A DNA stretch of 60,446 bases, taken from NCBI GenBank assembly GCA_022827095.1, contig JAJDTP010000024.1:1-60446 (forward strand). Direction: 5' to 3'. Below, in pieces: positions 1-60,446 of this stretch. A program made the translations under genes and the position numbers. Under the pieces are notes generated by a model. The model saw only the letters and a program-made list of their open reading frames with translations, had not been told where the DNA came from and searched no databases. The stretch's first letter is position 1; every line of letters begins with the position of its first letter. Origin of the DNA: Dehalococcoidia bacterium (GTDB taxonomy: Bacteria; Chloroflexota; Dehalococcoidia; Lucifugimonadales; UBA3495).

Positions 1-141
1 AGAACCTGGCGTTGCTGCGCAAACTGGCGCGAGTGGAACGGAGGAAGGGGTCAATGCGGGGCCAACTGAAACGGGCCGGTTGGGACGACAGCTTCCTCAT
101 CAACATCCTCTCCCAATTCGCCAACATCCATATGCGATAGC
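1..141 (+). mobile_element. Right end of an ISAs1-family insertion sequence (cut by window start)
   Basis: The first 141 bases are the 3' end of an ISAs1-type element. Its terminal repeat is at 129-141 (CATATGCGATAGC) and overlaps the transposase stop codon. The exact reverse complement (GCTATCGCATATG) occurs at 59926-59938, at the left end of the second ISAs1 copy. The 8 bases outside this end (142-149) do not match those outside the other end (59918-59925), so these are probably two different insertions. Confidence 0.75.
3..140 (+). CDS. ISAs1-family transposase, C-terminal 45 residues (partial)
   Basis: The reading frame is open from base 3 to the TAG at 138-140. The encoded tail (leucine-rich start, then basic RRKGSMRGQLKRAGWDD and a hydrophobic FLINIL end) matches the typical C-terminus of ISAs1 transposases, which end in a KRAGWDD-FL-IL pattern. 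The catalytic part lies outside the window. Its stop codon lies within the terminal inverted repeat, so little non-coding DNA separates the gene from the element end. Identification is from family memory of the motif. Confidence 0.7.
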   Translation, partial: NLALLRKLARVERRKGSMRGQLKRAGWDDSFLINILSQFANIHMR

Positions 142-509
142 CCTAACGGGGAGAGTGGAATACGGCCACCTGCCGGGAACATGCCTCAGGTGGTGTATCT
201 GGGCGACCAACTGGGTGAGACGGAACTTCTCGCCGCGCTGTCGGACGGGAGGATTGACGCGCTGGCCCGGGGCGAAGTCGGCAACCGGTACGCCGCGCAC
301 GCTTCTGGCGATGCCTTCGTGGTGGCGCTCCTGGATGATGCCGTTGAACGCGCCGGTTTTACTCTGGATGTCGAAAACGCCGAACTGGCGGCCTGTCGAG
401 CGACCGGATGGACTTTCTCACGGATGACATGAGCATCGGGTACGCTGATTGGCTCCGAGATCCAACCGTGTTCATGCGTCGCGCAGAAAAATGGAACGGT
501 GAGCGGTAA
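142..509 (+). pseudogene. Truncated, frameshifted ABC transporter solute-binding protein remnant
   Basis: Immediately outside the ISAs1 end, a frame running through 181-400 encodes a stretch typical of a family-3 type periplasmic binding protein domain (LSDGRIDALARGEVGNRY, later a VALLDDAVERAGF segment). Around 395-405 the frame shifts: the continuation DRMDFLTDDMSIGYADWL, then RDPTVFMRRAEKWN, is read one frame over and ends at the TAA at 507-509. The 5' part is missing, probably removed by the ISAs1 insertion. It is a decayed gene; the original ligand cannot be inferred. Confidence 0.55.
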
Positions 510-559
510 TTGACCGCCGATGTGTTGGCGGCAGCCCGGAGTGTGCGGTTTAGTGCGAC

Positions 560-801
560 GGGCTAAGGCGGCACGGTCCCAGTCCTGTGGAGCTAATCAC
601 TGTCGCCTCGATGCGCTCCACAGGGACCCGCATCTGAGGCGAAGGCAGCACGCTGGCCCGGCCGTTATCCAGGCAAAGAAACTCGGCGAAGTCGGCATCA
701 CGGAACAATTGACCTCGCAACGACGCCAGCAGTCTGTAGAAGGTGTCTCGACCCACCAAGTCCCCACCTCCCACAGGCCCTTCTGAACGGATCGCTCGCA
801 C
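560..801 (-). pseudogene. IS1182-like transposase N-terminal fragment
   Basis: The minus strand from about 801 encodes VGRDTFYRLLASLRGQLF followed by RDADFAEFLCLDNGRAS, the characteristic start of IS1182-type transposases (a short DSFYRLL-like helix, then DADFAE and GRPS-like motifs). Similarity stops after about 50 residues and the rest of the transposase is absent. A hairpin with arms at 582-593 and 614-626 lies inside the lost part. With the broken binding protein and the ISAs1 end this makes 1-930 a debris zone. Nothing else is visible between 510 and 929. Confidence 0.5.
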
Positions 802-929
802 GGCATCGTCTCACTTCACTCCGCTGACTCGCATGTCCCGGAGTATGAAACCCTACCCTATTAATCGCGGTTTCCGGCCGGATTTCCAGGCCGCATCGGT
901 CTGACGTTGCGGAATCACGGCAGCGCTGG

Positions 930-1835
930 TCAGCCTCCCGGCCGCGCGGTGCGGGGATCGAGCAGGTCCCGTAGCCCGTCCCCCAGCAGGTTGAACCCCA
1001 GCACCGCGATGAATATGGCCGCCCCCGGCAACAGCAACAGACGGGGCGCGGTTTGCAGATGCGGGCGGGCGTCGTTGAGCATCGCGCCCCATTCCGGCGT
1101 GGGCGGCTGCGCGCCCAGCCCCAGGAAATTGAGACCCGCGATGCCCAGGATGATCCAACCCACGTCCAGCGAAGCGATGACGATGATCGGGCCGATGATG
1201 TTGGGTGCAATGTGGCGCAGGATGATGCGCAGGTTGCCGGCTCCGGCGGCCCGGGCCGCCATCACGTACTCCATCTGTCGCGCCCCCAGGGTCACCCCGC
1301 GAATGATGCGGGCATGGCCCACCCACCAGACCGCACCGGCGGCCAGGAGCACGTTGAACAGGCCGGGCCCCAGCGCTCCGGCCACGGCCAGTGCCAGGAT
1401 CAGCGAGGGAAAGGCAAGGAGCAGGTCAACCACCCCCATCAGGGCGGTGTCCGGCCAGCCGCCGTGGTATCCGGAAAGCATCCCCACCGTCAGCGCGATG
1501 GTCATGCTGAGGGCCAGGGTGGCGGCGGCGGCCAACAGGGTCATGCGCGCCCCGTGAACAACCCGGCTGAAGGTATCCCGACCCAGATGGTCCGTGCCCA
1601 GCAGGTTTTCCGCTGAGGGTGGGAGCAATCGATCGGTCAGGTTGATCTTGGTGGGATCATCGAGGGGCAGCCAGGGAGATAACAACCCCGCCAGCAGCAG
1701 CGTCGCCACCACGAAGAAGCCCAGCGCAGTGCCCGGTTCCCGCAGCAGCGCGGCCCAGCGGCGTCGCCGGCGCGAGCCTCCGGCGATGGCCGGTGCGGAA
1801 GCGTCCGCGCCTATGGGTTGGGTACGAACTGCCAT
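930..1835 (-). CDS. ABC transporter permease, DppC/NikC/OppC type
   Basis: Inner-membrane permease of 301 residues for a nickel/oligopeptide-class ABC importer. A basic cytoplasmic N-terminus is followed by a first membrane helix at about 36-58, the family signature NLLGTDHLGRDTFSR around residue 77, and further hydrophobic segments. The ATPase-contact loop (EAA motif) is at about 190-212 (YVMAARAAGAGNLRIILRHI). The start lies 6 bases after the stop of the preceding permease gene, so the two are co-transcribed and probably translationally coupled. It is the last gene of the operon. The ATPase genes that usually follow are missing; beyond the stop is only transposon debris. Confidence 0.88.
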   Translation of the reverse strand: MAVRTQPIGADASAPAIAGGSRRRRRWAALLREPGTALGFFVVATLLLAGLLSPWLPLDDPTKINLTDRLLPPSAENLLGTDHLGRDTFSRVVHGARMTLLAAAATLALSMTIALTVGMLSGYHGGWPDTALMGVVDLLLAFPSLILALAVAGALGPGLFNVLLAAGAVWWVGHARIIRGVTLGARQMEYVMAARAAGAGNLRIILRHIAPNIIGPIIVIASLDVGWIILGIAGLNFLGLGAQPPTPEWGAMLNDARPHLQTAPRLLLLPGAAIFIAVLGFNLLGDGLRDLLDPRTARPGG

Positions 1836-1841
1836 GGGCCG

Positions 1842-2789
1842 CTACCGCTCCTCCCGCCCGAAGCGCAGGCGCGGATCGGCGACGCGCAGGGCGATGTCGG
1901 CGGCGAGGTTGACCAGCAGGACCACCACGGCGATGTAGGTCACGAACCCCTGCACCATTGGGTAGTCACGGGTCAGCGCCGCGCCTACCATCAACTGTCC
2001 CAGGCCGGGCCAGGTGAAGATGGTCTCCACGATGACGGCGCCGCTGAGCAGGTAGCCGAGGTTGACGCCGATGGCGCCGATGGCCGGCAGCAGCGCGTTG
2101 CGCAGGGCGTGCCGGAGGGACACGGTCTGCTCGGACAGGCCCTTGGCCCGCGCCGTCCGAATGTAGTCCTGCCCCAGCGTTTCCAGCATGCTGGCGCGGA
2201 TCAGCCGCATCAATTGGGCCATGGGCGCAAGAGACAGTGCGATGGCCGGCAGCACGACCTGTGTGGCAGAACCGTAGCCCAGGGCGGGCAGCCACGACAG
2301 TTTCACCGCAAACAATATGATCAGCCCGTAGGCCAGGACGTACGACGGCGCCGCCGCGCCCACCAGGGCGGCCAGGCGGGCCGACGTATCCAGGGCGCCG
2401 CCGCGGTGGCGCGCCGACAGTATCCCCATGGGGACGGCGACCAGCAGCGCCAGCGCCAGCGCGACTGCCGTGAGCAGGGCCGTGGGGACGGTGCGCCGGG
2501 CCAGCTGTTCGGCCACGGGCTGTTCCGTGAGGTAAGACCGCCCCATGTCGCCGGTCAGGGCCTGGGACACCCAGCGCACGTATTGCGCCGGCAAAGGAGC
2601 CTCCAGGCCGAGCTCGACGCGCATGGCCGCCACGGCCGCCGGGCTGGGCAGCTGGCCGGGGTTGCGCTGGCGCAGCACAATCTCGGCCGGGTCGCCCGGC
2701 GCCAGGTTCAACAGCGCAAAGCTGACCGCCGAGATGCCCAGCAGCAGCAGCGGCAGCGTGACCAGCCTTCGTACCAGGTATGCTCCCAT
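1842..2789 (-). CDS. ABC transporter permease, DppB/NikB/OppB type
   Basis: Inner-membrane permease of 315 residues. It begins MGAYLVRRLVTLPLLLLGIS, the usual first helix of this family, followed by the NLAPGDP motif near residue 28, a large external segment, and five more hydrophobic stretches. The EAA loop is at about 209-230 (YIRTARAKGLSEQTV). It lies 41 bases downstream of the binding-protein gene and 6 bases upstream of the second permease, the normal order for such operons. Nickel, cobalt-complex or peptide substrates are all possible from the family; the upstream cobalamin riboswitch favours a cobalt or corrinoid-related substrate. Confidence 0.88.
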   Translation of the reverse strand: MGAYLVRRLVTLPLLLLGISAVSFALLNLAPGDPAEIVLRQRNPGQLPSPAAVAAMRVELGLEAPLPAQYVRWVSQALTGDMGRSYLTEQPVAEQLARRTVPTALLTAVALALALLVAVPMGILSARHRGGALDTSARLAALVGAAAPSYVLAYGLIILFAVKLSWLPALGYGSATQVVLPAIALSLAPMAQLMRLIRASMLETLGQDYIRTARAKGLSEQTVSLRHALRNALLPAIGAIGVNLGYLLSGAVIVETIFTWPGLGQLMVGAALTRDYPMVQGFVTYIAVVVLLVNLAADIALRVADPRLRFGREER

Positions 2790-2830
2790 GCTGGGGAACC
2801 TGTACTGCGCCCGTTATCCCGCTGCCTCGC

Positions 2831-4564
2831 TTACTCGCTCAGTCCAATCCGGTGGTCGAAGAAATACAGGTTAGCCGGGTGGGGTTCAAAACCAGTGACC
2901 CGCTCACTGACGCCGTACACCATGTACATGTGCGCCACGGGCAGAAACGCGCTTTCGTCCGTAATCACCGCCAGAGCATCGCAGGCGATCTCCACCCGCT
3001 CGTGCGGGTCAACCGCAGCGCTGGCCTGAGCCACGATCTCCACCAATCCGGAATTGTCGTAATGGCCGTAGTTGTTGGCGCCGCTGCCGCTGGCGTCGGC
3101 CCGGAGACCGGCAAACTTGCTGACGTTACGCACCGGGTCTCCGGCTTCAATGACGTTGTTGTACCACCCAAAGAGGTCCCAGACGGGTTCCTTGACCGCG
3201 GACCATTCGGTGATGAGCACCTCGGCCTTGATGCCGACTTCAGCAAGCATCGCTTGGCCGGCTTCGGCCATGATGGGCAGCTGGTACCGCTGGGGGTAGC
3301 CGCCGATCACTATCTCCAGAGGCTGGCCGTCCTTTTCAACGATGCCGTCGCCGTCGGTGTCAGCGTAGCCGGCCTGAGCCAGCAGGTCGCGGGCCGCGTC
3401 CGGGTCGTAGCCCAGTGCGTGGACGCCGGGGCAGGATGCCATGTCTTCGGGTAGCAGGAGTTCCGCATAGGAGCCCGACCCTTCCGGAGCGACCAGAGCG
3501 GCGATAGCTTCCCGGTCGATGGCCTGGTCCACGGCCCGGCGCACCAGCGGGTCGGCCAGCGTTCCTCGCTCGAAATTCACCCACCACAGGACCAAGGCGA
3601 TACCCTTGCCGGCGGTGTGGCTGTGCATCCCCGGATGGGCGTTGATGGCCTCCACTCCCTCCGGTGATATGGTGACGGCAATATCAATGTCGCCGGCCTG
3701 CAGGGCCAGTTCCCGGCTGTTGGGGTCGGGGATGGCGATGTGTTCGATACCGGCCAATGGGGGAGCGCCGCCCCAGTAATCGTCGTTGGCCACGCTGCTG
3801 AGGCGTTCTTTCTGGATGTACTCCGTGGGAATGTAGGGGCCGGTCAGGGCGCGCGCCGCAATGAAATTGCCCTCTCCGGCAGCGTCGGCGGCCGCGGCAT
3901 CGGTGATGGCCACGGCGGGGACGGCGAACAGGCCCGGCAGCGTCGGTTGCGGAGCCGTAGTGACTACGGTGATGGAGTGGTCTCCCGTGACAGTCAGGGT
4001 GTCGATGGTCAACGACTCAGCCGACGCCGGCGACAACCGGATGGTCCTCTCCAGGGAAGCCTTGACCGCATCAGCGTCCATCACGTTTCCATTGTGGAAC
4101 TTGACATCGGACCGAAGGTCGATTTCCCAGGTCAATGGGTCCACCCGCGTGGCGGCCGTTGCCAGCCATGGTTCGGGACTGAGGTCGGTTGCCGAAAGGC
4201 GGAACAAGTTCTCCGACATTCCTGACTGGTTGGCGACCCAACCACTCTCCACCGGATCCAGGGGGCTATCCAGCCAGATGACGCCCGCTTTCAGCATGGG
4301 TCGGTCCACAACGGTCTCAGCCGCCGGCTCGTCCGTTGGTTGCGCGGGAGACGATGACTGCTCAGGCTGAGCCGGGACGGAGGTAGCGGCCGCCGGCTGG
4401 GGAACGGCGGCGGCCGGGGCCGTCGCCTCGGGCGCGCTGCCCGCCGCCGGTGGGGCCGGCTCGCTGGTCGCGGCGGGAGACCCGCAGGCCACCGCCAACA
4501 GGAACATCAGGCCCAGGGCTAATGGCAATGCAGTTCTGAAACTGTTCGAAAGTATGTTAGGCAT
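2831..4564 (-). CDS. ABC transporter substrate-binding lipoprotein, NikA/DppA/OppA type
   Basis: Predicted lipoprotein of 577 residues that captures the ligand outside the membrane. The start at 4564 is chosen for its GGAGGA ribosome site; it gives a signal peptide with a lipobox ending at Cys27 (LLAVACGS). A Pro/Ala/Glu-rich linker runs to about residue 105. The SBP family 5 fold follows, with a WEIDLRSDVKFHNGN segment and a late DTDGDGIVEKDG stretch resembling a calcium-binding loop. First gene of the importer operon, behind a cobalamin riboswitch. Cobalt or a cobalt chelate is therefore a reasonable inferred ligand, but the protein alone does not decide between metal and peptide. Confidence 0.85.
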   Translation of the reverse strand: MPNILSNSFRTALPLALGLMFLLAVACGSPAATSEPAPPAAGSAPEATAPAAAVPQPAAATSVPAQPEQSSSPAQPTDEPAAETVVDRPMLKAGVIWLDSPLDPVESGWVANQSGMSENLFRLSATDLSPEPWLATAATRVDPLTWEIDLRSDVKFHNGNVMDADAVKASLERTIRLSPASAESLTIDTLTVTGDHSITVVTTAPQPTLPGLFAVPAVAITDAAAADAAGEGNFIAARALTGPYIPTEYIQKERLSSVANDDYWGGAPPLAGIEHIAIPDPNSRELALQAGDIDIAVTISPEGVEAINAHPGMHSHTAGKGIALVLWWVNFERGTLADPLVRRAVDQAIDREAIAALVAPEGSGSYAELLLPEDMASCPGVHALGYDPDAARDLLAQAGYADTDGDGIVEKDGQPLEIVIGGYPQRYQLPIMAEAGQAMLAEVGIKAEVLITEWSAVKEPVWDLFGWYNNVIEAGDPVRNVSKFAGLRADASGSGANNYGHYDNSGLVEIVAQASAAVDPHERVEIACDALAVITDESAFLPVAHMYMVYGVSERVTGFEPHPANLYFFDHRIGLSE

Positions 4565-4671
4565 CTTTGTCCTCCAGGACGTCCCGTGGTTTTCCAATGA
4601 ACACCAACGCTCAAGCGAGTCCCAACTTCGCGGGGCCAGCGGGGCGGGGGCGCTGTCCGCGTAAGGGCAGC

Positions 4672-4701
4672 AAAAGACCCCGTCCGCACTGGTGAACGGG
4701 G
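4672..4701 (-). terminator. Terminator-like hairpin in the riboswitch leader
   Basis: On the minus strand a CCCCGT...ACGGGG stem (4678-4701) is followed by TCTTTT (4672-4677). It lies between the cobalamin riboswitch and the binding-protein start, where a transcription-terminating expression platform is expected. A second, longer hairpin (4718-4753, arms CTGTTGG and CCAACAG with an inner GGTTGC/GCAACC stem) sits just upstream and could be its alternative partner. Confidence 0.55.
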
Positions 4702-4784
4702 CTCGTGTTCGGGCGTCCTGTTGGGCGGTTGCAGATTCGCAACCTGCCAACAGATCTGCTTCACTCGTTCCGCGAAGTGCAGCT

Positions 4785-4990
4785 AGAGTACCCCTGATGG
4801 CAGGCTTCCTGGCTGATGGCTTTTAGCGACGCGTCTCCACCTTCCCATCCGCTGGGGCGGACAGTGGTTTTCATCGGCATCCTTTCGGGCAGGATGCCGC
4901 AAGAAGCGCGTCTCGCCAATTACAGTGGCGCGACCGCACCGGATTTTCACCGGATTTCCTTTTGTCCCGCGCTTTCCGACCAGGTGCCAA
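4785..4990 (-). promoter_or_regulatory. Cobalamin (B12) riboswitch
   Basis: On the minus strand the leader contains the conserved cobalamin aptamer pieces in the correct order. First comes the repeated CCGGTGAAAATCCGG core (complement at about 4938-4953), then the GCGCCACTGTA element (complement at 4921-4931), a GGGAAGG segment (complement near 4842-4848), and the B12 box AGCCAGGAAGCCTGCC (complement at 4799-4814). These match the family consensus closely. It would repress the downstream importer operon when adenosylcobalamin or a relative is plentiful, through the hairpin at 4672-4701. Confidence 0.88.
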
Positions 4991-5064
4991 CTGACGTCGA
5001 CAATAGATTGAAGCTACGGGCCACCAACAGGGGTTGGTTAGAGGGTTCAATTGTTAAGGATAAT

Positions 5065-5093
5065 ACCCTAGCACGACCGTCATGGGCAGTCAA
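5065..5093 (-). promoter_or_regulatory. Sigma-70-type promoter for the riboswitch operon
   Basis: On the minus strand TTGACT (complement of 5088-5093) is separated by 17 bases from TAGGGT (complement of 5065-5070). The spacing is ideal and the position is just upstream of the cobalamin riboswitch. The IS66-type element begins only 16 bases further upstream (5109), so the insertion spared this promoter but replaced whatever regulatory DNA lay beyond it. Confidence 0.5.
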
Positions 5094-5108
5094 CTTTGCA
5101 GATCCAAC

Positions 5109-6591
5109 GTAAGTGTTCAGACTTGAGGGGAAGCGAGGAGTTGTTTGCAGGTGGCGAGGGTGTTGAGGTCTTGGGCTCGCCAGGTGCTGAAGATTGACGC
5201 CAGTGTCATCTTGGTTTCGGTTCCCTGAGTTGAGTGGGCGCCGCCGCTGATCTTGCGGCTGATCACCACCGGTCGCAGTCTGCGCTCGGCGGCGTTGTTG
5301 TCCGCTGGCACTTCCGGATGGGCCACGAAGACGAAGAGTTCCCCGCATCGAGTGCGGGGCAGGCTCTTGATGTGATTGTTGATGCGTCGGCATAGCCTGG
5401 CCTGGGCCGCCGACGGGTCATCCAGGTAGGGGCGGCACAGCGCAGTCAGGCGACGTTCCAGGGCCAGTTGGGCGCTGCGCCGCTGCTGCTCTGCCGGGTG
5501 AGTGCAGGCTTTGGCCGGTTGGTAGAGTTGGTGGACCGCCTCAGCCCACTGGGCCAGCTGGAGATCGTCAGCGTAGAGGACGCGGAGGTCGTGGATGTCC
5601 CGCAGCAGAGCCTGCCCCTGGCTTGAACAGGGGTGGGCCCAGCAGCGCTGCTTGGGACCGTCATAGTGATGGCAGGCGGCATAGAAGTCGCTGACCAACA
5701 CGCCGGAGAATTCCTCGCTTAGGACTTCATCCACCACGGCCTTCCGCGACCCGGCCGCAGGAAGTAGCGTTCGGCGGGGGCGCTGAAGGTCCACACGTAA
5801 CCGTTCCGTCCGTCTTCCCTCCCGCCAATCGGTCTCATCGGCGTGGACTACCGGACTGCCTAGGATCCGTGCCACGATGTCGGTCATCATCCCCTGGGCC
5901 TTTTGGGCCACCCTTGGTGTGGCGGCCACGATGGCTCCCAGGCTGAGGCGCAGATCGTGCACGGCGTCCAAGTACCACTGGATGGTGCGGACCGGCAGCC
6001 GAGCCTCCTCCCGCAGGGCGGCAATCAGGCTGACCAGGTTGATCCCCAGGCGCTGCCGGCCCAGCGCCACCCTGTGCGGTCGCGCGGTGGGAACACACCG
6101 CCGTCGGCGCTGGGCACAGGCGCGAGCGATATAGACGTGCTCGGTCACCTGTGCCGTAACCGGGGCCAGGTCAATGACCTCCCGAGCGCGCTGTACCCAA
6201 CCACCGGCCAGACCAGTCCCGCAGTCGGGGCGCCGATCCAACGCGTGCTCCACCCGCTGGTCCGGCGTCATTCTGGCCCGGGCAAAGCCCTGGGGCCGAC
6301 GCTGGCGTGGCTTCCTGGGTCGGTCCGGTTTCTGGTCACCTTTGGGCTTCAAACCGGGCATACGGCCGGAGCTGCCCGATTTGGCCCGCCCTTCCAGCTG
6401 GGCAACCCGTTTCTCCAACTGATCTATGATCGCCTGCTGCCGGATGATGACGCCAATGAGCACATCCCGGTCAGCCGTCCTCAGATCAATCCCCCCGTCC
6501 ATCCCAGCTATATGACATAACCACCACGCCCAACGCCAGCCATCCTCAAACCAAGTTCCGCCAATTCACCTCACCAACCCTGAACAGTTGC
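5109..6591 (-). mobile_element. IS66-family insertion sequence, 1.48 kb
   Basis: The element has readable boundaries. One end begins GTAAGTGTTCAG at 5109; the other, on the opposite strand, begins GCAACTGTTCAG at 6591. The flanking octamers are GATCCAAC (5101-5108) and GAGCCAAC (6592-6599), 7 of 8 identical. This fits the 8-bp duplication known for IS66 elements, with ends starting GTAA. It carries a single transposase gene. Its ends are the same as those of the short repeat elements at 10445-10599 and 48212-48371. Confidence 0.8.
5117..6502 (-). CDS. IS66-family transposase with compensating frameshifts
   Basis: DDE transposase of 461 residues as read. It has an N-terminal coiled coil (RQQAIIDQLEKRVAQLE), a basic linker, a cysteine-bearing zinc-like region, and catalytic-domain motifs VVHADETDWREG, VLVSDFYAACHHYDG and ADNNAAERRLRP. 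Between about 5745 and 5815 the open frame gives an unrelated basic peptide, while the next frame gives GRNGYVWTFSAPAERYF, the expected IS66 sequence. One gained and one lost base therefore cancel out. An extra PCSSQGQA interrupts the usual RCWAHLLRDIHDL. The copy is probably inactive or carries sequencing errors. Confidence 0.8.
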   Translation of the reverse strand: MDGGIDLRTADRDVLIGVIIRQQAIIDQLEKRVAQLEGRAKSGSSGRMPGLKPKGDQKPDRPRKPRQRRPQGFARARMTPDQRVEHALDRRPDCGTGLAGGWVQRAREVIDLAPVTAQVTEHVYIARACAQRRRRCVPTARPHRVALGRQRLGINLVSLIAALREEARLPVRTIQWYLDAVHDLRLSLGAIVAATPRVAQKAQGMMTDIVARILGSPVVHADETDWREGRRTERLRVDLQRPRRTLLPAAGSRKAVVDEVLSEEFSGVLVSDFYAACHHYDGPKQRCWAHPCSSQGQALLRDIHDLRVLYADDLQLAQWAEAVHQLYQPAKACTHPAEQQRRSAQLALERRLTALCRPYLDDPSAAQARLCRRINNHIKSLPRTRCGELFVFVAHPEVPADNNAAERRLRPVVISRKISGGAHSTQGTETKMTLASIFSTWRAQDLNTLATCKQLLASPQV

Positions 6592-6715
6592 GAGCCAACG
6601 AGGAGATTTAGCTACTCCGATTCTGGGGTAGTTGGAGCGTAGATCGATCAACGGACTGACGATGTTCGTGATCCGATTTGCCCTCAAATAATCGAACAAA
6701 ATGTGTCATACCGCG

Positions 6716-7519
6716 TCAGTTGGGCGCACGGGAGCCGTCGGTTCCACTGAGGTCATGCTGGACGACTGACAGCGATATGGCGAGGCTGTCCGTGATGTCC
6801 GGCCTGGTAGCCTCGGCGGCGCCGCGCTCGGCTGCCTTCTCCAGCGAGGATAGTTTTTCATCGGAGGGCGTAGTCGCCATCTGGACAGTCACGACGATTT
6901 CAATGGTGTCGCTGTCGTAAAAGGTCACGCTGTCCTGTACACCGTCCTCTGCCATCACCGCGAAATGCGCTCCGACTACCGCTTCATCCGCCTCCCGCCT
7001 GGTGAACCCCGGGTCTTGGCCGGTTTGTAGGCTGACCTCAACGTGAGGGTTTTCAGACTTGAATTTGTCGATGGCATCTTGGGCACTGCCGGAGATTGAA
7101 CCCGAAACCTTGATATGGGCCGATGACCCGCCGGTTATGGCGGCATCAACGACGCTGTCGGGGTCGTCGTCCCGAATGGCCCTTAGCACCACCGAGAAGT
7201 CGTCCTGCCAAGCATGACGAGCGATGGACTCATCGAGAGTGATGCCATCCTGGTTCGCGATGAATTGCAGGTCGTTCAATTCGGCGGGGCTGTTGATGCT
7301 GGGGTGTTGGCGGATCAGCGCAGCCGCTTCGTGGGGGGTCAACGTCGCGATGTTGTGGTGTTGCACCACCGTCTCGCCGTCGCCGTGCATCGCCATCGCC
7401 ACGACCCCGAACATGGCCCCGACCGCGATCACGGCCAGGACGCCGCCGTAGGCGAGCCACATGTACCAGCGGGTCCAACGATTTTTGGGTGAGCCGCGTC
7501 GTTCATTCTCGTTCATCAT
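6716..7519 (-). CDS. Membrane-anchored protein resembling an orphan protease proregion
   Basis: Product of 267 residues, function unknown. The ATG at 7519 is chosen for its GGAGG site (spacing about 7). A basic N-terminus precedes one strong transmembrane helix (about 21-45), so most of the protein should be outside the membrane. The later region (SIARHAWQDDFSVVLRAI, then SAHIKVSGSISGSAQDAI and RREADEAVVGAH) resembles N-terminal proregions of some secreted S1 serine proteases, but no His/Asp/Ser protease domain follows. The resemblance is weak and from memory. No operon partner. Confidence 0.55.
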   Translation of the reverse strand: MMNENERRGSPKNRWTRWYMWLAYGGVLAVIAVGAMFGVVAMAMHGDGETVVQHHNIATLTPHEAAALIRQHPSINSPAELNDLQFIANQDGITLDESIARHAWQDDFSVVLRAIRDDDPDSVVDAAITGGSSAHIKVSGSISGSAQDAIDKFKSENPHVEVSLQTGQDPGFTRREADEAVVGAHFAVMAEDGVQDSVTFYDSDTIEIVVTVQMATTPSDEKLSSLEKAAERGAAEATRPDITDSLAISLSVVQHDLSGTDGSRAPN

Positions 7520-7711
7520 CGGGAAGCCTCCTATGCCGCCGGGGTCCGATAACCCGGAACTACCCGGAATTTCAGGCAATTTGGCTAATTACGAAATCCG
7601 ACGGACAGTCGGTCGATGTCCGACGCGCCGGCAGTGGAATCGGAGTAGCGAAATTTCCTCGATCCAACGCAACGACGCTACCGAGCGGAGTGGGAGCGCG
7701 CGGCGGGGAAA

Positions 7712-7823
7712 CGTCAGAATCAGGATTTTCAAGATTTGGGGATTATCAGGATTGGGGCCGTTCCGTGATGGAGATCTTCCAATCCTGCCCAATCATAAAA
7801 TCCCATCAATCCCGCTTCCGACG
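7712..7823. repeat. Interspersed inverted repeat, family D, copy 1
   Basis: Imperfect palindrome of about 110 bp: CGTCAGAATCAGGATTTTC on the left, a central ATCAGGATTGG...CCAATCCTG, and its mirror ending CCCGCTTCCGACG. The same design recurs at 21937-22048, 24173-24295, 44716-44826 and 46651-46760. It occupies most of the gap between 7520 and 7873; no gene is seen there. Confidence 0.85.
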
Positions 7824-7873
7824 ATTCACGAAAGCAGGATTCATGAGGCAGCGGCGCTACCCGACAGGAAGGT

Positions 7874-8641
7874 TCAGGAAATTTCGATGCCGACGGGGCA
7901 GTGATCGGATCCCATCACGTCGGGCAGTATGAAGGCATCGGTCAGGTTGGATGCGAAATCGCTGTCGGTGAAGAAGTAGTCGATGCGCCAGCCCACGTTC
8001 CGGTCCCGCGCCCGAGTCACCTGGTTCCACCAGCTGTAGTTGTGCGGTTCCTGGTTGAACCGGCGAAAGGTGTCCACGTAACCGTGTTCCAGGAAGGTGT
8101 CCATCCAGGCCCGTTCCTCCGGGAGAAAGCCGGAAATCTTTGCGTTTTCCTTGGGCCGGGCAAGGTCGATTTCCTTGTGGGCGGTATTTACGTCGCCGCA
8201 CACGATGACACTACGGCCTTCTCGTCGCAGCTTGTCCACGTAATCCAGGAAGGCGTCGTAGAACTCCATCTTGTAACGCAGGCGTTCAGCGGATTGCTTG
8301 CCGTTGGGGAAATAGATGCCCAGGAACACGAAATCGTCGAAGTCAGCGACGATGGTGCGCCCCTCGCTGTCGAACCGCTCGACGCCCAGGCCGAAGCTGA
8401 CGCTGCGGGGTTCATGCCCGTCGCGGGTGTAGAGGCCCACGCCGCTGTAACCCTTTCGCTCCGGAGTGGTGAACCAGCTGGAATAGCCCTCCACCTGCTT
8501 CAGGGGGGTGGGCAACTGGGACTCGTGGGCCTTGGTTTCCTGGAGGCACAGCACGTCGGGCTGCTCTTCCTGAAACCACTCAAGGAAACCCTTTTTGTGA
8601 ACTGCCCGAATGCCGTTGACGTTCCACGAAATCAGTTTCAT
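7874..8641 (-). CDS. xthA: Exodeoxyribonuclease III / AP endonuclease
   Basis: DNA repair enzyme of 255 residues that nicks at abasic sites and removes blocked 3' ends. All family motifs are present: [13 protein letters not shown] at the N-terminus (Asn7), the metal-binding LQETK near residue 40, GDVN in the middle, [10 protein letters not shown] and the C-terminal [11 protein letters not shown] catalytic Asp-His. The start at 8641 is preferred because homologues begin at MKLISWN and a GAGG site lies 8 bases upstream; a longer form from 8659 is possible. Monocistronic, between two repeat elements. Confidence 0.93.
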
Positions 8642-8747
8642 GCTCTCTGCCTCAGCCATACCCTCCCCGGAGGGAGAGGGGGAAATTGCCCTCCGCGCCC
8701 GATTTTAGCACAGGCAGTGGTCCGCATTAGAAACCCGCCAGGAGCCG

Positions 8748-8899
8748 GCAAGTGTTCAGAATCCAGGAGGTTGTCATTGCGAGGCGCTTGCGCGGTGGCA
8801 ATCTCGACGCCGTAGCAGCAATGTCTGCCCCAACGGACTCCCCTACACCAACGAGATTGCCGCGCTGCGCTCGCAATGACGCAACCGGACAATTGAAAG
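8748..8899. repeat. Palindromic repeat element, family A, copy 1
   Basis: Begins GCAAGTGTTCAGAATCC, followed by the palindromic core (GTCATTGCGAGGCGC ... GCGCTCGCAATGAC) shared by about ten loci in this window. The left end matches the IS66-type terminus at 5109. The right end is diverged (reverse complement reads CAATTGTCCGG) and no target duplication is evident. It fills the gap before the aminotransferase gene. Confidence 0.7.
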
Positions 8900-8980
8900 C
8901 CCAGCCGGTATTCCCGGGCGTGTGGCCCGTTAGCGGCGGGGTTGCTAAACTGCGCTGCCAGAACAAGAAAGAGGTGAACC

Positions 8981-10156
8981 ATGACCAGGGCTCCCGCGAC
9001 GCGCATCCAACGAGTTCAACCCCCGGCCACCCTGGCCGCCGGCGAGAAAGCCCGGCAACTGGCCCGGCAGGGTCACGACGTGATTGACCTGGGTCAGTCC
9101 AGTCCGCACCACGTGACCCCACAGCACATCATTGACGCTGGGATCCAGGCCCTGAACGCAGGGCTTACCAACATCAGCTCGTCCCGTGGGCTCCCCGAGC
9201 TGCGCCAGGCCATGTCCGAAAAGCTGGCCGCCCACAATGGCCGCGCTGTTGACCCCGACGGCGATATCCTGGTTACTCCCGGCAGCAAGATGGGGCTGTA
9301 TGAGGCCATAAACGCCTACATTGAGGCGGGAGATGAAGTCCTGGTGCTTGAGCCCACGTGGGTCAGCTTCAGCCAGCAGGTTGAGATGGCCGAGGGCGTG
9401 CCCGTAGCCGTGCCACTCAGCGAAGAGGAGGAATACCACATCAGCTACGAGCAGTTGAAGGAGTACGTCACCCCACGTACCAGGATGATCGTCGTTAACA
9501 ACCCCAACAATCCCACGGGCCGGGTCTACACCGAGGAAGAACTGGCAGCCGTGGCGCGTTTGGCCCAGGAGCAGGACCTGTTGGTCATTTGCGATGAGAC
9601 CTACGAGTATTTCCTCTACGATTCCAACCGGCACGTTACCATCGCGAATTTGGAGGGTATGGCGGAACGGACGTTGACCAGCTACACCTTCACCAAGGCC
9701 TATTCGATGTCCGGCTGGCGGTTGGGCTGCATCGTGGCTCAGTCAAACCTGCTGGAGCCACTGCTGAAGATACAGGAACAAACGGCCAGTTTTGTCTCCC
9801 CCTTTGTGCAGATGGCCGGGGTGGCCGCCCTCCAGGGGCCCCAGGATCACCTGCCCAGGTGGCGGGAGGATTGCGATGAGCTGCGCGCGCGCTGCGTGGG
9901 CCGGTTGTCCCAGGTTCCCGGCGTGCACTGTCCGCAGCCCGAGGGGGCCACTTTCTTGTTCCCACGCTACTCGGCAGATATGCCATCGACGGAGTTGGCC
10001 GAGCTGTTGGTGGAGCAGGAAGGAGTCGTGGTAACCCCCGGCATCGGCTTTGGCGAAAGCGGGGAAGGACACTTCCGTATCGCCCTGATGCGGTCTCCCG
10101 CTGACCGAGTGGTGGAAGGGGTGGAACGCATAGCGCGAGTCCTGGAAACTCTCTAG
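8981..10156 (+). CDS. Class I/II PLP-dependent aminotransferase
   Basis: Cytosolic transaminase of 391 residues, aspartate-aminotransferase-like (fold type I). Visible motifs are NNPNNPTG at 173-180, CDETYEYF at 204-211 (Asp for the PLP pyridine nitrogen, Tyr for the phenol), the PLP lysine in YTFTKAYSMSGWRLG at Lys239, and the substrate-carboxylate Arg in HFRIAL near 367. An AGAGGTG ribosome site precedes the ATG. The amino donor cannot be assigned; neighbours do not form an amino-acid pathway. Confidence 0.9.
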   Translation: MTRAPATRIQRVQPPATLAAGEKARQLARQGHDVIDLGQSSPHHVTPQHIIDAGIQALNAGLTNISSSRGLPELRQAMSEKLAAHNGRAVDPDGDILVTPGSKMGLYEAINAYIEAGDEVLVLEPTWVSFSQQVEMAEGVPVAVPLSEEEEYHISYEQLKEYVTPRTRMIVVNNPNNPTGRVYTEEELAAVARLAQEQDLLVICDETYEYFLYDSNRHVTIANLEGMAERTLTSYTFTKAYSMSGWRLGCIVAQSNLLEPLLKIQEQTASFVSPFVQMAGVAALQGPQDHLPRWREDCDELRARCVGRLSQVPGVHCPQPEGATFLFPRYSADMPSTELAELLVEQEGVVVTPGIGFGESGEGHFRIALMRSPADRVVEGVERIARVLETL

Positions 10157-10302
10157 CCGGCTTTGCACTTTCGGGGCGGGCTGAACCCCAAAATGGGTCC
10201 GGGATCAATGCTGGGATTCCGGACTGAATGAGGGCCAGATATGCCCGAGAGGAAACACGCTGCCGAGGGTTGTCATCACCTCGGGCACAGGGCCTTTGCA
10301 AA

Positions 10303-10432
10303 GTCATCCCGTCGTTCCCGCGAAAGCGGGAACCCAGAACGTGGCTGTTCATAACGGCCCGTGGATTCCTGCTTCCGCAGGAATGACGATCTGGAGGCGC
10401 AAGGGCCGCCTTAGCGACTTTGAAAAAGCCCT
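10303..10432. repeat. Interspersed inverted repeat, family C, copy 1
   Basis: Palindromic pair CGTTCCCGCGAAAGCGGGAA and GATTCCTGCTTCCGCAGGAA, bracketed by longer inverted ends: CAGGGCCTTTGCAAAGTC just before and GACTTTGAAAAAGCCCTGG just after. The same design recurs at 54991-55135 and as a half copy near 57165-57205. Confidence 0.7.
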
Positions 10433-10444
10433 GGTGAGGGGCGG

Positions 10445-10599
10445 GTAACTGTTCAGACTTGCGGGTGTCATTGCGAGCGAAGCGCGGCAATCTCGCTGGC
10501 GTAAGGGAGTTCTTTGAGGCAGACAATGCTGCTATGGTGTCGAGATTGCCACGGCACAAGCGCCTCGCAATGACAACACCCTGGATTCTGAACACTTAC
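10445..10599. repeat. Palindromic repeat element, family A, copy 2, with 8-bp target duplication
   Basis: A 155-bp element whose ends are GTAACTGTTCAGACTTG and, on the other strand, GTAAGTGTTCAGAATCC. It contains the shared palindromic core. The flanks are identical octamers AGGGGCGG at 10437-10444 and 10600-10607. End sequence and duplication length both match the IS66-type element at 5109-6591, so it behaves as a non-autonomous passenger of that family. Confidence 0.9.
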
Positions 10600-10610
10600 A
10601 GGGGCGGCAG

Positions 10611-10648
10611 CTGCTTGTCCCAATGTCAACGGTCTGATACAAGTGTCA
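10611..10648 (+). promoter_or_regulatory. 38-bp element shared in inverted orientation with 13925-13962; candidate operator
   Basis: CTGCTTGTCCCAA plus GGTCTGATACAAGTGTCA, separated by 7 bases, ends 5 bases before the MFS start. Thirty-two of 38 bases recur on the opposite strand at 13925-13962, upstream of the alpha/beta hydrolase gene. The right block holds an imperfect dyad TGATAC-AA-GTGTCA, typical of a repressor site. Function is inferred from position only. Confidence 0.35.
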
Positions 10649-10653
10649 GGCGC

Positions 10654-11967
10654 ATGGCGTCCTCTCTGTCGGCCTTCCTCAACTGGCGTCCCAACACCCC
10701 CTTCTACTACGGCTGGCTGGTGCTCGGACTCTCGGGCGCCGGGGCTTTCGTGGCCACGGCGGTGGCCGGGGTGGTGCTGGGCGGAGTGCAGAGCTTCATC
10801 CTGGAGGACACCCTGTGGCCGCGCACCAGCATCGGGCTGGCCTCCAGCTGCGGCGTGTGGCTGTCGGGGGTCTTGGCGCCCTTCGCGGGACGGCTGGCGG
10901 ACCGGTACGGGCCGCGTTGGCTGATGCCCATCGGGGTGATCGTCCTGGGAGTGTCCCTGGTGGCTATCGGCGGGGTGCACACGGCGTGGCAGTTCTTCTT
11001 GGCAGCAGTCATCGGGCGCGCCGTCAGCCAGCCCTTTCTCATCGGCGTGGTTCCGCGAACGATGGCAGTGAACTTCTTCAACCGGCGTCGGAACATCGCG
11101 CTGGCGCTCACCGGCATCTATCGACCCATCAGCGGCGCCCTGATCATCCAGGCGTTCGCGCTCATCACCCTGCTGGCGGACTGGCGGACGGCGTTCCGGC
11201 TGCTGGGGTTCTTCAGCCTCTTCCTTGCCATCCCCATGATCATCATCATGCGCCGGAGGCCGGAGGACATCGGGTTGCTGCCCGATGGGGCCCGCCCGCC
11301 TGCGCCGGGTCAGAGCGGGCAAGGGTCGGCGCGCGGGCGTACCGTCCCGGCGGAGGGCGAGATCAGCTGGACATCCCGGGAAGCCATGCGGACCAAGGCT
11401 TTCTGGATGGTCTCGATGGTCGCGTTTCTCAACGTGACGGGCAGTTCCGGCCTGGGTTTCAGCCTGGTGCCCTACCTGCACGAGTTCGCCGGATTGACCA
11501 CGCCGCAGGCGGCAGGAGTCCTCAGCGTCAGCACATTCTTGGCATTGAGCAGCCTGGTGTGGGGACAGGTGGCGGGAAAGCTGACGCCGCGCTGGTGCAT
11601 CGTCGCCGCTATGGCGGTGTCAACGTTGGCGACGCTGGCGCTGCTGGAGGTCAACTCGCTGGCGGCAGCGTACGCCTACGGAGTGTTCTGGGGGCTGTTC
11701 CACAGCGCGCTGGAAGTGCTGATGTACATGGTGCTGGCCGACTATTTCGGCCGCAATTCCTACGGCGCCATCGCCGGCGCGATGCGTCCCTTCGAGGCCG
11801 GCGGGTTGGGACTGGGACAGATCGTGGGACCCGTGGTCTACGACCTCACGGGCAGCTATACCATCCTGATCCTTTTCTCCGCGGCGGCACAGGCCTCGGG
11901 GATGGTACTGATGGCGGTGGCGCGACGCCCGGAGCGTCGGGCGCCGCTGGCGGCGGAAGCGGCGTAG
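10654..11967 (+). CDS. Major facilitator superfamily transporter
   Basis: Inner-membrane secondary transporter of 437 residues with about twelve hydrophobic helices and a central cytoplasmic loop (RRRPEDIGLLPDG region, residues about 195-245). The motif-A-like APFAGRLADRYGPRWL sits between helices 2 and 3. Overall it resembles the monocarboxylate/oxalate:formate branch of MFS. The start at 10654 is chosen because upstream sequence belongs to a repeat element; no strong ribosome site is seen. Substrate unknown. It faces the convergent hydrolase gene across a strong hairpin. Confidence 0.85.
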   Translation: MASSLSAFLNWRPNTPFYYGWLVLGLSGAGAFVATAVAGVVLGGVQSFILEDTLWPRTSIGLASSCGVWLSGVLAPFAGRLADRYGPRWLMPIGVIVLGVSLVAIGGVHTAWQFFLAAVIGRAVSQPFLIGVVPRTMAVNFFNRRRNIALALTGIYRPISGALIIQAFALITLLADWRTAFRLLGFFSLFLAIPMIIIMRRRPEDIGLLPDGARPPAPGQSGQGSARGRTVPAEGEISWTSREAMRTKAFWMVSMVAFLNVTGSSGLGFSLVPYLHEFAGLTTPQAAGVLSVSTFLALSSLVWGQVAGKLTPRWCIVAAMAVSTLATLALLEVNSLAAAYAYGVFWGLFHSALEVLMYMVLADYFGRNSYGAIAGAMRPFEAGGLGLGQIVGPVVYDLTGSYTILILFSAAAQASGMVLMAVARRPERRAPLAAEAA

Positions 11968-12014
11968 GCTGGGCCGGTTCGGTGCCCGGTGTTGCAGTTC
12001 GGCCGGGTGCGGCT

Positions 12015-12052
12015 GGCCGGCATAACCCTTTGAACGGGTATGGATGCCGGCC
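12015..12052. terminator. Hairpin between convergent genes
   Basis: GGCCGGCAT (12015-12023) and ATGCCGGCC (12044-12052) form a 9-bp stem, with an inner ACCC/GGGT pairing. It lies in the 103-bp gap between the MFS gene and the convergent hydrolase, where a bidirectional terminator is expected, but there is no T-run. Confidence 0.4.
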
Positions 12053-12070
12053 GACGATTTGGACTCATTC

Positions 12071-12883
12071 CTACTCGGAGGGGTCGCTCGTTGGAGAAAT
12101 TGCCGCGCCCGGCCTGGCGTACCGGGCCATGAAGCCCCTGATGGCGGTGAAGTACTGCTGGAAGCCCACGTACATCAGGTCGTTGTGGCCCGCGCCGGGA
12201 ATGATCTCCAGGTGCTTGTGGGCAGTCTCCAGCTTGTTGAACATACCCACCGCGTCGGCCAACGGCGCCGATTCGTCCCACTGGCCGTGGATCACCAGCG
12301 CGGGAATGTCGATGGCAAAGAACTTGGCCTGGTAGTCGTCCTCCAGCGCCTGCGTCACCTCCGGCGCCAAGCCCTGGGCAACGCGCCCCAGGTTGGGCCG
12401 CCCGCTCTCGATGATGACGCCGTTGATCCGGTCGCCGGCGTTTATGGCGAGTTCACCGGCGGAGTGACGACCCATGGAGCGTCCCATGACGTACAGCGGG
12501 CCCGTGAACCGCAGCGCCAGCATCGTATCCTGCAGCCAGTCCAGCACTTCGTGCGCGTCCGACAGTATGGCGTTGAAGCTCGGCGACCCGCTGGACGCGC
12601 CGAAGCCCCGGTAGTCGGCGACGAAAAAGTTCGCGCCGATTCCGTTGTAGTGGGGCGCGATCTCGTCGTAACGGGCGACGTTCTCGCCGCCGCCGTAGAA
12701 AAACAGCACGGTGGGATTTTCCCGTCCCACCGCAAAGAAACGGCACGACAGCGTGGTACCGTCGGACAGGGTCACCCCGTAGTCCACCGCTCCGGGAGGC
12801 GTGTCCGTCCAGCCGCGCAAAGGATGAAAGGATCGGGCCGACGTATCGGGGTTGTCCAGCACGGAGTAATCAACGGCGGCCAT
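12071..12883 (-). CDS. Alpha/beta hydrolase
   Basis: Cytosolic serine hydrolase of 270 residues. Visible elements are the oxyanion strand FFYGGGEN, a YRGFGASSGSPS loop, the nucleophile elbow VMGRSMGRHSAGELA (Ser in GRSMG), the acid strand LVIHGQWDESAPLADA and the catalytic His in GAGHNDLMYVG. Similar to the BAAT/dienelactone-hydrolase-like YfhR group. Start at 12883, preceded by GGAGGG. Substrate unknown. It lies 79 bases downstream of the CMD-domain gene on the same strand, so the pair may be co-transcribed. Confidence 0.82.
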   Translation of the reverse strand: MAAVDYSVLDNPDTSARSFHPLRGWTDTPPGAVDYGVTLSDGTTLSCRFFAVGRENPTVLFFYGGGENVARYDEIAPHYNGIGANFFVADYRGFGASSGSPSFNAILSDAHEVLDWLQDTMLALRFTGPLYVMGRSMGRHSAGELAINAGDRINGVIIESGRPNLGRVAQGLAPEVTQALEDDYQAKFFAIDIPALVIHGQWDESAPLADAVGMFNKLETAHKHLEIIPGAGHNDLMYVGFQQYFTAIRGFMARYARPGAAISPTSDPSE

Positions 12884-12962
12884 GGCGGTCCCTCCAGCAG
12901 TGATGAGACACATTCTATTGTCGCGCGGGTCTCGGGAACAACATCGGCGGGGTACAGTTGCC

Positions 12963-13739
12963 TCAGCCCCAGACCTCGGCGGCCAAAGAGATTGCGTTCA
13001 ACGCCGCCGGATAGCCCGCGTATCCTCCGGTCTGGATCAGCACCTCCACGATTTCCTCGTTGGAGAAACCCACCCGAGGGCCGGCCCGCAGGAAGTTGCG
13101 CAATTGGCCGTCGGCCCGCAGCGCCGTCAGCGCGGCCGTGGTGCACACCACCCTGGATTTCAGGTCCAATCCCGGGCGGAAGAAGATCTCCCCGAACCCG
13201 TACTGGTAGGTGAGCACGCGCAGGTCGGGGGCAAGGTCCATCAACGCGCTGTTGTAGCCTCCCTGTCCCTCAGCGCCGAAGAGCTGCTCCCGGAGTTGGC
13301 GCCCCCGCGCCTCCATCTCCTCCAGGCTGAGCTCAGGAACCTCGGTTTGCGGTGCCTCGATGCCCCGCTCACGGAAGGCCTCGTGCACCAGCTCCAGGGA
13401 ATTGACCGCCGAGGGGAACCCGGCGTAGAGGGAGCAGTGGATCGGCACCTCCTGGATTTCCTCCGGCTCCAATCCCAGGTTCAACGCGCTGTGGACGTAG
13501 GTCTGAAACTGCGAAAGGCGCTGGAGGGAAGAAAGGACGGACAGCGTCGCCAGCATCCGGTAGCGGATGTCCAGGCCCGGTCGGGACCACACCGCGCCAA
13601 AGATGGACTCGCCGGTATAGTTCCTCAGGCCGGGGATGCTGGCCGTCGCCCGGGGCCGTTCCCGCACCGGATACGTGCCGTGTTGCAGTCGCTCCCGGAT
13701 CTCGTCGCCCCTGCGCCGGAGTTCTTCACGATTATTCAT
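12963..13739 (-). CDS. Tandem carboxymuconolactone decarboxylase-like (CMD/AhpD-fold) protein
   Basis: Product of 258 residues with two CMD-like domains. The first (about 45-130) contains GLDIRYRMLATLSVLSSLQR and an IHCSLYAGFPSAVN end; the second (about 165-258) contains GLDLKSRVVCTTAALTALR and IQTGGYAGYPAALNA. Neither has the CxxC redox pair of AhpD, so a decarboxylase- or isomerase-like role is more likely than peroxidase support. Start at 13739 has a GGAG site. Related to gamma-carboxymuconolactone decarboxylase of protocatechuate breakdown, but the substrate is unknown. Confidence 0.8.
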   Translation of the reverse strand: MNNREELRRRGDEIRERLQHGTYPVRERPRATASIPGLRNYTGESIFGAVWSRPGLDIRYRMLATLSVLSSLQRLSQFQTYVHSALNLGLEPEEIQEVPIHCSLYAGFPSAVNSLELVHEAFRERGIEAPQTEVPELSLEEMEARGRQLREQLFGAEGQGGYNSALMDLAPDLRVLTYQYGFGEIFFRPGLDLKSRVVCTTAALTALRADGQLRNFLRAGPRVGFSNEEIVEVLIQTGGYAGYPAALNAISLAAEVWG

Positions 13740-13770
13740 TGCTTGTCTCCAGTTTGTGTGAGCAGGCTGT

Positions 13771-13912
13771 CTCACGCGTACTCAGTTTCTTTCACTCGAA
13801 CCGTCATTGCGAGCGAAGCGCGGCAATCTCGTCAGGGCAACGGACGCTGCCGCAGGAACGATATCGCCACGTCGCTCCGCTCCTCGCGATGACAACTGGC
13901 TAGACGTGTGAG
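13771..13912. repeat. Palindromic repeat element, family B, copy 1
   Basis: Begins CTCACGCGTACTCAGTTTC, contains the shared core (CGTCATTGCGAGCGAAGCGC ... CGCGATGAC) and ends AACTGGCTAGACGTGTGAG. The 11-base direct repeat TGTGAGCAGGC flanks it at 13757-13767 and 13907-13917, compatible with a target duplication whose exact borders are unclear. Confidence 0.7.
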
Positions 13913-13924
13913 CAGGCCATCGGT

Positions 13925-13962
13925 TGACACTTGTATCAGACCGCCACTGTTGGGACAAGCAG
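13925..13962 (-). promoter_or_regulatory. Second copy of the 38-bp shared element; candidate operator
   Basis: The minus strand reads CTGCTTGTCCCAA, seven differing or spacer bases, then GGTCTGATACAAGTGTCA, as at 10611-10648. On the plus strand it presents TTGACACTTGTATCAGACC about 130 bases upstream of the hydrolase start, so it could be part of that gene's promoter region. The dyad TGACAC-TT-GTATCA is the likely binding unit if it is an operator. Confidence 0.35.
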
Positions 13963-14074
13963 TGGTGACTCCCGCGGAGCGTTGCCGGTGCCGCCGACGC
14001 CATCTATACTCGCCACAACAACAGCATCGAAACACCGCCCGCCGAAAACGGGCGCGCCTGCCGGAGGTGAAACC

Positions 14075-14887
14075 ATGGCCACTGCGAAAGTGAACGGAGC
14101 CGAACTGTATTACGAGGAAACCGGCAGCGGACCGCCCATCATCCTCTCCGCCGGCGGGCTCCAGGGCCAGGCCAGCAGCTACCAGCCCGTGATCGAAGCG
14201 CTGGCCCAGGAGCATCGCGTGGTGACCTACGACCGACGCTTCGGCGGGAAATCCCGCAGCCCCATGGTGGTGCAGACGTGGGACATGGTGTGCGACGACG
14301 TGTTCGGCCTCATGGACACCCTGGGCATCGAGCAGGCCTACCTGGGCGGCGGTTCCTTCGGGGCGGCCATCTCCCTGGGCTGCGCCGTGCGCCGTCCCGA
14401 GCGGGTGCGCGCCATCTTCCCGTCCAACATCGCCGGCGGCACCATCTGCGACGCCTACCTGGCCGCCAAGCTGTTCAAGAGCATGGACTGGGCCGAGAAC
14501 CGCGGCATCGGGGCGATCGTGGACGCCTTCGACCCCGACGACCGCTTCTCACCCTTCAGCCCCGAGCTGGCCCAGACCGACGCCGACTACCGCGCGAACC
14601 TGGAGTCCATGGACACCGAGGACTTCATCCAGGTGATGCGGGACACCATCCACGCCCTGTTCGACGGCCCCTACCTGACCTTGGGCATGACCGAGAAGGC
14701 GCTCAAGAGCGTCTCAGTCCCCGCCATGGTCATGCCGGGCAACAACGACGTCCACCCCCGGGGCCTGGCCGAGGCCGTCCACCGCCTCGTCCCCAACTGC
14801 CGCTGGGCCGAAGTCCGCCCCCACAGCGAAGAACCGGAAAAATACACCAAGCGCGTGCTGGGGTTTTTGGCGGAGGTGGAGGGTTGA
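14075..14887 (+). CDS. Alpha/beta hydrolase
   Basis: Cytosolic hydrolase of 270 residues, compact MhpC/RsbQ-like type. It begins MATAKVNGAELYYEETGSG. Motifs: oxyanion region ILSAGGLQGQ, RRFGGKSRSP, nucleophile elbow YLGGGSFGAAISLG (Ser in GGSFG), and acid strand VMPGNNDVHPRGLAE. The final His is probably in the VRPHSEEPEKY segment rather than in a standard GH motif. The ATG follows a GGAGGTG site. Substrate unknown. Confidence 0.8.
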   Translation: MATAKVNGAELYYEETGSGPPIILSAGGLQGQASSYQPVIEALAQEHRVVTYDRRFGGKSRSPMVVQTWDMVCDDVFGLMDTLGIEQAYLGGGSFGAAISLGCAVRRPERVRAIFPSNIAGGTICDAYLAAKLFKSMDWAENRGIGAIVDAFDPDDRFSPFSPELAQTDADYRANLESMDTEDFIQVMRDTIHALFDGPYLTLGMTEKALKSVSVPAMVMPGNNDVHPRGLAEAVHRLVPNCRWAEVRPHSEEPEKYTKRVLGFLAEVEG

Positions 14888-15151
14888 CGGGGTGGCTGAC
14901 GCTACCCGGGTGCAGATGCGCCCACGCATACCTGTATACTGACGGCCGATAACACGGAGCACGAATGTCACGGCTGACGTATCCCTCCTGACTCGAAGAG
15001 CAAATTCTGTTTGCCCTCGACCATGATTGATACAGTGAACATTGTAACGGATTACTTCTGTTCTAAGCGCAGCGGACGCCAGCCACAAAAGAAATACAAG
15101 CTCTACTTCCGAAAGTCGGGTTCGCTTGCGAGCACTATACAGGAGACGCAT

Positions 15152-16435
15152 ATGGATACGTTAGATGTCGAAGGAATGTTTTGGACCCCGGAAACGCCCA
15201 ATAACCGGTTGTTTGGACGCCTGCGGTTCGATCCTGCCACGGGCGGACGGCTGACGGTACATGGGACATTCCTCGATAGTCACGAAGCTGCCTATGAGGA
15301 AAATCGCCCCCCCAATCCTGTCGGGCGAATATTTTGCTCAATTCGCGGCCAGCCAGCTACGCTAGAGGACAGCGTGTGCATCCGCCGGAACATGCAACCG
15401 TCACCAGAACCAGAGACGGATTTTTCGTTCGTGGAGGAGTATTTTGCCCCGATGGTTTTAGACGGTTTGCACATCCTGGATCCTGACCTCTCTAAGTTTC
15501 ATTCCGTCAGCCTTCGCCTACGGCATTTAGAACAATGGACAAACGAACAGTTGGTCACCACCAGTACCGTGGAAGGATCTGAGGGATATCAGCACCAGTT
15601 GACCGCCGTGCCTCGAAGAGAGATCACTGCTAAAGGTCGCTTCGGATCCATCAGATTGTCTTCATCAATCAATGCCAGTTTCGGACTAATTGAGTGGGGG
15701 TTTCGACAGCAGTCCACAATAACCTTGGACTTTAATGAGGCACTTACACCACACGACATCGCAAAGTACTGCTCAGCATTACAACATTTGATCACCATAG
15801 CCGCTCATAAGCCGTCAACCATGTTTGATATGCGATTATACACTGTTCGCTTGATCGTGTCTCCAAACGTACATCTACTGAACCTGTCTCCAGTGCGTCT
15901 TTACGTCGCGCATCAAAGTGCTCGGCTTCCCCATGATGGGGAAAGCCCGATCCCTCCTAATATGCTTTTTACGGCTGAGCCGTTTGGCCAAGCAGCCGGG
16001 ATTGCTAGGTGGTGCGAAATTCATGATCGCCTGGAACCTGTAATAGCAGCGCTAATGAAACTTTGGTACGCGCCTTGGGCAGACGTCGAAACGCGGTTTT
16101 TCAATTTGCTATCATCAGCTGAGATGCTGATTCGCATAAGGAAAGGCAAGCAAAACTTCGACCTCAGGCCCGAACTTTTCGGCTTGGCGCAAAGTGCGGG
16201 ACCTACATTTCAGGCGTTCGTGCGGGACGTCGACGCGTGGGCCGCGAGCATCGTTCAGACAAGAATCAATCGGGTGGTGCATCGTGGTCTCCACGAGCAC
16301 GCCCCTAGTCCTGATTGGGGAAGGCTATCAAACTCGCTTTATTTGTTGGTCATTATTTCGTTGCTGAAAGAATGCGGAATGTCCGAAGACCAGTTGCAGC
16401 TGGTAACACAAAAACTATCTGGCTATGCCCGATAA
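15152..16435 (+). CDS. ApeA-like HEPN-domain anti-phage protein
   Basis: Protein of 427 residues. The N-terminal part (VEGMFWTPETPNNRLFGRL, then FDPATGGRLTVHGTF, with YFAPMVLDGLHI later) has the look of the ApeA N-terminal beta domain. The C-terminal 130 residues are helical with a HEPN-type basic motif TRINRVVHRGLHEH. ApeA proteins are reported as single-gene HEPN ribonuclease defences causing abortive infection. Start at 15152 by its AGGAGA site. Base composition is clearly lower in GC than both neighbours, suggesting transfer. Family assignment is from memory of the motif order. Confidence 0.6.
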   Translation: MDTLDVEGMFWTPETPNNRLFGRLRFDPATGGRLTVHGTFLDSHEAAYEENRPPNPVGRIFCSIRGQPATLEDSVCIRRNMQPSPEPETDFSFVEEYFAPMVLDGLHILDPDLSKFHSVSLRLRHLEQWTNEQLVTTSTVEGSEGYQHQLTAVPRREITAKGRFGSIRLSSSINASFGLIEWGFRQQSTITLDFNEALTPHDIAKYCSALQHLITIAAHKPSTMFDMRLYTVRLIVSPNVHLLNLSPVRLYVAHQSARLPHDGESPIPPNMLFTAEPFGQAAGIARWCEIHDRLEPVIAALMKLWYAPWADVETRFFNLLSSAEMLIRIRKGKQNFDLRPELFGLAQSAGPTFQAFVRDVDAWAASIVQTRINRVVHRGLHEHAPSPDWGRLSNSLYLLVIISLLKECGMSEDQLQLVTQKLSGYAR

Positions 16436-16478
16436 CAAATGTACCCTATTGCTAAGGCATCTGCATTTGGAACTGACT

Positions 16479-17615
16479 CTACCCCGCAACCAGCATCTCG
16501 CCCGTGCCCATCAGCGGCGACAGCAACCGCGGCGCGCCCTCGGTGACCAGCACCATGTCCTGCAGGTGCCAGCAGGGGCCGATGTGCGGCTCCAGGGCGA
16601 CGACCATGCCCTCCTCCAGCACCCGCTCGCTGGACGGCACCATGTATGGCTCCTGCTGGTGCCACCACGCGCCGACGCCGTGGCCGGCCAGCGCCACGTT
16701 GCCCTCGAAGCCGGCCGCGTGGAAGGCGTCGTTGGCGAAGTGGTAGATGTCCGCCGTCCTCGCGCCGGGGACGCACCGGTCGATGGTGCCCCGGTAGATG
16801 TCCAGCACCACCTGGTAGGTTTGCTTCTGCTCGGCTGAGGGCGCGCCCACGCACGCGGTCCGCGACTGGTGGCCGGGGTAGCCGTTGAGGTAGGCCACGT
16901 AGTCGTTGCGGATGATGTCGCCGGCCTCGAAGGCCAGGTCGCTCTCGCCGCCGTAACCCACGGTGTTGCGGCTGGAGTTCAGGATGCCGTGCGCCCAGTT
17001 GGCGCCCCGCCGCAGGCAGCTCTCGACGATGCGGCTGTGCACCAGCCGTTCCGTGTCGCCGGGCCGTACCGTGGGCAGCACCTCCAGGTAGGCCTCGTCC
17101 AGCAGCTTGGCGCCCGCCTCCAGGGCCGCCACCTCCTCGGGGGTCTTGATCCAGCGCACCCGATCCATAAGCTCGGTGCTGTCCACCAAGCTGGCCCGGG
17201 GCAGCAGCCGGCCGAGCTCCTCCCAGCGGTTGGCGCTGACGTAGCTCTTCTCGAACCCGATGGTCGCCTCGGCCAGGCCCAGTTCCCGCAGCACGGCGGC
17301 GGCGCGCTCGTAGGGTGACTCCGCGTAGTCGTCCACCACCTCGATGCGCTCGAGCCAAGAATCGCGGCGGGCCAGCGGCGTGGCGTAGGAGTTCAGCACC
17401 ATCACCGGCTCGCCGTGTCGCGGCCACACCAGCAGCACCTCCCGCGGCGAGTCGGGGAATTCCAGGTGTCGCGCCAGCGTGCCGGGATACGCGAACCCCG
17501 CCAGGTAGGTGAAGTTCTTGCCCGAACGTGCCACCACCGCCGACACGCCCTCCTCATCCATCAGCCGGTGCAGCCGCTCCACGTTAGCGATTATCTTGCC
17601 GAAGGCGTTGGCCAT
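16479..17615 (-). CDS. M24-family metallopeptidase (Xaa-Pro peptidase/creatinase fold)
   Basis: Cytosolic enzyme of 378 residues. The N-terminal creatinase-like domain (about 1-135, with NFTYLAGFAYPGT) is followed by the pita-bread domain. Metal-site motifs are IIRNDYVAYLNGYPGHQSR, LAGHGVGAWWHQQEPYM (His) and EEGMVVALEPHI (Glu). Some ligand positions deviate from classical aminopeptidase P (only one Asp is obvious in the first motif), so creatinase-like chemistry without peptidase activity is possible. Start at 17615 with AAGGAG. It lies downstream of the thiolase/DUF35 genes on the same strand. Confidence 0.8.
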   Translation of the reverse strand: MANAFGKIIANVERLHRLMDEEGVSAVVARSGKNFTYLAGFAYPGTLARHLEFPDSPREVLLVWPRHGEPVMVLNSYATPLARRDSWLERIEVVDDYAESPYERAAAVLRELGLAEATIGFEKSYVSANRWEELGRLLPRASLVDSTELMDRVRWIKTPEEVAALEAGAKLLDEAYLEVLPTVRPGDTERLVHSRIVESCLRRGANWAHGILNSSRNTVGYGGESDLAFEAGDIIRNDYVAYLNGYPGHQSRTACVGAPSAEQKQTYQVVLDIYRGTIDRCVPGARTADIYHFANDAFHAAGFEGNVALAGHGVGAWWHQQEPYMVPSSERVLEEGMVVALEPHIGPCWHLQDMVLVTEGAPRLLSPLMGTGEMLVAG

Positions 17616-17686
17616 GGATTTCACGCTCCTTGGGTCTGGTGATCTTGGTTTCGTAACCCTGTGGATCGCAGGGAGGGACTGATTGT

Positions 17687-18175
17687 CTATCGGTCCGATG
17701 CGGGCAGGAACACCGGCAGCGTCACATCGGGATCGGCAACGGCAGGCACGAAGGTCACCCGCACCGGCATGCCGACGCTGATGTCCTCGGGCGCGACATG
17801 CAGGACGTTGCTGCACACCCGCAGGCCCTCCTGCTCCTCCAGTTCGATCATGCAGATGTTGTACGGTGTCTGCTCCCTCTCGCGGATGGCGGGATGCACA
17901 GGATGGCGCACGATGACGAAGGAGTACACGGTGCCCCGGCCGCTGACCGTCGTCCAGTCGTATTCCAGCGATGAGCACTCGGGACACATCGGCGTCGGCA
18001 GGTGCCGGAACCGTCCGCAGGCCGCGCACCGCTGGATGCGCAGTTCGCCGGCCCGCGTGCCCGCCCAGAATCCCTGCTCGTAATCCGGTACCTGCTCCAG
18101 GTCCGGCAACGGCACGCCCTCCAGAGGCTTGGTCATCGCCGGCGACTTGGCGACCGGTTCCGTTTGCTGGGTCAT
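17687..18175 (-). CDS. DUF35 zinc-ribbon/OB-fold protein
   Basis: Protein of 162 residues with a rubredoxin-like zinc ribbon (CAACGRFRHLPTPMCPEC, four cysteines, about 50-67) followed by an OB-fold acyl-CoA-binding domain (GRGTVYSFVIVRHPVHP). Such proteins are obligate partners of thiolase-like SCP-x/Ltp enzymes in acyl-CoA chemistry, including retro-aldol cleavage in steroid side-chain breakdown. It sits 12 bases downstream of exactly such a thiolase, so the two probably form a complex. Confidence 0.85.
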   Translation of the reverse strand: MTQQTEPVAKSPAMTKPLEGVPLPDLEQVPDYEQGFWAGTRAGELRIQRCAACGRFRHLPTPMCPECSSLEYDWTTVSGRGTVYSFVIVRHPVHPAIREREQTPYNICMIELEEQEGLRVCSNVLHVAPEDISVGMPVRVTFVPAVADPDVTLPVFLPASDR

Positions 18176-18187
18176 TACAGTTCCTCG

Positions 18188-19378
18188 CTATCCCCGGCGG
18201 ATTATCACCGCGCCGCTGAGCTGGGCGACGCTGCTGCAGGACAGTACCCGGTTGATGGCCTTGTGGGGCGGCTGGGCGGTGGAGTCGCCCCGTATCAGGC
18301 GCACCGCCTCCTGCACGTGGGTCAGGCCGTGGATGTACGCCTCGGAGTGGTTGCCGCCGTGGGTGTTCACCGGCAGCATCCCGTCGAACCGGATGTTCTC
18401 GCCGCCCTCCACGAAATCCTTGGCCTCGCCCGGCTGCACAAACCCGTAGGTTTCCAGGTTGATCAGGCCGAACGGGGTGAAGTGGTCGTAGAACATCATC
18501 GCGTCCATGTCCGACGCGCTCAGCCGGGCCCGGGCCCACAGGTCCCGCGCCGTGTGCTCCGATTCGGCCACGGCCAGATCGGGCCGGTAGATGATCCCGT
18601 CGTTGCGCGGGCCGGAGCCCTGGGCCGCGGCCTCAACCAGGGTCAGGGTGTCGGAGTGGCGCAGTTCCCGCGCCCGCTCGGCGGTGGTCATCACTACGGC
18701 GGCGGCCCCGTCGTTTTCCTGGCAGAAATCCAGCACGTGCAGCGGGTCCACCACCATGCGCGAGTTCTGGTGGTCGCCGATGGTGATGGGCTCTCGCCGC
18801 AGCGCCCGAGGGTTCCGCGAGGCGTGCTCCCGCAGGGTGACCGCGACCCACCCAAAGTGGCGGCTGGTGGCCCCGTACTGGTGCATGTACCGCCGGACGA
18901 ACATGCCGAACCGGTGCGCCGGCGCCATGTTGCCCCACGGCACGGCGAAGCTATCGGCCCCGCCGGGTATGCTCTCTGGCCCCCGCGCTCGTCCCAGCCG
19001 CACGCCGGAGCGGAGGTTGGCGGCGCGGAAGCATACCACGTAGTTGGCATACCCCGCCGCTATGGCCGCCGCCGCGTGTCCCACCGTGGCGTTGCCCGCG
19101 CCGCCGCCGTAGGATACAGATTCCCAGTGGCGCAGGTTCTTGATGCCCAGGGACTGCGTCAGCAACGTCTCGTGGTTCGACTCCATGTCATAGCGGATCA
19201 GACCGTCGATATCCTGCGGCGAAATGCCAGCGTCGTCGCAGGCGGCCTTGATCGCCTCCGAGGCCAGCTGCAACTCGCTGCGGCCCGAGTTCCACGAGAA
19301 CTCCGTTTCGCCGATGCCGACGATCGCCGCCTTGTCCCGTATGCCGTTGGTGTCGGCGGGGATTATGTTGGGCGCCAT
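18188..19378 (-). CDS. SCP-x/Ltp-type thiolase-like protein
   Basis: Thiolase-fold enzyme of 396 residues acting on acyl-CoA. Recognisable segments are AAIVGIGETEFSW at the start, YGGGAGNATVGHAAAAIAAG, FCQENDGAAAVVMTTAE and the C-terminal NTHGGNHSEAYIHGLTHVQE. The usual nucleophilic cysteine is not evident near residue 90 (VSYGGGAGN there), which is common in the aldolase-like Ltp branch. The ATG at 19378 is preferred; a GTG at 19381 is equally placed behind GGAGGAG. Only a few bases separate it from the CoA-transferase stop, so the three genes form a tight unit. Confidence 0.85.
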   Translation of the reverse strand: MAPNIIPADTNGIRDKAAIVGIGETEFSWNSGRSELQLASEAIKAACDDAGISPQDIDGLIRYDMESNHETLLTQSLGIKNLRHWESVSYGGGAGNATVGHAAAAIAAGYANYVVCFRAANLRSGVRLGRARGPESIPGGADSFAVPWGNMAPAHRFGMFVRRYMHQYGATSRHFGWVAVTLREHASRNPRALRREPITIGDHQNSRMVVDPLHVLDFCQENDGAAAVVMTTAERARELRHSDTLTLVEAAAQGSGPRNDGIIYRPDLAVAESEHTARDLWARARLSASDMDAMMFYDHFTPFGLINLETYGFVQPGEAKDFVEGGENIRFDGMLPVNTHGGNHSEAYIHGLTHVQEAVRLIRGDSTAQPPHKAINRVLSCSSVAQLSGAVIIRRG

Positions 19379-19384
19379 CACGCT

Positions 19385-21811
19385 CTACTCCTCCTCCCAG
19401 TCCACCACCCGGCGTTCCTTCAGGTCGAGGATCTGCTCGTCGCTGTACCCCAGCTCCCGCAGGATGGGCCGCGTCTGCTGGCCCTTGAGCGGCCCCGGGC
19501 CGGCCTTGCCCGAGGTCTCCGAAAACTCCACCACCGGAGCGTAACGCCAGAACTGGCCGAAGCGGGGCGCCTCCACCTGGGTGAGCATCCCGTTGTCACG
19601 CACGTGGGGATCTTCGTTGAAGAAGAAATACATCCCCCGGTCTTCGGCCTTGACGCAGGCCACGTCGGCGGCGGTCAGCAGCCTCTCCCAGTGCATCGGC
19701 TCTTCGGCGGCAAATATCCGACCCAGTTCATCAGCCAGCGCGTCGTCGTGCTCCTCTCGGGCCGGGGCGGTGGCAAACCTCGGGTCGTCCAGCAGATCCG
19801 GCCGGCCGATGGCGGGGCACAGCGCTTCCCACTCATCCTCGAAGGGACAGGCCAGGAACACCCATCCTGTCTTGGCCCGGTACAGGCGGTACAGGGCGTG
19901 CAGCCCGTATCCGTCTCCATCCGGCAGCGGGCGGAGCTGCTTGCCCTCGTGCCAGAAGAAGTCGTCGATGTTGGCGTAGGCGTTGGCCGCGATCATGGTG
20001 GACTCGACGTACTGCGCCTTGCCGGTGCGCTCCCGAGCATACAGGCCCAGCAGCAGGCCCACGGCGTTGACCATGCCCGTGCTGTGGTCGGCGGTGCCGT
20101 CGTTGGCCCGCTTGAGCCGTTTGGATACGACCGCGATCTCGTCGATGGACATGGGCTGATCCGGCGGCGGGAAGGCGTCCCGTCCCATCTGCGCCACGCC
20201 TCCGCCGGACACCGCGCCGGCGATGGGCGCCATGGACGGCCGGTGGGAGTAGGGTCCGGTGGAGCCATACCCGCCGGCGTAGAGATACACCAGGTTGGGG
20301 TTGATCTCGGCCAGCTGCTCGTATCCGATGCCCGTCCGCTCCGGCGCGCCCGGACGCATGCTGTGGAGTAGCAGGTCGGCCCTGGCCGCCAGCTTGCCCA
20401 TGATCTCCTGGCCCTCCGGCGTCTTGAGGTCCAGGCAAATGCACTCAGATCCCGCCATGGTCCGGTGCACCGACATCGGCATGCCCTGCCGGCCCCAGTC
20501 GCCGCCGGGAGCCTCGATGCGGATCACCCGCGCGCCCAGTTCGGCCACCAGCGCGCAACCCAGGGGGCCGTTGATCACCGTTCCCAGGTCCAGGAGGGTT
20601 ATTCCCTCCAACGCCCGCTCGGGCATCGGCGCCTTGGAGCCATTGGATCGACCCCCGTTGCCGCCACCCAACCGCGCCAGCGCCTCCGCGGTGTGCTGAC
20701 CCAGAAGCGGAGCCGGTCCCTGCGTGCGCCCGGGCGTCCCGCTCATGTTCACCATGGGACCGAGTTGACGCGTCGCGCCCACGCCCGGCGCGTGCACGTC
20801 CTGCACGTTGCCGTTGTGCACGATCTGCGGATGGTCCAGCGCCCGCTCGGAGGTGTAGTAGGGTTCGGCGGCCACGTTGCCAGCCTCGCCGAGGAATATG
20901 TCCATCCACTCGTCCAGCGTCTTCTGCTGGACCTTCTCCAGCATGATCCGTTCCAGCCCGGCGACGGCCTCCTGATCCAGGAAGGGAGCGTTCTTGAATC
21001 GCGGGTCTTCGTAGATGAAGTCCATGTCCAGCCAGTGCATCATGGACCGGAACAGCCTTTCCACCACGTTCCCCAGCTGGATCCACTGGCCGTCCTTCGT
21101 GCGCGCCGGCAGATAGCCCGTGGGGTTGGGACGCCCGATGCCCACCCGGGGGTCCGGCGGGTAGGTATCGGGGAGGTTGGCGATCATCTGGCCGCACACC
21201 CACGAAACATGGTCGTAGGTGGTAACGGCCTTCAGCATGCTGGTCTCCACGCGCTGGCCCCGGCCGGTCTTTTCCCGCACGTAGAGGGCGGAGGTGATGC
21301 CGCGGATCAGCGCCGTGGCGGCGGCGTGGCAAACGCCCTGCACCACCACGTAGTTGGGGCCCTCCCTCGGATTCTGCTCGGCGAACATCATCATCCGCCC
21401 GCTCTTGGCGCCCACCACCCCGTCGTAGCCCTTGTATTGAGCGTAGGGGCCGTGGGATCCGAAACCGGTGAGCGTGGCATAGACCAGCCCGGGCTGTCCG
21501 TTCCGCAGGGTGTCGTAGTCGACGCCCAGCCGCTCGGCGACGCCAGGGCGAAAGTTCTCCACCACCACGTCGGCCAGTTGCGCCAGCTCCCGGGCGTTAT
21601 CCCGGCCTTCCGCAGTCTTCAGGTCCAGGACGACGCTCTTCTTGCCCCGGTTCCACTGGATGGAGCCCGGCGCGTCCCGAAACTTTTCGCCGCCCGGCGG
21701 CTCGACCTTGATGACCTCCGCGCCGAAGTCGGACATCACCATGGTGGCTACGCCGCCCGGGCGGCCGCTGGTGAAATCCAGGACGGTGATTCCATCGAAA
21801 ACCTGCGCCAT
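19385..21811 (-). CDS. Fused double CaiB/BaiF (class III) CoA-transferase
   Basis: Protein of 808 residues made of two complete class III CoA-transferase units (about 1-395 and 403-808). Each has the family start (ITVLDFTSGRPGGVATM; ITLLDLGTVINGPLGC), an NRGKKSVVLDLKT- or CLDLKTPEGQE-type block and a TGRGQRVETSM or TGKAQYVESTM segment. In most relatives the last block carries Asp (GQxVDxxM); here both copies have Glu. These enzymes usually work as homodimers, so the fusion would be an internal pseudodimer. It probably activates the acid used by the downstream thiolase/DUF35 pair. Confidence 0.88.
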   Translation of the reverse strand: MAQVFDGITVLDFTSGRPGGVATMVMSDFGAEVIKVEPPGGEKFRDAPGSIQWNRGKKSVVLDLKTAEGRDNARELAQLADVVVENFRPGVAERLGVDYDTLRNGQPGLVYATLTGFGSHGPYAQYKGYDGVVGAKSGRMMMFAEQNPREGPNYVVVQGVCHAAATALIRGITSALYVREKTGRGQRVETSMLKAVTTYDHVSWVCGQMIANLPDTYPPDPRVGIGRPNPTGYLPARTKDGQWIQLGNVVERLFRSMMHWLDMDFIYEDPRFKNAPFLDQEAVAGLERIMLEKVQQKTLDEWMDIFLGEAGNVAAEPYYTSERALDHPQIVHNGNVQDVHAPGVGATRQLGPMVNMSGTPGRTQGPAPLLGQHTAEALARLGGGNGGRSNGSKAPMPERALEGITLLDLGTVINGPLGCALVAELGARVIRIEAPGGDWGRQGMPMSVHRTMAGSECICLDLKTPEGQEIMGKLAARADLLLHSMRPGAPERTGIGYEQLAEINPNLVYLYAGGYGSTGPYSHRPSMAPIAGAVSGGGVAQMGRDAFPPPDQPMSIDEIAVVSKRLKRANDGTADHSTGMVNAVGLLLGLYARERTGKAQYVESTMIAANAYANIDDFFWHEGKQLRPLPDGDGYGLHALYRLYRAKTGWVFLACPFEDEWEALCPAIGRPDLLDDPRFATAPAREEHDDALADELGRIFAAEEPMHWERLLTAADVACVKAEDRGMYFFFNEDPHVRDNGMLTQVEAPRFGQFWRYAPVVEFSETSGKAGPGPLKGQQTRPILRELGYSDEQILDLKERRVVDWEEE

Positions 21812-21936
21812 CGCTCCCCCTTGGCAGTTCGTGGGTCTGTCGCGCCATGGTACGGCGTTTTGGCCGCCGGCGCCATCGGGGGCTCCGGAGTCGCCACTCC
21901 TCAGTGGTCACGCTTGCCGGGTTTGCGGCCAGGGAA

Positions 21937-22048
21937 CGTCAGAAGCAGGATTTACGGGATTTGCGGATTATCAGGATTGGGACCGTTCTGCAATGAACCT
22001 CACCCAATCCTGTCCAATCATAAAATCCGGTAAATCCTACTTCTGACG
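21937..22048. repeat. Interspersed inverted repeat, family D, copy 2
   Basis: CGTCAGAAGCAGGATTTACG on the left and its mirror ATCCTACTTCTGACG on the right, with central ATCAGGATTGG/CCAATCCTG arms. The outer end continues as GACGATTTGCGAAAG, matching the outer end of copy 3 in inverse. It fills most of the gap 21812-22187; no gene is seen there. Confidence 0.85.
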
Positions 22049-22187
22049 ATTTGCGAAAGTGCGCACGCGCGAGCCTCAACGGTTCGTTGACGCCTCAAAC
22101 CCTGCGGACTACACTGCCGGCGACAGTAACAGTATCGGATAACTCGCGTGGGTTCCAAATGACCCATCGCACAGGGAGGCGCCCATC

Positions 22188-23096
22188 ATGCCTTTGCCGC
22201 CGAACCGCGTAGACTATAGCCCCATCATCGACCGGCCAGTCATCAAGTGGCCCAACGACGCCAGGGTCGCCCTGTGGATCGCTCCCAACGTCGAGCACTA
22301 CGAATACGAGCCCGAGTTCGACGGCCAGCGCGATCCCTGGCCGCGCATGCCCTATCCCGACGTGCAGCAGTACGCCTACCGCGACTACGGCAACCGGGTG
22401 GGCTTCTGGCGCATGGCTGAAGTGTTGGACAAACACAACATCCGCTGCTGCGTGTCCCTGAACATGGCCGTGCTGGAGCATTTCCCTGAGATCGGGGAGG
22501 CCATGGTGCAGCGCAACTGGGACTTCATGAGCCACGGCATCTACAACACTCGCTACCTGAACCACTACACTGAAGAGCAGGAGCGGGAGTTCTACCGGGA
22601 CACCATAGACACCCTGAAAAAGCACACCGGCAAGCAGCTCAAGGGCATGCTGGGGCCGGCCATATCCGGCACCGAGCGCACCCCCGACCTGATGGCCGAG
22701 GCTGGCCTAATCTACCACACCGACTGGATGCACGACGACCAGCCGGTGCCCATCCGGGTCAACAGCGGCAAGCTCGTCTCGGTGCCCTACTCGATCGAGC
22801 TGAACGACGCCCCGCTGTTCCGGCAGCACTACGAGGGCGACTACTTCGCCGAGATCTGCAAGGCCCAGTTCGACCAGCTCTACCAGGAAGGCGCACACAG
22901 CGGGCGCGTGATGTGCATCGCCCTGCACCCGTACCTGATCGGACAACCCCACCGCGCCCGGTACCTGGACGACGTGCTTGGCTACATCATGTCCCACGAC
23001 GGCGTCTGGCAGACCACCGCCGACGACATTGCCGAGTACTACATCGCCAACTACTACGATGAAGCGGTCGCCCACGCGGCTAAGCTGAACGGCTGA
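22188..23096 (+). CDS. Polysaccharide deacetylase-fold protein, PuuE/allantoinase-like
   Basis: Cytosolic NodB-fold hydrolase of 302 residues. It has the opening IKWPNDARVALWIAPNVEHY typical of the PuuE-like branch, a YRDYGNRVGFWRM helix, FMSHGIYNTRYLNHYTEEQE carrying a likely metal His, GPAISGTERTPDLMAEAGL, and the C-terminal IALHPYLIGQPHRARYL with the second conserved His. It acts on amide C-N bonds in relatives (allantoin, formamides), not necessarily on sugars. It precedes a paralogue of the same type by 150 bases. Confidence 0.82.
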   Translation: MPLPPNRVDYSPIIDRPVIKWPNDARVALWIAPNVEHYEYEPEFDGQRDPWPRMPYPDVQQYAYRDYGNRVGFWRMAEVLDKHNIRCCVSLNMAVLEHFPEIGEAMVQRNWDFMSHGIYNTRYLNHYTEEQEREFYRDTIDTLKKHTGKQLKGMLGPAISGTERTPDLMAEAGLIYHTDWMHDDQPVPIRVNSGKLVSVPYSIELNDAPLFRQHYEGDYFAEICKAQFDQLYQEGAHSGRVMCIALHPYLIGQPHRARYLDDVLGYIMSHDGVWQTTADDIAEYYIANYYDEAVAHAAKLNG

Positions 23097-23129
23097 GTTG
23101 CCGCCTGTAGACCCAAGATTGGACGTTCC

Positions 23130-23220
23130 GTCATTGCGAGGAGCTACGCGACGCGGCAGTCCCGTCGGCTCAGCGACGACCCGTGCAAGAACGAGATTGC
23201 CACGCTGCGCTCGCAATGAC
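23130..23220. repeat. Palindromic repeat core, degenerate copy
   Basis: GTCATTGCGAGGAGC on the left and GCGCTCGCAATGAC on the right, as in families A and B, but without recognisable terminal repeats. It lies between the two PuuE-like genes and probably interrupts their common transcript only as untranslated sequence. Confidence 0.7.
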
Positions 23221-23246
23221 ATCAGCATCAACGAGGAGATGAAGAG

Positions 23247-24161
23247 ATGCCCGCAGAACGGCGCTTCGGGATGGACCACCCGCACTACGACTGGTCACCT
23301 CTCAACAAGAGGGGCGTCCTCCGCTGGCCCGACAACGCGCGGGTTGCCCTGTGCGTGATCGTCAATCTGGAGCATCCGGAATGGGATCCGCCGGAAGACA
23401 GCTTCACCACGCCCTTCGCCGGCGGCCTGGGCGCCCGGGGATTTCCGGACTACGCCCGGCTGTCCCACCGGGAGTACGGCCACCGGGTGGGCATCTTCCG
23501 CGTGCTGGACACGCTGCGGAAGCACGGCATCCCGGCTACCGTGGCCATGGACGCCATGACCGCCGAGAACTACCCCTACCTGGTGCAACATTGCCAGGAG
23601 GCCGGCGCCGAGATCATCGGCCACGGCGTATCGCTGTCGCAAATAATATCCAGCAACATGACCGAAGACGCAGAGCGGGAGTACATCAGCCACTCGGTGG
23701 CCGCCCTCACCCGTGCCACCGGCAGCGCGCCCGCCGGCTGGCTGGGTCCCGAATACGGCGAGTCCAACCGGACCCCGCGACTGCTGTCAGAGGCCGGCCT
23801 GCGCTACGTCTGCGACTGGGTCAACGACGAGCAGCCCTACCCGCTGCACAGCCCCCACGGCGAGATGTTCACCCTGCCCATCATGTGGGAACTGGACGAC
23901 ATATCCGCCATGTGGGAACGCCGGGTGGTCGTGGGCCGGTATCAGCAATTGCTGGAAGAGAGCTTCGAGACCCTCTACGAGGACGGTCAGCAGAACGGGC
24001 GGGTGATGGCGCTGAACCTGCACCCCTGGCTCATCGGCCAGCCCTTCCGCATCGGCTACCTCGACCGGGCGCTGGGCCGCATGATGCGACGGGGCGGCGT
24101 ATGGGCCGCCACCGGCTCGCAGATCGTGGACTGGTACCGGGACAACCCGCCGACCGCATAA
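23247..24161 (+). CDS. Polysaccharide deacetylase-fold protein, PuuE/allantoinase-like (paralogue)
   Basis: Protein of 304 residues, same architecture as the preceding gene: LRWPDNARVALCVIVNLEHP, a SHREYGHRVGIFRVLDTL helix, IIGHGVSLSQIISSNMTED with the metal His, LGPEYGESNRTPRLLSEAGL and NLHPWLIGQPFRIGYLDRAL. The ATG has a GAGGAG site about 11 bases upstream, written by the tail of the repeat gap. The two probably have related amide substrates; a tandem duplication is likely. Confidence 0.82.
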   Translation: MPAERRFGMDHPHYDWSPLNKRGVLRWPDNARVALCVIVNLEHPEWDPPEDSFTTPFAGGLGARGFPDYARLSHREYGHRVGIFRVLDTLRKHGIPATVAMDAMTAENYPYLVQHCQEAGAEIIGHGVSLSQIISSNMTEDAEREYISHSVAALTRATGSAPAGWLGPEYGESNRTPRLLSEAGLRYVCDWVNDEQPYPLHSPHGEMFTLPIMWELDDISAMWERRVVVGRYQQLLEESFETLYEDGQQNGRVMALNLHPWLIGQPFRIGYLDRALGRMMRRGGVWAATGSQIVDWYRDNPPTA

Positions 24162-24172
24162 GCGTTGGCCTC

Positions 24173-24295
24173 ACTTTCGTAAATCGTCAGAAGCAGGATT
24201 TCAAGATTTGGGGATTATCAGGATTGGAACCGTTCCGTGATGGATCTCTTCCAATCCTGTCAAATCACAAAATCCTGCAAATCCTGCTTCTGACG
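24173..24295. repeat. Interspersed inverted repeat, family D, copy 3
   Basis: Starts ACTTTCGTAAATCGTCAG, then AAGCAGGATTTC, and ends with the mirror ATCCTGCTTCTGACG. It is the best-preserved copy and shows the outer ACTTTCG extension. It lies between convergent genes. Confidence 0.85.
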
Positions 24296-24315
24296 TTCCG
24301 CCGCCGCAAATCGGC

Positions 24316-24828
24316 TCACCGCGTAATCGCGTACAGGAACTGGTCAATCACCTGCCCGTCCTTGGTGACGCTCTTTTTCAACCGCCCTTCGCACTGGTAG
24401 CCGACCTTTTCCATCACCCGGGCCGAGGCAGGGTTCCACTCGTACACGTACCCGTACACGCGGACCAGGTCGAACTCCTCGAACGCCCACTCGGTGAACG
24501 CCCGCAGCGCCGCCGTGGCAATCCCCCGTCCCCAGAACGGCTCGCCCAGCCAGTACCCGATCTCACCCGACCGGCGGTGCACGTCCCGCTGCAGCAGGAT
24601 GCCGATCCCTCCGATCAGTTCCGTCGCCGACGCCAGGACGAAGTCGGTCTCCCGCGGCTCCTGCGCCACCAGGTCGATCCACGTCTCAGCGTGGGCCAGC
24701 GTGTACGGATGCGGAAAGGCGTCCCGCAGGTTCCGCGACACGTTCCGGTTGTTGGCGTACCGGGACAGCGCCTCGGCGTCCTCCCTGCGGAAGCTCCGGA
24801 TCTGCCACTCGCCCAAGTCTATGCGCAT
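24316..24828 (-). CDS. GNAT N-acetyltransferase, RimJ/RimL type
   Basis: Acetyl-CoA-dependent transferase of 170 residues. RSFRREDAEALSRYANN opens the fold, FVLASATELIGGIGILL forms the central strands, the acetyl-CoA loop is YWLGEPFWGRGIATAALRAF, and NPASARVMEKVGYQCEGRLK closes it. These motifs are typical of enzymes that acetylate protein N-termini or small amines. Divergently placed to a second GNAT gene 176 bases away. Confidence 0.85.
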   Translation of the reverse strand: MRIDLGEWQIRSFRREDAEALSRYANNRNVSRNLRDAFPHPYTLAHAETWIDLVAQEPRETDFVLASATELIGGIGILLQRDVHRRSGEIGYWLGEPFWGRGIATAALRAFTEWAFEEFDLVRVYGYVYEWNPASARVMEKVGYQCEGRLKKSVTKDGQVIDQFLYAITR

Positions 24829-25003
24829 CGGTTACTACCTGCTCCAATCGACATGCGCCACAGGATACGCCCCTGCGCGGACGATTTGCTGAATATATCC
24901 CGTGCATCCCTTCCATCCTTTCCATCCCGGTAAAATAGTCCACCATGCCCCTGCAACCGGGCGCACCCAAGAAACCAACTCACCCCGACCACCGGAGATC
25001 GCC

Positions 25004-25615
25004 ATGCCGCCTGAATCCAACACGACCCTCGATCCGCAACCGGTCACTCTGACCGGCAAACTGGTGCGCATGGAACCCTTGGGGCTGGAGCATGCCCGCG
25101 ACCTGTACGAAGTGGGCATGGAGGACTCGATCTGGCGCTACCTGCCTCGGCCGGCCTTCGCCGACTTCACGGACGCCGAGGCTTGGATCAGCCAGTGCGC
25201 GACCGAAATGAGCCAGGGCGAACGGGTCGCCTTCGCCGTGGTCCACCAGGAGAGCGGCAAAGCCATCGGCTCCACGGCGTACCTGGACATTGACCGACTC
25301 CACCGCACCCTGGAGATCGGCATGACGTGGTACGGCACGGCGTGGCAACGGCACGGCGTCAACACCGAGTGCAAGTACCTGCTGATGAGTCACGCCTTTG
25401 AAGAGCAGGCGGCGCGGCGGGTCAGCCTCAAGACCGACCATCGGAACGAACGGTCACGCCGCGCGATCCTGAGGCTGGGCGCGGTGGAAGAGGGCACCTG
25501 GCGCAACCACCGCATCGCCTGGGACGGAATGGACCGCCATTCGGTGTACTTCAGCGTAATCGACTCCGAGTGGCCCGACGTAAAGCGCCGCCTGGAAGGG
25601 TTCATGCGGCGGTGA
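25004..25615 (+). CDS. GNAT N-acetyltransferase
   Basis: Protein of 203 residues. LVRMEPLGLEHARDLYEVG opens the fold; AFAVVHQESGKAIGSTAYLD, a MTWYGTAWQRHGVNTECKYL acetyl-CoA region (less canonical than the usual RGxGxG/A) and DHRNERSRRAILRLGAVEEG follow. Start at 25004 chosen by CGGAGAT; upstream codons are repeat-like HPFHPFHP and unlikely to be translated. Same family as the divergent neighbour but not a close copy. Confidence 0.82.
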   Translation: MPPESNTTLDPQPVTLTGKLVRMEPLGLEHARDLYEVGMEDSIWRYLPRPAFADFTDAEAWISQCATEMSQGERVAFAVVHQESGKAIGSTAYLDIDRLHRTLEIGMTWYGTAWQRHGVNTECKYLLMSHAFEEQAARRVSLKTDHRNERSRRAILRLGAVEEGTWRNHRIAWDGMDRHSVYFSVIDSEWPDVKRRLEGFMRR

Positions 25616-25781
25616 CGCTCCTGCTGTTGCGGGCCGACCCCAACCCATCCTTTGCCCTGATACCGGTCTCTTTCCCCGGTGTTGCCCTGTGCGAACGGTT
25701 ATACTGGCAAGGCGGATCGCGATATCGAAGGGTGAATCACGCTTCGGCTGAACAGGCGAACCTGACGGAGGAACACAACTA

Positions 25782-26915
25782 ATGCACTGTGGAGTGATGG
25801 TCACCGGCTACAATCAGGGCGACTGGCCGCGCCTGATGGCGGAAGACTACGACCGGCCGCCGGACAGGCCCGACGCCAGCAACATGGACGACACCCTCTA
25901 CATGGGGGAACTGGTCGAGCCGCTGGGGTTCGATTCCATTTGGGCCACGGAGCACTACGGTTCCGCCTACTCCATGCAGCCCAACCCGTTGCAGTACCTG
26001 GCCTACTGGGCCGGGCGCACCAACCGGGTGGATGTGGGCACGGCGGTGGTCGTGGCGCCGTGGTGGAACCCGGTGCGATTGGCCTCCGAGCTTTCCATGC
26101 TGGACATCCTGCTGAAGGGCCGGCGCCTCCACCTGGGAATTGGCCGGGGCATCGCGCCCCACGAATACGCGTCGCTGGGCTACCCCATTGGCGAGTCGCA
26201 CAAGTATTTCTACGACGTGATCAACGCCATCAAGGCGGCCGACGGCGCGGAGCGTTTCGAGTTCCAGGGCGAAGTCTACGACATCCCACCCACCACGATC
26301 CGGCCTCAGGCGCGCCATAAGGGCGAACTGACCCGGGACATCAAGGTGGCGTTCACCACCGAGGCGTCGGCGCGAATGGCCGCCGAAAACGGCCTGGGCC
26401 AGATGTTCGTCGCCGGAGACGATGTCGACGAGATGGTCGCCAAGGTGCGTCGGTTCAACCGGATCCGGAAGGAACTGGCCCTGCCCCCGGACCAGCCCAC
26501 TACGCTGCTGTGGATGTACTGCGCCGAATCCCACGAGGAAGCCGAGGAGGGTTGGATTTACTTTCACAACCAGCTCATGGCGGCGCAGCACCACTACTTC
26601 GAGTGGAACAACCCGGGCTACGAGGGCATAAGCGGTTACGAGGAATACCTGACGCGCCAGCAGGCCGATGTGGGCACCGCCGACGCCAGCTTCAACGCTC
26701 GACGGGCAACCCAGCCCATCGGCACGCCGGACGAGATCATCGAAAAGATCAGGAACCTCCAGTGGACCATCAGCCTGGAGAAGGTCGTAATCCACATGTT
26801 CTACGGCGGCATGCCCCGGGACAAGGCGGAAAAGAGCCTGAAACTCTTCGCCGAGAAGGTCCTCCCTGCCGTGCAGGCCATGCCCACTCCGATCAACCCG
26901 GCGTCCCTGGAATAA
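25782..26915 (+). CDS. LLM-class flavin-dependent oxidoreductase
   Basis: Bacterial-luciferase-like TIM-barrel oxidoreductase of 377 residues (FMN or F420). Typical segments are the N-terminal EPLGFDSIWATEHYGSAY, NRVDVGTAVVVAPWWNPVRLA, GRRLHLGIGRGIAPHEY and C-terminal IGTPDEIIEKIRNLQW. One of three members in this window (others at 44838-45890 and 50634-51596). Start behind ACGGAGGAA. It is followed after 51 bases by a Gfo/Idh/MocA gene, probably in one transcript. Confidence 0.88.
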   Translation: MHCGVMVTGYNQGDWPRLMAEDYDRPPDRPDASNMDDTLYMGELVEPLGFDSIWATEHYGSAYSMQPNPLQYLAYWAGRTNRVDVGTAVVVAPWWNPVRLASELSMLDILLKGRRLHLGIGRGIAPHEYASLGYPIGESHKYFYDVINAIKAADGAERFEFQGEVYDIPPTTIRPQARHKGELTRDIKVAFTTEASARMAAENGLGQMFVAGDDVDEMVAKVRRFNRIRKELALPPDQPTTLLWMYCAESHEEAEEGWIYFHNQLMAAQHHYFEWNNPGYEGISGYEEYLTRQQADVGTADASFNARRATQPIGTPDEIIEKIRNLQWTISLEKVVIHMFYGGMPRDKAEKSLKLFAEKVLPAVQAMPTPINPASLE

Positions 26916-26966
26916 CCGCACTCTCCCAGGCCGTACCACAGCGATCATCACGCAGGAGCATCAGCC

Positions 26967-28064
26967 ATGGCAGACAAAATTCGCCTTGGGTTCGTCGGAG
27001 CCAACGTCAACTCGACGTGGGCGGGCCAATCACACTTCCCGGCCCTGCTGGCCAGTCCCGACGTGGAGTTCACCGCGGTGTGCACCACCAGGCCGGAGAG
27101 CGCAGAAGAGGCTCGGCAGGCCTTCGGGGCGAAGCTGGCCTTCCATGACTTTCGGGAAATGGCGGCGTCGCCGGAGATCGACGCGGTGGCCGTGGTGGTG
27201 CGCGTGCCGTCCCACTACGAGCCGACCAGGGCTGCCATCGAGGCCGGCAAGCACGTCCTCACCGAGTGGCCCCTGGGTCGCACCACCGTCGAGGCCGAGG
27301 AGTTGACGGCCCTGGCCCATGCCCGTGGCGTGCAGACCGCCGTCGGCCTCCAATCCCGCGTCAGCCCCGCGCTGATGTACGTCAAGGATCTGATCGACAC
27401 CGGCTACGTGGGCGAGGTGATGACCTGCACCGTCACCACGTTCCGCGACGGGCCCGTGAACCGCCAGTCCGGCGGCACCTGGCAGCGCGACCCCGCCATG
27501 GGCGCGAACACCCTGACCATTGCCACTGGCCACGTCATCGACGCCCTGCGCTTCGTGCTTGGGGACTTCAAGCGCGTGGCCTGCATGGTGACCAACCAAG
27601 TTGGCCAATGGTACGAGACGGATACCCAGCAATACGTTGACGTGCATTCTCCGGATAACGTGCGCGTGTCCGGCGAGTTGGAGCGCGGCGCGGCGGCGGC
27701 GGTTCACGTCGGGGCCGTGCCCTGGGCCGGCAGCGGCTACCGCATGGAAATCTACGGCCGCGAGGGCACGCTCATCGTCACCGGCAGCGTGTCATCCCAG
27801 CGCGGTGAGATGCTGCGGATACAGGGCGCGCAGGGCGGCCACCAGTTGCAGGACCTGACCATACCCCAACAGTTCATCTACGTGCCGGACGATTTCCCCA
27901 AGGGTGACCCGTTCAATGTGGGGCAGTTGTATGCCCTGTTTGCTGAGGCGATCCGCACGGGTCAGGCGAGCCTCCCAACGTTTGACACAGCGGTTGGGCT
28001 TCACCGCTTCCTGGACACAGTCAAGGAGGCGTCTGATACGGGCCGGGAGTTGCCGGTCGAATGA
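26967..28064 (+). CDS. Gfo/Idh/MocA-family oxidoreductase
   Basis: NAD(P)-dependent oxidoreductase of 365 residues. A Rossmann domain (RLGFVGANVNSTWAGQ) is followed by the substrate domain with WQRDPAMGANTLTIATGHVI. The family's EKP signature reads TEWPLGRTT, with Trp in place of the Lys that usually contacts cofactor and substrate, as in Gal80-like members. It is clearly paralogous to 39762-40856, sharing MADKIRLG, the AVCTTR-ESAEE block, EWPLGRTT and SDTGRE at the end. Confidence 0.85.
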   Translation: MADKIRLGFVGANVNSTWAGQSHFPALLASPDVEFTAVCTTRPESAEEARQAFGAKLAFHDFREMAASPEIDAVAVVVRVPSHYEPTRAAIEAGKHVLTEWPLGRTTVEAEELTALAHARGVQTAVGLQSRVSPALMYVKDLIDTGYVGEVMTCTVTTFRDGPVNRQSGGTWQRDPAMGANTLTIATGHVIDALRFVLGDFKRVACMVTNQVGQWYETDTQQYVDVHSPDNVRVSGELERGAAAAVHVGAVPWAGSGYRMEIYGREGTLIVTGSVSSQRGEMLRIQGAQGGHQLQDLTIPQQFIYVPDDFPKGDPFNVGQLYALFAEAIRTGQASLPTFDTAVGLHRFLDTVKEASDTGRELPVE

Positions 28065-28557
28065 GGGCCCGGCCCAGAGAGTAGGTCACCTGTCGGCGCC
28101 TGACTCCGCATGGAGGCTGGCGTTTCCGGTGCGTTGACTCGCACGACATCGCTGCAATCACGGTTAACGGATCCCCGGTCTGTCGTCGCGAGCGGCAGGG
28201 CGATATCGCTCCCGTGACCGGGTTTGCTGTCCATCCGCGATAGCCGCGCTTCGCTCGCAACGACAGTTCCAGCGAGACTGGTTGCACGTGAGGCTCGCCA
28301 ATCCTCAGCGCCCTGAGCAAGGCGACTGGTACGGGCAAAAGCCGCCGGCAGGAGAATACCCGCCGCCTGGATCCGGGCGACGGGCGCTATAGAAGCCGGC
28401 CTATCGGTCGGCGCGCGGGATGATAACCGGCATTAGGCTGGTTGACAAATTGCAGATGCGAGCAGTGAAACGGCTTCCAGGCGCACGTTGCCGGCATTGT
28501 TTGACCGTTTGGTGGCCGGCATTGGTCGCCGGCAGGCGCGGCAGCGGCACTCTTTCG
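28065..28557. other. Intergenic region with a degenerate repeat core
   Basis: No gene is seen. A worn copy of the palindromic core lies at about 28181-28266 (TGTCGTCGCGAGCGGC ... GCTTCGCTCGCAACGACAG), followed by GGTTGCACGTGAGG, which resembles a family B end. Nearer 28430-28540 there are several CCGGCATT/GCCGGC repeats that may form a terminator between the convergent genes, but no clear stem with a T-run was found. Confidence 0.4.
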
Positions 28558-29559
28558 TCAGATACCCAGCAGAGCCTCGAGATTTCGCCAGGAAATCTTT
28601 TCCTTCTCCTCTTGCGATAGCCTTTCCAGGCCTTCCAGCCACCCGCCCGGCGAGGGGTCCCAGCCCACGAAGGGCCAGTCGCTGCCGATTACGACGCGGT
28701 CTATGCCCACGCTATCGATTAGGAAACGGAGCCCGGCCTCGCTGCTGGTGAGGAAATCGTAATAGATCTGTTTCTGGTACGCGCTGGGCGGCTTGAGGAT
28801 CTTGGCCCTGGCCTCGGAGCGCACCTGCCAGCCATGGTCGAGGCGACCCATGCCGAAGCACGCGCCGCCACCGCCGTGGGCCACGCAGACTCTCAGGTTG
28901 GGGCACTCGTCGAGGACGCCGCTATGGATCAGCGTCGCCACCAGGAGGGCGTCTTCAAGAACAACGCCGACGCTGTTGGGGATGCCGTACCGCAGCGTTC
29001 GCTCCGCGGCCATGATGTTATCCTGTGGCTGCGGGTGGAAGAACAGCAGGGCATCGAGTTCCTCGGCCGCCTTGAACAGGGGCAGGAAGTGCGGCTCGTC
29101 CCAGTTCTGGCCGTTGACCACCATGTCGAGTTCGGCGCCCTTGAGGCCCAGGACCTCCACGGCCCTTTCCAGCTCGATGATCGCGGCATCGACGTCGCCG
29201 ATGGGGAGCGTGGCGAGGCCGGCGAACCGGTCGGGCCACTTTTTTGTCATGCCCGCGATCTCGTCGTTGACCTCCTGCGACGCTTTGATCGCCGCCGCAG
29301 TCTCCCAGTGGTACGGGAACAGCGGCGTGTGGATGGACACCACCTGCACGTCGGTGCCCTCGGCGTCCATGTCCGCCAGCCGTTCCTCCGGTGTGTACCG
29401 GATCTTGGGCGAGTTGATCAGGATGCGCTTGCCGTTGCCCACGATGAACTCAAGATCGCCTTGGACCTCGTGCCGCATCCCATGCCAGTCCTCGCCGTTG
29501 GCAAAGGCTTTCCAGAGGATCTGCGGCGCCAGGTGGGTGTGAACGTCGATGTGTCTCAC
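28558..29559 (-). CDS. Amidohydrolase-superfamily protein, ACMSD-like
   Basis: Metal-dependent TIM-barrel enzyme of 333 residues. Metal ligands are visible in RHIDVHTHLAP (His-x-His near 6-8), ALLFFHPQPQD, VCVAHGGGGACFGMGRLDHG and IGSDWPFVGWDP. This set is typical of the amidohydrolase_2 group (aminocarboxymuconate-semialdehyde, gamma-resorcylate and other decarboxylases). GTG start behind GGAGGA. It is followed on the same strand by nothing of the same operon and preceded by a similar gene 52 bases upstream; the pair are paralogues. Confidence 0.87.
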   Translation of the reverse strand: MRHIDVHTHLAPQILWKAFANGEDWHGMRHEVQGDLEFIVGNGKRILINSPKIRYTPEERLADMDAEGTDVQVVSIHTPLFPYHWETAAAIKASQEVNDEIAGMTKKWPDRFAGLATLPIGDVDAAIIELERAVEVLGLKGAELDMVVNGQNWDEPHFLPLFKAAEELDALLFFHPQPQDNIMAAERTLRYGIPNSVGVVLEDALLVATLIHSGVLDECPNLRVCVAHGGGGACFGMGRLDHGWQVRSEARAKILKPPSAYQKQIYYDFLTSSEAGLRFLIDSVGIDRVVIGSDWPFVGWDPSPGGWLEGLERLSQEEKEKISWRNLEALLGI

Positions 29560-29611
29560 GGGTTGTCCTCCGGAACACGGGCTTGCGGGATGCGGGACGG
29601 GCAGCCGGCGG

Positions 29612-30607
29612 TCAGATGCCCAGCAGAGTCTCGAGGTTCTTCCACAGGATGGCGTCCTTCTCGTCCTGGGTCAGGCTGTCCATGGCCAGGATCCACGAGA
29701 CGGGCCAGTCCTGGGCCATGTCGTAGGGCCAGTCGGTGCCGAACACCACCCGGTCGATGCCCACCGCGTCGATCAGGAACCGCAGGGACTGCTCGGTGTA
29801 CACGATGCAGTCGTAGTAGAATCGGCTCAGGTACCGGCTGGGCGGGTTCGCCGCCAACCGTTGGGACTCTGGGGTCCGCTCCCAGCCCCGGTCCATGCGT
29901 CCCGCGCCGTAGCAGGCGTAGCCGCCGCCGTGAGACAGGCAGATGCGCAGGTCTGGGCAGGCGTCCATGACGCCGCCCATCACCAGCGATGCGAAGGTCA
30001 GCGTGCGGTCGGCCAGGTTGCCCACCGAGTTGGGCAGGTGATACCGCTTGATGCGCGCGTCGACGATGGTGTCGCCCGACTGGTGGAACAGGATGACCGC
30101 GCCCAGCTGCTCGGCGGCCTTCCAGAAGGGCATGAACTCCGGCTCGTCCAGCAGCTTGCCGTTGATCTTGTCGTCGATCATGGCGCCCTTGAACGCGTGG
30201 TTGACCATGACCCGTTCCAGCTCGGCGATGGCAGCGGGGACGTCCTGCATGGGCAGCGTGGCCAGGCCGGAGAACCGGTCCGGCCAGGACTGCATCATCT
30301 GGTTGATCTCGTCGTTGCACTCCCGCGAGGTGGCAACGGTCACGACGGTGTCCATGTCGTAGTTATAGAACCCGCCGAAGGGCGAGACCACGTGCACGTC
30401 GACACCCAGCGAGTCCATGTCGGCCAGGCGCTGCTCCGGCGTCCAGCTGGCCTTGGGCGGCAGTTGACCGCGGGCGCTGCCCGACACCAGGACGGGCCGT
30501 CCCATGGCGTTGGTCTCGCGCCGGAGGGTGTGCCAGTCGCCGCCGTTTTCCGTGGCGCGCCAGAAGCACTGCGGCGTCAGGTGGGCGTGGATGTCGATGC
30601 TGCGCAT
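29612..30607 (-). CDS. Amidohydrolase-superfamily protein, ACMSD-like (paralogue)
   Basis: Protein of 331 residues with the same motifs as its downstream neighbour: RSIDIHAHLTPQCFWRA, AVILFHQSGDT, ICLSHGGGYACYGAGRMDRG and FGTDWPYDMAQDWP, and the same C-terminal LWKNLETLLGI. A decarboxylase or C-C hydrolase of aromatic ring-cleavage products is the likeliest class. The ATG follows AGGAGA. The two copies diverge enough that different substrates are plausible. Confidence 0.87.
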   Translation of the reverse strand: MRSIDIHAHLTPQCFWRATENGGDWHTLRRETNAMGRPVLVSGSARGQLPPKASWTPEQRLADMDSLGVDVHVVSPFGGFYNYDMDTVVTVATSRECNDEINQMMQSWPDRFSGLATLPMQDVPAAIAELERVMVNHAFKGAMIDDKINGKLLDEPEFMPFWKAAEQLGAVILFHQSGDTIVDARIKRYHLPNSVGNLADRTLTFASLVMGGVMDACPDLRICLSHGGGYACYGAGRMDRGWERTPESQRLAANPPSRYLSRFYYDCIVYTEQSLRFLIDAVGIDRVVFGTDWPYDMAQDWPVSWILAMDSLTQDEKDAILWKNLETLLGI

Positions 30608-30643
30608 GTTCGTCTCCTGCTGGCGTAGGTTCCAACGAACCTG

Positions 30644-32011
30644 TTAGCTTGGTACCGGAGACGAGCGCCCGGTCAGCACCTCGCTCCGTCTGGACCAAGA
30701 CAGGTCCACGATGTGGTCCACCGCGTCACCCGGCAACTGATGATGTTCCTTCACCCACGCAATTTCATCAGCCAGGGTGATCCCGAATATTCCAGGGTCA
30801 TCGGAGGCAATGACAAATGGGGCATCGTCGGCAATGAACCGCTTCACCGGATGATGCTCAGGGCAGGCGATTCCGCCGATTCGCCGGTTGGACGTGGGAC
30901 ACACTTCGATCACGGCGCCCAAATCCCGAACGCATCGGATGGCGAGCTCCTGGCGTTGCCGCAACTCGTCGAGTTTCGCGTCGTCGTATTCCATCGTGAT
31001 CCGGTGGTTGATCGGCAAAGCGCTGATGCTCTCCAGCTCATCGGTGGCGGTGGTCAGGTCCACAGGGACGCCGAATTCGGCCAGCCCTTTCCGATGTCTC
31101 AAATCATACCGCAATTGATCCATGCGCTCCGCAACGCTTTCCGACCGGGTGTGCCCGCCGTACTGCTCCGGGTCAACTCCGAGCGCGATGGCATGGCCCA
31201 GGCGATGGGCGCCGAGTTCCGCAGCTTCGTGCACCCAGCGAACGGCGCTCTCCAGAGACTTGTCGTTGAAGCTCTCTCCAACGTGATACAGGATGGCCAA
31301 CGCCCGCTCCGGATACCGGCGGTTGAAATCCTTAACCTCGTTGAACAACTCGCGCTGGTCCTTGGGAGGATAACCCTCTTCCAGATAGCAGAAGTCAATC
31401 CCGGTCAGCAGGTGTCCCAGCGGACCCAGCGCAGCCTCCCGGACCAGTTCCCAGTTCGGCCAGGGATTGTCCCTCGGGAGGCTGATGGCGAGACGCGCCT
31501 GTATGTCGGAGACCTCGTATTCACCGTAGGACCGCAGCATGGCGAGAATAAATTCGCTCGACTGGGCGCGCGTGAATTCCGGGCGAAGGTTCATCCTCTG
31601 CTCAATGTATCCAATATTCTGGCGACGCTGCCGGGCGATGATCTTATGGATGAACGTGCACACCTGATTGACGAGCGCCGGGAACGCGACTTTGCCCCTT
31701 GAGAACCCGGCCCAATCGCTGCCATGGTTCAGCATGTCGTACTTTGCCTGGAACCTGTCGAAGTTGCCGGCATGGTCGTCGCCGAAAACGAACAGCCGGT
31801 CAAATTCGTCCTTGCCCCCGGCGACTCCCCGGCGGCATCTCTCCAGGATGTTCGTGATGCGAGGGGACACACCGTAGACCCGGTGGTAATTGCTCTCGTA
31901 TCTGGTCCAATCCACCTCGCGATCTTTGAGAAACTCCAGAAAGTCCGCAGGGTGGATGCACCCGTACAGGTGCGTATGGAGGTCCGCCAGTTTTCTGCGG
32001 CGCTTGTTCAT
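30644..32011 (-). CDS. Adenosine-deaminase-like protein
   Basis: Zinc hydrolase of 455 residues in the adenosine deaminase family. All ligand motifs are present: LADLHTHLYGC (HxH near 12-14), ILYHVGESFN (His and the catalytic Glu), HRLGHAIALGV, VIEVCPTSNRRI and VIASDDPGIFGITL (Asp pair). It is about 100 residues longer than bacterial Add, with extra helices at 85-215, so nucleoside specificity is uncertain. ATG at 32011 preferred; TTG at 32017 possible. It sits between amidohydrolases and a deacetylase, suggesting a nitrogen-salvage or purine-breakdown role. Confidence 0.75.
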   Translation of the reverse strand: MNKRRRKLADLHTHLYGCIHPADFLEFLKDREVDWTRYESNYHRVYGVSPRITNILERCRRGVAGGKDEFDRLFVFGDDHAGNFDRFQAKYDMLNHGSDWAGFSRGKVAFPALVNQVCTFIHKIIARQRRQNIGYIEQRMNLRPEFTRAQSSEFILAMLRSYGEYEVSDIQARLAISLPRDNPWPNWELVREAALGPLGHLLTGIDFCYLEEGYPPKDQRELFNEVKDFNRRYPERALAILYHVGESFNDKSLESAVRWVHEAAELGAHRLGHAIALGVDPEQYGGHTRSESVAERMDQLRYDLRHRKGLAEFGVPVDLTTATDELESISALPINHRITMEYDDAKLDELRQRQELAIRCVRDLGAVIEVCPTSNRRIGGIACPEHHPVKRFIADDAPFVIASDDPGIFGITLADEIAWVKEHHQLPGDAVDHIVDLSWSRRSEVLTGRSSPVPS

Positions 32012-32059
32012 CTGCAAGGTACCGGCGCGGTTGGCTGCGTGCCCGGTCTGACCGGCGGT

Positions 32060-32941
32060 TCAGCGCCGGGGGCACCGCGCCAGGAAGTCGTCGGCGATTT
32101 CCTCGAAGGTCACGAACCGCACGCCGTCGTGGGAGCGGATGTACTCGATGATGCGCTCCAGCATCAGCAGCACCTGCGGGCGGCCGCTGACGTCCGGGTG
32201 GATGGTAATCGGGAAGACCGCGTCATCGTACTCCCGGTACACCCAGTCGAACTGGTCCCGCCACATTTCCTCGATGTCCCGGGGATTGACGAAGCCGTGG
32301 CTGTTGGGCGACTTCTTGATGAACATCATCGGGGGCAGGTCGTCCAGGTACCAGTTGGCGGGTATCTCCACCAGGTTGGTCTCCTGGCCACGCTCCAGGG
32401 CGTGCATCCAGTAATCGGCCGGCATGGCGAAGTCGATCTTGGTCCACTTGTCGCCGACACGGACGTAGTAGCACTCGAAGTCCTTGTGCATCAGGCTGTG
32501 GTCGTACTTGATGCCGTGCTTCAGCAACAGCTCGTTGGTCACGTGGCTGAACTCCCACCACGGCGCGACGTAGCCCCGGGGCCGCTTTCCCGAAAGCTCG
32601 GTGATGAGGTCGATGCAGCGGAGCAGCACCGCCTCCTCCTGCTCCGGCGACATGGAGATGGGGTTCTCGTGGGAGTACCCGTGCATGCCGATCTCGTGTC
32701 CCTGCTCCACGATCATGCGGCACTCGTCGGGGAATGTCTCGATGGAGTGGCCCGGGATGAACCAGCTGGTCTTGATGCCTAGGCGGTCGAAGAGCTTCAG
32801 CAGCCGAGGGGTGCCGACCTCGCCGGCGAACAAGCCCCGGGAGATGTCGTCCGGCGAGTCCTCGCCCCCGTAGGACCCCAACCAACCGCCCACGGCGTCC
32901 AGGTCAACTCCAATGGCGCACAGGATTTGTTTATCGGGCAT
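32060..32941 (-). CDS. Polysaccharide deacetylase family protein
   Basis: NodB-homology hydrolase of 293 residues with a canonical metal site: catalytic Asp in [10 protein letters not shown], metal His pair in [14 protein letters not shown] (HxxxH), [16 protein letters not shown], and C-terminal [13 protein letters not shown]. It has no signal peptide, so it acts in the cytosol and probably on a small amide or imide as in the PuuE group. Ribosome site GAGGAG. It starts the run of minus-strand hydrolases 28558-32941. Confidence 0.85.
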
Positions 32942-33022
32942 GACGCTAATCTCCTCGGTAGGGCGTGCTCACGGTACGAAGACGTGGCGCGTATAGTACC
33001 CGAAACCGAGCCAGTTGATACA

Positions 33023-33056
33023 ACAAAAATTGGGGGCGACCGCCGGTCGCCCCCAA
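33023..33056 (-). terminator. Rho-independent terminator
   Basis: On the minus strand TTGGGGGCGACC and GGTCGCCCCCAA form a perfect 12-bp stem (33030-33056) with a short loop, followed by ATTTTTG. It lies directly downstream of the coiled-coil gene and is the clearest terminator in the window. Confidence 0.85.
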
Positions 33057-33080
33057 GAATTTCATCCGCCAGGAAGCCGG

Positions 33081-33764
33081 TTATTCTCTAGCCGGACCCC
33101 CACTCTCCTGTGTGACCGGAACTGCAGGCTCTGACGTTTGCGGCGGCGGAGCCGGCCGACGCGCCGGTTGCGGACGGGTGGCCTCGGCCTCCGCGGCGAG
33201 CTTGGCCATGATGAGCGTGCTCAGCTCACCGCGCATGGGGTCGGCGTTGAGGTTGCACCCGGCGAAGACCTCGAATCCCGGCGACAGCTCGTCGATCATG
33301 CGGCGGACGCGGGTGTTGCCGTGGCGGGATGCCACCAGCATCTTGATGGACTGGGCGTCGCGCTGGATGGGACCGTCCTGCTCCTCCTCGTGCTCCTCCA
33401 TCGCCCGGTCAAGCTCGTCCTCGTAGTCCATGCGGTCAACGACGCTCAGCGCTGCGGTGGCCTCGCGGCGGAAGGTATCGACCTCGCGCAGGGTCCGGGC
33501 CAACTGGTTCACCAGGTTGGCCGCGTTTGCGATCAAATCGGGCAGTTCATGTTGGGCTTCCGCAGCCAGGGACAGGGCGAGGCGGGCGTTTTCGGTTGCT
33601 TCCTTGCGATGGTTCTCCCGCTCTTCGATGCGCTGAAGCAGGCTGACCTGTTCCCGCAGGGTGGGCGCCTCGGATGCCAGCGTCTCCAGGCGTTCCATGT
33701 AGCTGGCGGCCTCTTCGGCTTTGCGCAGGCGCTGGGCCAATTCGTGTGCGCGTTCTTCTGGCAT
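33081..33764 (-). CDS. Coiled-coil protein of unknown function
   Basis: Cytosolic protein of 227 residues. Residues 1-125 are heptad-rich coiled coil (LAQRLRKAEEAASYMERLE and on). An acidic segment with DELDRAMEEHEEEQDG follows, then a conserved-looking globular patch SIKMLVASRHGNTRVRRMID, and a Pro/Ala-rich tail (about 195-227). No enzymatic motif is seen. It is monocistronic with its own strong terminator. Not recognised. Confidence 0.7.
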   Translation of the reverse strand: MPEERAHELAQRLRKAEEAASYMERLETLASEAPTLREQVSLLQRIEERENHRKEATENARLALSLAAEAQHELPDLIANAANLVNQLARTLREVDTFRREATAALSVVDRMDYEDELDRAMEEHEEEQDGPIQRDAQSIKMLVASRHGNTRVRRMIDELSPGFEVFAGCNLNADPMRGELSTLIMAKLAAEAEATRPQPARRPAPPPQTSEPAVPVTQESGGPARE

Positions 33765-34018
33765 GGTTGGTTTCTACCTCTACCCATGGGCTCCGAATGT
33801 CGAGCCGGTGACATTAGAATTGGCCCGGGGCGGCAGCGAGTTGTGCGAAGCAACGGGCGAGAGGCTGCCGTTCCCGGTGACAGGTTCGTTATAGCAAAGG
33901 GCAAGCCGACGGTGAGCCGTGCATTGTTGACGTGTTTGCGGGAATTTTGAAAAATCGGCCGGTATCGCTCGATCGGATGCTGATTATCGATATTTTTGAA
34001 TTGGGTCGCCGTAAGGGG

Positions 34019-34045
34019 TTGACAAGTATCTCCATATCGTATAAT
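34019..34045 (+). promoter_or_regulatory. Consensus sigma-70 promoter of the stress-protein leader
   Basis: TTGACA at 34019-34024 and TATAAT at 34040-34045 both match the consensus exactly. The spacer is only 15 bases, shorter than ideal. It is the strongest promoter match noticed in the window and lies about 380 bases upstream of the universal stress protein gene. Confidence 0.6.
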
Positions 34046-34054
34046 CTGTATTCA

Positions 34055-34310
34055 GGGTGCCGGGGTTGGAGTCGGAAACCCCGCCCGCCACAGCCCGACG
34101 GAAAAACCGTCGTCATCACAGGAGGTAGAAAGTGGTTTCTCTGATCACGAGGCACCACCAATGGCATTTCCCGTGTCAGGTCCCTGTCGGTGGCGTAGCG
34201 GCGATCCGATAGTCGCACCGACTGACAGGGACGAGAGACAGGGTCGGGGGCATTGAGGCCCCGGGCGCGCGAAGGCTAGGATCGGCAACGGTCCTGGCCT
34301 CGTCTTTTGC
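34055..34310 (+). promoter_or_regulatory. Structured leader with terminator-like hairpin before the Usp gene
   Basis: The transcript would contain a GACGG-AAAAA-CCGTC hairpin, a small open frame with a perfect AGGAGGT site (34132-34212), and a long imperfect stem formed by GTCCCTGTC near 34178 and GACAGGGAC near 34224. An 11-bp stem AGGCTAGGATC/GGTCCTGGCCT (34273-34300) is then followed by CGTCTTTT. This arrangement suggests attenuation or an independent small RNA or peptide gene. No known RNA family was recognised. Confidence 0.4.
34132..34212 (+). CDS. Possible 26-residue leader peptide
   Basis: A GTG start 6 bases after a perfect AGGAGGT, giving 26 codons (GTG GTT TCT CTG ... CGA, TAG). 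The peptide is rich in His, Arg and Trp near its start (TRHHQWHFPC). The frame runs into the 5' arm of the downstream stem, so translating it could change folding. Without homologues it could be chance, but the ribosome site is better than for most genes here. Confidence 0.35.
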   Translation: MVSLITRHHQWHFPCQVPVGGVAAIR

Positions 34311-34427
34311 GGCGGTCCGTTCCCCGGTTTGCCTTCCGAGCCACACCTTGAAACCCGGATCCGATGCGGCAAATGATAAAATGCCGACAGGTTCAGCCTC
34401 CCGTCGATAAATGGAGACCCCGCGATA

Positions 34428-35438
34428 ATGTACTCGCGAATTATCGTTCCTCTGGATGGGTCCGCGTTTTCCGAGACGGCGTTGCCCTACGCCCGGGTTT
34501 TCGCGGGCTCGTTGGCAATCCCCATTGAACTGGTTGAGGCTTTTGACGTTCTTCCGCCGGTCGCGCGCAATCGACAATCGGCCGAGGCGGGCCGACGCAT
34601 GCTGGCGGATGCAGAGCGGAATTCGCGTGACTACCTGGGCCGGATCCGGGAGGGCTTGCGGTCGGCGGGTCTGGTCGCCCTCACGACGACACTGCCGGGT
34701 CCGCCGGCGCGAGCCCTGGTCGACTGGCTGGTGCGCGAACCGGAGGCGATGGTAGTCATGTCGACGCACGGTCGCGGCGGCATCGCCCGCTGGGCGTTGG
34801 GCAGCGTCGCGGACAAGGTGCTGCACTCCATTCCCAACCCGGTGCTGCTGATCCGCAGCGATGCCGAATCTACGCCCGCGGACGGGGTTGACGTGAAAAC
34901 GGTATTGGTGCCCCTGGACGGGTCTGAGTTATCGGAGGAATCGCTGCCGCACGCTGCCTCCGTCGCCACCGGGCTGGGCGCGCGCATCATGTTGATGCAG
35001 GTCACGGGCACATCGGACTTTTATCGCCGGTACCTCGACCGCGCTTCCTCGGAACCGGGCCTGATTTCAGCCGAGGAACTGGTTCAGGCCGACTCCGAAG
35101 ACTCCCTGGCGACGCTGGCTGCCGCGTCACGGCGGTTAACCCGGGAGTGTGGTTTCGCCGGAGAAGTGGTCGTGAGCCATCTGCAGGGCCAAAATCCCGC
35201 AGAAGCCATCGTGGAGATGGCCGGGTCCGAGCCGACCATGGTCGTGATGACGACCCACGGACGGAGCGGGATCAACCGGCTGGTGCTGGGCAGCGTGACG
35301 GACCGGGTGGTGCGTCACGCCAACGCGCCGGTGCTGGTGGTCCGCAGGCACGACGAGCCCGGCGCCATCGGCATGGAAGTATCAGCATCCGAAGGGTTTT
35401 CGGCCGGGTTTGGCAACGGGGCGTCTCAGCCGGCGTAA
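34428..35438 (+). CDS. Tandem universal stress protein (UspA family)
   Basis: Cytosolic protein of 336 residues with two Usp domains. Each begins with the nucleotide-binding IIVPLDGS or VLVPLDGS and carries the ATP-binding G-x2-G-x9-G-S/T pattern: THGRGGIARWALGSVADKV (about 106-124) and THGRSGINRLVLGSVTDRV (about 266-284). Both domains therefore look ATP-binding. Such double-domain forms often respond to starvation or redox stress. A glycine-rich tail follows the second domain. Preceded by a long structured leader with its own strong promoter. Confidence 0.92.
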   Translation: MYSRIIVPLDGSAFSETALPYARVFAGSLAIPIELVEAFDVLPPVARNRQSAEAGRRMLADAERNSRDYLGRIREGLRSAGLVALTTTLPGPPARALVDWLVREPEAMVVMSTHGRGGIARWALGSVADKVLHSIPNPVLLIRSDAESTPADGVDVKTVLVPLDGSELSEESLPHAASVATGLGARIMLMQVTGTSDFYRRYLDRASSEPGLISAEELVQADSEDSLATLAAASRRLTRECGFAGEVVVSHLQGQNPAEAIVEMAGSEPTMVVMTTHGRSGINRLVLGSVTDRVVRHANAPVLVVRRHDEPGAIGMEVSASEGFSAGFGNGASQPA

Positions 35439-35440
35439 CC

Positions 35441-35579
35441 GCTGGCGCGTACCCAGTTGCTGCAAACCTGTCATTGGCAGGAGCGAAGCGACGTGGCAAT
35501 CCCGCTGATGCAGCGACGATTCCGGCCACAACGAGATTGCCACGCTTCGCTCGCAATGACAAACCGCGTACGCATGATG
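35441..35579. repeat. Palindromic repeat element, family B, copy 2, with 9-bp target duplication
   Basis: Contains the end CGCGTACCCAGTTGC, the shared core (CTGTCATTGGCAGGAGCG ... GCTTCGCTCGCAATGAC) and the mirror end AAACCGCGTACGCAT. Perfect 9-base duplications GGCGTAACC flank it at 35432-35440 and 35580-35588, so insertion just downstream of the Usp stop is certain. Confidence 0.88.
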
Positions 35580-35632
35580 GCGTAACCTACGGATTGCTGC
35601 GTCGTTGACGGCAAAGCATCCGCCCAGCCGAT

Positions 35633-37030
35633 TCAGCTGCGCCGTTCCAGGAAGATGGGCATGCCGCCCCTGGGCCGCAGCGACACCAACAGCTGCAGCC
35701 GGACCTCGTGCTGCGAGTCGTGGCGCATCGACCACCGCTGTCCCAGGGTCGCCAGCAGCAGCATCGCCTCCATCCATGCGAAGCCCTCGCCGATGCACAG
35801 GCGCGGCCCGCCTCCGAAGGGGTAGTACGCGAACCGGTGCAGCCCGGCGCGGAACTCCGGCGTCCATCGATCCGGGCGGAACTCCAGCGGCTCGTCGAAC
35901 CAGCGCGGATCCCGGTGCACGATCAACTGCGGCGCGCTCACGGCGGCGCCAGCCGGAATTTCCCAGCCTCCCAGAGTGATTGGCTCGAAGGTCATGCGCC
36001 CCGTGGTCCAGATGGGAGGGTAGAGCCGCATCGACTCCGTGAGCACCTGCTGCGTGAATGGCAGGTTGGGGAGATCGTCCGGGGTCGGGTCCCGCCGGCC
36101 CAGCACCTCGTCGATCTCCGCGTGGAACCGCGCCTGCACGTCGGGATGCGTGCCCAGCAGGTACCAGGTCCAGGTCATGGCAACGGCTGTGGTCTCGTGG
36201 CCGGCGGCGAACAGCGTGATCGCCTCATCCCGCAGTTGCTCGTCGTTCATCACGGCGTCTTCCGGATTATCAGCCTGCTCGTCCCGGGCGTTCAGCAGCA
36301 GTGACAGCAGGTCGTCGTCCTCCAGGCCCGATGCGCGACGCTGGGCGATGAGGCCATAGACGGTCTCGTCCAGGTAGGCCAGCCCGTTGCGGAACCGGGT
36401 GGTGAAGGGCACGGGCAGGCGATGGAGCGCGTTGCGCAGCGACGACGGCATGTTGCTCCGGGCGGTGATGTACTCGTTGCCCAGCTCAAAGGCCTCGCCG
36501 ATGCGGCGCACGGCGTCGGGCAGTTCCAGCCCGAACAGCGTCTTGACCACGATGTGCAGCGTCAGTTCGCTCATCTCGTTGGCCATGTCGACACGGGCAC
36601 CGTCCCGCCAGCGGCCCTCGTGGCGTCGGGCGAAGTCGGTCATGATCTCGGCATAACCGCCGATGCGGCGGTGGTTGAACTGGGGCTGCATCAAGCGACG
36701 CTGGCGCAGGTGCAGCGGCCCATCGGACGTGACCAGCCCGTTCCCCAGCAGGTAGCGCATGGTCGCGGTGAGCCAGCCCCGTCCCACCGACTGGTGGTTG
36801 GTGACGAAGAGTTCCTGCACCAGGTCGGGATGGCTGACCAGATACGCCAGGGCCGGCTTGACGGACAGGGTGGCCAGGTCGCCGTAGCTGGCGGTCTCCC
36901 GCATGAGCCCCACCGCGTCCTTGATGTACCGGAAAGACTGCCCGACCACGGGCAACTCCGGCGGCCCGGGCGGGAGAGCAGCGCGGTCGATGACCGGCCG
37001 GGGCGGATATGCAACGGTGGGCGTGGCCAT
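35633..37030 (-). CDS. Cytochrome P450
   Basis: Soluble heme-thiolate monooxygenase of 465 residues. Motifs: proline-rich start PPGPPELPVVGQSFRYI, I-helix LFAAGHETTAVAMTW with the oxygen-activating Glu-Thr, K-helix ESMRLYPP (ExxR), and heme ligand Cys412 in YPFGGGPRLCIGEGFA. There is no fused reductase, so it needs separate electron partners, none of which are in this window. The substrate is unknown; class resembles bacterial fatty-acid or terpenoid hydroxylases. Start at 37030 with GGAGGG. Confidence 0.92.
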   Translation of the reverse strand: MATPTVAYPPRPVIDRAALPPGPPELPVVGQSFRYIKDAVGLMRETASYGDLATLSVKPALAYLVSHPDLVQELFVTNHQSVGRGWLTATMRYLLGNGLVTSDGPLHLRQRRLMQPQFNHRRIGGYAEIMTDFARRHEGRWRDGARVDMANEMSELTLHIVVKTLFGLELPDAVRRIGEAFELGNEYITARSNMPSSLRNALHRLPVPFTTRFRNGLAYLDETVYGLIAQRRASGLEDDDLLSLLLNARDEQADNPEDAVMNDEQLRDEAITLFAAGHETTAVAMTWTWYLLGTHPDVQARFHAEIDEVLGRRDPTPDDLPNLPFTQQVLTESMRLYPPIWTTGRMTFEPITLGGWEIPAGAAVSAPQLIVHRDPRWFDEPLEFRPDRWTPEFRAGLHRFAYYPFGGGPRLCIGEGFAWMEAMLLLATLGQRWSMRHDSQHEVRLQLLVSLRPRGGMPIFLERRS

Positions 37031-37209
37031 GATCGTATCCCTCCAGTGCACTGACGTACTTCTATTGTCGCACCGCCCGGCACGGGCGGCAAACGAACGT
37101 CAATCACGCACCCACCACGCCGCCAGCGGTGGCTGGAGTCCGTGCAACCGACCTGGAGGGCCGGCTAATGCCGTGCCGGCCCCGAGGCGCTACTCAGGCC
37201 TGGGATGGC

Positions 37210-37452
37210 TCAAGCGGCGGCAGTCGTCCGTCGCCGCCGGATAGTCTCCACCAACGCGGTGGCAATGGTCGCGACGGACACGATGCCGATGGTGAACGGC
37301 GCCGTCATCATAGCCGTCAGCACCCAGGCCTCGGGATACACGCCGGCGATCATCACGTTGAAGCCCCACACCACGGCCACGAACACGGCAATCACGGCCA
37401 GAAACGCCACGCCGCCGATCGCCACCCGCAGCGTCCAACGATAACCGTTCAT
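37210..37452 (-). CDS. Small two-helix membrane protein
   Basis: Product of 80 residues with two hydrophobic helices (about 10-33 and 42-66) and basic ends, so both ends are probably cytoplasmic. The start at 37452 has GGGAGGC. A longer reading from further upstream lacks a ribosome site. No family recognised. It lies 180 bases upstream of the P450 gene on the same strand and might be co-transcribed. Confidence 0.55.
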   Translation of the reverse strand: MNGYRWTLRVAIGGVAFLAVIAVFVAVVWGFNVMIAGVYPEAWVLTAMMTAPFTIGIVSVATIATALVETIRRRRTTAAA

Positions 37453-37846
37453 GGTGCCTCCCGGCGGTTGCGCAGGTTGTGGTGTAACGCCTACAGGTAT
37501 TGTGAGTCTAGCACTGGCGCTGACCGTTATACGGTACCGCCGCACACGCGGATTACCGCTCCGTGGCATGCGGTGCGCCTCCAATAGCCCGATGGCTGAC
37601 GCGCAAGCTCACGGAGAATGGCAGACTTCCGTTCAAACTCTGCCATTCAGGCGGGCCAGTAAACCCATGGCCCAAGCAATCTGTCACAAACTGCATCCTA
37701 GATCGGCGCGTCCCTATGGAGCCGGTCGCATTATGTGCGAGAATGTCATCGGGGCCAGAGGATTACAAGCCGCATGGTGTCCATTTCGTATGGCTCTAAA
37801 CGGAACGGCCCTAACGTGAATAAAAATCAGGGAGTTGGACAGGAAG
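37453..37846. other. Intergenic region, nothing recognised
   Basis: No gene, repeat or RNA was recognised. Open frames here are short, lack ribosome sites and have no familiar sequence. The region marks the transition to the lower-GC island that begins at about 37835. Confidence 0.4.
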
Positions 37847-38194
37847 ATGACCACCAATAACTTTGAGGAATGGATCCGAGTTCAGAGAGATCTTACCCGT
37901 GCAGCTTCGGACCACGTCATGGCCTGGTACCTGCTCGATGATCATAACCGAGTGGTGGCCGTTGACTACCGCGAATGGCACGAATGGCACGAGACGAGGC
38001 CGAACCCCGTAATCTGGGACTGTACCGTTGGAGATGTGCGGATCGTGACTGCATTTTTCGGAGAAGGACCAAAACTATTCGAAACCGCCCAATGCTCCCC
38101 CACCTCCGGATTTGAAGTGGTCGAGGGCTTTGTGACTTGGGCAGAGGCTGAATCAGGACACCGAAGAAGGGTAGCCTACCAGCAAGCGCAGTAG
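37847..38194 (+). CDS. Hypothetical protein in a low-GC island
   Basis: Protein of 115 residues, not recognised. It is acidic and tryptophan-rich (EEWIRVQRD, VMAWYLLDDHNRVV, DYREWHEWHETRP, VTWAEAE). The ATG at 37847 is taken; TTG at 37835 is possible, and neither has an ideal ribosome site. Base composition is lower in GC than surrounding genes, like the nuclease-like gene 113 bases downstream, so the two may have arrived together. A hairpin at 38219-38247 lies between them. Confidence 0.5.
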   Translation: MTTNNFEEWIRVQRDLTRAASDHVMAWYLLDDHNRVVAVDYREWHEWHETRPNPVIWDCTVGDVRIVTAFFGEGPKLFETAQCSPTSGFEVVEGFVTWAEAESGHRRRVAYQQAQ

Positions 38195-38307
38195 CGAAAA
38201 AGGAGCCCACAGAATAGTCGCCCCATTCGATCTGGCGAACTGGGGCGGACCGGCAGACATCTCGCGAAACCGTCTCGCTGATGATCCTACCGCCTGAGGA
38301 GGCGAAC

Positions 38308-39285
38308 ATGGTTAATCGAAACCTCAAATCTAAGTTGCGCGAGCGATACAGTCGTTTGCAAGGATTGGACGGCGTCAGCTATTCGGACGAGTGCCGGTAC
38401 TTGCTGAATTTCGTCCATTCCGACAGCTACTGCAACGATTTGTTGACTGAATTAGAAGCCAGAGCCTCCGTGGATGTCCTAGCGTGGATCAAAGCCCGGG
38501 ATCAAGATCCACATTTGGCATTCCCACCAACCGAGGGGGACCGAGCGAAGATTTGTTATACACTCTTGAAAATCGGTGTCGGGGCACCGAATCCTTTGAA
38601 CCAATACCTCCAGTGTGGTCGCTGGTTCGGGCGTAGACCGACCAGCGACCACGTGCTGCGGCAATACACGGAAGAGATAATCAAGCCGTTGATTGACTAT
38701 ATGTGTGATCGCATCGACGACGAACACAACCTGTTTCACGTCATCCAACGGTTCAAGTTGAAATGCGAATGGTTCCGACGTGAAGAACTGTACGCCCGAT
38801 ATTCAGACAACCCCAGAACTGGCGAAACGGATTTGACCAACCAGTTGCGGGCGAGCCTGTTTGACGCAGGCATAGATTTTCCTTTTTCGGAACCGGAATC
38901 TCCGTCTGGCAAGGCTGACACGGTCGCATCACCGGGGACGCCAAGCCCGTTGGTCCTAGAAGCGAAAATCTACGATCCGGAACGAGGAAAACACACGAAT
39001 AACCTTAGGCAAGGCTTTCACCAAGTGTTAAGATACGCTGAGGATTATCAGAGCAGCGTCGGGTACTTGGTGATTTTCAATTGTTCCGACCACGATCTAG
39101 TGATAACCCCTGAGGCAGGAACGGAGCCGGAGTACCCGGTTCGCTTAGACCACGGAGGAAAAACATTCTTTGTGATCGCGATAAACCTAAACCCAAGCAG
39201 ACCATCAGCTAGTAAAGAAGATACGTCGTCTCGAAGAACAGTTTTGTATGAACAACTCGTCGGCAGGGAGGAGGATAGCGAATAA
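38308..39285 (+). CDS. Candidate PD-(D/E)XK nuclease-fold protein
   Basis: Protein of 325 residues. The N-terminal two thirds is helical and unrecognised. The C-terminal third shows a nuclease-like core: ETDLTNQLRASLFDAGIDF, SGKADTV (Asp), then SPLVLEAKIYDPERGKH (ExK), GFHQVLRYAEDYQSSVGYLV (the Q-x-x-x-Y helix) and IFNCSD. This Asp...Glu-x-Lys pattern fits restriction-like endonuclease folds. Start at 38308 behind GAGGAGG. Low-GC composition supports transfer, and a defence role is plausible but inferred. Confidence 0.6.
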   Translation: MVNRNLKSKLRERYSRLQGLDGVSYSDECRYLLNFVHSDSYCNDLLTELEARASVDVLAWIKARDQDPHLAFPPTEGDRAKICYTLLKIGVGAPNPLNQYLQCGRWFGRRPTSDHVLRQYTEEIIKPLIDYMCDRIDDEHNLFHVIQRFKLKCEWFRREELYARYSDNPRTGETDLTNQLRASLFDAGIDFPFSEPESPSGKADTVASPGTPSPLVLEAKIYDPERGKHTNNLRQGFHQVLRYAEDYQSSVGYLVIFNCSDHDLVITPEAGTEPEYPVRLDHGGKTFFVIAINLNPSRPSASKEDTSSRRTVLYEQLVGREEDSE

Positions 39286-39370
39286 TGCCGAGCGCGGTAC
39301 GTCCGAGTGGACTCAGGGCGGAACCCGGCGTAAATTTCCGATTGCTGTACTCTCGCTCTCCCGTGAGTGG

Positions 39371-39583
39371 TTAGGCAGCAAATGTGATCAGGGTCCGCGG
39401 GCCCAGCGGGCGACGGTCGGTTTTGAACGACACGAAGATGACGCTCAACTCCTCGTCGTTGTCGTCGACGAAGGTGTCGGCGCTGATCTGGGTGAAGACG
39501 ATGTCGTCGCCCAGGTATTTGGGCAGCTCAGCCTGGATGAAGTCCGTGGCTTGAGCTAATTTGATGTTGCTGACGTCCGCCAT
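39371..39583 (-). CDS. Small hypothetical protein
   Basis: Protein of 70 residues, MADVSNIKLAQATDFIQA then an acidic DDIVFTQISADTFVDDNDEE and a basic end. It has a GGAGA site 8 bases before the ATG. No membrane segment or motif recognised. It is convergent with the nuclease-like gene and divergent in composition from it, so it probably belongs to the host backbone. Confidence 0.5.
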   Translation of the reverse strand: MADVSNIKLAQATDFIQAELPKYLGDDIVFTQISADTFVDDNDEELSVIFVSFKTDRRPLGPRTLITFAA

Positions 39584-39705
39584 TCGGGTCTCCGTTCGGG
39601 TGTTGCTCGATGAGGTTAGCCCAGCCAGCTTTCGCCCGTCAATTGGAAGATGTCATCCGTGGTCGCCCGGCCTTGGCCGCGAGCAACGGCACAGAACCCA
39701 TACAC

Positions 39706-39733
39706 ACGGAGCGCCGGCCATCCGGCGCTCCGT
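39706..39733 (-). terminator. Hairpin downstream of the Gfo/Idh/MocA gene
   Basis: ACGGAGCGCCGG (39706-39717) and CCGGCGCTCCGT (39722-39733) form a perfect 12-bp stem with a 4-base loop, 28 bases after the oxidoreductase stop codon. No T-run follows, so it could terminate transcription only weakly or protect the mRNA end. Confidence 0.5.
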
Positions 39734-39761
39734 CATCCATTAATCCAACCGGCGTCGCCAC

Positions 39762-40856
39762 CTACCCCACCGCCACTTCCCGCCCCGTGTCCGACGCCTG
39801 CTGGATGCCGTCGATGAAGCGGTGGAGGCGTACCGCCTCGTCGAAGTCGGGCTCGCAGGCCGTTCCGTTGCGGATGGCTTCGCCGAACTGGTAGTACATC
39901 TGGCCGACGCAGTAGGGAGCGCCCCGGGGCATGCCCTCCAGCACGAAGGTGTACCTCGCGGGTATTTCGAGGGGTTCCAGCCGGTTGCTGCCCTGGGATC
40001 CCTGCAGGCTCACTCCCTCGTGGTTCGGCGTGTCGTCGGAGGTCGCCACCAGGGTCCCCTCCCGGCCGTGGATCTCCATGAGGTAGCCGCTGTCGATCCA
40101 CGGGTTGCTGGCGACGTGGGCGGAGGCTACCGCGCCGTTGACCAGCCGGCCGCTGACCAGCACGTTGTCCGGCGACGTCACGTCCACCATCTGGTTGGTA
40201 TCGCTCTCGAACCACTGGTTGGCCTGGGTGCTCACTACGGTGGACACGTGGCTGAAATCGCCCACCACCATGCGCAGCACGTCGATGGTGTGGCCGAAGG
40301 TGATGGTCAATGTGTGAGCGCCCAGCTCCCGGTCCCGCTGCCACGTCCGGTCCGACTGGCGTGACAACGACCCGCCGGATATGCGCCGCACGTGGCAGGA
40401 CATCACCTCACCCACGTAGCCATCCGCGACCAGGTCCCGCAGGTACAGCAGCGCCGGGTTGGCCCGCGCCTGCAGGCCGACGATGTTGCGGACGCCGGCG
40501 GACCGAGCCAGGTCGGCCATCTCCTGGGCTTCCTCCGTGGTGCGGCCCAGCGGCCATTCCACGTAAACGTGCTTGCCGGCGTTGATGGCCGCCACGGTGG
40601 GGTCGTAGTGGTTGGGGACCCGCAGGCTGACGGCCACCGCGTCGATGTCAGGGTGGGCCACCATCTCGTTGTAGTCGTCGAAGGCCAGGCGCGCGCCAAA
40701 CATCTGCCGCGACTCCTCGGCGCTCTCCATACGGGTGGTGCACACGGCGGTGAGTTCGAACTCGGGGCTCGCAACCACCGCGGGCAGATGCGAACGCACG
40801 GCCCACCCCCGGTGGATGTTCGCGCCGATGATGCCCAGACGAATCTTGTCGGCCAT
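39762..40856 (-). CDS. Gfo/Idh/MocA-family oxidoreductase (paralogue)
   Basis: NAD(P)-dependent oxidoreductase of 364 residues. It shares its start MADKIRLGIIGANIHRGWA, the AVCTTRMESAEE block, VEWPLGRTT (Trp replacing the EKP Lys), WQRDRELGAHTLTITFGHTI and the ending SDTGREVAVG with the gene at 26967-28064. The two are paralogues of the same subfamily. Start at 40856 behind AGGAG. Substrate unknown; a sugar-like or cyclitol compound is typical of the family. Confidence 0.86.
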   Translation of the reverse strand: MADKIRLGIIGANIHRGWAVRSHLPAVVASPEFELTAVCTTRMESAEESRQMFGARLAFDDYNEMVAHPDIDAVAVSLRVPNHYDPTVAAINAGKHVYVEWPLGRTTEEAQEMADLARSAGVRNIVGLQARANPALLYLRDLVADGYVGEVMSCHVRRISGGSLSRQSDRTWQRDRELGAHTLTITFGHTIDVLRMVVGDFSHVSTVVSTQANQWFESDTNQMVDVTSPDNVLVSGRLVNGAVASAHVASNPWIDSGYLMEIHGREGTLVATSDDTPNHEGVSLQGSQGSNRLEPLEIPARYTFVLEGMPRGAPYCVGQMYYQFGEAIRNGTACEPDFDEAVRLHRFIDGIQQASDTGREVAVG

Positions 40857-41038
40857 GATGGTACTCCTGAAGCGGATTTTCGGGCATCGTAACATAGCCG
40901 CTCCCGCAGTTTCGCCTGCGACCCTTTCGCTGACCCACGGCCGCATCCCCGCTGAGCCTTGACACGGCGGCCGCCGAACCTATACCATTCCGCGACAATG
41001 GAAGCCGACCCGACCTGGGCCAACTGGAGGTGTGGGTG

Positions 41039-41647
41039 ATGGCCGTAACCAACGATACCGAACTGCGAGAGGTCTACCGGCCGCCGGCGCCACGGGCGGG
41101 GCAGAAGGTGCTTGACCATCTTGACGTGCACAGCCGGAACTTCATCGCCCTGTCGCCCTTCTGCGTGCTCAGTTCGAGCAACGCCGAGGGCCAGGCGGAC
41201 GCATCGCCACGGGGCGACCCGCCGGGCTTCGTCAAGGTGCTGGACGAGAAGACGCTGCTGCTGCCCGACCGCCCGGGCAACAACCAGGTCGACTCGCTGC
41301 AGAACGTCGTGGACAACCCGGGCGTGGGTCTGCTGTTCTTCGTCCCGGGCATGGACGAGACGCTGCGGGTCAAGGGCAAGGCTGAGATCACCACCGACAC
41401 CGACCTGCTGGAACTGCTCACCGTCGGCGGCAAGGCTCCGCTCTCGGGTCTGAAGGTCTCGGTGGAGGAGGCGTTCCTGCACTGCGGCCGCGCCCTGATC
41501 CGCAGCCGCATCTGGGATGCCGACGCGCAGATCGACCGCTCGTCGTATCCCACCTACGGCCAGGTCCTAGCCGACCAGATCGCCGGCGCCGACGCCCGGG
41601 AGATCGACGCCGACGAAGACGAGGCCAACCGCGAGCGGCTGTACTGA
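41039..41647 (+). CDS. Pyridoxamine-5'-phosphate-oxidase-like FMN protein
   Basis: Split-barrel flavoprotein of 202 residues of the PPOX-class probable FMN enzymes. Typical blocks are HSRNFIALSPFCVLSSSN, ADASPRGDPPGFVKVLDEKT, LPDRPGNNQVDSLQNVVDN and VGLLFFVPGMDETLRVKGKA. ATG at 41039 with GGAGG. The enzyme reduces or oxidises small molecules with FMN in relatives. It lies 23 bases upstream of a RidA gene, so the pair is an operon. Confidence 0.85.
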   Translation: MAVTNDTELREVYRPPAPRAGQKVLDHLDVHSRNFIALSPFCVLSSSNAEGQADASPRGDPPGFVKVLDEKTLLLPDRPGNNQVDSLQNVVDNPGVGLLFFVPGMDETLRVKGKAEITTDTDLLELLTVGGKAPLSGLKVSVEEAFLHCGRALIRSRIWDADAQIDRSSYPTYGQVLADQIAGADAREIDADEDEANRERLY

Positions 41648-41670
41648 CCCTGACAGGAGACAAAATCAAG

Positions 41671-42138
41671 ATGGCCGAAGTCGAAGCGAAGCTCGCCGAG
41701 CTGGGTTACGAACTGCCGCCCCCGCCCGATCCCGTGGGCAACTACCTGCCCCTGGCCCGCAGCCGCAACATTATGTGGTTGGCCGGCGTAGGCTCCCGCA
41801 TGGCTACCGGCGAGGGCATCGCCGGCAAGCTGGGCGCCGACCTGACTACCGACCAGGGCTACGAGGCGGCGCGCTGGGCTGCCCTAAATCTGCTGGCCCG
41901 CATGAAGGCCGAATTGGGTGATCTCGACCGGGTCACCCGCGTCCTCAAGGTGGTGGGCATGGTCAACAGCGCCCCGACTTTCACCGAGCAGGCCCGGGTG
42001 GTCGACGGCGCATCCGACCTCTTCGTGGCCCTGTACGGCGACCGCGGCCGCCACGCCCGCTCCGCCCCCGGCATGGGCGCCCTGCCCGGCAACACCGCCG
42101 TCATATGCGACTGCGTCGTCGAGGTGGATGGGGGTTAG
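41671..42138 (+). CDS. RidA/YjgF-family protein
   Basis: Cytosolic trimeric enamine/imine deaminase-like protein of 155 residues, YjgF-like subfamily with long N-terminus. Segments: NYLPLARSRNIMWLAGVGS, GYEAARWAALNLLARMKAEL, VVGMVNSAPTFTEQARVVDG and the end SAPGMGALPGNTAVICDCVV. The usual catalytic Arg position is occupied by the RSAPGMGALP context. It may remove reactive imines made by flavoenzymes, which fits its PPOX partner. AGGAGA ribosome site. Confidence 0.87.
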   Translation: MAEVEAKLAELGYELPPPPDPVGNYLPLARSRNIMWLAGVGSRMATGEGIAGKLGADLTTDQGYEAARWAALNLLARMKAELGDLDRVTRVLKVVGMVNSAPTFTEQARVVDGASDLFVALYGDRGRHARSAPGMGALPGNTAVICDCVVEVDGG

Positions 42139-42229
42139 GCCTAGCTGCCGTGGATCCTATCGATTCGCGGCAGGTGTCGCTGGGAACTCACGACTGGTAA
42201 CATAGACCGAAGACGCTTAGGAGCCATAC

Positions 42230-42616
42230 TTGACCGCTACTTCCATCCGAGACCGCGTTGCCGAGCTTTTCGCTGACGCCCGACAGGTCCAATCCCAAGC
42301 CATCGAACGGCTCGAAGCCGGCGACCTCCGGGATGCGGCCGAGAAGGCCTGGTGCGCCACCAAGCGGGCCACCGACGCTCTCATTCTCGCCCATACCGGC
42401 GAGGAGCCTCCCACGACGGCGGCCACGACCGATCACCTGGACGACCTTTGCCGCGTCACGCCGCCGGCTCAGGTGCTGCAGGGCCGCTACTACAGCCGCA
42501 TCTACCACCTGCACGGCATGTGCTTTTACTCCGGCTATTGCAACAGTCAGACCGAGCGCCGCATCCGGGAAACCGTCGCCTACATCGACGACGCCGAGAG
42601 CCTGGCAGCAATCTGA
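42230..42616 (+). CDS. Small HEPN-like helical protein
   Basis: Protein of 128 residues, predicted all-helical. The stretch RLEAGDLRDAAEKAWCATKRATDAL matches the first helices of HEPN/PaREP1-like proteins. Later RYYSRIYHLHGMCFYSG and an RRIRETVAYIDDAE helix. A strict catalytic Rx4-6H is not clear (R-I-Y-H-L-H is short), so RNase activity is doubtful. The start is TTG at 42230, supported by AGGAG 7 bases upstream. It is convergent to the VOC gene. Confidence 0.55.
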   Translation: MTATSIRDRVAELFADARQVQSQAIERLEAGDLRDAAEKAWCATKRATDALILAHTGEEPPTTAATTDHLDDLCRVTPPAQVLQGRYYSRIYHLHGMCFYSGYCNSQTERRIRETVAYIDDAESLAAI

Positions 42617-42636
42617 GCGTCTAGGCCCATGGCCAA

Positions 42637-42670
42637 CCAAAAAGGCTGGACGCCTTACAGCGCCCAGCCT
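42637..42670 (-). terminator. Rho-independent terminator
   Basis: On the minus strand AGGCTGGGCGC and GCGTCCAGCCT form an 11-bp stem (42643-42670) followed by TTTTTGG. It sits 30 bases after the VOC gene stop and ends the minus-strand aromatic-degradation unit. Confidence 0.75.
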
Positions 42671-42699
42671 CGCATCATTGGCCCGCGTAGCGCAGCCGA

Positions 42700-43179
42700 T
42701 CAGTCGTCGGCAGCCACCGCCGGCTCGCGCAGCTTCTGCGGGAAGGTGCCGCCGAACAGGCCCTTCTCCGGATGACGCTCCCACTGGGAGGCGGGCATCT
42801 CGTAGTAGACCTCGATCTCGTTGTCGTCCGGGTCCAGCAGGTAGACGCCCAGCGAGACACCGTGGTCGCTGATGCGGTTGATGCGCACGTTGTTCTCCAG
42901 GAGCCGGTCATACAACTCCTGTAGGTCCTCGAAGGTCTCCATCTGCCACGCCATGTGGGCCTGCCCCACGATGCTGTGGTCGGGACCGCCGGCATCCATG
43001 CCGATGGCGCGTATCGCCAGCTCGTGGGACTTTTCGGTGTTGGCTGACATGAACACCGTCCCGCTGGGCGACCGCTCCATGATGGTCAGTCCCATCACAC
43101 GGGTGTAGAAGTCCAGCGACCGCTCCATGTCCCGCACCCGCATTACCAGGTGCCCCAGATGCTTCGGTGTGTACGACAT
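42700..43179 (-). CDS. VOC-superfamily dioxygenase-like protein
   Basis: Small glyoxalase/extradiol-dioxygenase-fold protein of 159 residues. Two paired modules: HLGHLVMRVRDMERSLDFYT at the start (likely metal His) and VGQAHMAWQMETFEDLQELY (second His) with DPDDNEIEVYYE (metal Glu). The 2-His-1-Glu set fits catechol 2,3-dioxygenase-type enzymes, though single-domain members can also be isomerases. Start at 43179 places GGAGGG 7 bases away. It is the last gene after the HpaB-like monooxygenase, consistent with cleaving a catechol product. Confidence 0.78.
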   Translation of the reverse strand: MSYTPKHLGHLVMRVRDMERSLDFYTRVMGLTIMERSPSGTVFMSANTEKSHELAIRAIGMDAGGPDHSIVGQAHMAWQMETFEDLQELYDRLLENNVRINRISDHGVSLGVYLLDPDDNEIEVYYEMPASQWERHPEKGLFGGTFPQKLREPAVAADD

Positions 43180-43216
43180 CTTCATTCCCTCCAATGCAAC
43201 TCGTGACGATTGGCCG

Positions 43217-44668
43217 TTACTCTTGATCCAGGAACGCCTGCACCTTCTGGCGGAAGGGTTCCTTGTCGTAGTTGTTGAACATCATCATGGCGTTGCGCAC
43301 CGGGTTGCCGCCAAACATGCGCTCGTAGAGCACCTGCCGTCCGCTGAAGGAGCTGCAGGACGCGTCCCAGGCCAGGTGGAACAGCTTGGAGCGGTCCCAC
43401 GCGCTGGTGGAGTCGGTGGCCAGGTAGTGGTTGACCTCCGGCGCGATGCCGGCGGTGAAGTCCGCCTCGGCCGGCAGGGCCATCAGGCTGCTGGTCCCCA
43501 GCAATTGGGCGATCTCAATCATGCGGGGATACAGCGTCCTGCCGAACAGCGTGCGTCCCGCCTGGATGGGGCCCATGGCCGGGCACATCATCCCATACTG
43601 GTTGGGCTTTCCGTCGGCCTCGGCGGCGCGCAGGCAGGCCCGCAGCATGTCCCGGTAGGTGATGATCTCGGCCACCTGCTCCTGCACGTGGGGAATGGAG
43701 CCGGAACCCAGCGTTTCCACCATCAGATCGGCCAGGCCCAGCATGAACTCGGCCTTGACGACGCAGCGGTTCAGCACCTGGTACCCCGTGTGGGCGTTCG
43801 ACATGGTGCCCGTGCCGTAGCCGTTGCAAAGCTCCACGTCGCCCAGGAGGAAGACCCGCTCCCACGGCACCAGCACGTCGTCGAAGAACACCACGGTGTC
43901 CATCTCCTCGAAGCGGGATCCCAGCGGGTGGTCGAAATGGGACCGGCCCTGGTCCAGGCTCTGCCGGCACAGGAACTTGACGCCGGGAGTGTCGCACGGG
44001 ATGGAGAAGGAGAAGGAGTGCTTCCAGTCGTCGTCGGCCAGGCGGTGGCTGGCCACGGGGTAGATGGCGATCTCGTCTGAGATTGGGCCCAGAGTCGCCA
44101 AGACCCGGCTGCCCCGAACCACCAGGCCGGCGTCGGTCTGCTTGATGGCGGTCAGCGCCACCTCCTCGGTCAGGTTGTCCGCGGCGGCCGGCGTGCGGCT
44201 CCGCTGCAGGTTGACCAGGGCGTGGGTGAGGGTGACGTCGTTCTCGCGCAGGAACTCGTGGTAGTTGAGGACGTTCTTCTTGAACTCCGGCCGGTCCTGG
44301 GCGAAGTAGTCCGCCGAGCCGGCCCAGGCGGTGAAGATGGAGTTCATGAAATCCGGCGAGCGGCCCATCATGCCGCAACTGGCCCAGGCCCAGTGTGACA
44401 TCATCTCCCGCTTGCGTATCAGATCTTCCTCGGTGCGCGGGATCTGGAAGGACAGGCCCACCGGATCGCCGGTGCTCGGCGAGGCAAAGGTCATTTCCTC
44501 TCGCAGCGTGGGATCATGCTGCATGTCGTACAGCGCGGCCACCCCCTTGACCCCGTTGCGCAGGCCCGGGTGAGTGGTCACGTCCTTGACCTTCTCGCCG
44601 TCGATCCACACCTCCCGCGGTCGGTCCCGGAGGCCGGCGATGTATTCCTGTCCGGTGCGCGCTGGCAT
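43217..44668 (-). CDS. 4-hydroxyphenylacetate 3-monooxygenase-like oxygenase (HpaB family)
   Basis: FADH2-dependent aromatic hydroxylase, oxygenase component, 483 residues. Family landmarks: RTGQEYIAGLRDRPREVWID at the start, SHWAWASCGMMGRSPDFMN, LNLQ-type ALVNLQRSR, VVFFDDVLVPWERVFL, and the C-terminal ERMFGGNPVRNAMMMFNNYD. It needs a separate flavin reductase (HpaC), none of which is seen in the window. Substrate could be a phenol; the VOC neighbour would open the resulting ring. Confidence 0.85.
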   Translation of the reverse strand: MPARTGQEYIAGLRDRPREVWIDGEKVKDVTTHPGLRNGVKGVAALYDMQHDPTLREEMTFASPSTGDPVGLSFQIPRTEEDLIRKREMMSHWAWASCGMMGRSPDFMNSIFTAWAGSADYFAQDRPEFKKNVLNYHEFLRENDVTLTHALVNLQRSRTPAAADNLTEEVALTAIKQTDAGLVVRGSRVLATLGPISDEIAIYPVASHRLADDDWKHSFSFSIPCDTPGVKFLCRQSLDQGRSHFDHPLGSRFEEMDTVVFFDDVLVPWERVFLLGDVELCNGYGTGTMSNAHTGYQVLNRCVVKAEFMLGLADLMVETLGSGSIPHVQEQVAEIITYRDMLRACLRAAEADGKPNQYGMMCPAMGPIQAGRTLFGRTLYPRMIEIAQLLGTSSLMALPAEADFTAGIAPEVNHYLATDSTSAWDRSKLFHLAWDASCSSFSGRQVLYERMFGGNPVRNAMMMFNNYDKEPFRQKVQAFLDQE

Positions 44669-44715
44669 GATCCTGCACCTCCTGTCAAAATCCTCGACGA
44701 CGGTCGCTGCAATCT

Positions 44716-44826
44716 GTCAGAAGCAGGATTTTCAAGATTTTAGGATTACCGGGATTGGAACCGCTCCGTGATGGATATCTCCTAATCCTGCCAAATCATA
44801 AAATCCCGTAAATCCCGCTTCTGATG
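44716..44826. repeat. Interspersed inverted repeat, family D, copy 4
   Basis: Left TGTCAGAAGCAGGATTTTC and right AATCCCGCTTCTGATGG with central GATTGG/CCTAATCCTG arms. It lies between the HpaB-like and LLM genes and does not interrupt either. Confidence 0.85.
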
Positions 44827-44837
44827 GCTTCCTCCGG

Positions 44838-45890
44838 TTATTTGAACTCCGGCATGACCTCCTGGGTCAGCAGCGTCAAACTGCGGTGTACCGCCTCCTT
44901 GGGCAGGAACCCACCGGGGTTCAACTCGGCGGTGACTCCGCTGATGCCCAGCATGTCCTGGAACTCGTGCAAGCGATCAACGACCTGCTCCGGGCTGCCG
45001 AACACGACCCGGGTCTCCAGTAAGTCCTCGTAGGTAGAGTTGGCCAGCTTCTCATAGCGCGCCTGCCGTTTCTCTGACGCTTCCACGCCGGCCCTCCCCA
45101 GGGAGTACTCGAACAGTTCACGCTGCCGCCGGAAAAATGCTTCGATGCTGTCCCGTGGTTCCTCGATCGCCTCCGCTTCGCTGGGGGCGATGTATACGGG
45201 AACGCGCACGTTGATGTCTCCGCCGTCGCCCGGGTGACCGGCGGCCCGCCATTCGTCCTTGTACTCCTGGAGGTTGGTCTTCAACTCCTCAACGTCCATG
45301 GTCCGCAGACCCAGGAATATGGGCTGACCCAACCGACCGATGCGGCCGAAGCTGTCCTCGCTGCTGGCCGCGATGCGGACTTTAGGGTGTGGCTTCTGGT
45401 AGGGGACCGGCGACAGTGTGGCGTTGGTGATCGTGTTGTACTTGCCCTCATAGGAGAAAGTTTCCCCGGACCACGCCTGCAGGATGATGTCCAGCGCTTC
45501 CTGGAACCGCTCCTTGCTCTCGCCGTAGTCGATGCCCATGATGTCGTAGGCGCGGACGTTGCCGCTGCGTCCCACGCCCAGCTCGAAGCGCCCCTCGCTG
45601 AGCTGGTCCACGGTGGCGGTTTCCTCGGCGATGCGCAGAGGGTGGATCAACGGCAACACCTGCACCGCCATCCCCGTCCGCAGCCGCTTGGTTCGGGTGG
45701 CGATGGAGGTGGCGACGATGATGGGCGCCGACAGCACAGACCGATTGGGATTGAAGTGCATCTCGCCCAACCAGACGGTATCCAGTCCCAACTCCTCAGC
45801 CAGGTCGATCTCCTCGAAGGCTTCCTGGAATGCGTCCGCGTGGGTGGGGTGGCCGCCGATGTTGAAGTTGGCGTTGATTCCGAAGTCCAT
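44838..45890 (-). CDS. LLM-class flavin-dependent oxidoreductase
   Basis: Luciferase-like monooxygenase of 350 residues. Landmarks: LAEELGLDTVWLGEMHFNP, IVVATSIATRTKRLRTGMAV, EGRFELGVGRSGNVRAYD and C-terminal VFGSPEQVVDRLHEFQD. It is the second of three LLM genes here. It lies between the Rieske dioxygenase genes and the HpaB-like gene on the same strand, so it probably takes part in the same catabolic route, perhaps supplying hydroxylation of a ring or side chain. Confidence 0.87.
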   Translation of the reverse strand: MDFGINANFNIGGHPTHADAFQEAFEEIDLAEELGLDTVWLGEMHFNPNRSVLSAPIIVATSIATRTKRLRTGMAVQVLPLIHPLRIAEETATVDQLSEGRFELGVGRSGNVRAYDIMGIDYGESKERFQEALDIILQAWSGETFSYEGKYNTITNATLSPVPYQKPHPKVRIAASSEDSFGRIGRLGQPIFLGLRTMDVEELKTNLQEYKDEWRAAGHPGDGGDINVRVPVYIAPSEAEAIEEPRDSIEAFFRRQRELFEYSLGRAGVEASEKRQARYEKLANSTYEDLLETRVVFGSPEQVVDRLHEFQDMLGISGVTAELNPGGFLPKEAVHRSLTLLTQEVMPEFK

Positions 45891-46074
45891 GCATCTACCT
45901 CATGCGTTTTTGGTGGCCCATGAGTCGGAAAAATACACCCGACACTTGCGCCAAGCCTGATTACGGCAAAGTACAGCACACGCCAACCGGCGGTCAAGGC
46001 GGGACGTGCCCGTGCGCGTGGTCAGCGTGCCACGCCGGGCAACCTCGCGTTGCCGGGGCTCTGAGGCGAACGCG

Positions 46075-46608
46075 CTAGAAGAACACGCTGAGGTTCTTCG
46101 CCAGGATGACGTTGCTGTCCAGCACGATGGTGCGGCGGGCGATTTGCCAGCTCCCATCCACGGGACGCAGCACGTCCTCCCGGTACCCTGCGAAAACATT
46201 CTCCTCGGTCTCGTGATGTGACCGGTACAAGATGAACGCCGTTTTGGCATGCACCTCGCCGTCGGGCTGCAGATCCGCCACCAGATTGCCCACCAGGTGC
46301 CGCGTGCGCGACGGCGGGTCCTCGCCCCAGGCCATCCCCGTTTCCAGACGGTCCACCCGCATCCGCAGGTACGTCTTGTCGTCCTCGAAGATCGCCAGGT
46401 CGCCCACCGGGGTCAACTCCCGGTCCGTTTCGTGCCGGTGTACGTTCAGCCGCCGGGGCATGAAGTAGAACACGTCCTCGGTGAACAGGTCGAGCCACTC
46501 CCGGAAGCGCCGCTCGTCCAGCAGCCACGCCTCACGGATGTAGAACTCCATCAACTCGTGCCAGAGCTCAATCCGTGCGGCAGTTGTCATCCGCGTTTCG
46601 GTAGCCAT
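46075..46608 (-). CDS. Aromatic-ring-hydroxylating dioxygenase, beta subunit
   Basis: Small (structural) subunit of 177 residues in the SnoaL/cystatin-like fold. ELMEFYIREAWLLDERRFRE opens it, WLDLFTEDVFYFMPRRLNVH follows, then RHLVGNLVADLQPDGEV and C-terminal WQIARRTIVLDSNVILAKN. The ATG follows GGAGACTT. It lies downstream of the alpha subunit on the same strand, separated by a family D repeat (46651-46760). Confidence 0.86.
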   Translation of the reverse strand: MATETRMTTAARIELWHELMEFYIREAWLLDERRFREWLDLFTEDVFYFMPRRLNVHRHETDRELTPVGDLAIFEDDKTYLRMRVDRLETGMAWGEDPPSRTRHLVGNLVADLQPDGEVHAKTAFILYRSHHETEENVFAGYREDVLRPVDGSWQIARRTIVLDSNVILAKNLSVFF

Positions 46609-46650
46609 AAGTCTCCAGGAGCGCCGCTCGTACCCGCTTGCGGGCAAATT

Positions 46651-46760
46651 GTCTGAAGCAGGGTTTGCCGGATTAGAAGATGCACAGGATTACGAACGTT
46701 CCACGACCGAACCGCTCCAATCCTGTCAATCCCAAAATCCAGAAAATCCTGATTCTGACA
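46651..46760. repeat. Interspersed inverted repeat, family D, copy 5
   Basis: Left GTCTGAAGCAGGGTTTGCC and right mirror AATCCTGATTCTGACAG with central CCAATCCTGTC. The left half is diverged. It separates the Rieske alpha and beta genes; the pair still looks co-transcribed, so the repeat would be in their mRNA. Confidence 0.8.
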
Positions 46761-46788
46761 GCCCAGCAAACCGAGGACGCACAAACTA

Positions 46789-48129
46789 CTATCCTCGCAG
46801 CGTGGCCGTGCCCTCGTAGTCCATGGCCTTCGGCTCCAGCGGGACGTCCTCCCAGTTGTCGGCGTTCATGAACTGCTCCCAACGGCGATAGAACAGGCGC
46901 TGGTTGCTCTCCGAGGTGTAGCGTTCGGCAACGATGCCCGGGTAGTCGGGATGGCGCGTGTCATGGCCCACGCCCATAGAGAGGTCCTGGGTGTACTTCC
47001 GCCCCATGCGGGTCAGCGCCGACTCGGTCACGCCGCGCCAGTTGTCCATGTCGTCCTGCTCAAAGATCCCGTTGACCCCGTTGTAGTTGGCGCTGCCGCG
47101 ACGCAGGGCCGTCTTCAGCTCGTCCGGCATGTCCTTCTCCAGCACCACGAAGTGCCAGAACTCGGTTTCCACCGGGCCCCGAGGATGCGCCAGCCGCAGC
47201 CCCAGCACGCCGTTGGGGAACAGGCTGTGGTTGCCCAGGTGCAACCGGGTGCGCAGGCTGCCCAGCCGCCGCTCCGCCTCGGGCAGGGTGGCGCGGTAAT
47301 ATTCCTCGAATGCCTCCCGGTTCTCGGCGGTGACGCCGTGGGTCTGCCGGACCTGGTCGGCCCGCTCCAGGAATCGCATGGTCAGCGAGTGCCCGTTGAC
47401 GAACAGGTGCTTGTTCTCCGACTGGAACTGCTGCTCGTGGGTCAGGCGCGGGATGCCGCGATGCCGGCCCTGCACGATGATGGTGGACAGGTGCGTCGTG
47501 GGCACGTGGTAGTTGTCCGAGCAGTTGTCCACCGCCGTTTTCCAGTTCAGTGGCTCGATCCATTTGATTGGGCCGATGGCCTCGGTGCCGTTGTCCAGCC
47601 GGTTGAACGAGACGTCCAGCAGCCACCGGGCATCGCCCAGGTAGTCGTCCAGGCTCGGCGCGCCGTGGTCCCAGGTGGCGAACACGATGCCGGCGTAGGT
47701 GTCCACCCGCGCCTCGATGAGGCCCAGGCAATCCCGGTCCAGCGCGCCGTAGTAGGCTTCCTCGTCACCCGGCACGTACTCCAGCGCGCCCTCGTTGGAG
47801 AAGGTCCAGCCGTGGTAGGCGCAAGCGAAGTTCCGCGAGTTGCCCACGTCGGTGCGCACGATGCGGTTGCCCCGGTGGCGGCACATGTTCAGGTAGGCGC
47901 GCAGGTTGCCCCGACCGTCGCGGCACAGGATCACCGGCTCCTCGCCCATGTAGGTGTGGAAGAAGTCGTTGGTGTTGGGCACCAGCGTCTCGTGGCCGAT
48001 CATCAGCCAGGCCCGCCCGAACACCTTCTCCTGCTCCTCGGCGTAGATGTCGGGATCGACGAAGATGCGCCGGTCCAGCTGTCCGGTCTCGAGATCGATT
48101 ATCTGGTGTCTGCGGCCAGCGGCAACCAT
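46789..48129 (-). CDS. Rieske aromatic-ring-hydroxylating dioxygenase, alpha subunit
   Basis: Catalytic subunit of 446 residues. The Rieske [2Fe-2S] ligands are C83-x-H85 and C103-x2-H106 (NMCRHRGNR, FACAYHGW). The mononuclear iron site is in VDNCSDNYHVPTTHLS with its Asp/His pair. The enzyme adds O2 to an aromatic ring using electrons from a ferredoxin and reductase, which are not in this window. Start at 48129 is preferred; an in-frame TTG at 48150 is possible. It heads the minus-strand cluster down to 42700. Confidence 0.9.
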   Translation of the reverse strand: MVAAGRRHQIIDLETGQLDRRIFVDPDIYAEEQEKVFGRAWLMIGHETLVPNTNDFFHTYMGEEPVILCRDGRGNLRAYLNMCRHRGNRIVRTDVGNSRNFACAYHGWTFSNEGALEYVPGDEEAYYGALDRDCLGLIEARVDTYAGIVFATWDHGAPSLDDYLGDARWLLDVSFNRLDNGTEAIGPIKWIEPLNWKTAVDNCSDNYHVPTTHLSTIIVQGRHRGIPRLTHEQQFQSENKHLFVNGHSLTMRFLERADQVRQTHGVTAENREAFEEYYRATLPEAERRLGSLRTRLHLGNHSLFPNGVLGLRLAHPRGPVETEFWHFVVLEKDMPDELKTALRRGSANYNGVNGIFEQDDMDNWRGVTESALTRMGRKYTQDLSMGVGHDTRHPDYPGIVAERYTSESNQRLFYRRWEQFMNADNWEDVPLEPKAMDYEGTATLRG

Positions 48130-48211
48130 TGAGCACCCCCGGGATGTCAAATCAGGGCTTCTGCATCAGTATCGATCATACGGTGCATCCTGTCTATCTA
48201 TCCGACAGTCT

Positions 48212-48371
48212 GTAACTGTTCAGAATTCAGGAGGCTGTCATTGCGAGGCGCTTGCGCCGTGGCAATCTCGTCGCCGTAGCAGCAACCTCTGCCCCGAACG
48301 CCTCCCTTGCGCCATCGAGATTGCCACGCTGCGCTCGCAATGACTCTTTCCCCGCAACTCTGAACAGTTGC
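48212..48371. repeat. Palindromic repeat element, family A, copy 3, with 8-bp target duplication
   Basis: Starts GTAACTGTTCAGAATTC and ends, on the other strand, GCAACTGTTCAGAGTTG. The core (GTCATTGCGAGGCGCTTGC ... GCGCTCGCAATGAC) is the shared one. The identical octamers GACAGTCT flank it at 48204-48211 and 48372-48379. Together with the IS66-type element it defines a common end sequence. The rest of 48130-48584 is gene-free; its last 100 bases are AT-rich and probably carry the promoter of the secreted-protein gene. Confidence 0.9.
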
Positions 48372-48584
48372 GACAGTCTATCTATCCGCCAGGACGGGAA
48401 GGGGCATTAGGTCGTCGACGCCAACCGATCGCCGGGACCTCAACATCATCGCCAGACGAAATACCATCTGCGTGAACAGCCCAACGATTGACTGAAACCG
48501 ACTACGCAGGTACCATTAAACCCATAAATTCAATGTAAATCACCATACACAATCACATTCATAACAATACAAGGAGCTATAACT

Positions 48585-49445
48585 ATGAATGTCAGATTCC
48601 CCATACGGACCCGCCTTGTCCTTTCTCTCGCCACCTTCGGCCTCATCGTGCTGGTCGGGACGATCATGCTCTCTGAACTGGCTTTTTCTCCCGACCAGGG
48701 CGCCGAGGCACACAGCCTGATCTATATCGAGGAATGTGCCGGCACCGTCACCGAGGAAGGACCGAGCGAACAGAAGTTGGCGATTGTCACTACCACGGCT
48801 GACGACCAGGGCCTGTTCTATTACCTTGACATGGTGAACGGCACGGCCGACCATTCCGACTACGGTTACGTAAGTGGGGGGATCATCACGTCCAACCCCC
48901 ACCATCTGAAAACCGTCATCATCGACGATGACCGGTTGGACGATGACGAGACGTTCACCGTGACGGTCGGTTCCAAAGCACACAATATCGGCCGCAATTC
49001 AGACCAGCGATGCTTAATCACCATCACGGACAACGACCCGCCCCGGGTGCGTCATATGCGATTGGTTTCCGAGCCGGCAGACGGTGACACCTACCGCCGG
49101 GGTGAGAAAATCGAAATCGAAGTGGTGTTCGACACCAAAGTTCGTGTCGTTGGCCACCCGGTTGTGCGCTTGTGGATCAGCGTGCCCGAGCGAGGCGTGT
49201 GGTCCTACCCAACGGACCCGTCGGACATCAAGCGGGCAGCCTACGTCAGCGGAAGCGACACCAAAGTGCTGAAGTTCGCTTATGAGGTCAGGGCTGGAGA
49301 TTGGGACAGCGATGGCCTGGTCGTCCCGTCCCTCAACCACACCAGCCTCGGTAAAGGCACGATCAAGTGGGCCTTTGGCGATCGCGACGCAGACCATTTC
49401 ACCGATCTCCCGCACCATGCCCACAAGGTCGATGGCGGAGAGTAA
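48585..49445 (+). CDS. Secreted protein with Calx-beta-like and bacterial Ig-like modules
   Basis: Exported or anchored protein of 286 residues. One hydrophobic N-terminal helix (about 13-33) precedes a Calx-beta-type module (FYYLDMVNGTADHSDYG, VIIDDDRLDDDETFTVTVG, then ITITDNDPP at about 145). A second beta module of the YRRGEKIEIEVVFDTKVRVV / VRLWI type follows (about 165-265). Such modules occur in adhesive or cell-surface proteins. The start is behind AAGGAG. No enzyme domain; function likely structural or binding. Confidence 0.7.
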   Translation: MNVRFPIRTRLVLSLATFGLIVLVGTIMLSELAFSPDQGAEAHSLIYIEECAGTVTEEGPSEQKLAIVTTTADDQGLFYYLDMVNGTADHSDYGYVSGGIITSNPHHLKTVIIDDDRLDDDETFTVTVGSKAHNIGRNSDQRCLITITDNDPPRVRHMRLVSEPADGDTYRRGEKIEIEVVFDTKVRVVGHPVVRLWISVPERGVWSYPTDPSDIKRAAYVSGSDTKVLKFAYEVRAGDWDSDGLVVPSLNHTSLGKGTIKWAFGDRDADHFTDLPHHAHKVDGGE

Positions 49446-49539
49446 CGTGGAAATTAACTGAGTACAACTGCGGAAACGCCGTACAATCGGCATGTTGCTG
49501 CGCCGTTGTCCTGAGGGACCCTGGCGGCGCGGTTGTAGC

Positions 49540-49567
49540 TCTGGGGCTGCTATCTTGGCAGCCCCAG
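49540..49567 (+). terminator. Terminator-like hairpin
   Basis: TCTGGGGCTGC and GCAGCCCCAGA form an 11-bp stem about 95 bases after the secreted-protein stop. No T-run follows. It could end that transcript before the hydrolase gene. Confidence 0.4.
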
Positions 49568-49696
49568 AACGCGGGTTAACCCGGACCCCGCTGCCCGCAC
49601 ACTCACGGGCGACTTTATCGTGGCGACGCAGGGGCAAACGAAATACTCTGGTAAAGTACGGATGGGCAGAGCCAAGTCGGAAAATGCGAGGGAGAG

Positions 49697-50542
49697 ATGT
49701 CCGCCGCTGCTTTCACCGAAGAATCCACCAGCCGCACCATCATGGTGGGCGACATGCCCGTGCACTACCACGACGTCGGCCAGGGCGAGCCGGTGGTCAT
49801 GCTCCATTCCTACGGCATCGGCACCACCGGTTGGATCACCTTTCACAAGGTGCTACCGGCCTTCGCCGAGAGGTACCGCTGCATCGTCATGGACCTGCCC
49901 AACTTCGGCCGCACCGGTCCCGTCGTCTACAACGAGCCGCTGCACAACCTCCAGGCCCGCACCGCCCTGGGATTGATGGACGCGCTGGGCATCGAGAAGG
50001 CGCACCTGGTGGGAAACTCCCAGGGAGGGCAGTCGGCGATGGTGCTGGCGATGAAGGAGCCGGAGCGGGTCAACAAGCTGGTATTCGGCGCCTGCCACAT
50101 CCGCACCGGCGGCGACCTGTACCTCATGGGCAACCGTCCTTCCGAGGGCAGCCTGATCACGCGGGAGACCCGCGACAATCCCACCCGCGACAACGTCCGC
50201 CGCTACCTGCAGACCCACATCGACGATAACGCCCTGGTCACCGACGAGTTGGTGGATTACATCCACGGCCACTACACCGGCAACCCGGACCACATCGATG
50301 CCGACGCGAAGTCAGTCAGCGTGCCCTACGACCACGGCGTCGACCTGCCCAACATCACCGCGCCCAGCCTCATCATCTGGGGCCGCTACGACCGCATGTG
50401 CGTCTTCGAAATCGGCATCGCCGCCCTGAACAACCTGGCCGACTCGCGCCTGGTGGTCCTCAACAACTGCGGCCACTGGGTGCCCTTCGAGAAGCCGGAG
50501 GAGTACACCGCCCACGTGCTCAACTTCCTCCAAGGCTGGTGA
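49697..50542 (+). CDS. Alpha/beta hydrolase, meta-cleavage-product-hydrolase-like
   Basis: Hydrolase of 281 residues, closest in look to MhpC/BphD. Motifs: VVMLHSYGIGTTGWITF (oxyanion region), MDLPNFGRTG, nucleophile elbow LVGNSQGGQSAMVLA (Ser in GNSQGG), acid strand LIIWGRYDRMCVFE and NNCGHWVPFEKPEEY (catalytic His). C-C bond hydrolases of ring-fission products share this exact pattern, which fits the neighbouring dioxygenase and VOC genes. A GGGAGAG site precedes the ATG. Confidence 0.85.
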   Translation: MSAAAFTEESTSRTIMVGDMPVHYHDVGQGEPVVMLHSYGIGTTGWITFHKVLPAFAERYRCIVMDLPNFGRTGPVVYNEPLHNLQARTALGLMDALGIEKAHLVGNSQGGQSAMVLAMKEPERVNKLVFGACHIRTGGDLYLMGNRPSEGSLITRETRDNPTRDNVRRYLQTHIDDNALVTDELVDYIHGHYTGNPDHIDADAKSVSVPYDHGVDLPNITAPSLIIWGRYDRMCVFEIGIAALNNLADSRLVVLNNCGHWVPFEKPEEYTAHVLNFLQGW

Positions 50543-50633
50543 TTCGAGCCCGCCCCAACGCGTCGCGACCGTATAATGGACGCGGCGGCGTTCCCAGCGA
50601 GACACACTCCAGAGCCGCCGTGAGGTGCGTGCA

Positions 50634-51596
50634 ATGTCACAGGTGAACAACTTCGGAGTCCTGCTGCCCACCCGGGGCGTGCTCGTATACGCCGGCACCG
50701 ACGGCCCCAGGGTGGAACTCACCTGGCAGATGGCCGAATCCGCCGAGCGCATCGGCTACGACTCCGTATGGGTCGGCGACAGCATCACCTCCAAGCCCCG
50801 CATGGAACCGCTCACGGCCATGGCCGCCATCGCCGCGCGCACCAGCCGGGTGAAGGTCGGCACCGCCGTCCTGCTCAACGCCCTGCGCCATCCGGTGCAC
50901 CTGGCCCACTCTGCGGCCACCATCGACAACATATCCGCCGGGCGCACGATTCTGGGCTTGGGCGTCGGCCGCGGCAACAACCAGATGTTCATCGACGAGC
51001 ATGCCGCCGTCGGCGTTCCCATCGCCGAACGCGCCCCCCGCATGGAGGAGAGCATCCGCGTCATGCGCGCCCTGTGGACCGGCGAGGCGGTCACCTCCGA
51101 GGGGGATTTCTATCCGCTGAAGGACGTCGTTCTGGAACCCGGCCCCGTCCAGCCCTCAATCCCCCTCTGGATCTCCAGCAACTGGGTGCGGCGCGGCCTG
51201 GCCCGTGTTGCTGAGCTGGGCGACGCCTGGATCACCAACGTTCCGTCTACCGAGCTGTTCGACCGGTGCTGGGAGCGCATCAAGCAGAACGCCGGGGAAC
51301 TGGGCCGCGACGCGTCCGAGATCGGCCGCTGCCTGTATGTCTCCGTGAACCTGAAGGACGACACCGACTCCGCCCTGGCCGAGGGCGACCGGTTCATGCA
51401 GGCCTACTACAGCGTGCCCTATGACATCATCAGCAAGCAGTTGCTGTGTGTTTTCGGCCCGCCACAGAAGTGCATCGACGCCATCAAGGCCTACCAAAAC
51501 AGCGGCGCCGACTACTTCATCGTCCGCTTCGCCTCACCCGACCAGATGGGACAGATGGCCCGCTTCACCGAGGAAGTCCTGCCCCACGTGTCTTGA
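50634..51596 (+). CDS. LLM-class flavin-dependent oxidoreductase, F420-type-like
   Basis: Luciferase-like protein of 320 residues: FGVLLPTRGVLVYA at the start, AERIGYDSVWVGDSI, TSRVKVGTAVLLNALRHPVH, AGRTILGLGVGRGNN and C-terminal VFGPPQKCIDAIKAYQNSG. The start pattern resembles the F420-dependent group (G-V-L-L-P-T). It lies 91 bases downstream of the meta-cleavage-type hydrolase on the same strand, so both may be transcribed together. Confidence 0.85.
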   Translation: MSQVNNFGVLLPTRGVLVYAGTDGPRVELTWQMAESAERIGYDSVWVGDSITSKPRMEPLTAMAAIAARTSRVKVGTAVLLNALRHPVHLAHSAATIDNISAGRTILGLGVGRGNNQMFIDEHAAVGVPIAERAPRMEESIRVMRALWTGEAVTSEGDFYPLKDVVLEPGPVQPSIPLWISSNWVRRGLARVAELGDAWITNVPSTELFDRCWERIKQNAGELGRDASEIGRCLYVSVNLKDDTDSALAEGDRFMQAYYSVPYDIISKQLLCVFGPPQKCIDAIKAYQNSGADYFIVRFASPDQMGQMARFTEEVLPHVS

Positions 51597-51636
51597 TTGA
51601 CCAGGCTTCGCGCTACCTCTCTCGCGCAACCATTGT

Positions 51637-51727
51637 GTCATCGCGATGAACGTAGTGACGCGGCGATCTCGTTGCCTGAAGAATCACCCTTCCAACGACG
51701 GGATCGCCGCGCTGCGCTCGCAATGAT
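51637..51727. repeat. Palindromic repeat core, degenerate copy
   Basis: GTCATCGCGATGAACGTAG on the left and CGCTGCGCTCGCAATGATGG on the right, with the outer ACCAT/ATGGT pair. Terminal repeats of families A or B are not evident. It sits between convergent genes. Confidence 0.6.
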
Positions 51728-51729
51728 GG

Positions 51730-53031
51730 TTAGTCGGTCAGGCGATAGATGCCGGATTTCTGCGAGAGCAGGTACAGCTCACCGTCGTTGTCCTCGGCGA
51801 AGGACATGATGCGCAGGTCGGTGTCGGCAAGACGCTGGTGCTCGACCACCTGGCCGTCCGCGTAGCGCAGCCCGAACACCTCGCCCGAGCAGAAGTCGCC
51901 GTACACGTAGACGCCCCACAGCCACGGGATCGCGGAGCCGCGGTACACGTAGCCGCCGATCACCGAGCAGGGTCGACCGTCCAGCGAGTATTCCCACACC
52001 GGCGGAACCGTGCCCGTGGGGTCGCAATCCCTGACGCTGAAGCAATGGTTGCCCTCCAGCCGGTTCCACCCGTAGTTGCCGCCCCTCTGGATCAGGTCGA
52101 TCTCCTCCCAGCGGTTCTGTCCCACGTCGCCGGTCCAAAGCTCGCCGGTGTCGCGGTCGAAGCTGAACCGCCACGGGTTGCGCAGGCCGTAGGCCCAGAT
52201 CTCGCCCCGTCCGCCTCCCGACACGAAGGGATTGTCCGGCGGGATGGCATAGAGGCGCGTCGGCCCGGACTGGGACACGTCGATGCGCAAGATTGAGCCC
52301 AGCAGCGTCGACGTATCCTGACCGCTGCCCAACGGGTCGCCGGCCGCGCCGCCGTCGCCCAGCCCGATGTACAGGTAGCCGTCGGGTCCGAAGGCAATCT
52401 GCCCGCCGTTGTGGTTAGCGTAGGGCTGCTCCACCTCCAGGATCACCAGCTCACTGTCCGGATCAACCCGCGACCGATCGGCCGCAAGCGTGAAGCGCGA
52501 TACCACCGACCGACGGGGGTCGGCCGCGGAGTAGTAGACGTACAGGTGCGCCGCGTTGGTTGGGTCCAGGGCCAGCCCCAACAGGCCCTCTTCGGAGCGG
52601 CGACTGCTGACCCGGTCGGTGATGTCCAGTAACTCCGTAGCGGCCGGGACTTCCGAAGCCGCCGGGTCGAACGCCCAGATCCTGCCGTCCTGTTCGGTCA
52701 CCAGCATCCGGCCGTTGTGCGCCTGGACCAGGTTGGTGGGCTCTTGGAACTCGCGGTCGGTGGGTACAAGCTCCAGTGGCAACGTCTCCAGGGGCGGCGC
52801 GTCGGTGGGCGGAGGCGAGGTTGGCGGCGGCGACCTGGGAGATGTGGAGACACCGGAGGGCGACGGTGACTGCGCCATCGTGGGTGACGGTTCCGGCAGC
52901 AGTGCCGTCGCCACCGGTGTCGGAGTAGCGGTCGGAGCCGCCGGCGTCGGTGTTTGGCCCACCGGTGTACTTTGGCAGCCGACGGCCAGCGCCAAAAGCA
53001 GGAACGCAATGACTGTCGCTATAGCTCCCAC
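51730..53031 (-). CDS. PQQ-dependent sugar dehydrogenase-like lipoprotein (Gdh/Yli fold)
   Basis: Exported six-bladed beta-propeller protein of 433 residues. A lipobox signal (LLLALAVGCQS, Cys near 19) is followed by a Pro/Thr/Ser-rich linker to about 95. The glucose/sorbosone dehydrogenase propeller follows, with EGLLGLALDPTN, ANHNGGQIAFGPDGYLYIGLGDGG, EIWAYGLRNPWRFSFD, DVGQNRWEEIDLIQRGGNYG and VYRGSAIPWLWGVYVYGDFC. The start is GTG at 53031 with a weak ribosome site. It would oxidise sugars outside the membrane with PQQ; PQQ synthesis genes are not seen. Confidence 0.85.
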   Translation of the reverse strand: MGAIATVIAFLLLALAVGCQSTPVGQTPTPAAPTATPTPVATALLPEPSPTMAQSPSPSGVSTSPRSPPPTSPPPTDAPPLETLPLELVPTDREFQEPTNLVQAHNGRMLVTEQDGRIWAFDPAASEVPAATELLDITDRVSSRRSEEGLLGLALDPTNAAHLYVYYSAADPRRSVVSRFTLAADRSRVDPDSELVILEVEQPYANHNGGQIAFGPDGYLYIGLGDGGAAGDPLGSGQDTSTLLGSILRIDVSQSGPTRLYAIPPDNPFVSGGGRGEIWAYGLRNPWRFSFDRDTGELWTGDVGQNRWEEIDLIQRGGNYGWNRLEGNHCFSVRDCDPTGTVPPVWEYSLDGRPCSVIGGYVYRGSAIPWLWGVYVYGDFCSGEVFGLRYADGQVVEHQRLADTDLRIMSFAEDNDGELYLLSQKSGIYRLTD

Positions 53032-53147
53032 ATTTCCAAGATACTACGCCGGTCACGCGGTTGGGATATGTTTTGCCTTGTCAAAGTATATAATCCCGTC
53101 GAGCATACCGATCAGTCCAGCCACATCTTCAATTATGGAGAAACAAC

Positions 53148-53966
53148 ATGAGCGCAATTGAAACCTGGGGCGAGATGGTGCGGGTGGAGCATGCCCAGTC
53201 CGACCGCAGGCGCGGTGTGCGCCCCACCGACACCTGGAACCAGTTTGCCGCCCAGTTCAAGGCTGACCCGCACCGCACCGACGACCGGACGGTTGAGGCC
53301 CTCCGCTCCCGCCTGTTGCCCGGTGAAACCCTGCTGGACATCGGGGCCGGCGGCGGACGACTGGCCCTGCCCCTGGCGCTGACCTGCAGCGCCGTCACCG
53401 CCGTGGAGCCGTCGCCCAGCATGTGCGCCGTGCTGCGCGAGACCGCCGAGGAATACAACATCGATAACGTATCCATCGTCGAGTCCGGCTGGCTCGACGC
53501 GGACGTCGAACCCGCCGATGTGGCCCTGTGCAGCCACGTGGTCTACGTCATCGAGGACGTCGGCGCTTTCGTCCGCAAGATGGACAGCCACGCCCGTCGC
53601 CTGGTCATGGCGGTGGTTTTCGAATCCTCGCCGCTGTCGCAGGTCTACGGCCTGTGGGAGCGGGTCCACGGCGAAAGGCGGCACGCGTTGCCGTCTTTGC
53701 CCCACTTCCTGCCCGTGCTGGAAGAATTGGGCATCCAACCCGAGGTGACCGAGTTGGACACACAGCCGCCGCGAACGTTCGACAGTGCCGAGGAAGCCCG
53801 GGAAGCCGTCGCCCGCTGGCTGTTCGTCACCCCCGGCACCGACGCCATGGACCGGTTGGATCACGTGCTGCAAGACGCCTTGCGCGAAGTCAACGGCGCT
53901 TGGCAAATCGAGGGAGCACAGCCTTCAATTCCGAACATCGTATCGTGGGAAACCGGCCGGAATTAA
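53148..53966 (+). CDS. Class I SAM-dependent methyltransferase
   Basis: Methyltransferase of 272 residues with a Rossmann core. Motif I is LLDIGAGGGRLALPLAL (about 63-79), followed by AVEPSPSMCAVLRE for adenosine binding and DVALCSHVVYVIEDVGAF for post-I/motif II. The C-terminal 90 residues are less conserved and may bind the substrate. It starts behind GGAGAAAC. Divergent from the sugar dehydrogenase. Substrate unknown. Confidence 0.85.
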   Translation: MSAIETWGEMVRVEHAQSDRRRGVRPTDTWNQFAAQFKADPHRTDDRTVEALRSRLLPGETLLDIGAGGGRLALPLALTCSAVTAVEPSPSMCAVLRETAEEYNIDNVSIVESGWLDADVEPADVALCSHVVYVIEDVGAFVRKMDSHARRLVMAVVFESSPLSQVYGLWERVHGERRHALPSLPHFLPVLEELGIQPEVTELDTQPPRTFDSAEEAREAVARWLFVTPGTDAMDRLDHVLQDALREVNGAWQIEGAQPSIPNIVSWETGRN

Positions 53967-54011
53967 AGACGACACCGGCAAACAAAATCCCTACTCAAGG
54001 TAGGGATGCGT

Positions 54012-54085
54012 TGGCACCGGCGGAAGGAATCGAACCCTCGTTTTCGGTTTTGGAGACCGATGCGTTACCACTACACCACGCCGGT
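54012..54085 (-). tRNA. tRNA-Trp (anticodon CCA)
   Basis: The minus strand folds as a tRNA with acceptor arms ACCGGCG (complement of 54079-54085) and CGCCGGT, an anticodon stem TCGGT/ACCGA around loop CTCCAAA (anticodon CCA, Trp), and a T-loop GGTTCGATTCC. The 3' CCA is encoded (complement of 54012-54014). The D-stem GTGT/ACGC has one G-T pair. It lies between a methyltransferase gene and an IS1-type element. Confidence 0.93.
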
Positions 54086-54137
54086 ACGGTCTTATTATTT
54101 TAGCGACCACTCGTATTCCACGCAACACGCGGTATTC

Positions 54138-54650
54138 TTAACGTGCGGGGATATTGCATTTTACCCAGCGTCGCCAGCACGCCAACGCCAGTGAATACAC
54201 CAGCATCTCAATGCTTTTGGTGTACCCTTTGGTCCGCCGCATTAGCCGCCGCAACTGTCCCCGCCATACCGAATGCAGCCCTTCGTTCCAGTTCACGGCT
54301 CCACCCTTGCCTACCACGTGCCGGTCGGGCGGAAACCACCCCAGATACACCGAATAGGCGTCGCTCCGGTACAGCCCGGCCTCGGGCAGCCGGGCGTACA
54401 GCCGTAAAAACGGAACCTCACTGCGGTTGCCCACCTCAAAGTCCACCCACCTACTGCCGTCGGCCTCCCCCACTACCGCCGTCCAGATCCACCAGTCTTC
54501 ACGCTTGGCACCGTGCCGGGCGCCTCGGTAAGTCCACGTCTCATCACAGGACACCACCACGGCGGGCTGGCGGCCAGCCCACCCCGCAATGCGCTCCGCA
54601 CCTCGCTCCACTAAACAGCTCAGGGCTTGCTGTCCCTTTTTTTGACCCAC
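54138..54650 (-). CDS. IS1 transposase, InsB part
   Basis: Catalytic part of 170 residues, read in the -1 frame. VVSCDETWTYRG gives the first Asp, LYRSDAYSVYLGWFP the second Asp, and NWNEGLHSVWRGQLRRLMRRTKGYTKS the Glu region followed by the typical basic RRTKGYTKS of IS1. It probably has no independent start and is made by frameshifting from the upstream zinc-finger frame at an A7 run, as in IS1. Confidence 0.85.
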   Translation of the reverse strand: MGQKKGQQALSCLVERGAERIAGWAGRQPAVVVSCDETWTYRGARHGAKREDWWIWTAVVGEADGSRWVDFEVGNRSEVPFLRLYARLPEAGLYRSDAYSVYLGWFPPDRHVVGKGGAVNWNEGLHSVWRGQLRRLMRRTKGYTKSIEMLVYSLALACWRRWVKCNIPAR

Positions 54651-54904
54651 CCTTGCACCGCTGGCACGCTGTACCCCAACACCCGACCAATGCCGCTCAG
54701 GGTATTGCCCTCCAAATACAGCTCAATCCCTCGCTCTTTCACCGCCGATCCAGGACGTCGATACGCCCCGTCCGGCACGTAGCGTCGCCGGCAGTCCCCG
54801 CAACTGTAAGCCTGCTTGCCATTGGAAAAGCCGTCCTTGCGCATCCAGTTGGAACCGCAATCAGGACACCGCACGTCATGACGATAAACTCTACCTCGGG
54901 CCAT
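54620..54904 (-). CDS. IS1 InsA-like zinc-finger/HTH protein
   Basis: Protein of 94 residues. It has a four-cysteine zinc finger (CPDCGSNWMRKDGFSNGKQ, then YSCGDCRRR) and an HTH (LYLEGNTLSGIGRVLGYSV) with PAVQGWVKK at the end. The C-terminal lysine pair lies on the A7 shift site. It binds the element ends and, when shifted, fuses to the DDE part. Confidence 0.85.
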   Translation of the reverse strand: MARGRVYRHDVRCPDCGSNWMRKDGFSNGKQAYSCGDCRRRYVPDGAYRRPGSAVKERGIELYLEGNTLSGIGRVLGYSVPAVQGWVKKRDSKP

Positions 54905-54990
54905 CAGACCACCTCACCAAGTCAACCTGAGGCCATCATAAATCCATTATCTGCTTATGTTAAGAAAGCCCAACACGCGCTCCGTTCGCC

Positions 54991-55135
54991 GCAGGGCCTT
55001 TCTGAAGTCCCTGATGGCGGCTTTTCACCCCGAACCGTCATTCCGGCGAAAGCCGGAATCCAGAACATTCCGAGCACAACGACCTCCTGGATTCCCGCTT
55101 CCTCGGGAATGACGGATTAACTTTGAAAAGACCCT
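54991..55135. repeat. Interspersed inverted repeat, family C, copy 2, with target duplication
   Basis: Ends CAGGGCCTTTCTGAAGTCC and, in mirror, GAGGGTCTTTTCAAAGTTA. The centre is CGTCATTCCGGCGAAAGCCGG ... CCTCGGGAATGACG. The direct repeat CCGTTCGC (left at 54983-54990, right at 55136-55143) flanks it. The right end overlaps the last codons of the small membrane-protein gene, so it has changed that gene's C-terminus. Confidence 0.75.
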
Positions 55136-55296
55136 CCGTTCGCTGGCGCTGCATTGGGCGAGGCATGGGCAACGGAAACCGCCGCCGGAGCACGCCCCAC
55201 CGGCCGGTTCAGCCACCCCGACCACAGGAACACGATGAAGATCAGCACCGCCATGGCGATCACCACCGCCAGCGCCAGGCAACCGTATCGCGCCAT
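55117..55296 (-). CDS. Small single-pass membrane protein
   Basis: Frame of 59 residues starting ATG at 55296 and ending TAA at 55117. Hydrophobic helix at about 7-28 (LALAVVIAMAVLIFIVFLWS) followed by an Ala/Pro-rich tail. Its start is 12 bases after the CocE-like stop codon, so it could be made by coupled translation, though it lacks its own ribosome site. The last few residues come from the family C repeat. Not recognised. Confidence 0.4.
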   Translation of the reverse strand: MARYGCLALAVVIAMAVLIFIVFLWSGWLNRPVGRAPAAVSVAHASPNAAPANGGSFQS

Positions 55297-55308
55297 TGAC
55301 GGGCGGGG

Positions 55309-57066
55309 CTACGAGGCCGGGATGACGGGCAGCCGCAGCCGCGACGGATACTGTTCGTTGTGCATGATGGTCTGGACCGCAGGAACGCACTCCGTGGCTG
55401 CCCAGGGGTCGCCGGCGGTGTTGAAGTTCCGGTCGAACCGGGGGAAGTTGCTGCTGCTGATCTCCAGGCGGACCCGATGACCGGTCTTGAACACGTTGCT
55501 CGTCGCCACCAGGTCGATGGTGTACTCCTCCACCGCTCCCGGCGTGACCGGCACCGCGGTGTCAGTCCCCTTGCGGTAGCGGCCGCGCATGATGCCGTCG
55601 ACCAACGCCCGGGCCGCGCCACACGGCTCCACGTCCACCAGCTTGGCGGTGAAGTCGGTATCGTGGCCGGAAGTCGAGGCGAACAGCGTCACCGTCAACG
55701 GACCCGTCACCTCCAGGTCTTCCGTCAGCGGCGGCGTGGTGTAACACAGCACGTCGCTTCGGTTCTCGATGAACTGCTGGTCGTACGATCCGCCCGGAAC
55801 GAAGGACGGCCCGCAGCACAACGGCCCGCCCCGCGTGGGCACCGGGTCCCGCGGGTCGTAGAGGAACACGTCGGCCGCTTCGTCTCCCGGGGCGTCCACC
55901 GACAGCCCGCCGTCGCCCGACGACGTGTTGGCCCGGCCGCCGCTGTGCAGATAGTAGTCGGTGTACTGCGTCCGCGCCAGCGGCCATTCCTGCTCGTTGC
56001 GCCACTGGTTGTCGCCCATCACGAAGATGCGCACCGGCGCGCCGTCGTTGGCCCCGTTCTCCTCGCCCTTGAGCCAGTGGTCGAACCACTGCAGGTGGAT
56101 GCCGTCGGTGTCGATGGCCGGCCCGGCGGCGCCAAGCCCGAAGAAGAAGTCGCCGGAGGTCTCGCCGAAGGGACCGTGGTGCCACGGGCCCACGATCAGC
56201 CGCTGCCCGTCCCGGGCCGTCGCGTCCTCCGCCTGCTTGCGCATACCCACGAAGTTCCGCAAGGTGCCCAGCAGGAAGATGTCGTGCCAGCCGCCGATGT
56301 GCAGCGCCGGCGTGGTGATGTGCGGATAGTGGTCCTCGATCCGCCAGCGCTTCCAGTACTCGTCGCTGCTGGAGTGCTTGATCCAGTCATAGAAGTACCC
56401 CGCCAGCGGCTCCTTGAGGTGCGGCAGGTCCACGATGGGCTGGTGCCGGAAGGTGCAATCCAGCTCGTTGAACGCCGCCAGCAGTCCCTCTCGCGTACCC
56501 TCGGGCACGTCGTGGCGGCTGCTGATCGCGCCCATGTTGGCCATGGTGAGCTGCCGCATGGTCCACGACAGGGCGAAGCCCCAGGCCAGCGCGCCGCCCT
56601 GGTAGGTCCAGCCCTCGTAGTAGTCGGAGGCCGTGATGCCGGGCGCGATGCAGGTCAGGGCCGGCGGGTTGGTGATGGCGCACAGCCACTGCGTCGCGCC
56701 CACGTACGACCGCCCGAACATCCCCACCTTGCCCGTGCTCCACGTCTGCTCGGCGCACCAGGCCACCGTGTCATACCCGTCGTCGGGCTCGTCCAGGAAC
56801 GGGTAGAACTCGCCCTCCGAGGCATAGCGGCCCCGCGTGTCTTGGACCACCACCGCGTAACCGTGGGAAACGGCCCGCAGCACGTCCATGCCGCCGCCCA
56901 CTCCCTGGAACTTGTCGTACGGCGTGCGTTGCAGCAGCACCGGAAACGCTTCCGCCGAGTCCGGTCGGTACACGTCGGCGTACAGGGTGACGCCGTCCCG
57001 CATCTTGACCGGCACGCCGAATTCACTGCAGAGCTTGGTATAAGGGCCCATCAACTCAGCTGGCAT
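55309..57066 (-). CDS. CocE/NonD-family (S15-like) acyl hydrolase
   Basis: Serine hydrolase of 585 residues. The alpha/beta domain has VPVKMRDGVTLYADVYRPDS, VVVQDTRGRYASEGEFYPFL, nucleophile elbow VGMFGRSYVGATQWLCA (Ser in GRSYVG), LHIGGWHDIFLLGT (His/Asp region) and LIVGPWHHGPFGE with a second His. The C-terminal 200 residues form the jelly-roll lid domain (LEVTGPLTVTLFASTSGHDT). Typical of cocaine esterase and X-Pro dipeptidyl acyl hydrolases. Start behind GGAGGT. Confidence 0.88.
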   Translation of the reverse strand: MPAELMGPYTKLCSEFGVPVKMRDGVTLYADVYRPDSAEAFPVLLQRTPYDKFQGVGGGMDVLRAVSHGYAVVVQDTRGRYASEGEFYPFLDEPDDGYDTVAWCAEQTWSTGKVGMFGRSYVGATQWLCAITNPPALTCIAPGITASDYYEGWTYQGGALAWGFALSWTMRQLTMANMGAISSRHDVPEGTREGLLAAFNELDCTFRHQPIVDLPHLKEPLAGYFYDWIKHSSSDEYWKRWRIEDHYPHITTPALHIGGWHDIFLLGTLRNFVGMRKQAEDATARDGQRLIVGPWHHGPFGETSGDFFFGLGAAGPAIDTDGIHLQWFDHWLKGEENGANDGAPVRIFVMGDNQWRNEQEWPLARTQYTDYYLHSGGRANTSSGDGGLSVDAPGDEAADVFLYDPRDPVPTRGGPLCCGPSFVPGGSYDQQFIENRSDVLCYTTPPLTEDLEVTGPLTVTLFASTSGHDTDFTAKLVDVEPCGAARALVDGIMRGRYRKGTDTAVPVTPGAVEEYTIDLVATSNVFKTGHRVRLEISSSNFPRFDRNFNTAGDPWAATECVPAVQTIMHNEQYPSRLRLPVIPAS

Positions 57067-57164
57067 AACGTCACCTCCAGATTGGCGCCATTATACACAG
57101 CGAGAGCGCACGCTCAGCGATCCGTCATCGCCCCTTCGAGTATTTAGAGGCGCCGGGTTTCTTC

Positions 57165-57205
57165 GTAGGGAACACGTCGTTCCTGCGAAAGCAGGAACCC
57201 AGAAG
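57165..57205. repeat. Interspersed repeat, family C, half copy
   Basis: CGTCGTTCCTGCGAAAGCAGG followed by AACCCAGAAGCC. It corresponds to the left half of the family C palindrome. The right half was not found before the family B element at 57250. Confidence 0.6.
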
Positions 57206-57249
57206 CCCCGGCCGACAGGAACGGTGAGAACCGGCAAGGAGTTCCTGGA

Positions 57250-57387
57250 CTCAGGCGTACCCAGTTTCACACGAACTGTCATCGCGAGCGTAGCGTGGCG
57301 ATCTCGTCAGGACAACGGACGCCGTCTGCGGGAACCAAATCGCCGTGTCGTTGAGCTTCTCTCGATGACAAACTGGGTACGCGTGAG
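57250..57387. repeat. Palindromic repeat element, family B, copy 3, with 9-bp target duplication
   Basis: Ends CTCAGGCGTACCCAGTTTC and mirror AAACTGGGTACGCGTGAG, core GTCATCGCGAGCGTAGCG ... TCGATGAC. Exact 9-base duplications GTTCCTGGA flank it at 57241-57249 and 57388-57396. It is the clearest family B copy. The rest of 57067-57537 holds only the half family C repeat. Confidence 0.9.
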
Positions 57388-57537
57388 GTTCCTGGATACC
57401 GGCTTTCGCCAGTATGACGGTTTCGGTATCGAGCAACTGCCTGAACCCGGACAGTCGCTCCCGAGCGTCCGTCATCCCCAGCGTGGCACGGGTGTCTCGT
57501 CGCGCACCGGCGACTGGGCTGCCTGGCAGATCCGCGC

Positions 57538-58224
57538 TTACTGCGTCCGGAACTGCGGAGCCATCAGTCCCACCTGTAGCGAAGGCGGCAGGTTGTTGCG
57601 CGTCACCTGCATCCGGCCCTGGGGCTGCAAACTTCCCTCGGCCACGCCCATTTCCCGCAGGAACGCCTCCGGCCCCTCCGGCTCCACGGCGGAGGGCTCG
57701 CGCTCCGCTCGGTAGTGCATGGGGATCAGCCACCGCGCGTCCAATTGCTGCGCCGTCTGGTTGATGGCCCTGTACGACAGCAGGTTGTGGTCGGAACCGC
57801 CGGCCGGCGCCAGCACAACCTCCGCCGGGCCGATGAGGTCGATCTGCTGCGCGGTGAGCGGCTGGGTAATGTTGCCCAGGTGGCACACGTTGATCCCGTC
57901 CAGCGCAATGGCGAACGCCACGTTGCGTCTGCTTCGTGGTGTGCCCTCAGGGAGTGGGGTCATCACCGCCCGGATGGTGATCCCTTGGAACTCGTACTCG
58001 CCGGGCGTGTCGAACACCCGCGGCTGGCCGTCAACCTCGCGCGCGCTGTTGTGCATGGGGTCGTTGTGGCTCACCGTGACCCCTACCGCGTCCACGATCT
58101 GCCTCGGGTCGATCTGCACGCCCAAACCGCCCACGCCTGAGGCATAGGGGTCGGTGATGATCGACAGTCCCGCGTTGGTTGACCGCAGCCTGAAGCAGGC
58201 GTGTCCCAGCCAGTAGATGTCCAT
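57538..58224 (-). CDS. MBL-fold metal-dependent hydrolase
   Basis: Metallo-beta-lactamase-fold protein of 228 residues of the compact UPF0173-like group. Pattern: YWLGHACFRLRS opens it, LSIITDPYASG with a metal Asp, GVTVSHNDPMHN (the HxxxxH-like site, with an altered HxHxDH), DGINVCHLGNITQPL (third His), and WLIPMHYRAERE (fourth His). No substrate is known for these. It overlaps no gene but lies 3 bases downstream of BioY, so the two share a transcript. Confidence 0.8.
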   Translation of the reverse strand: MDIYWLGHACFRLRSTNAGLSIITDPYASGVGGLGVQIDPRQIVDAVGVTVSHNDPMHNSAREVDGQPRVFDTPGEYEFQGITIRAVMTPLPEGTPRSRRNVAFAIALDGINVCHLGNITQPLTAQQIDLIGPAEVVLAPAGGSDHNLLSYRAINQTAQQLDARWLIPMHYRAEREPSAVEPEGPEAFLREMGVAEGSLQPQGRMQVTRNNLPPSLQVGLMAPQFRTQ

Positions 58225-58227
58225 GGG

Positions 58228-58893
58228 TTACTGCGGTTGCTCGTCGCCCTGGCGGGTTTTCAGGATGAACCGATCCAGCAGGGCCCAGCCGCCCGGCACC
58301 GCCAGGCTCGCCACGATGAGCTTTGCCAGGTCGCCGGCGATGAACGGGAGCAGGCCGCACTGCCACACGTCTGCGCAGCCCCAGGCCTCCGCCGCGTTGG
58401 CCGGCAGGAACAGGTTCAACTGGATCAGGCCCGGCACGTAGAGCACGGCGTTGCCCAGCAGCATGGCCGCCAGGATCCAGGGACGGCGGTTCCATCCCCG
58501 TTGACACAGCCAGCCCACCAGCGCGGCCGCCGGTATGAACCCGACGATGTATCCGCCCGATGGCAGCAGCCAGAACCAGCCCGACGCTCCTCCAGCGAAG
58601 AACGGGAGGAACGCGCCCTCGATGGCGTAAAGCGCCAGCGCCAGCCCGCCGCGCCAGCCCCCCAGCATCGCGCCCACCAACAGAACCGCGAAGGTCTGCC
58701 CGGTGATCGGAACCGGGGTGAATCCCAACGGTATTTTGATCTGCGCGAACAGCGCCACCAGCAGGCTGCCGGCAACAACCAGGGCAGCGTCCCTGGCGAT
58801 GCGGCGTGCGCCGGCCGATTGGGGTAGTATCAGGTCCGCGAGGGTGCCCGGCAGCGGCGCGGATGGTAGGGGAACAGCGGTTCGCGTTTGCAT
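58228..58893 (-). CDS. bioY: Biotin transporter BioY (ECF S component)
   Basis: Membrane substrate-binding subunit of 221 residues for biotin uptake, with about six helices. The family signature is IPLGFTPVPITGQTFAVLLV (about 54-73), followed by GGWRGGLALALYAIEG, WLLPSGGYIVGFIPAAAL and LPFIAGDLAKLIVASLAVP. It needs the shared EcfAA'T module, not seen here, or acts alone. Its presence suggests that the cell imports biotin. The ATG has a weak AGGGC site. Confidence 0.9.
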   Translation of the reverse strand: MQTRTAVPLPSAPLPGTLADLILPQSAGARRIARDAALVVAGSLLVALFAQIKIPLGFTPVPITGQTFAVLLVGAMLGGWRGGLALALYAIEGAFLPFFAGGASGWFWLLPSGGYIVGFIPAAALVGWLCQRGWNRRPWILAAMLLGNAVLYVPGLIQLNLFLPANAAEAWGCADVWQCGLLPFIAGDLAKLIVASLAVPGGWALLDRFILKTRQGDEQPQ

Positions 58894-59108
58894 TGCCCTA
58901 ATATCCTACCACTGGCCCCAAACTCGTCAAACGGAATGGCTTGAACCCGTTACAGCAGTTTCTCATACCCGCCATCGTCCCGCCCAAACTCTCACTGTTG
59001 CCGACTACTGAACACTCTCATCATGCACGCGTTCTGAAACTGCTGTGCGTTGCAAAGTTGCCGGAATATAAACCTTTGGTGCTGGTTTGAAACGATTTTG
59101 AGAATGTC

Positions 59109-59162
59109 ACGAGGTTCCCATATGCTGTGGGCTGACAATCCTCTACAGCAGGGAACCTCGTG
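59109..59162 (+). promoter_or_regulatory. Hairpin enclosing a transposase start codon
   Basis: CACGAGGTTCCC (59109-59120) and GGGAACCTCGTG (59151-59162) are perfect 12-base complements, with an inner TGCTGT/ACAGCA stem. The final GTG of the second arm is the transposase start codon. In RNA the start would be locked in this stem, a known way to keep transposase translation low. Confidence 0.6.
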
Positions 59163-59925
59163 AACATTGCTGATTTTGTCACTGAACTCTACTGCAAGAT
59201 AGGCGATGCCCTCCCTCGGCAGACGCCCCGTCCCCAGGCTCGGCTCTCCGTAAGCGAACTGGTCACCATCGGCGTGTTCCACGCCATCAAGAACGTCAAT
59301 CAGCGTCCCTACCTCACGTGTGCCCAGTTTGTCATCGCGAGGAGCGCAGCGACGTGGCGATCTCGTTCCCGCAGTAGGGTTCCGCGCCCCAACGAGATTG
59401 CCGCGCTTCGCTCGCAATGACAGCACGAGTGAAACTGGGTACGCTTGAGGTGTCCATACTACCATTGGCTCAAGGATAACTATGGTCATCTCTTCCCCAA
59501 ACTGCCGGAACGCACCCGTCTCTTCCGCCGGCTGGCAACCCAATCTTGCTGGACGGGCTACTTCCTGGTCCAGCCCACCGTTTTGGGCATCGCCGACAAC
59601 TATGGTATCGAACTGTGCCATCCGGTGCGCTCCGGGCGTGATCTCCACCAAGTGGGTAAGAAGGGAAAGTCCAATCACCGCTGGATAGTTGGTGGCAAGC
59701 TCTGCACCGTGATCAATCAGTTGGGCCTGATCACCGATTGGGACTGCCGAACTGCTCCAATTGTTGACCAGTCTGCACGACCAGACCTTCCGACACCTGC
59801 TGGAACACTACGACGGACGGATGATCATCCTGGCCGATAGCGGCTTTCATCGCGCCGGAGCCTGCGCTTGGCCTGAACAGGGGGCGACCCGGCCAACGTC
59901 AAGATCTGTCGACGGGGAGAGCAGT
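59160..59925 (+). pseudogene. DDE transposase (IS982-like) destroyed by nested insertions
   Basis: From the GTG at 59160 the frame reads NIADFVTELYCKIGDALP and LSVSELVTIGVFHAIKNVNQ, an IS982-like transposase start. A family B repeat (59313-59450) interrupts it after QRPY; the match resumes with WLKDNYGHLFPKLPERTRLF and GYFLVQPTVLGIADNYG. The frame then shifts near 59755 (resuming SLHDQTFRHLLEHYDGRMI) and again near 59870 (GDPANVKICRRGEQ). ISAs1 ends it at 59926. Family (IS982 versus another DDE group) is judged from memory. Confidence 0.6.
59313..59450. repeat. Palindromic repeat element, family B, copy 4, inside a transposase gene
   Basis: Ends CTCACGTGTGCCCAGTTTG and mirror AAACTGGGTACGCTTGAGG, with the shared core GTCATCGCGAGGAGCGC ... 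GCTTCGCTCGCAATGAC. The flanks CGTCCCTAC (59304-59312) and TGTCCATAC (59451-59459) agree at 7 of 9 bases, an ageing duplication. Removing the element and one flank restores the transposase frame. Confidence 0.85.
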
Positions 59926-60446
59926 GCTATCGCATATGAAAGTTGAGGCGCCGGCTATGATGTTGTCCAAACCGTGGCGGAGGGGAGGACACCATGAACG
60001 AGTTGGCCGATGTATTTGCTGATTTGGAAGACCCGCGCGCGGTCAGTGCCCGCCTCCATTCCCGGCACGACATCCTGGACATCGCCCTGTGCACCGTGGT
60101 CAGCGGCGGCCAGACCCGTGTCGCGGCATGGGGCAGGCTCTGCACTGACATGGAGTTCTGCGGCCACTCCAAACGGGACTTGCCGCAATCCTTTCTGAAG
60201 CTGGGAAACGGCATTCCCAGCCATGACACCTTTTCCCGAGTGCTGAAGATGCTGGATACGGAAGCTTTCCAGTGGTGGTTTCTGGGGTTCATGGAGCAGT
60301 TTGCAGAAGGCATTGCGGGTGTGTTGGCGTTGGATGGCAAGACCTTGCGCCGTACTTACGACCGGTCCGCCGGGTGTTCGCCGCTGCATCTGGTCAGCGC
60401 CTGGGCGGAAGAGCAGCGTCTGGTGTTGGGACAGGTGGCCCAGCGG
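59926..60446 (+). mobile_element. Left end of an ISAs1-family insertion sequence (cut by window end)
   Basis: Starts with the terminal repeat GCTATCGCATATG (59926-59938), the mirror of 129-141. The element carries the 5' part of an ISAs1 transposase. The insertion is within a decayed IS982-like transposase gene. Confidence 0.75.
59994..60446 (+). CDS. ISAs1-family transposase, N-terminal 151 residues (partial)
   Basis: Starts at an ATG with a GGAGGGGAGGAC ribosome site 6 bases upstream. DLEDPRAVSARLHSRHDILD opens it, IALCTVVSGGQTRVAAWGR follows, then NGIPSHDTFSRVLKMLD and VLALDGKTLRRTYDRS with the first catalytic Asp region. These are the classic ISAs1 segments (DPR..., HDIL, P SHDTF, DGK). 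The remaining two thirds are cut off by the window end. Confidence 0.85.
   Translation, partial: MNELADVFADLEDPRAVSARLHSRHDILDIALCTVVSGGQTRVAAWGRLCTDMEFCGHSKRDLPQSFLKLGNGIPSHDTFSRVLKMLDTEAFQWWFLGFMEQFAEGIAGVLALDGKTLRRTYDRSAGCSPLHLVSAWAEEQRLVLGQVAQR

Follow-up and report, generated by a model that had tools for sequence, protein, structure and literature searches.

Importers of the NikA type have been found behind B12 riboswitches before: the NikABCDE systems of Clostridium tetani and Desulfitobacterium hafniense lie downstream of such elements and have been read as cobalt importers (PMC2667541), and the nikA riboswitch of S. ovata has been assayed (PMC9600662). CbtJKL of Sinorhizobium meliloti, an ABC importer of cobalt, is preceded by an adenosylcobalamin riboswitch (PMC7689651), and RibXY of the Chloroflexi is an ABC importer under an FMN riboswitch that has no ATPase of its own (PMC3766115). 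As in the NikABCDE cases, the locus described here has a cobalamin riboswitch ahead of genes for a NikA-like lipoprotein and NikBC-like permeases, but it differs in the absence of NikD/NikE from cassettes of its type (34 loci), in a lipoprotein that scores far under the NikA cut-offs, in its Chloroflexota lineage and in having close paralogues that are zinc-linked. CbtJ is BtuF-like, whereas our locus encodes a family-5 solute-binding protein (SBP; PF00496) with Opp-type permeases (PF00528) and no FecCD. It resembles RibXY in its riboswitch control, its missing ATPase and its phylum, though not in ligand or permease family. The staphylopine importer CntABCDF of Staphylococcus aureus, solved with Ni and Co staphylopine, is likewise a family-5 system; it has its own ATPases and, unlike the operon in question, no riboswitch. 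Given these precedents, the principle of a NikA-type importer under a B12 riboswitch is not new, and the original prediction, made from the sequence letters, went too far in announcing a new role for this group of binding proteins. What is new is the missing ATPase, the Chloroflexota lineage and the zinc-linked sister copies; the first and last of these had escaped that prediction.

The window, that is, the whole stretch of DNA analysed, is an entire contig of 60,446 bp from a 3.79 Mb metagenome-assembled genome. In all, 42 loci were compared, plus further loci taken genome by genome; those relatives that carry names are Chloroflexota of the SAR202/Dehalococcoidia type and Caldilineaceae, and many of their bins are presumably sponge-associated, to go by the bin names. 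The operon and its surroundings contain the following features:

5117..6502, minus strand: IS66-family transposase (PF03050, 101 bits)
5065..5093, minus strand: sigma70-like promoter, TTGACT-N17-TAGGGT, with an extended -10 (TGC ahead of the -10)
4782..5006, minus strand: cobalamin riboswitch aptamer, full length with peripheral domain (RF00174)
4758..4783, minus strand: P13 hairpin GCTGCACTTCGCGGAACGAGTGAAGC, near-invariant across 10 leaders
4718..4753, minus strand: intermediate hairpin, a stable fold
4672..4702, minus strand: intrinsic terminator, stem GCCCCGTTC/GGACGGGGT plus TCTTTT, kept in 10/10 leaders
2831..4564, minus strand: family-5 solute-binding lipoprotein, 577 aa, of the NikA/CntA/DppA superfamily (PF00496, SBP_bac_5, 216.8 bits)
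1842..2789, minus strand: permease PB, NikB/OppB-like, 315 aa (PF00528, BPD_transp_1; NF045470 336 bits, cut-off 350)
930..1835, minus strand: permease PC, NikC/OppC-like, 301 aa (PF00528, BPD_transp_1; NF045474 302, cut-off 300; TIGR02790 313, cut-off 358)

Using a covariance-model search, the aptamer was matched to RF00174 over model positions 1-189 with 73.2 bits (E 3.7e-16; gathering score 31.5), and it is the one cobalamin riboswitch that Rfam detects in the window. The same order of riboswitch and then lipoprotein is found in nine more close relatives, SAR202/Dehalococcoidia-type Chloroflexota, many of them presumably from sponges. An alignment of the window's leader with those of these nine orthologues (n = 10) shows conservation of the promoter, the aptamer core, P13 and the terminator, with a variable stretch from P13 to the terminator. 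The promoter hexamers lie at 5093-5088 (TTGACT) and 5070-5065 (TAGGGT), 17 nt apart; the pattern TTGACY-N17-TANNNT is kept in 9 of the 10 leaders, the hexamers being degenerate in the tenth (G019). Promoter, B12 aptamer and terminator-like stem had all been proposed in the original prediction and are upheld by these results, the aptamer both by its full-length match and by its retention in the related operons. The alternative hairpin proposed with them does exist, at 4753-4718, but it appears not to be essential, its retention being limited to the closest relatives. The promoter is intact and is immediately preceded by the IS66-family transposase, for which no clear terminal inverted repeats were found and which is absent upstream in the leaders of the relatives.

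From the sequence, a kissing contact between P13 and loop L5 is predicted (TCGCG with CGCGG). An antiterminator pairing is possible between the terminator loop and 3' arm (4690-4684, AGTGCGG; 4681-4677) and 4782-4776 (CTGCACT) together with 4789-4785, and the CUGCACU of P13 is complementary to the AGUGCGG of the terminator loop and 3' arm in all ten leaders. Over these leaders 97.8% of the terminator cells and 97.5% of the antiterminator cells are paired, as against 26-50% for a slid control, with so little variation that there is almost no covariation; the use of covariation as proof of the leader platform was dropped for this reason. An enforced antiterminator lies 0.7-10 kcal/mol above the MFE, thermodynamics alone favouring the terminator state. 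Because of these two circumstances the on/off mechanism is put forward here as a model: the leader, of about 500 nt, would carry an adenosylcobalamin-type riboswitch in which ample B12 would lead the aptamer and P13 to sequester the antiterminator strand, letting the terminator form and stopping transcription ahead of the lipoprotein gene, while in B12 scarcity CUGCACU would pair with AGUGCGG, breaking the terminator so that the lipoprotein and both permeases would be made.

The SBP_bac_5 lipoprotein and the two BPD_transp_1 permeases together make up a family-5 ABC importer, as originally predicted, though the permeases, at 2789-1842 and 1835-930, lie beyond the 2831-5093 stretch to which that prediction referred. 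The permeases are nearest to the NikB/NikC/Opp2 models, with NikB/NikC under the curated cut-offs, and the lipoprotein reaches 240 bits against NF045468 (nikA-like; cut-off 600) and 129 of the 393 bits set by another curated NikA cut-off. A nickel importer could be imagined from the NikA/B/C models, which score highest among the metal models, and from urease-like genes recognized by eye in the genome; we consider it very improbable, in view of the cut-offs missed, of E. coli NikA residues W398, Y402 and H416, which correspond to A, V and S in the lipoprotein (HMMER alignment to 8spm, in a region of low model confidence), and of a B12 control that does not fit nickel. The AF2 model of the lipoprotein (mean pLDDT 72) has a family-5 fold whose best solved relatives are of the NikA type, NikA, SaNikA, NikZ and CntA included. 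Structure comparison gave Z scores of 31.9 for 3t66, 30.6 for SaNikA, 30.2 for NikZ and 28.6 for DppA; because the DppA value is so close to the NikA-type ones, the modelled fold does not appear to decide the ligand. DppA's presence among the structural matches, and the fact that the superfamily is common to DppA and OppA, would also suit an ordinary peptide importer that had acquired its riboswitch by accident. This is highly unlikely, however, with the riboswitch kept before 10 orthologues and before distant homologues in cobN clusters, with other copies in zinc loci and with no Dpp ATPases nearby.

No ATPase gene lies between PC and the contig end in the window, and a Dpp-type ATPase (NikD/NikE) beside the cassette was found in 0 of the 34 loci that extend at least 2 kb beyond the second permease, PC. 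The few ABC ATPases near these loci have more similarity to a BtuD-like query, consistent with a place in other importers. Since none of the 34 loci holds its own, the ATPase would have to be supplied in trans. An orphan DppD/DppF pair at about 31.7-33.7 kb of another contig of the window's genome (G000:C11) was considered as the donor; as several relatives have a distant SBP5 match some kb away from it, it is kept only as a candidate.

Four further cobalamin riboswitches are present in the window's genome, and each precedes one of the following: a CbiE-CobN-DUF7676-like-CbtA-chelatase group, a cobB-cobT-cobS-cobD-cobC-like set (gene names by eye), a second SBP5-permease-permease operon (L065) and a relative of the FhuF reductases (L066:7881-8708, on G000:C24), which does not by itself pass the PF06276 cut-off, as its FhuF-like homologues in L072 and L081 do. 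With this regulon, CobN and seven tetrapyrrole methylase matches, and no FecCD permease above the cut-off, the genome looks, from its gene content, like that of a B12 maker in need of cobalt and without an evident BtuC. The window operon itself has no adjoining B12 gene. SAR202 relatives carry homologous cassettes, with an SBP that is 38-45% identical and permeases that are about 57-66% identical, in the interval from cbiE-cobN to chlID, in many cases adjoining CbtA or FhuF-like genes (cbiE-cobN-...-CbtA-chlID). Where the upstream DNA was scanned it holds a riboswitch, immediately ahead of the SBP gene in L073 and L080, of FhuF-SBP in L072 and of an SBP2-type cassette in L081. The linkage to cobaltochelatase and B12 genes was seen in L072, L073, L080 and L143-L149, and in the cobN cluster of the window's own genome the slot of the cassette is occupied by CbtA, a proposed cobalt transporter.

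These riboswitch-preceded homologues within cobaltochelatase clusters make cobalt, free or chelated, the best-supported substrate, as originally suggested. The corrinoid precursor suggested along with it, imported in place of a BtuFCD system, has on its side the cobalamin riboswitch, the lack of a FecCD permease above cut-off and a cassette in L071 that shares its gene cluster with a BtuFCD-like importer; it is improbable all the same, as the genome encodes B12 synthesis, the nearest copies have a zinc context and the family-5 fold is one for metal chelates and peptides, with no known B12 binder among the structural matches. From what is directly observed, namely the riboswitch, the conserved leader, the genes, the lack of an ATPase gene and the context in relatives, we infer the importer's ligand, including any specificity for cobalt, and put at roughly 60% the probability that the operon encodes a B12-repressed importer of Co2+ or of a small Co chelate, feeding B12 synthesis. 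In favour of cobalt would count the retained riboswitch, the cobN-cluster homologues, the CbtA slot, B12 genes with no BtuC, the NikA-type relatives and the NikABCDE precedent; against it would count the zinc context of close copies, a split between copies that is stronger at the N-terminus than in the binding domain, the unmatched NikA residues and the want of an encoded ATPase. The lipoprotein would capture the metal or chelate and deliver it to the PB-PC permease, powered by a pair of Dpp-type ATPases whose genes lie elsewhere, and the imported cobalt would go to a CobN-type cobaltochelatase.

Close homologues without the riboswitch come after genes for a COG0523 GTPase and a WD40 protein, a combination that marks COG0523 subfamily 5, reported to be zinc- and Zur-linked (PMC2770081); on that account these CobW-like neighbours were rejected as support for cobalt. 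Fur-family and ZnuA/AztC genes are found nearby in L070/L112, L074/L111 and others. A Zur-like palindrome, TTGATAY-N3-RTATCAA, first seen some 40 bp ahead of the GTPase genes, occurs at 13 sites in the window's genome as against 1 for a control pattern, before the GTPase gene and near genes that are AztCD-like and, by eye, ZnuB-like:

60930, 61831 and 61883 of G000:C32, 4662 of C11, and 9 more: palindrome sites by zinc-type genes

For counts over the SBP copies the pattern was slightly widened after inspection and up to 2 mismatches were allowed. It was then found with 20 of the 29 non-riboswitch copies (random stretches, 3.2%) and with 3 of the 11 riboswitch copies (L114, L120 and L122), and not in the window or its nearest relatives, L108-L111; within the window's own subclade, only the L120/L122 pair carries it. 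The association with riboswitch status has a Fisher p of 0.03, or 0.002 without the Caldilineaceae, values uncorrected for shared ancestry and for the widening after inspection. In many copies the palindrome falls within the reading frame, 12 bp in, and some of the signal could therefore stem from coding homology. In L111, L114, L120 and L122, a single permease pair has two SBP copies beside it, one of them with a riboswitch.

On the SBP tree the riboswitch copies are clustered (8 changes, versus 14.6 in shuffles, with 0 of 500 as low) and do not form one clade. Over the first 85 residues, riboswitch copies of different clades are 48-63% identical to each other and 26-41% to most other copies, the exception being L113_10001, a non-riboswitch copy with 46-62%; the mature domains are about 70-78% identical with either regulator. 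No metal-site signature is claimed from the residues that split the two sets, as the differences lie mainly in these first 85. An exchange of leader and signal segment together would explain why that segment is shared while the mature domains are alike either way. Since the regulator splits the first 85 residues more than the binding domain, the latter may have no particular specificity for cobalt.

The N-terminal segment that follows the regulator, the zinc-linked COG0523 subfamily with WD40, the palindrome frequency in non-riboswitch copies and the paired copies beside one PB-PC pair would all fit a broad importer of divalent metals or metallophores (Zn, Co and Ni, like CntA), induced by two shortages through a Zur-like repressor or the B12 riboswitch, with a ligand that is not specifically cobalt. 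We hold this to be rather unlikely: the cobN-cluster homologues point to cobalt, and zinc genes of the window's own genome bear the palindrome, while the window operon does not. A search of 21 genomes for an opine-metallophore dehydrogenase gave no match, but the controls were equally silent. A further idea, tentative and less likely than not, is that two metal-binding lipoproteins, the first controlled by a Zur-like zinc repressor and the second by a B12 riboswitch, are interchangeable partners of a single ATPase-less permease pair, and that regulation was rewired between zinc and B12 by swapping the leader and signal-peptide/linker onto a similar binding domain. The cassettes of L123-L127, named in their records as Caldilineaceae, are 70-74% identical and fall inside the window's SAR202 clade, with no riboswitch detected; transfer between lineages is the likely origin.

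The family-5 binding proteins form a very large group, most of whose members are annotated as peptide or nickel proteins; regulation and context give metal assignments that can be tested, here for a clade of uncultured marine, often sponge-associated Chloroflexota. If B12-repressed cobalt import is indeed the function, cobalt would join the substrates of the phylum's ATPase-less importers (compare RibXY), and the locus would offer a natural case of closely similar importers under zinc or B12 control.

The second SBP5-permease-permease operon of the window's genome (L065:7699-11499, on G000:C14), likewise led by a riboswitch and lacking an ATPase, encodes a lipoprotein that is only about 30% identical. 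The FhuF-like 2Fe-2S reductases at L072:11113-11961 and L081:3593-4459 adjoin SBP5 and cobaltochelatase genes; the FhuF-like protein may serve to reduce Co(III) chelates or corrinoids. A CbiX-like domain fused to a 2Fe-2S ferredoxin-like domain is encoded in a riboswitch-linked cluster at L071:14137-15006, and a small conserved protein repeatedly adjoins cobN (L067:3162-3596; L072:10272-10700, DUF7676/LFE_1968-like; L080:3880-4305). Elsewhere in the window, 54015-54085 is a tRNA gene by Rfam match, read by eye as Trp from its CCA anticodon, and 58228-58893 encodes what looks by eye like a BioY-like biotin transporter.
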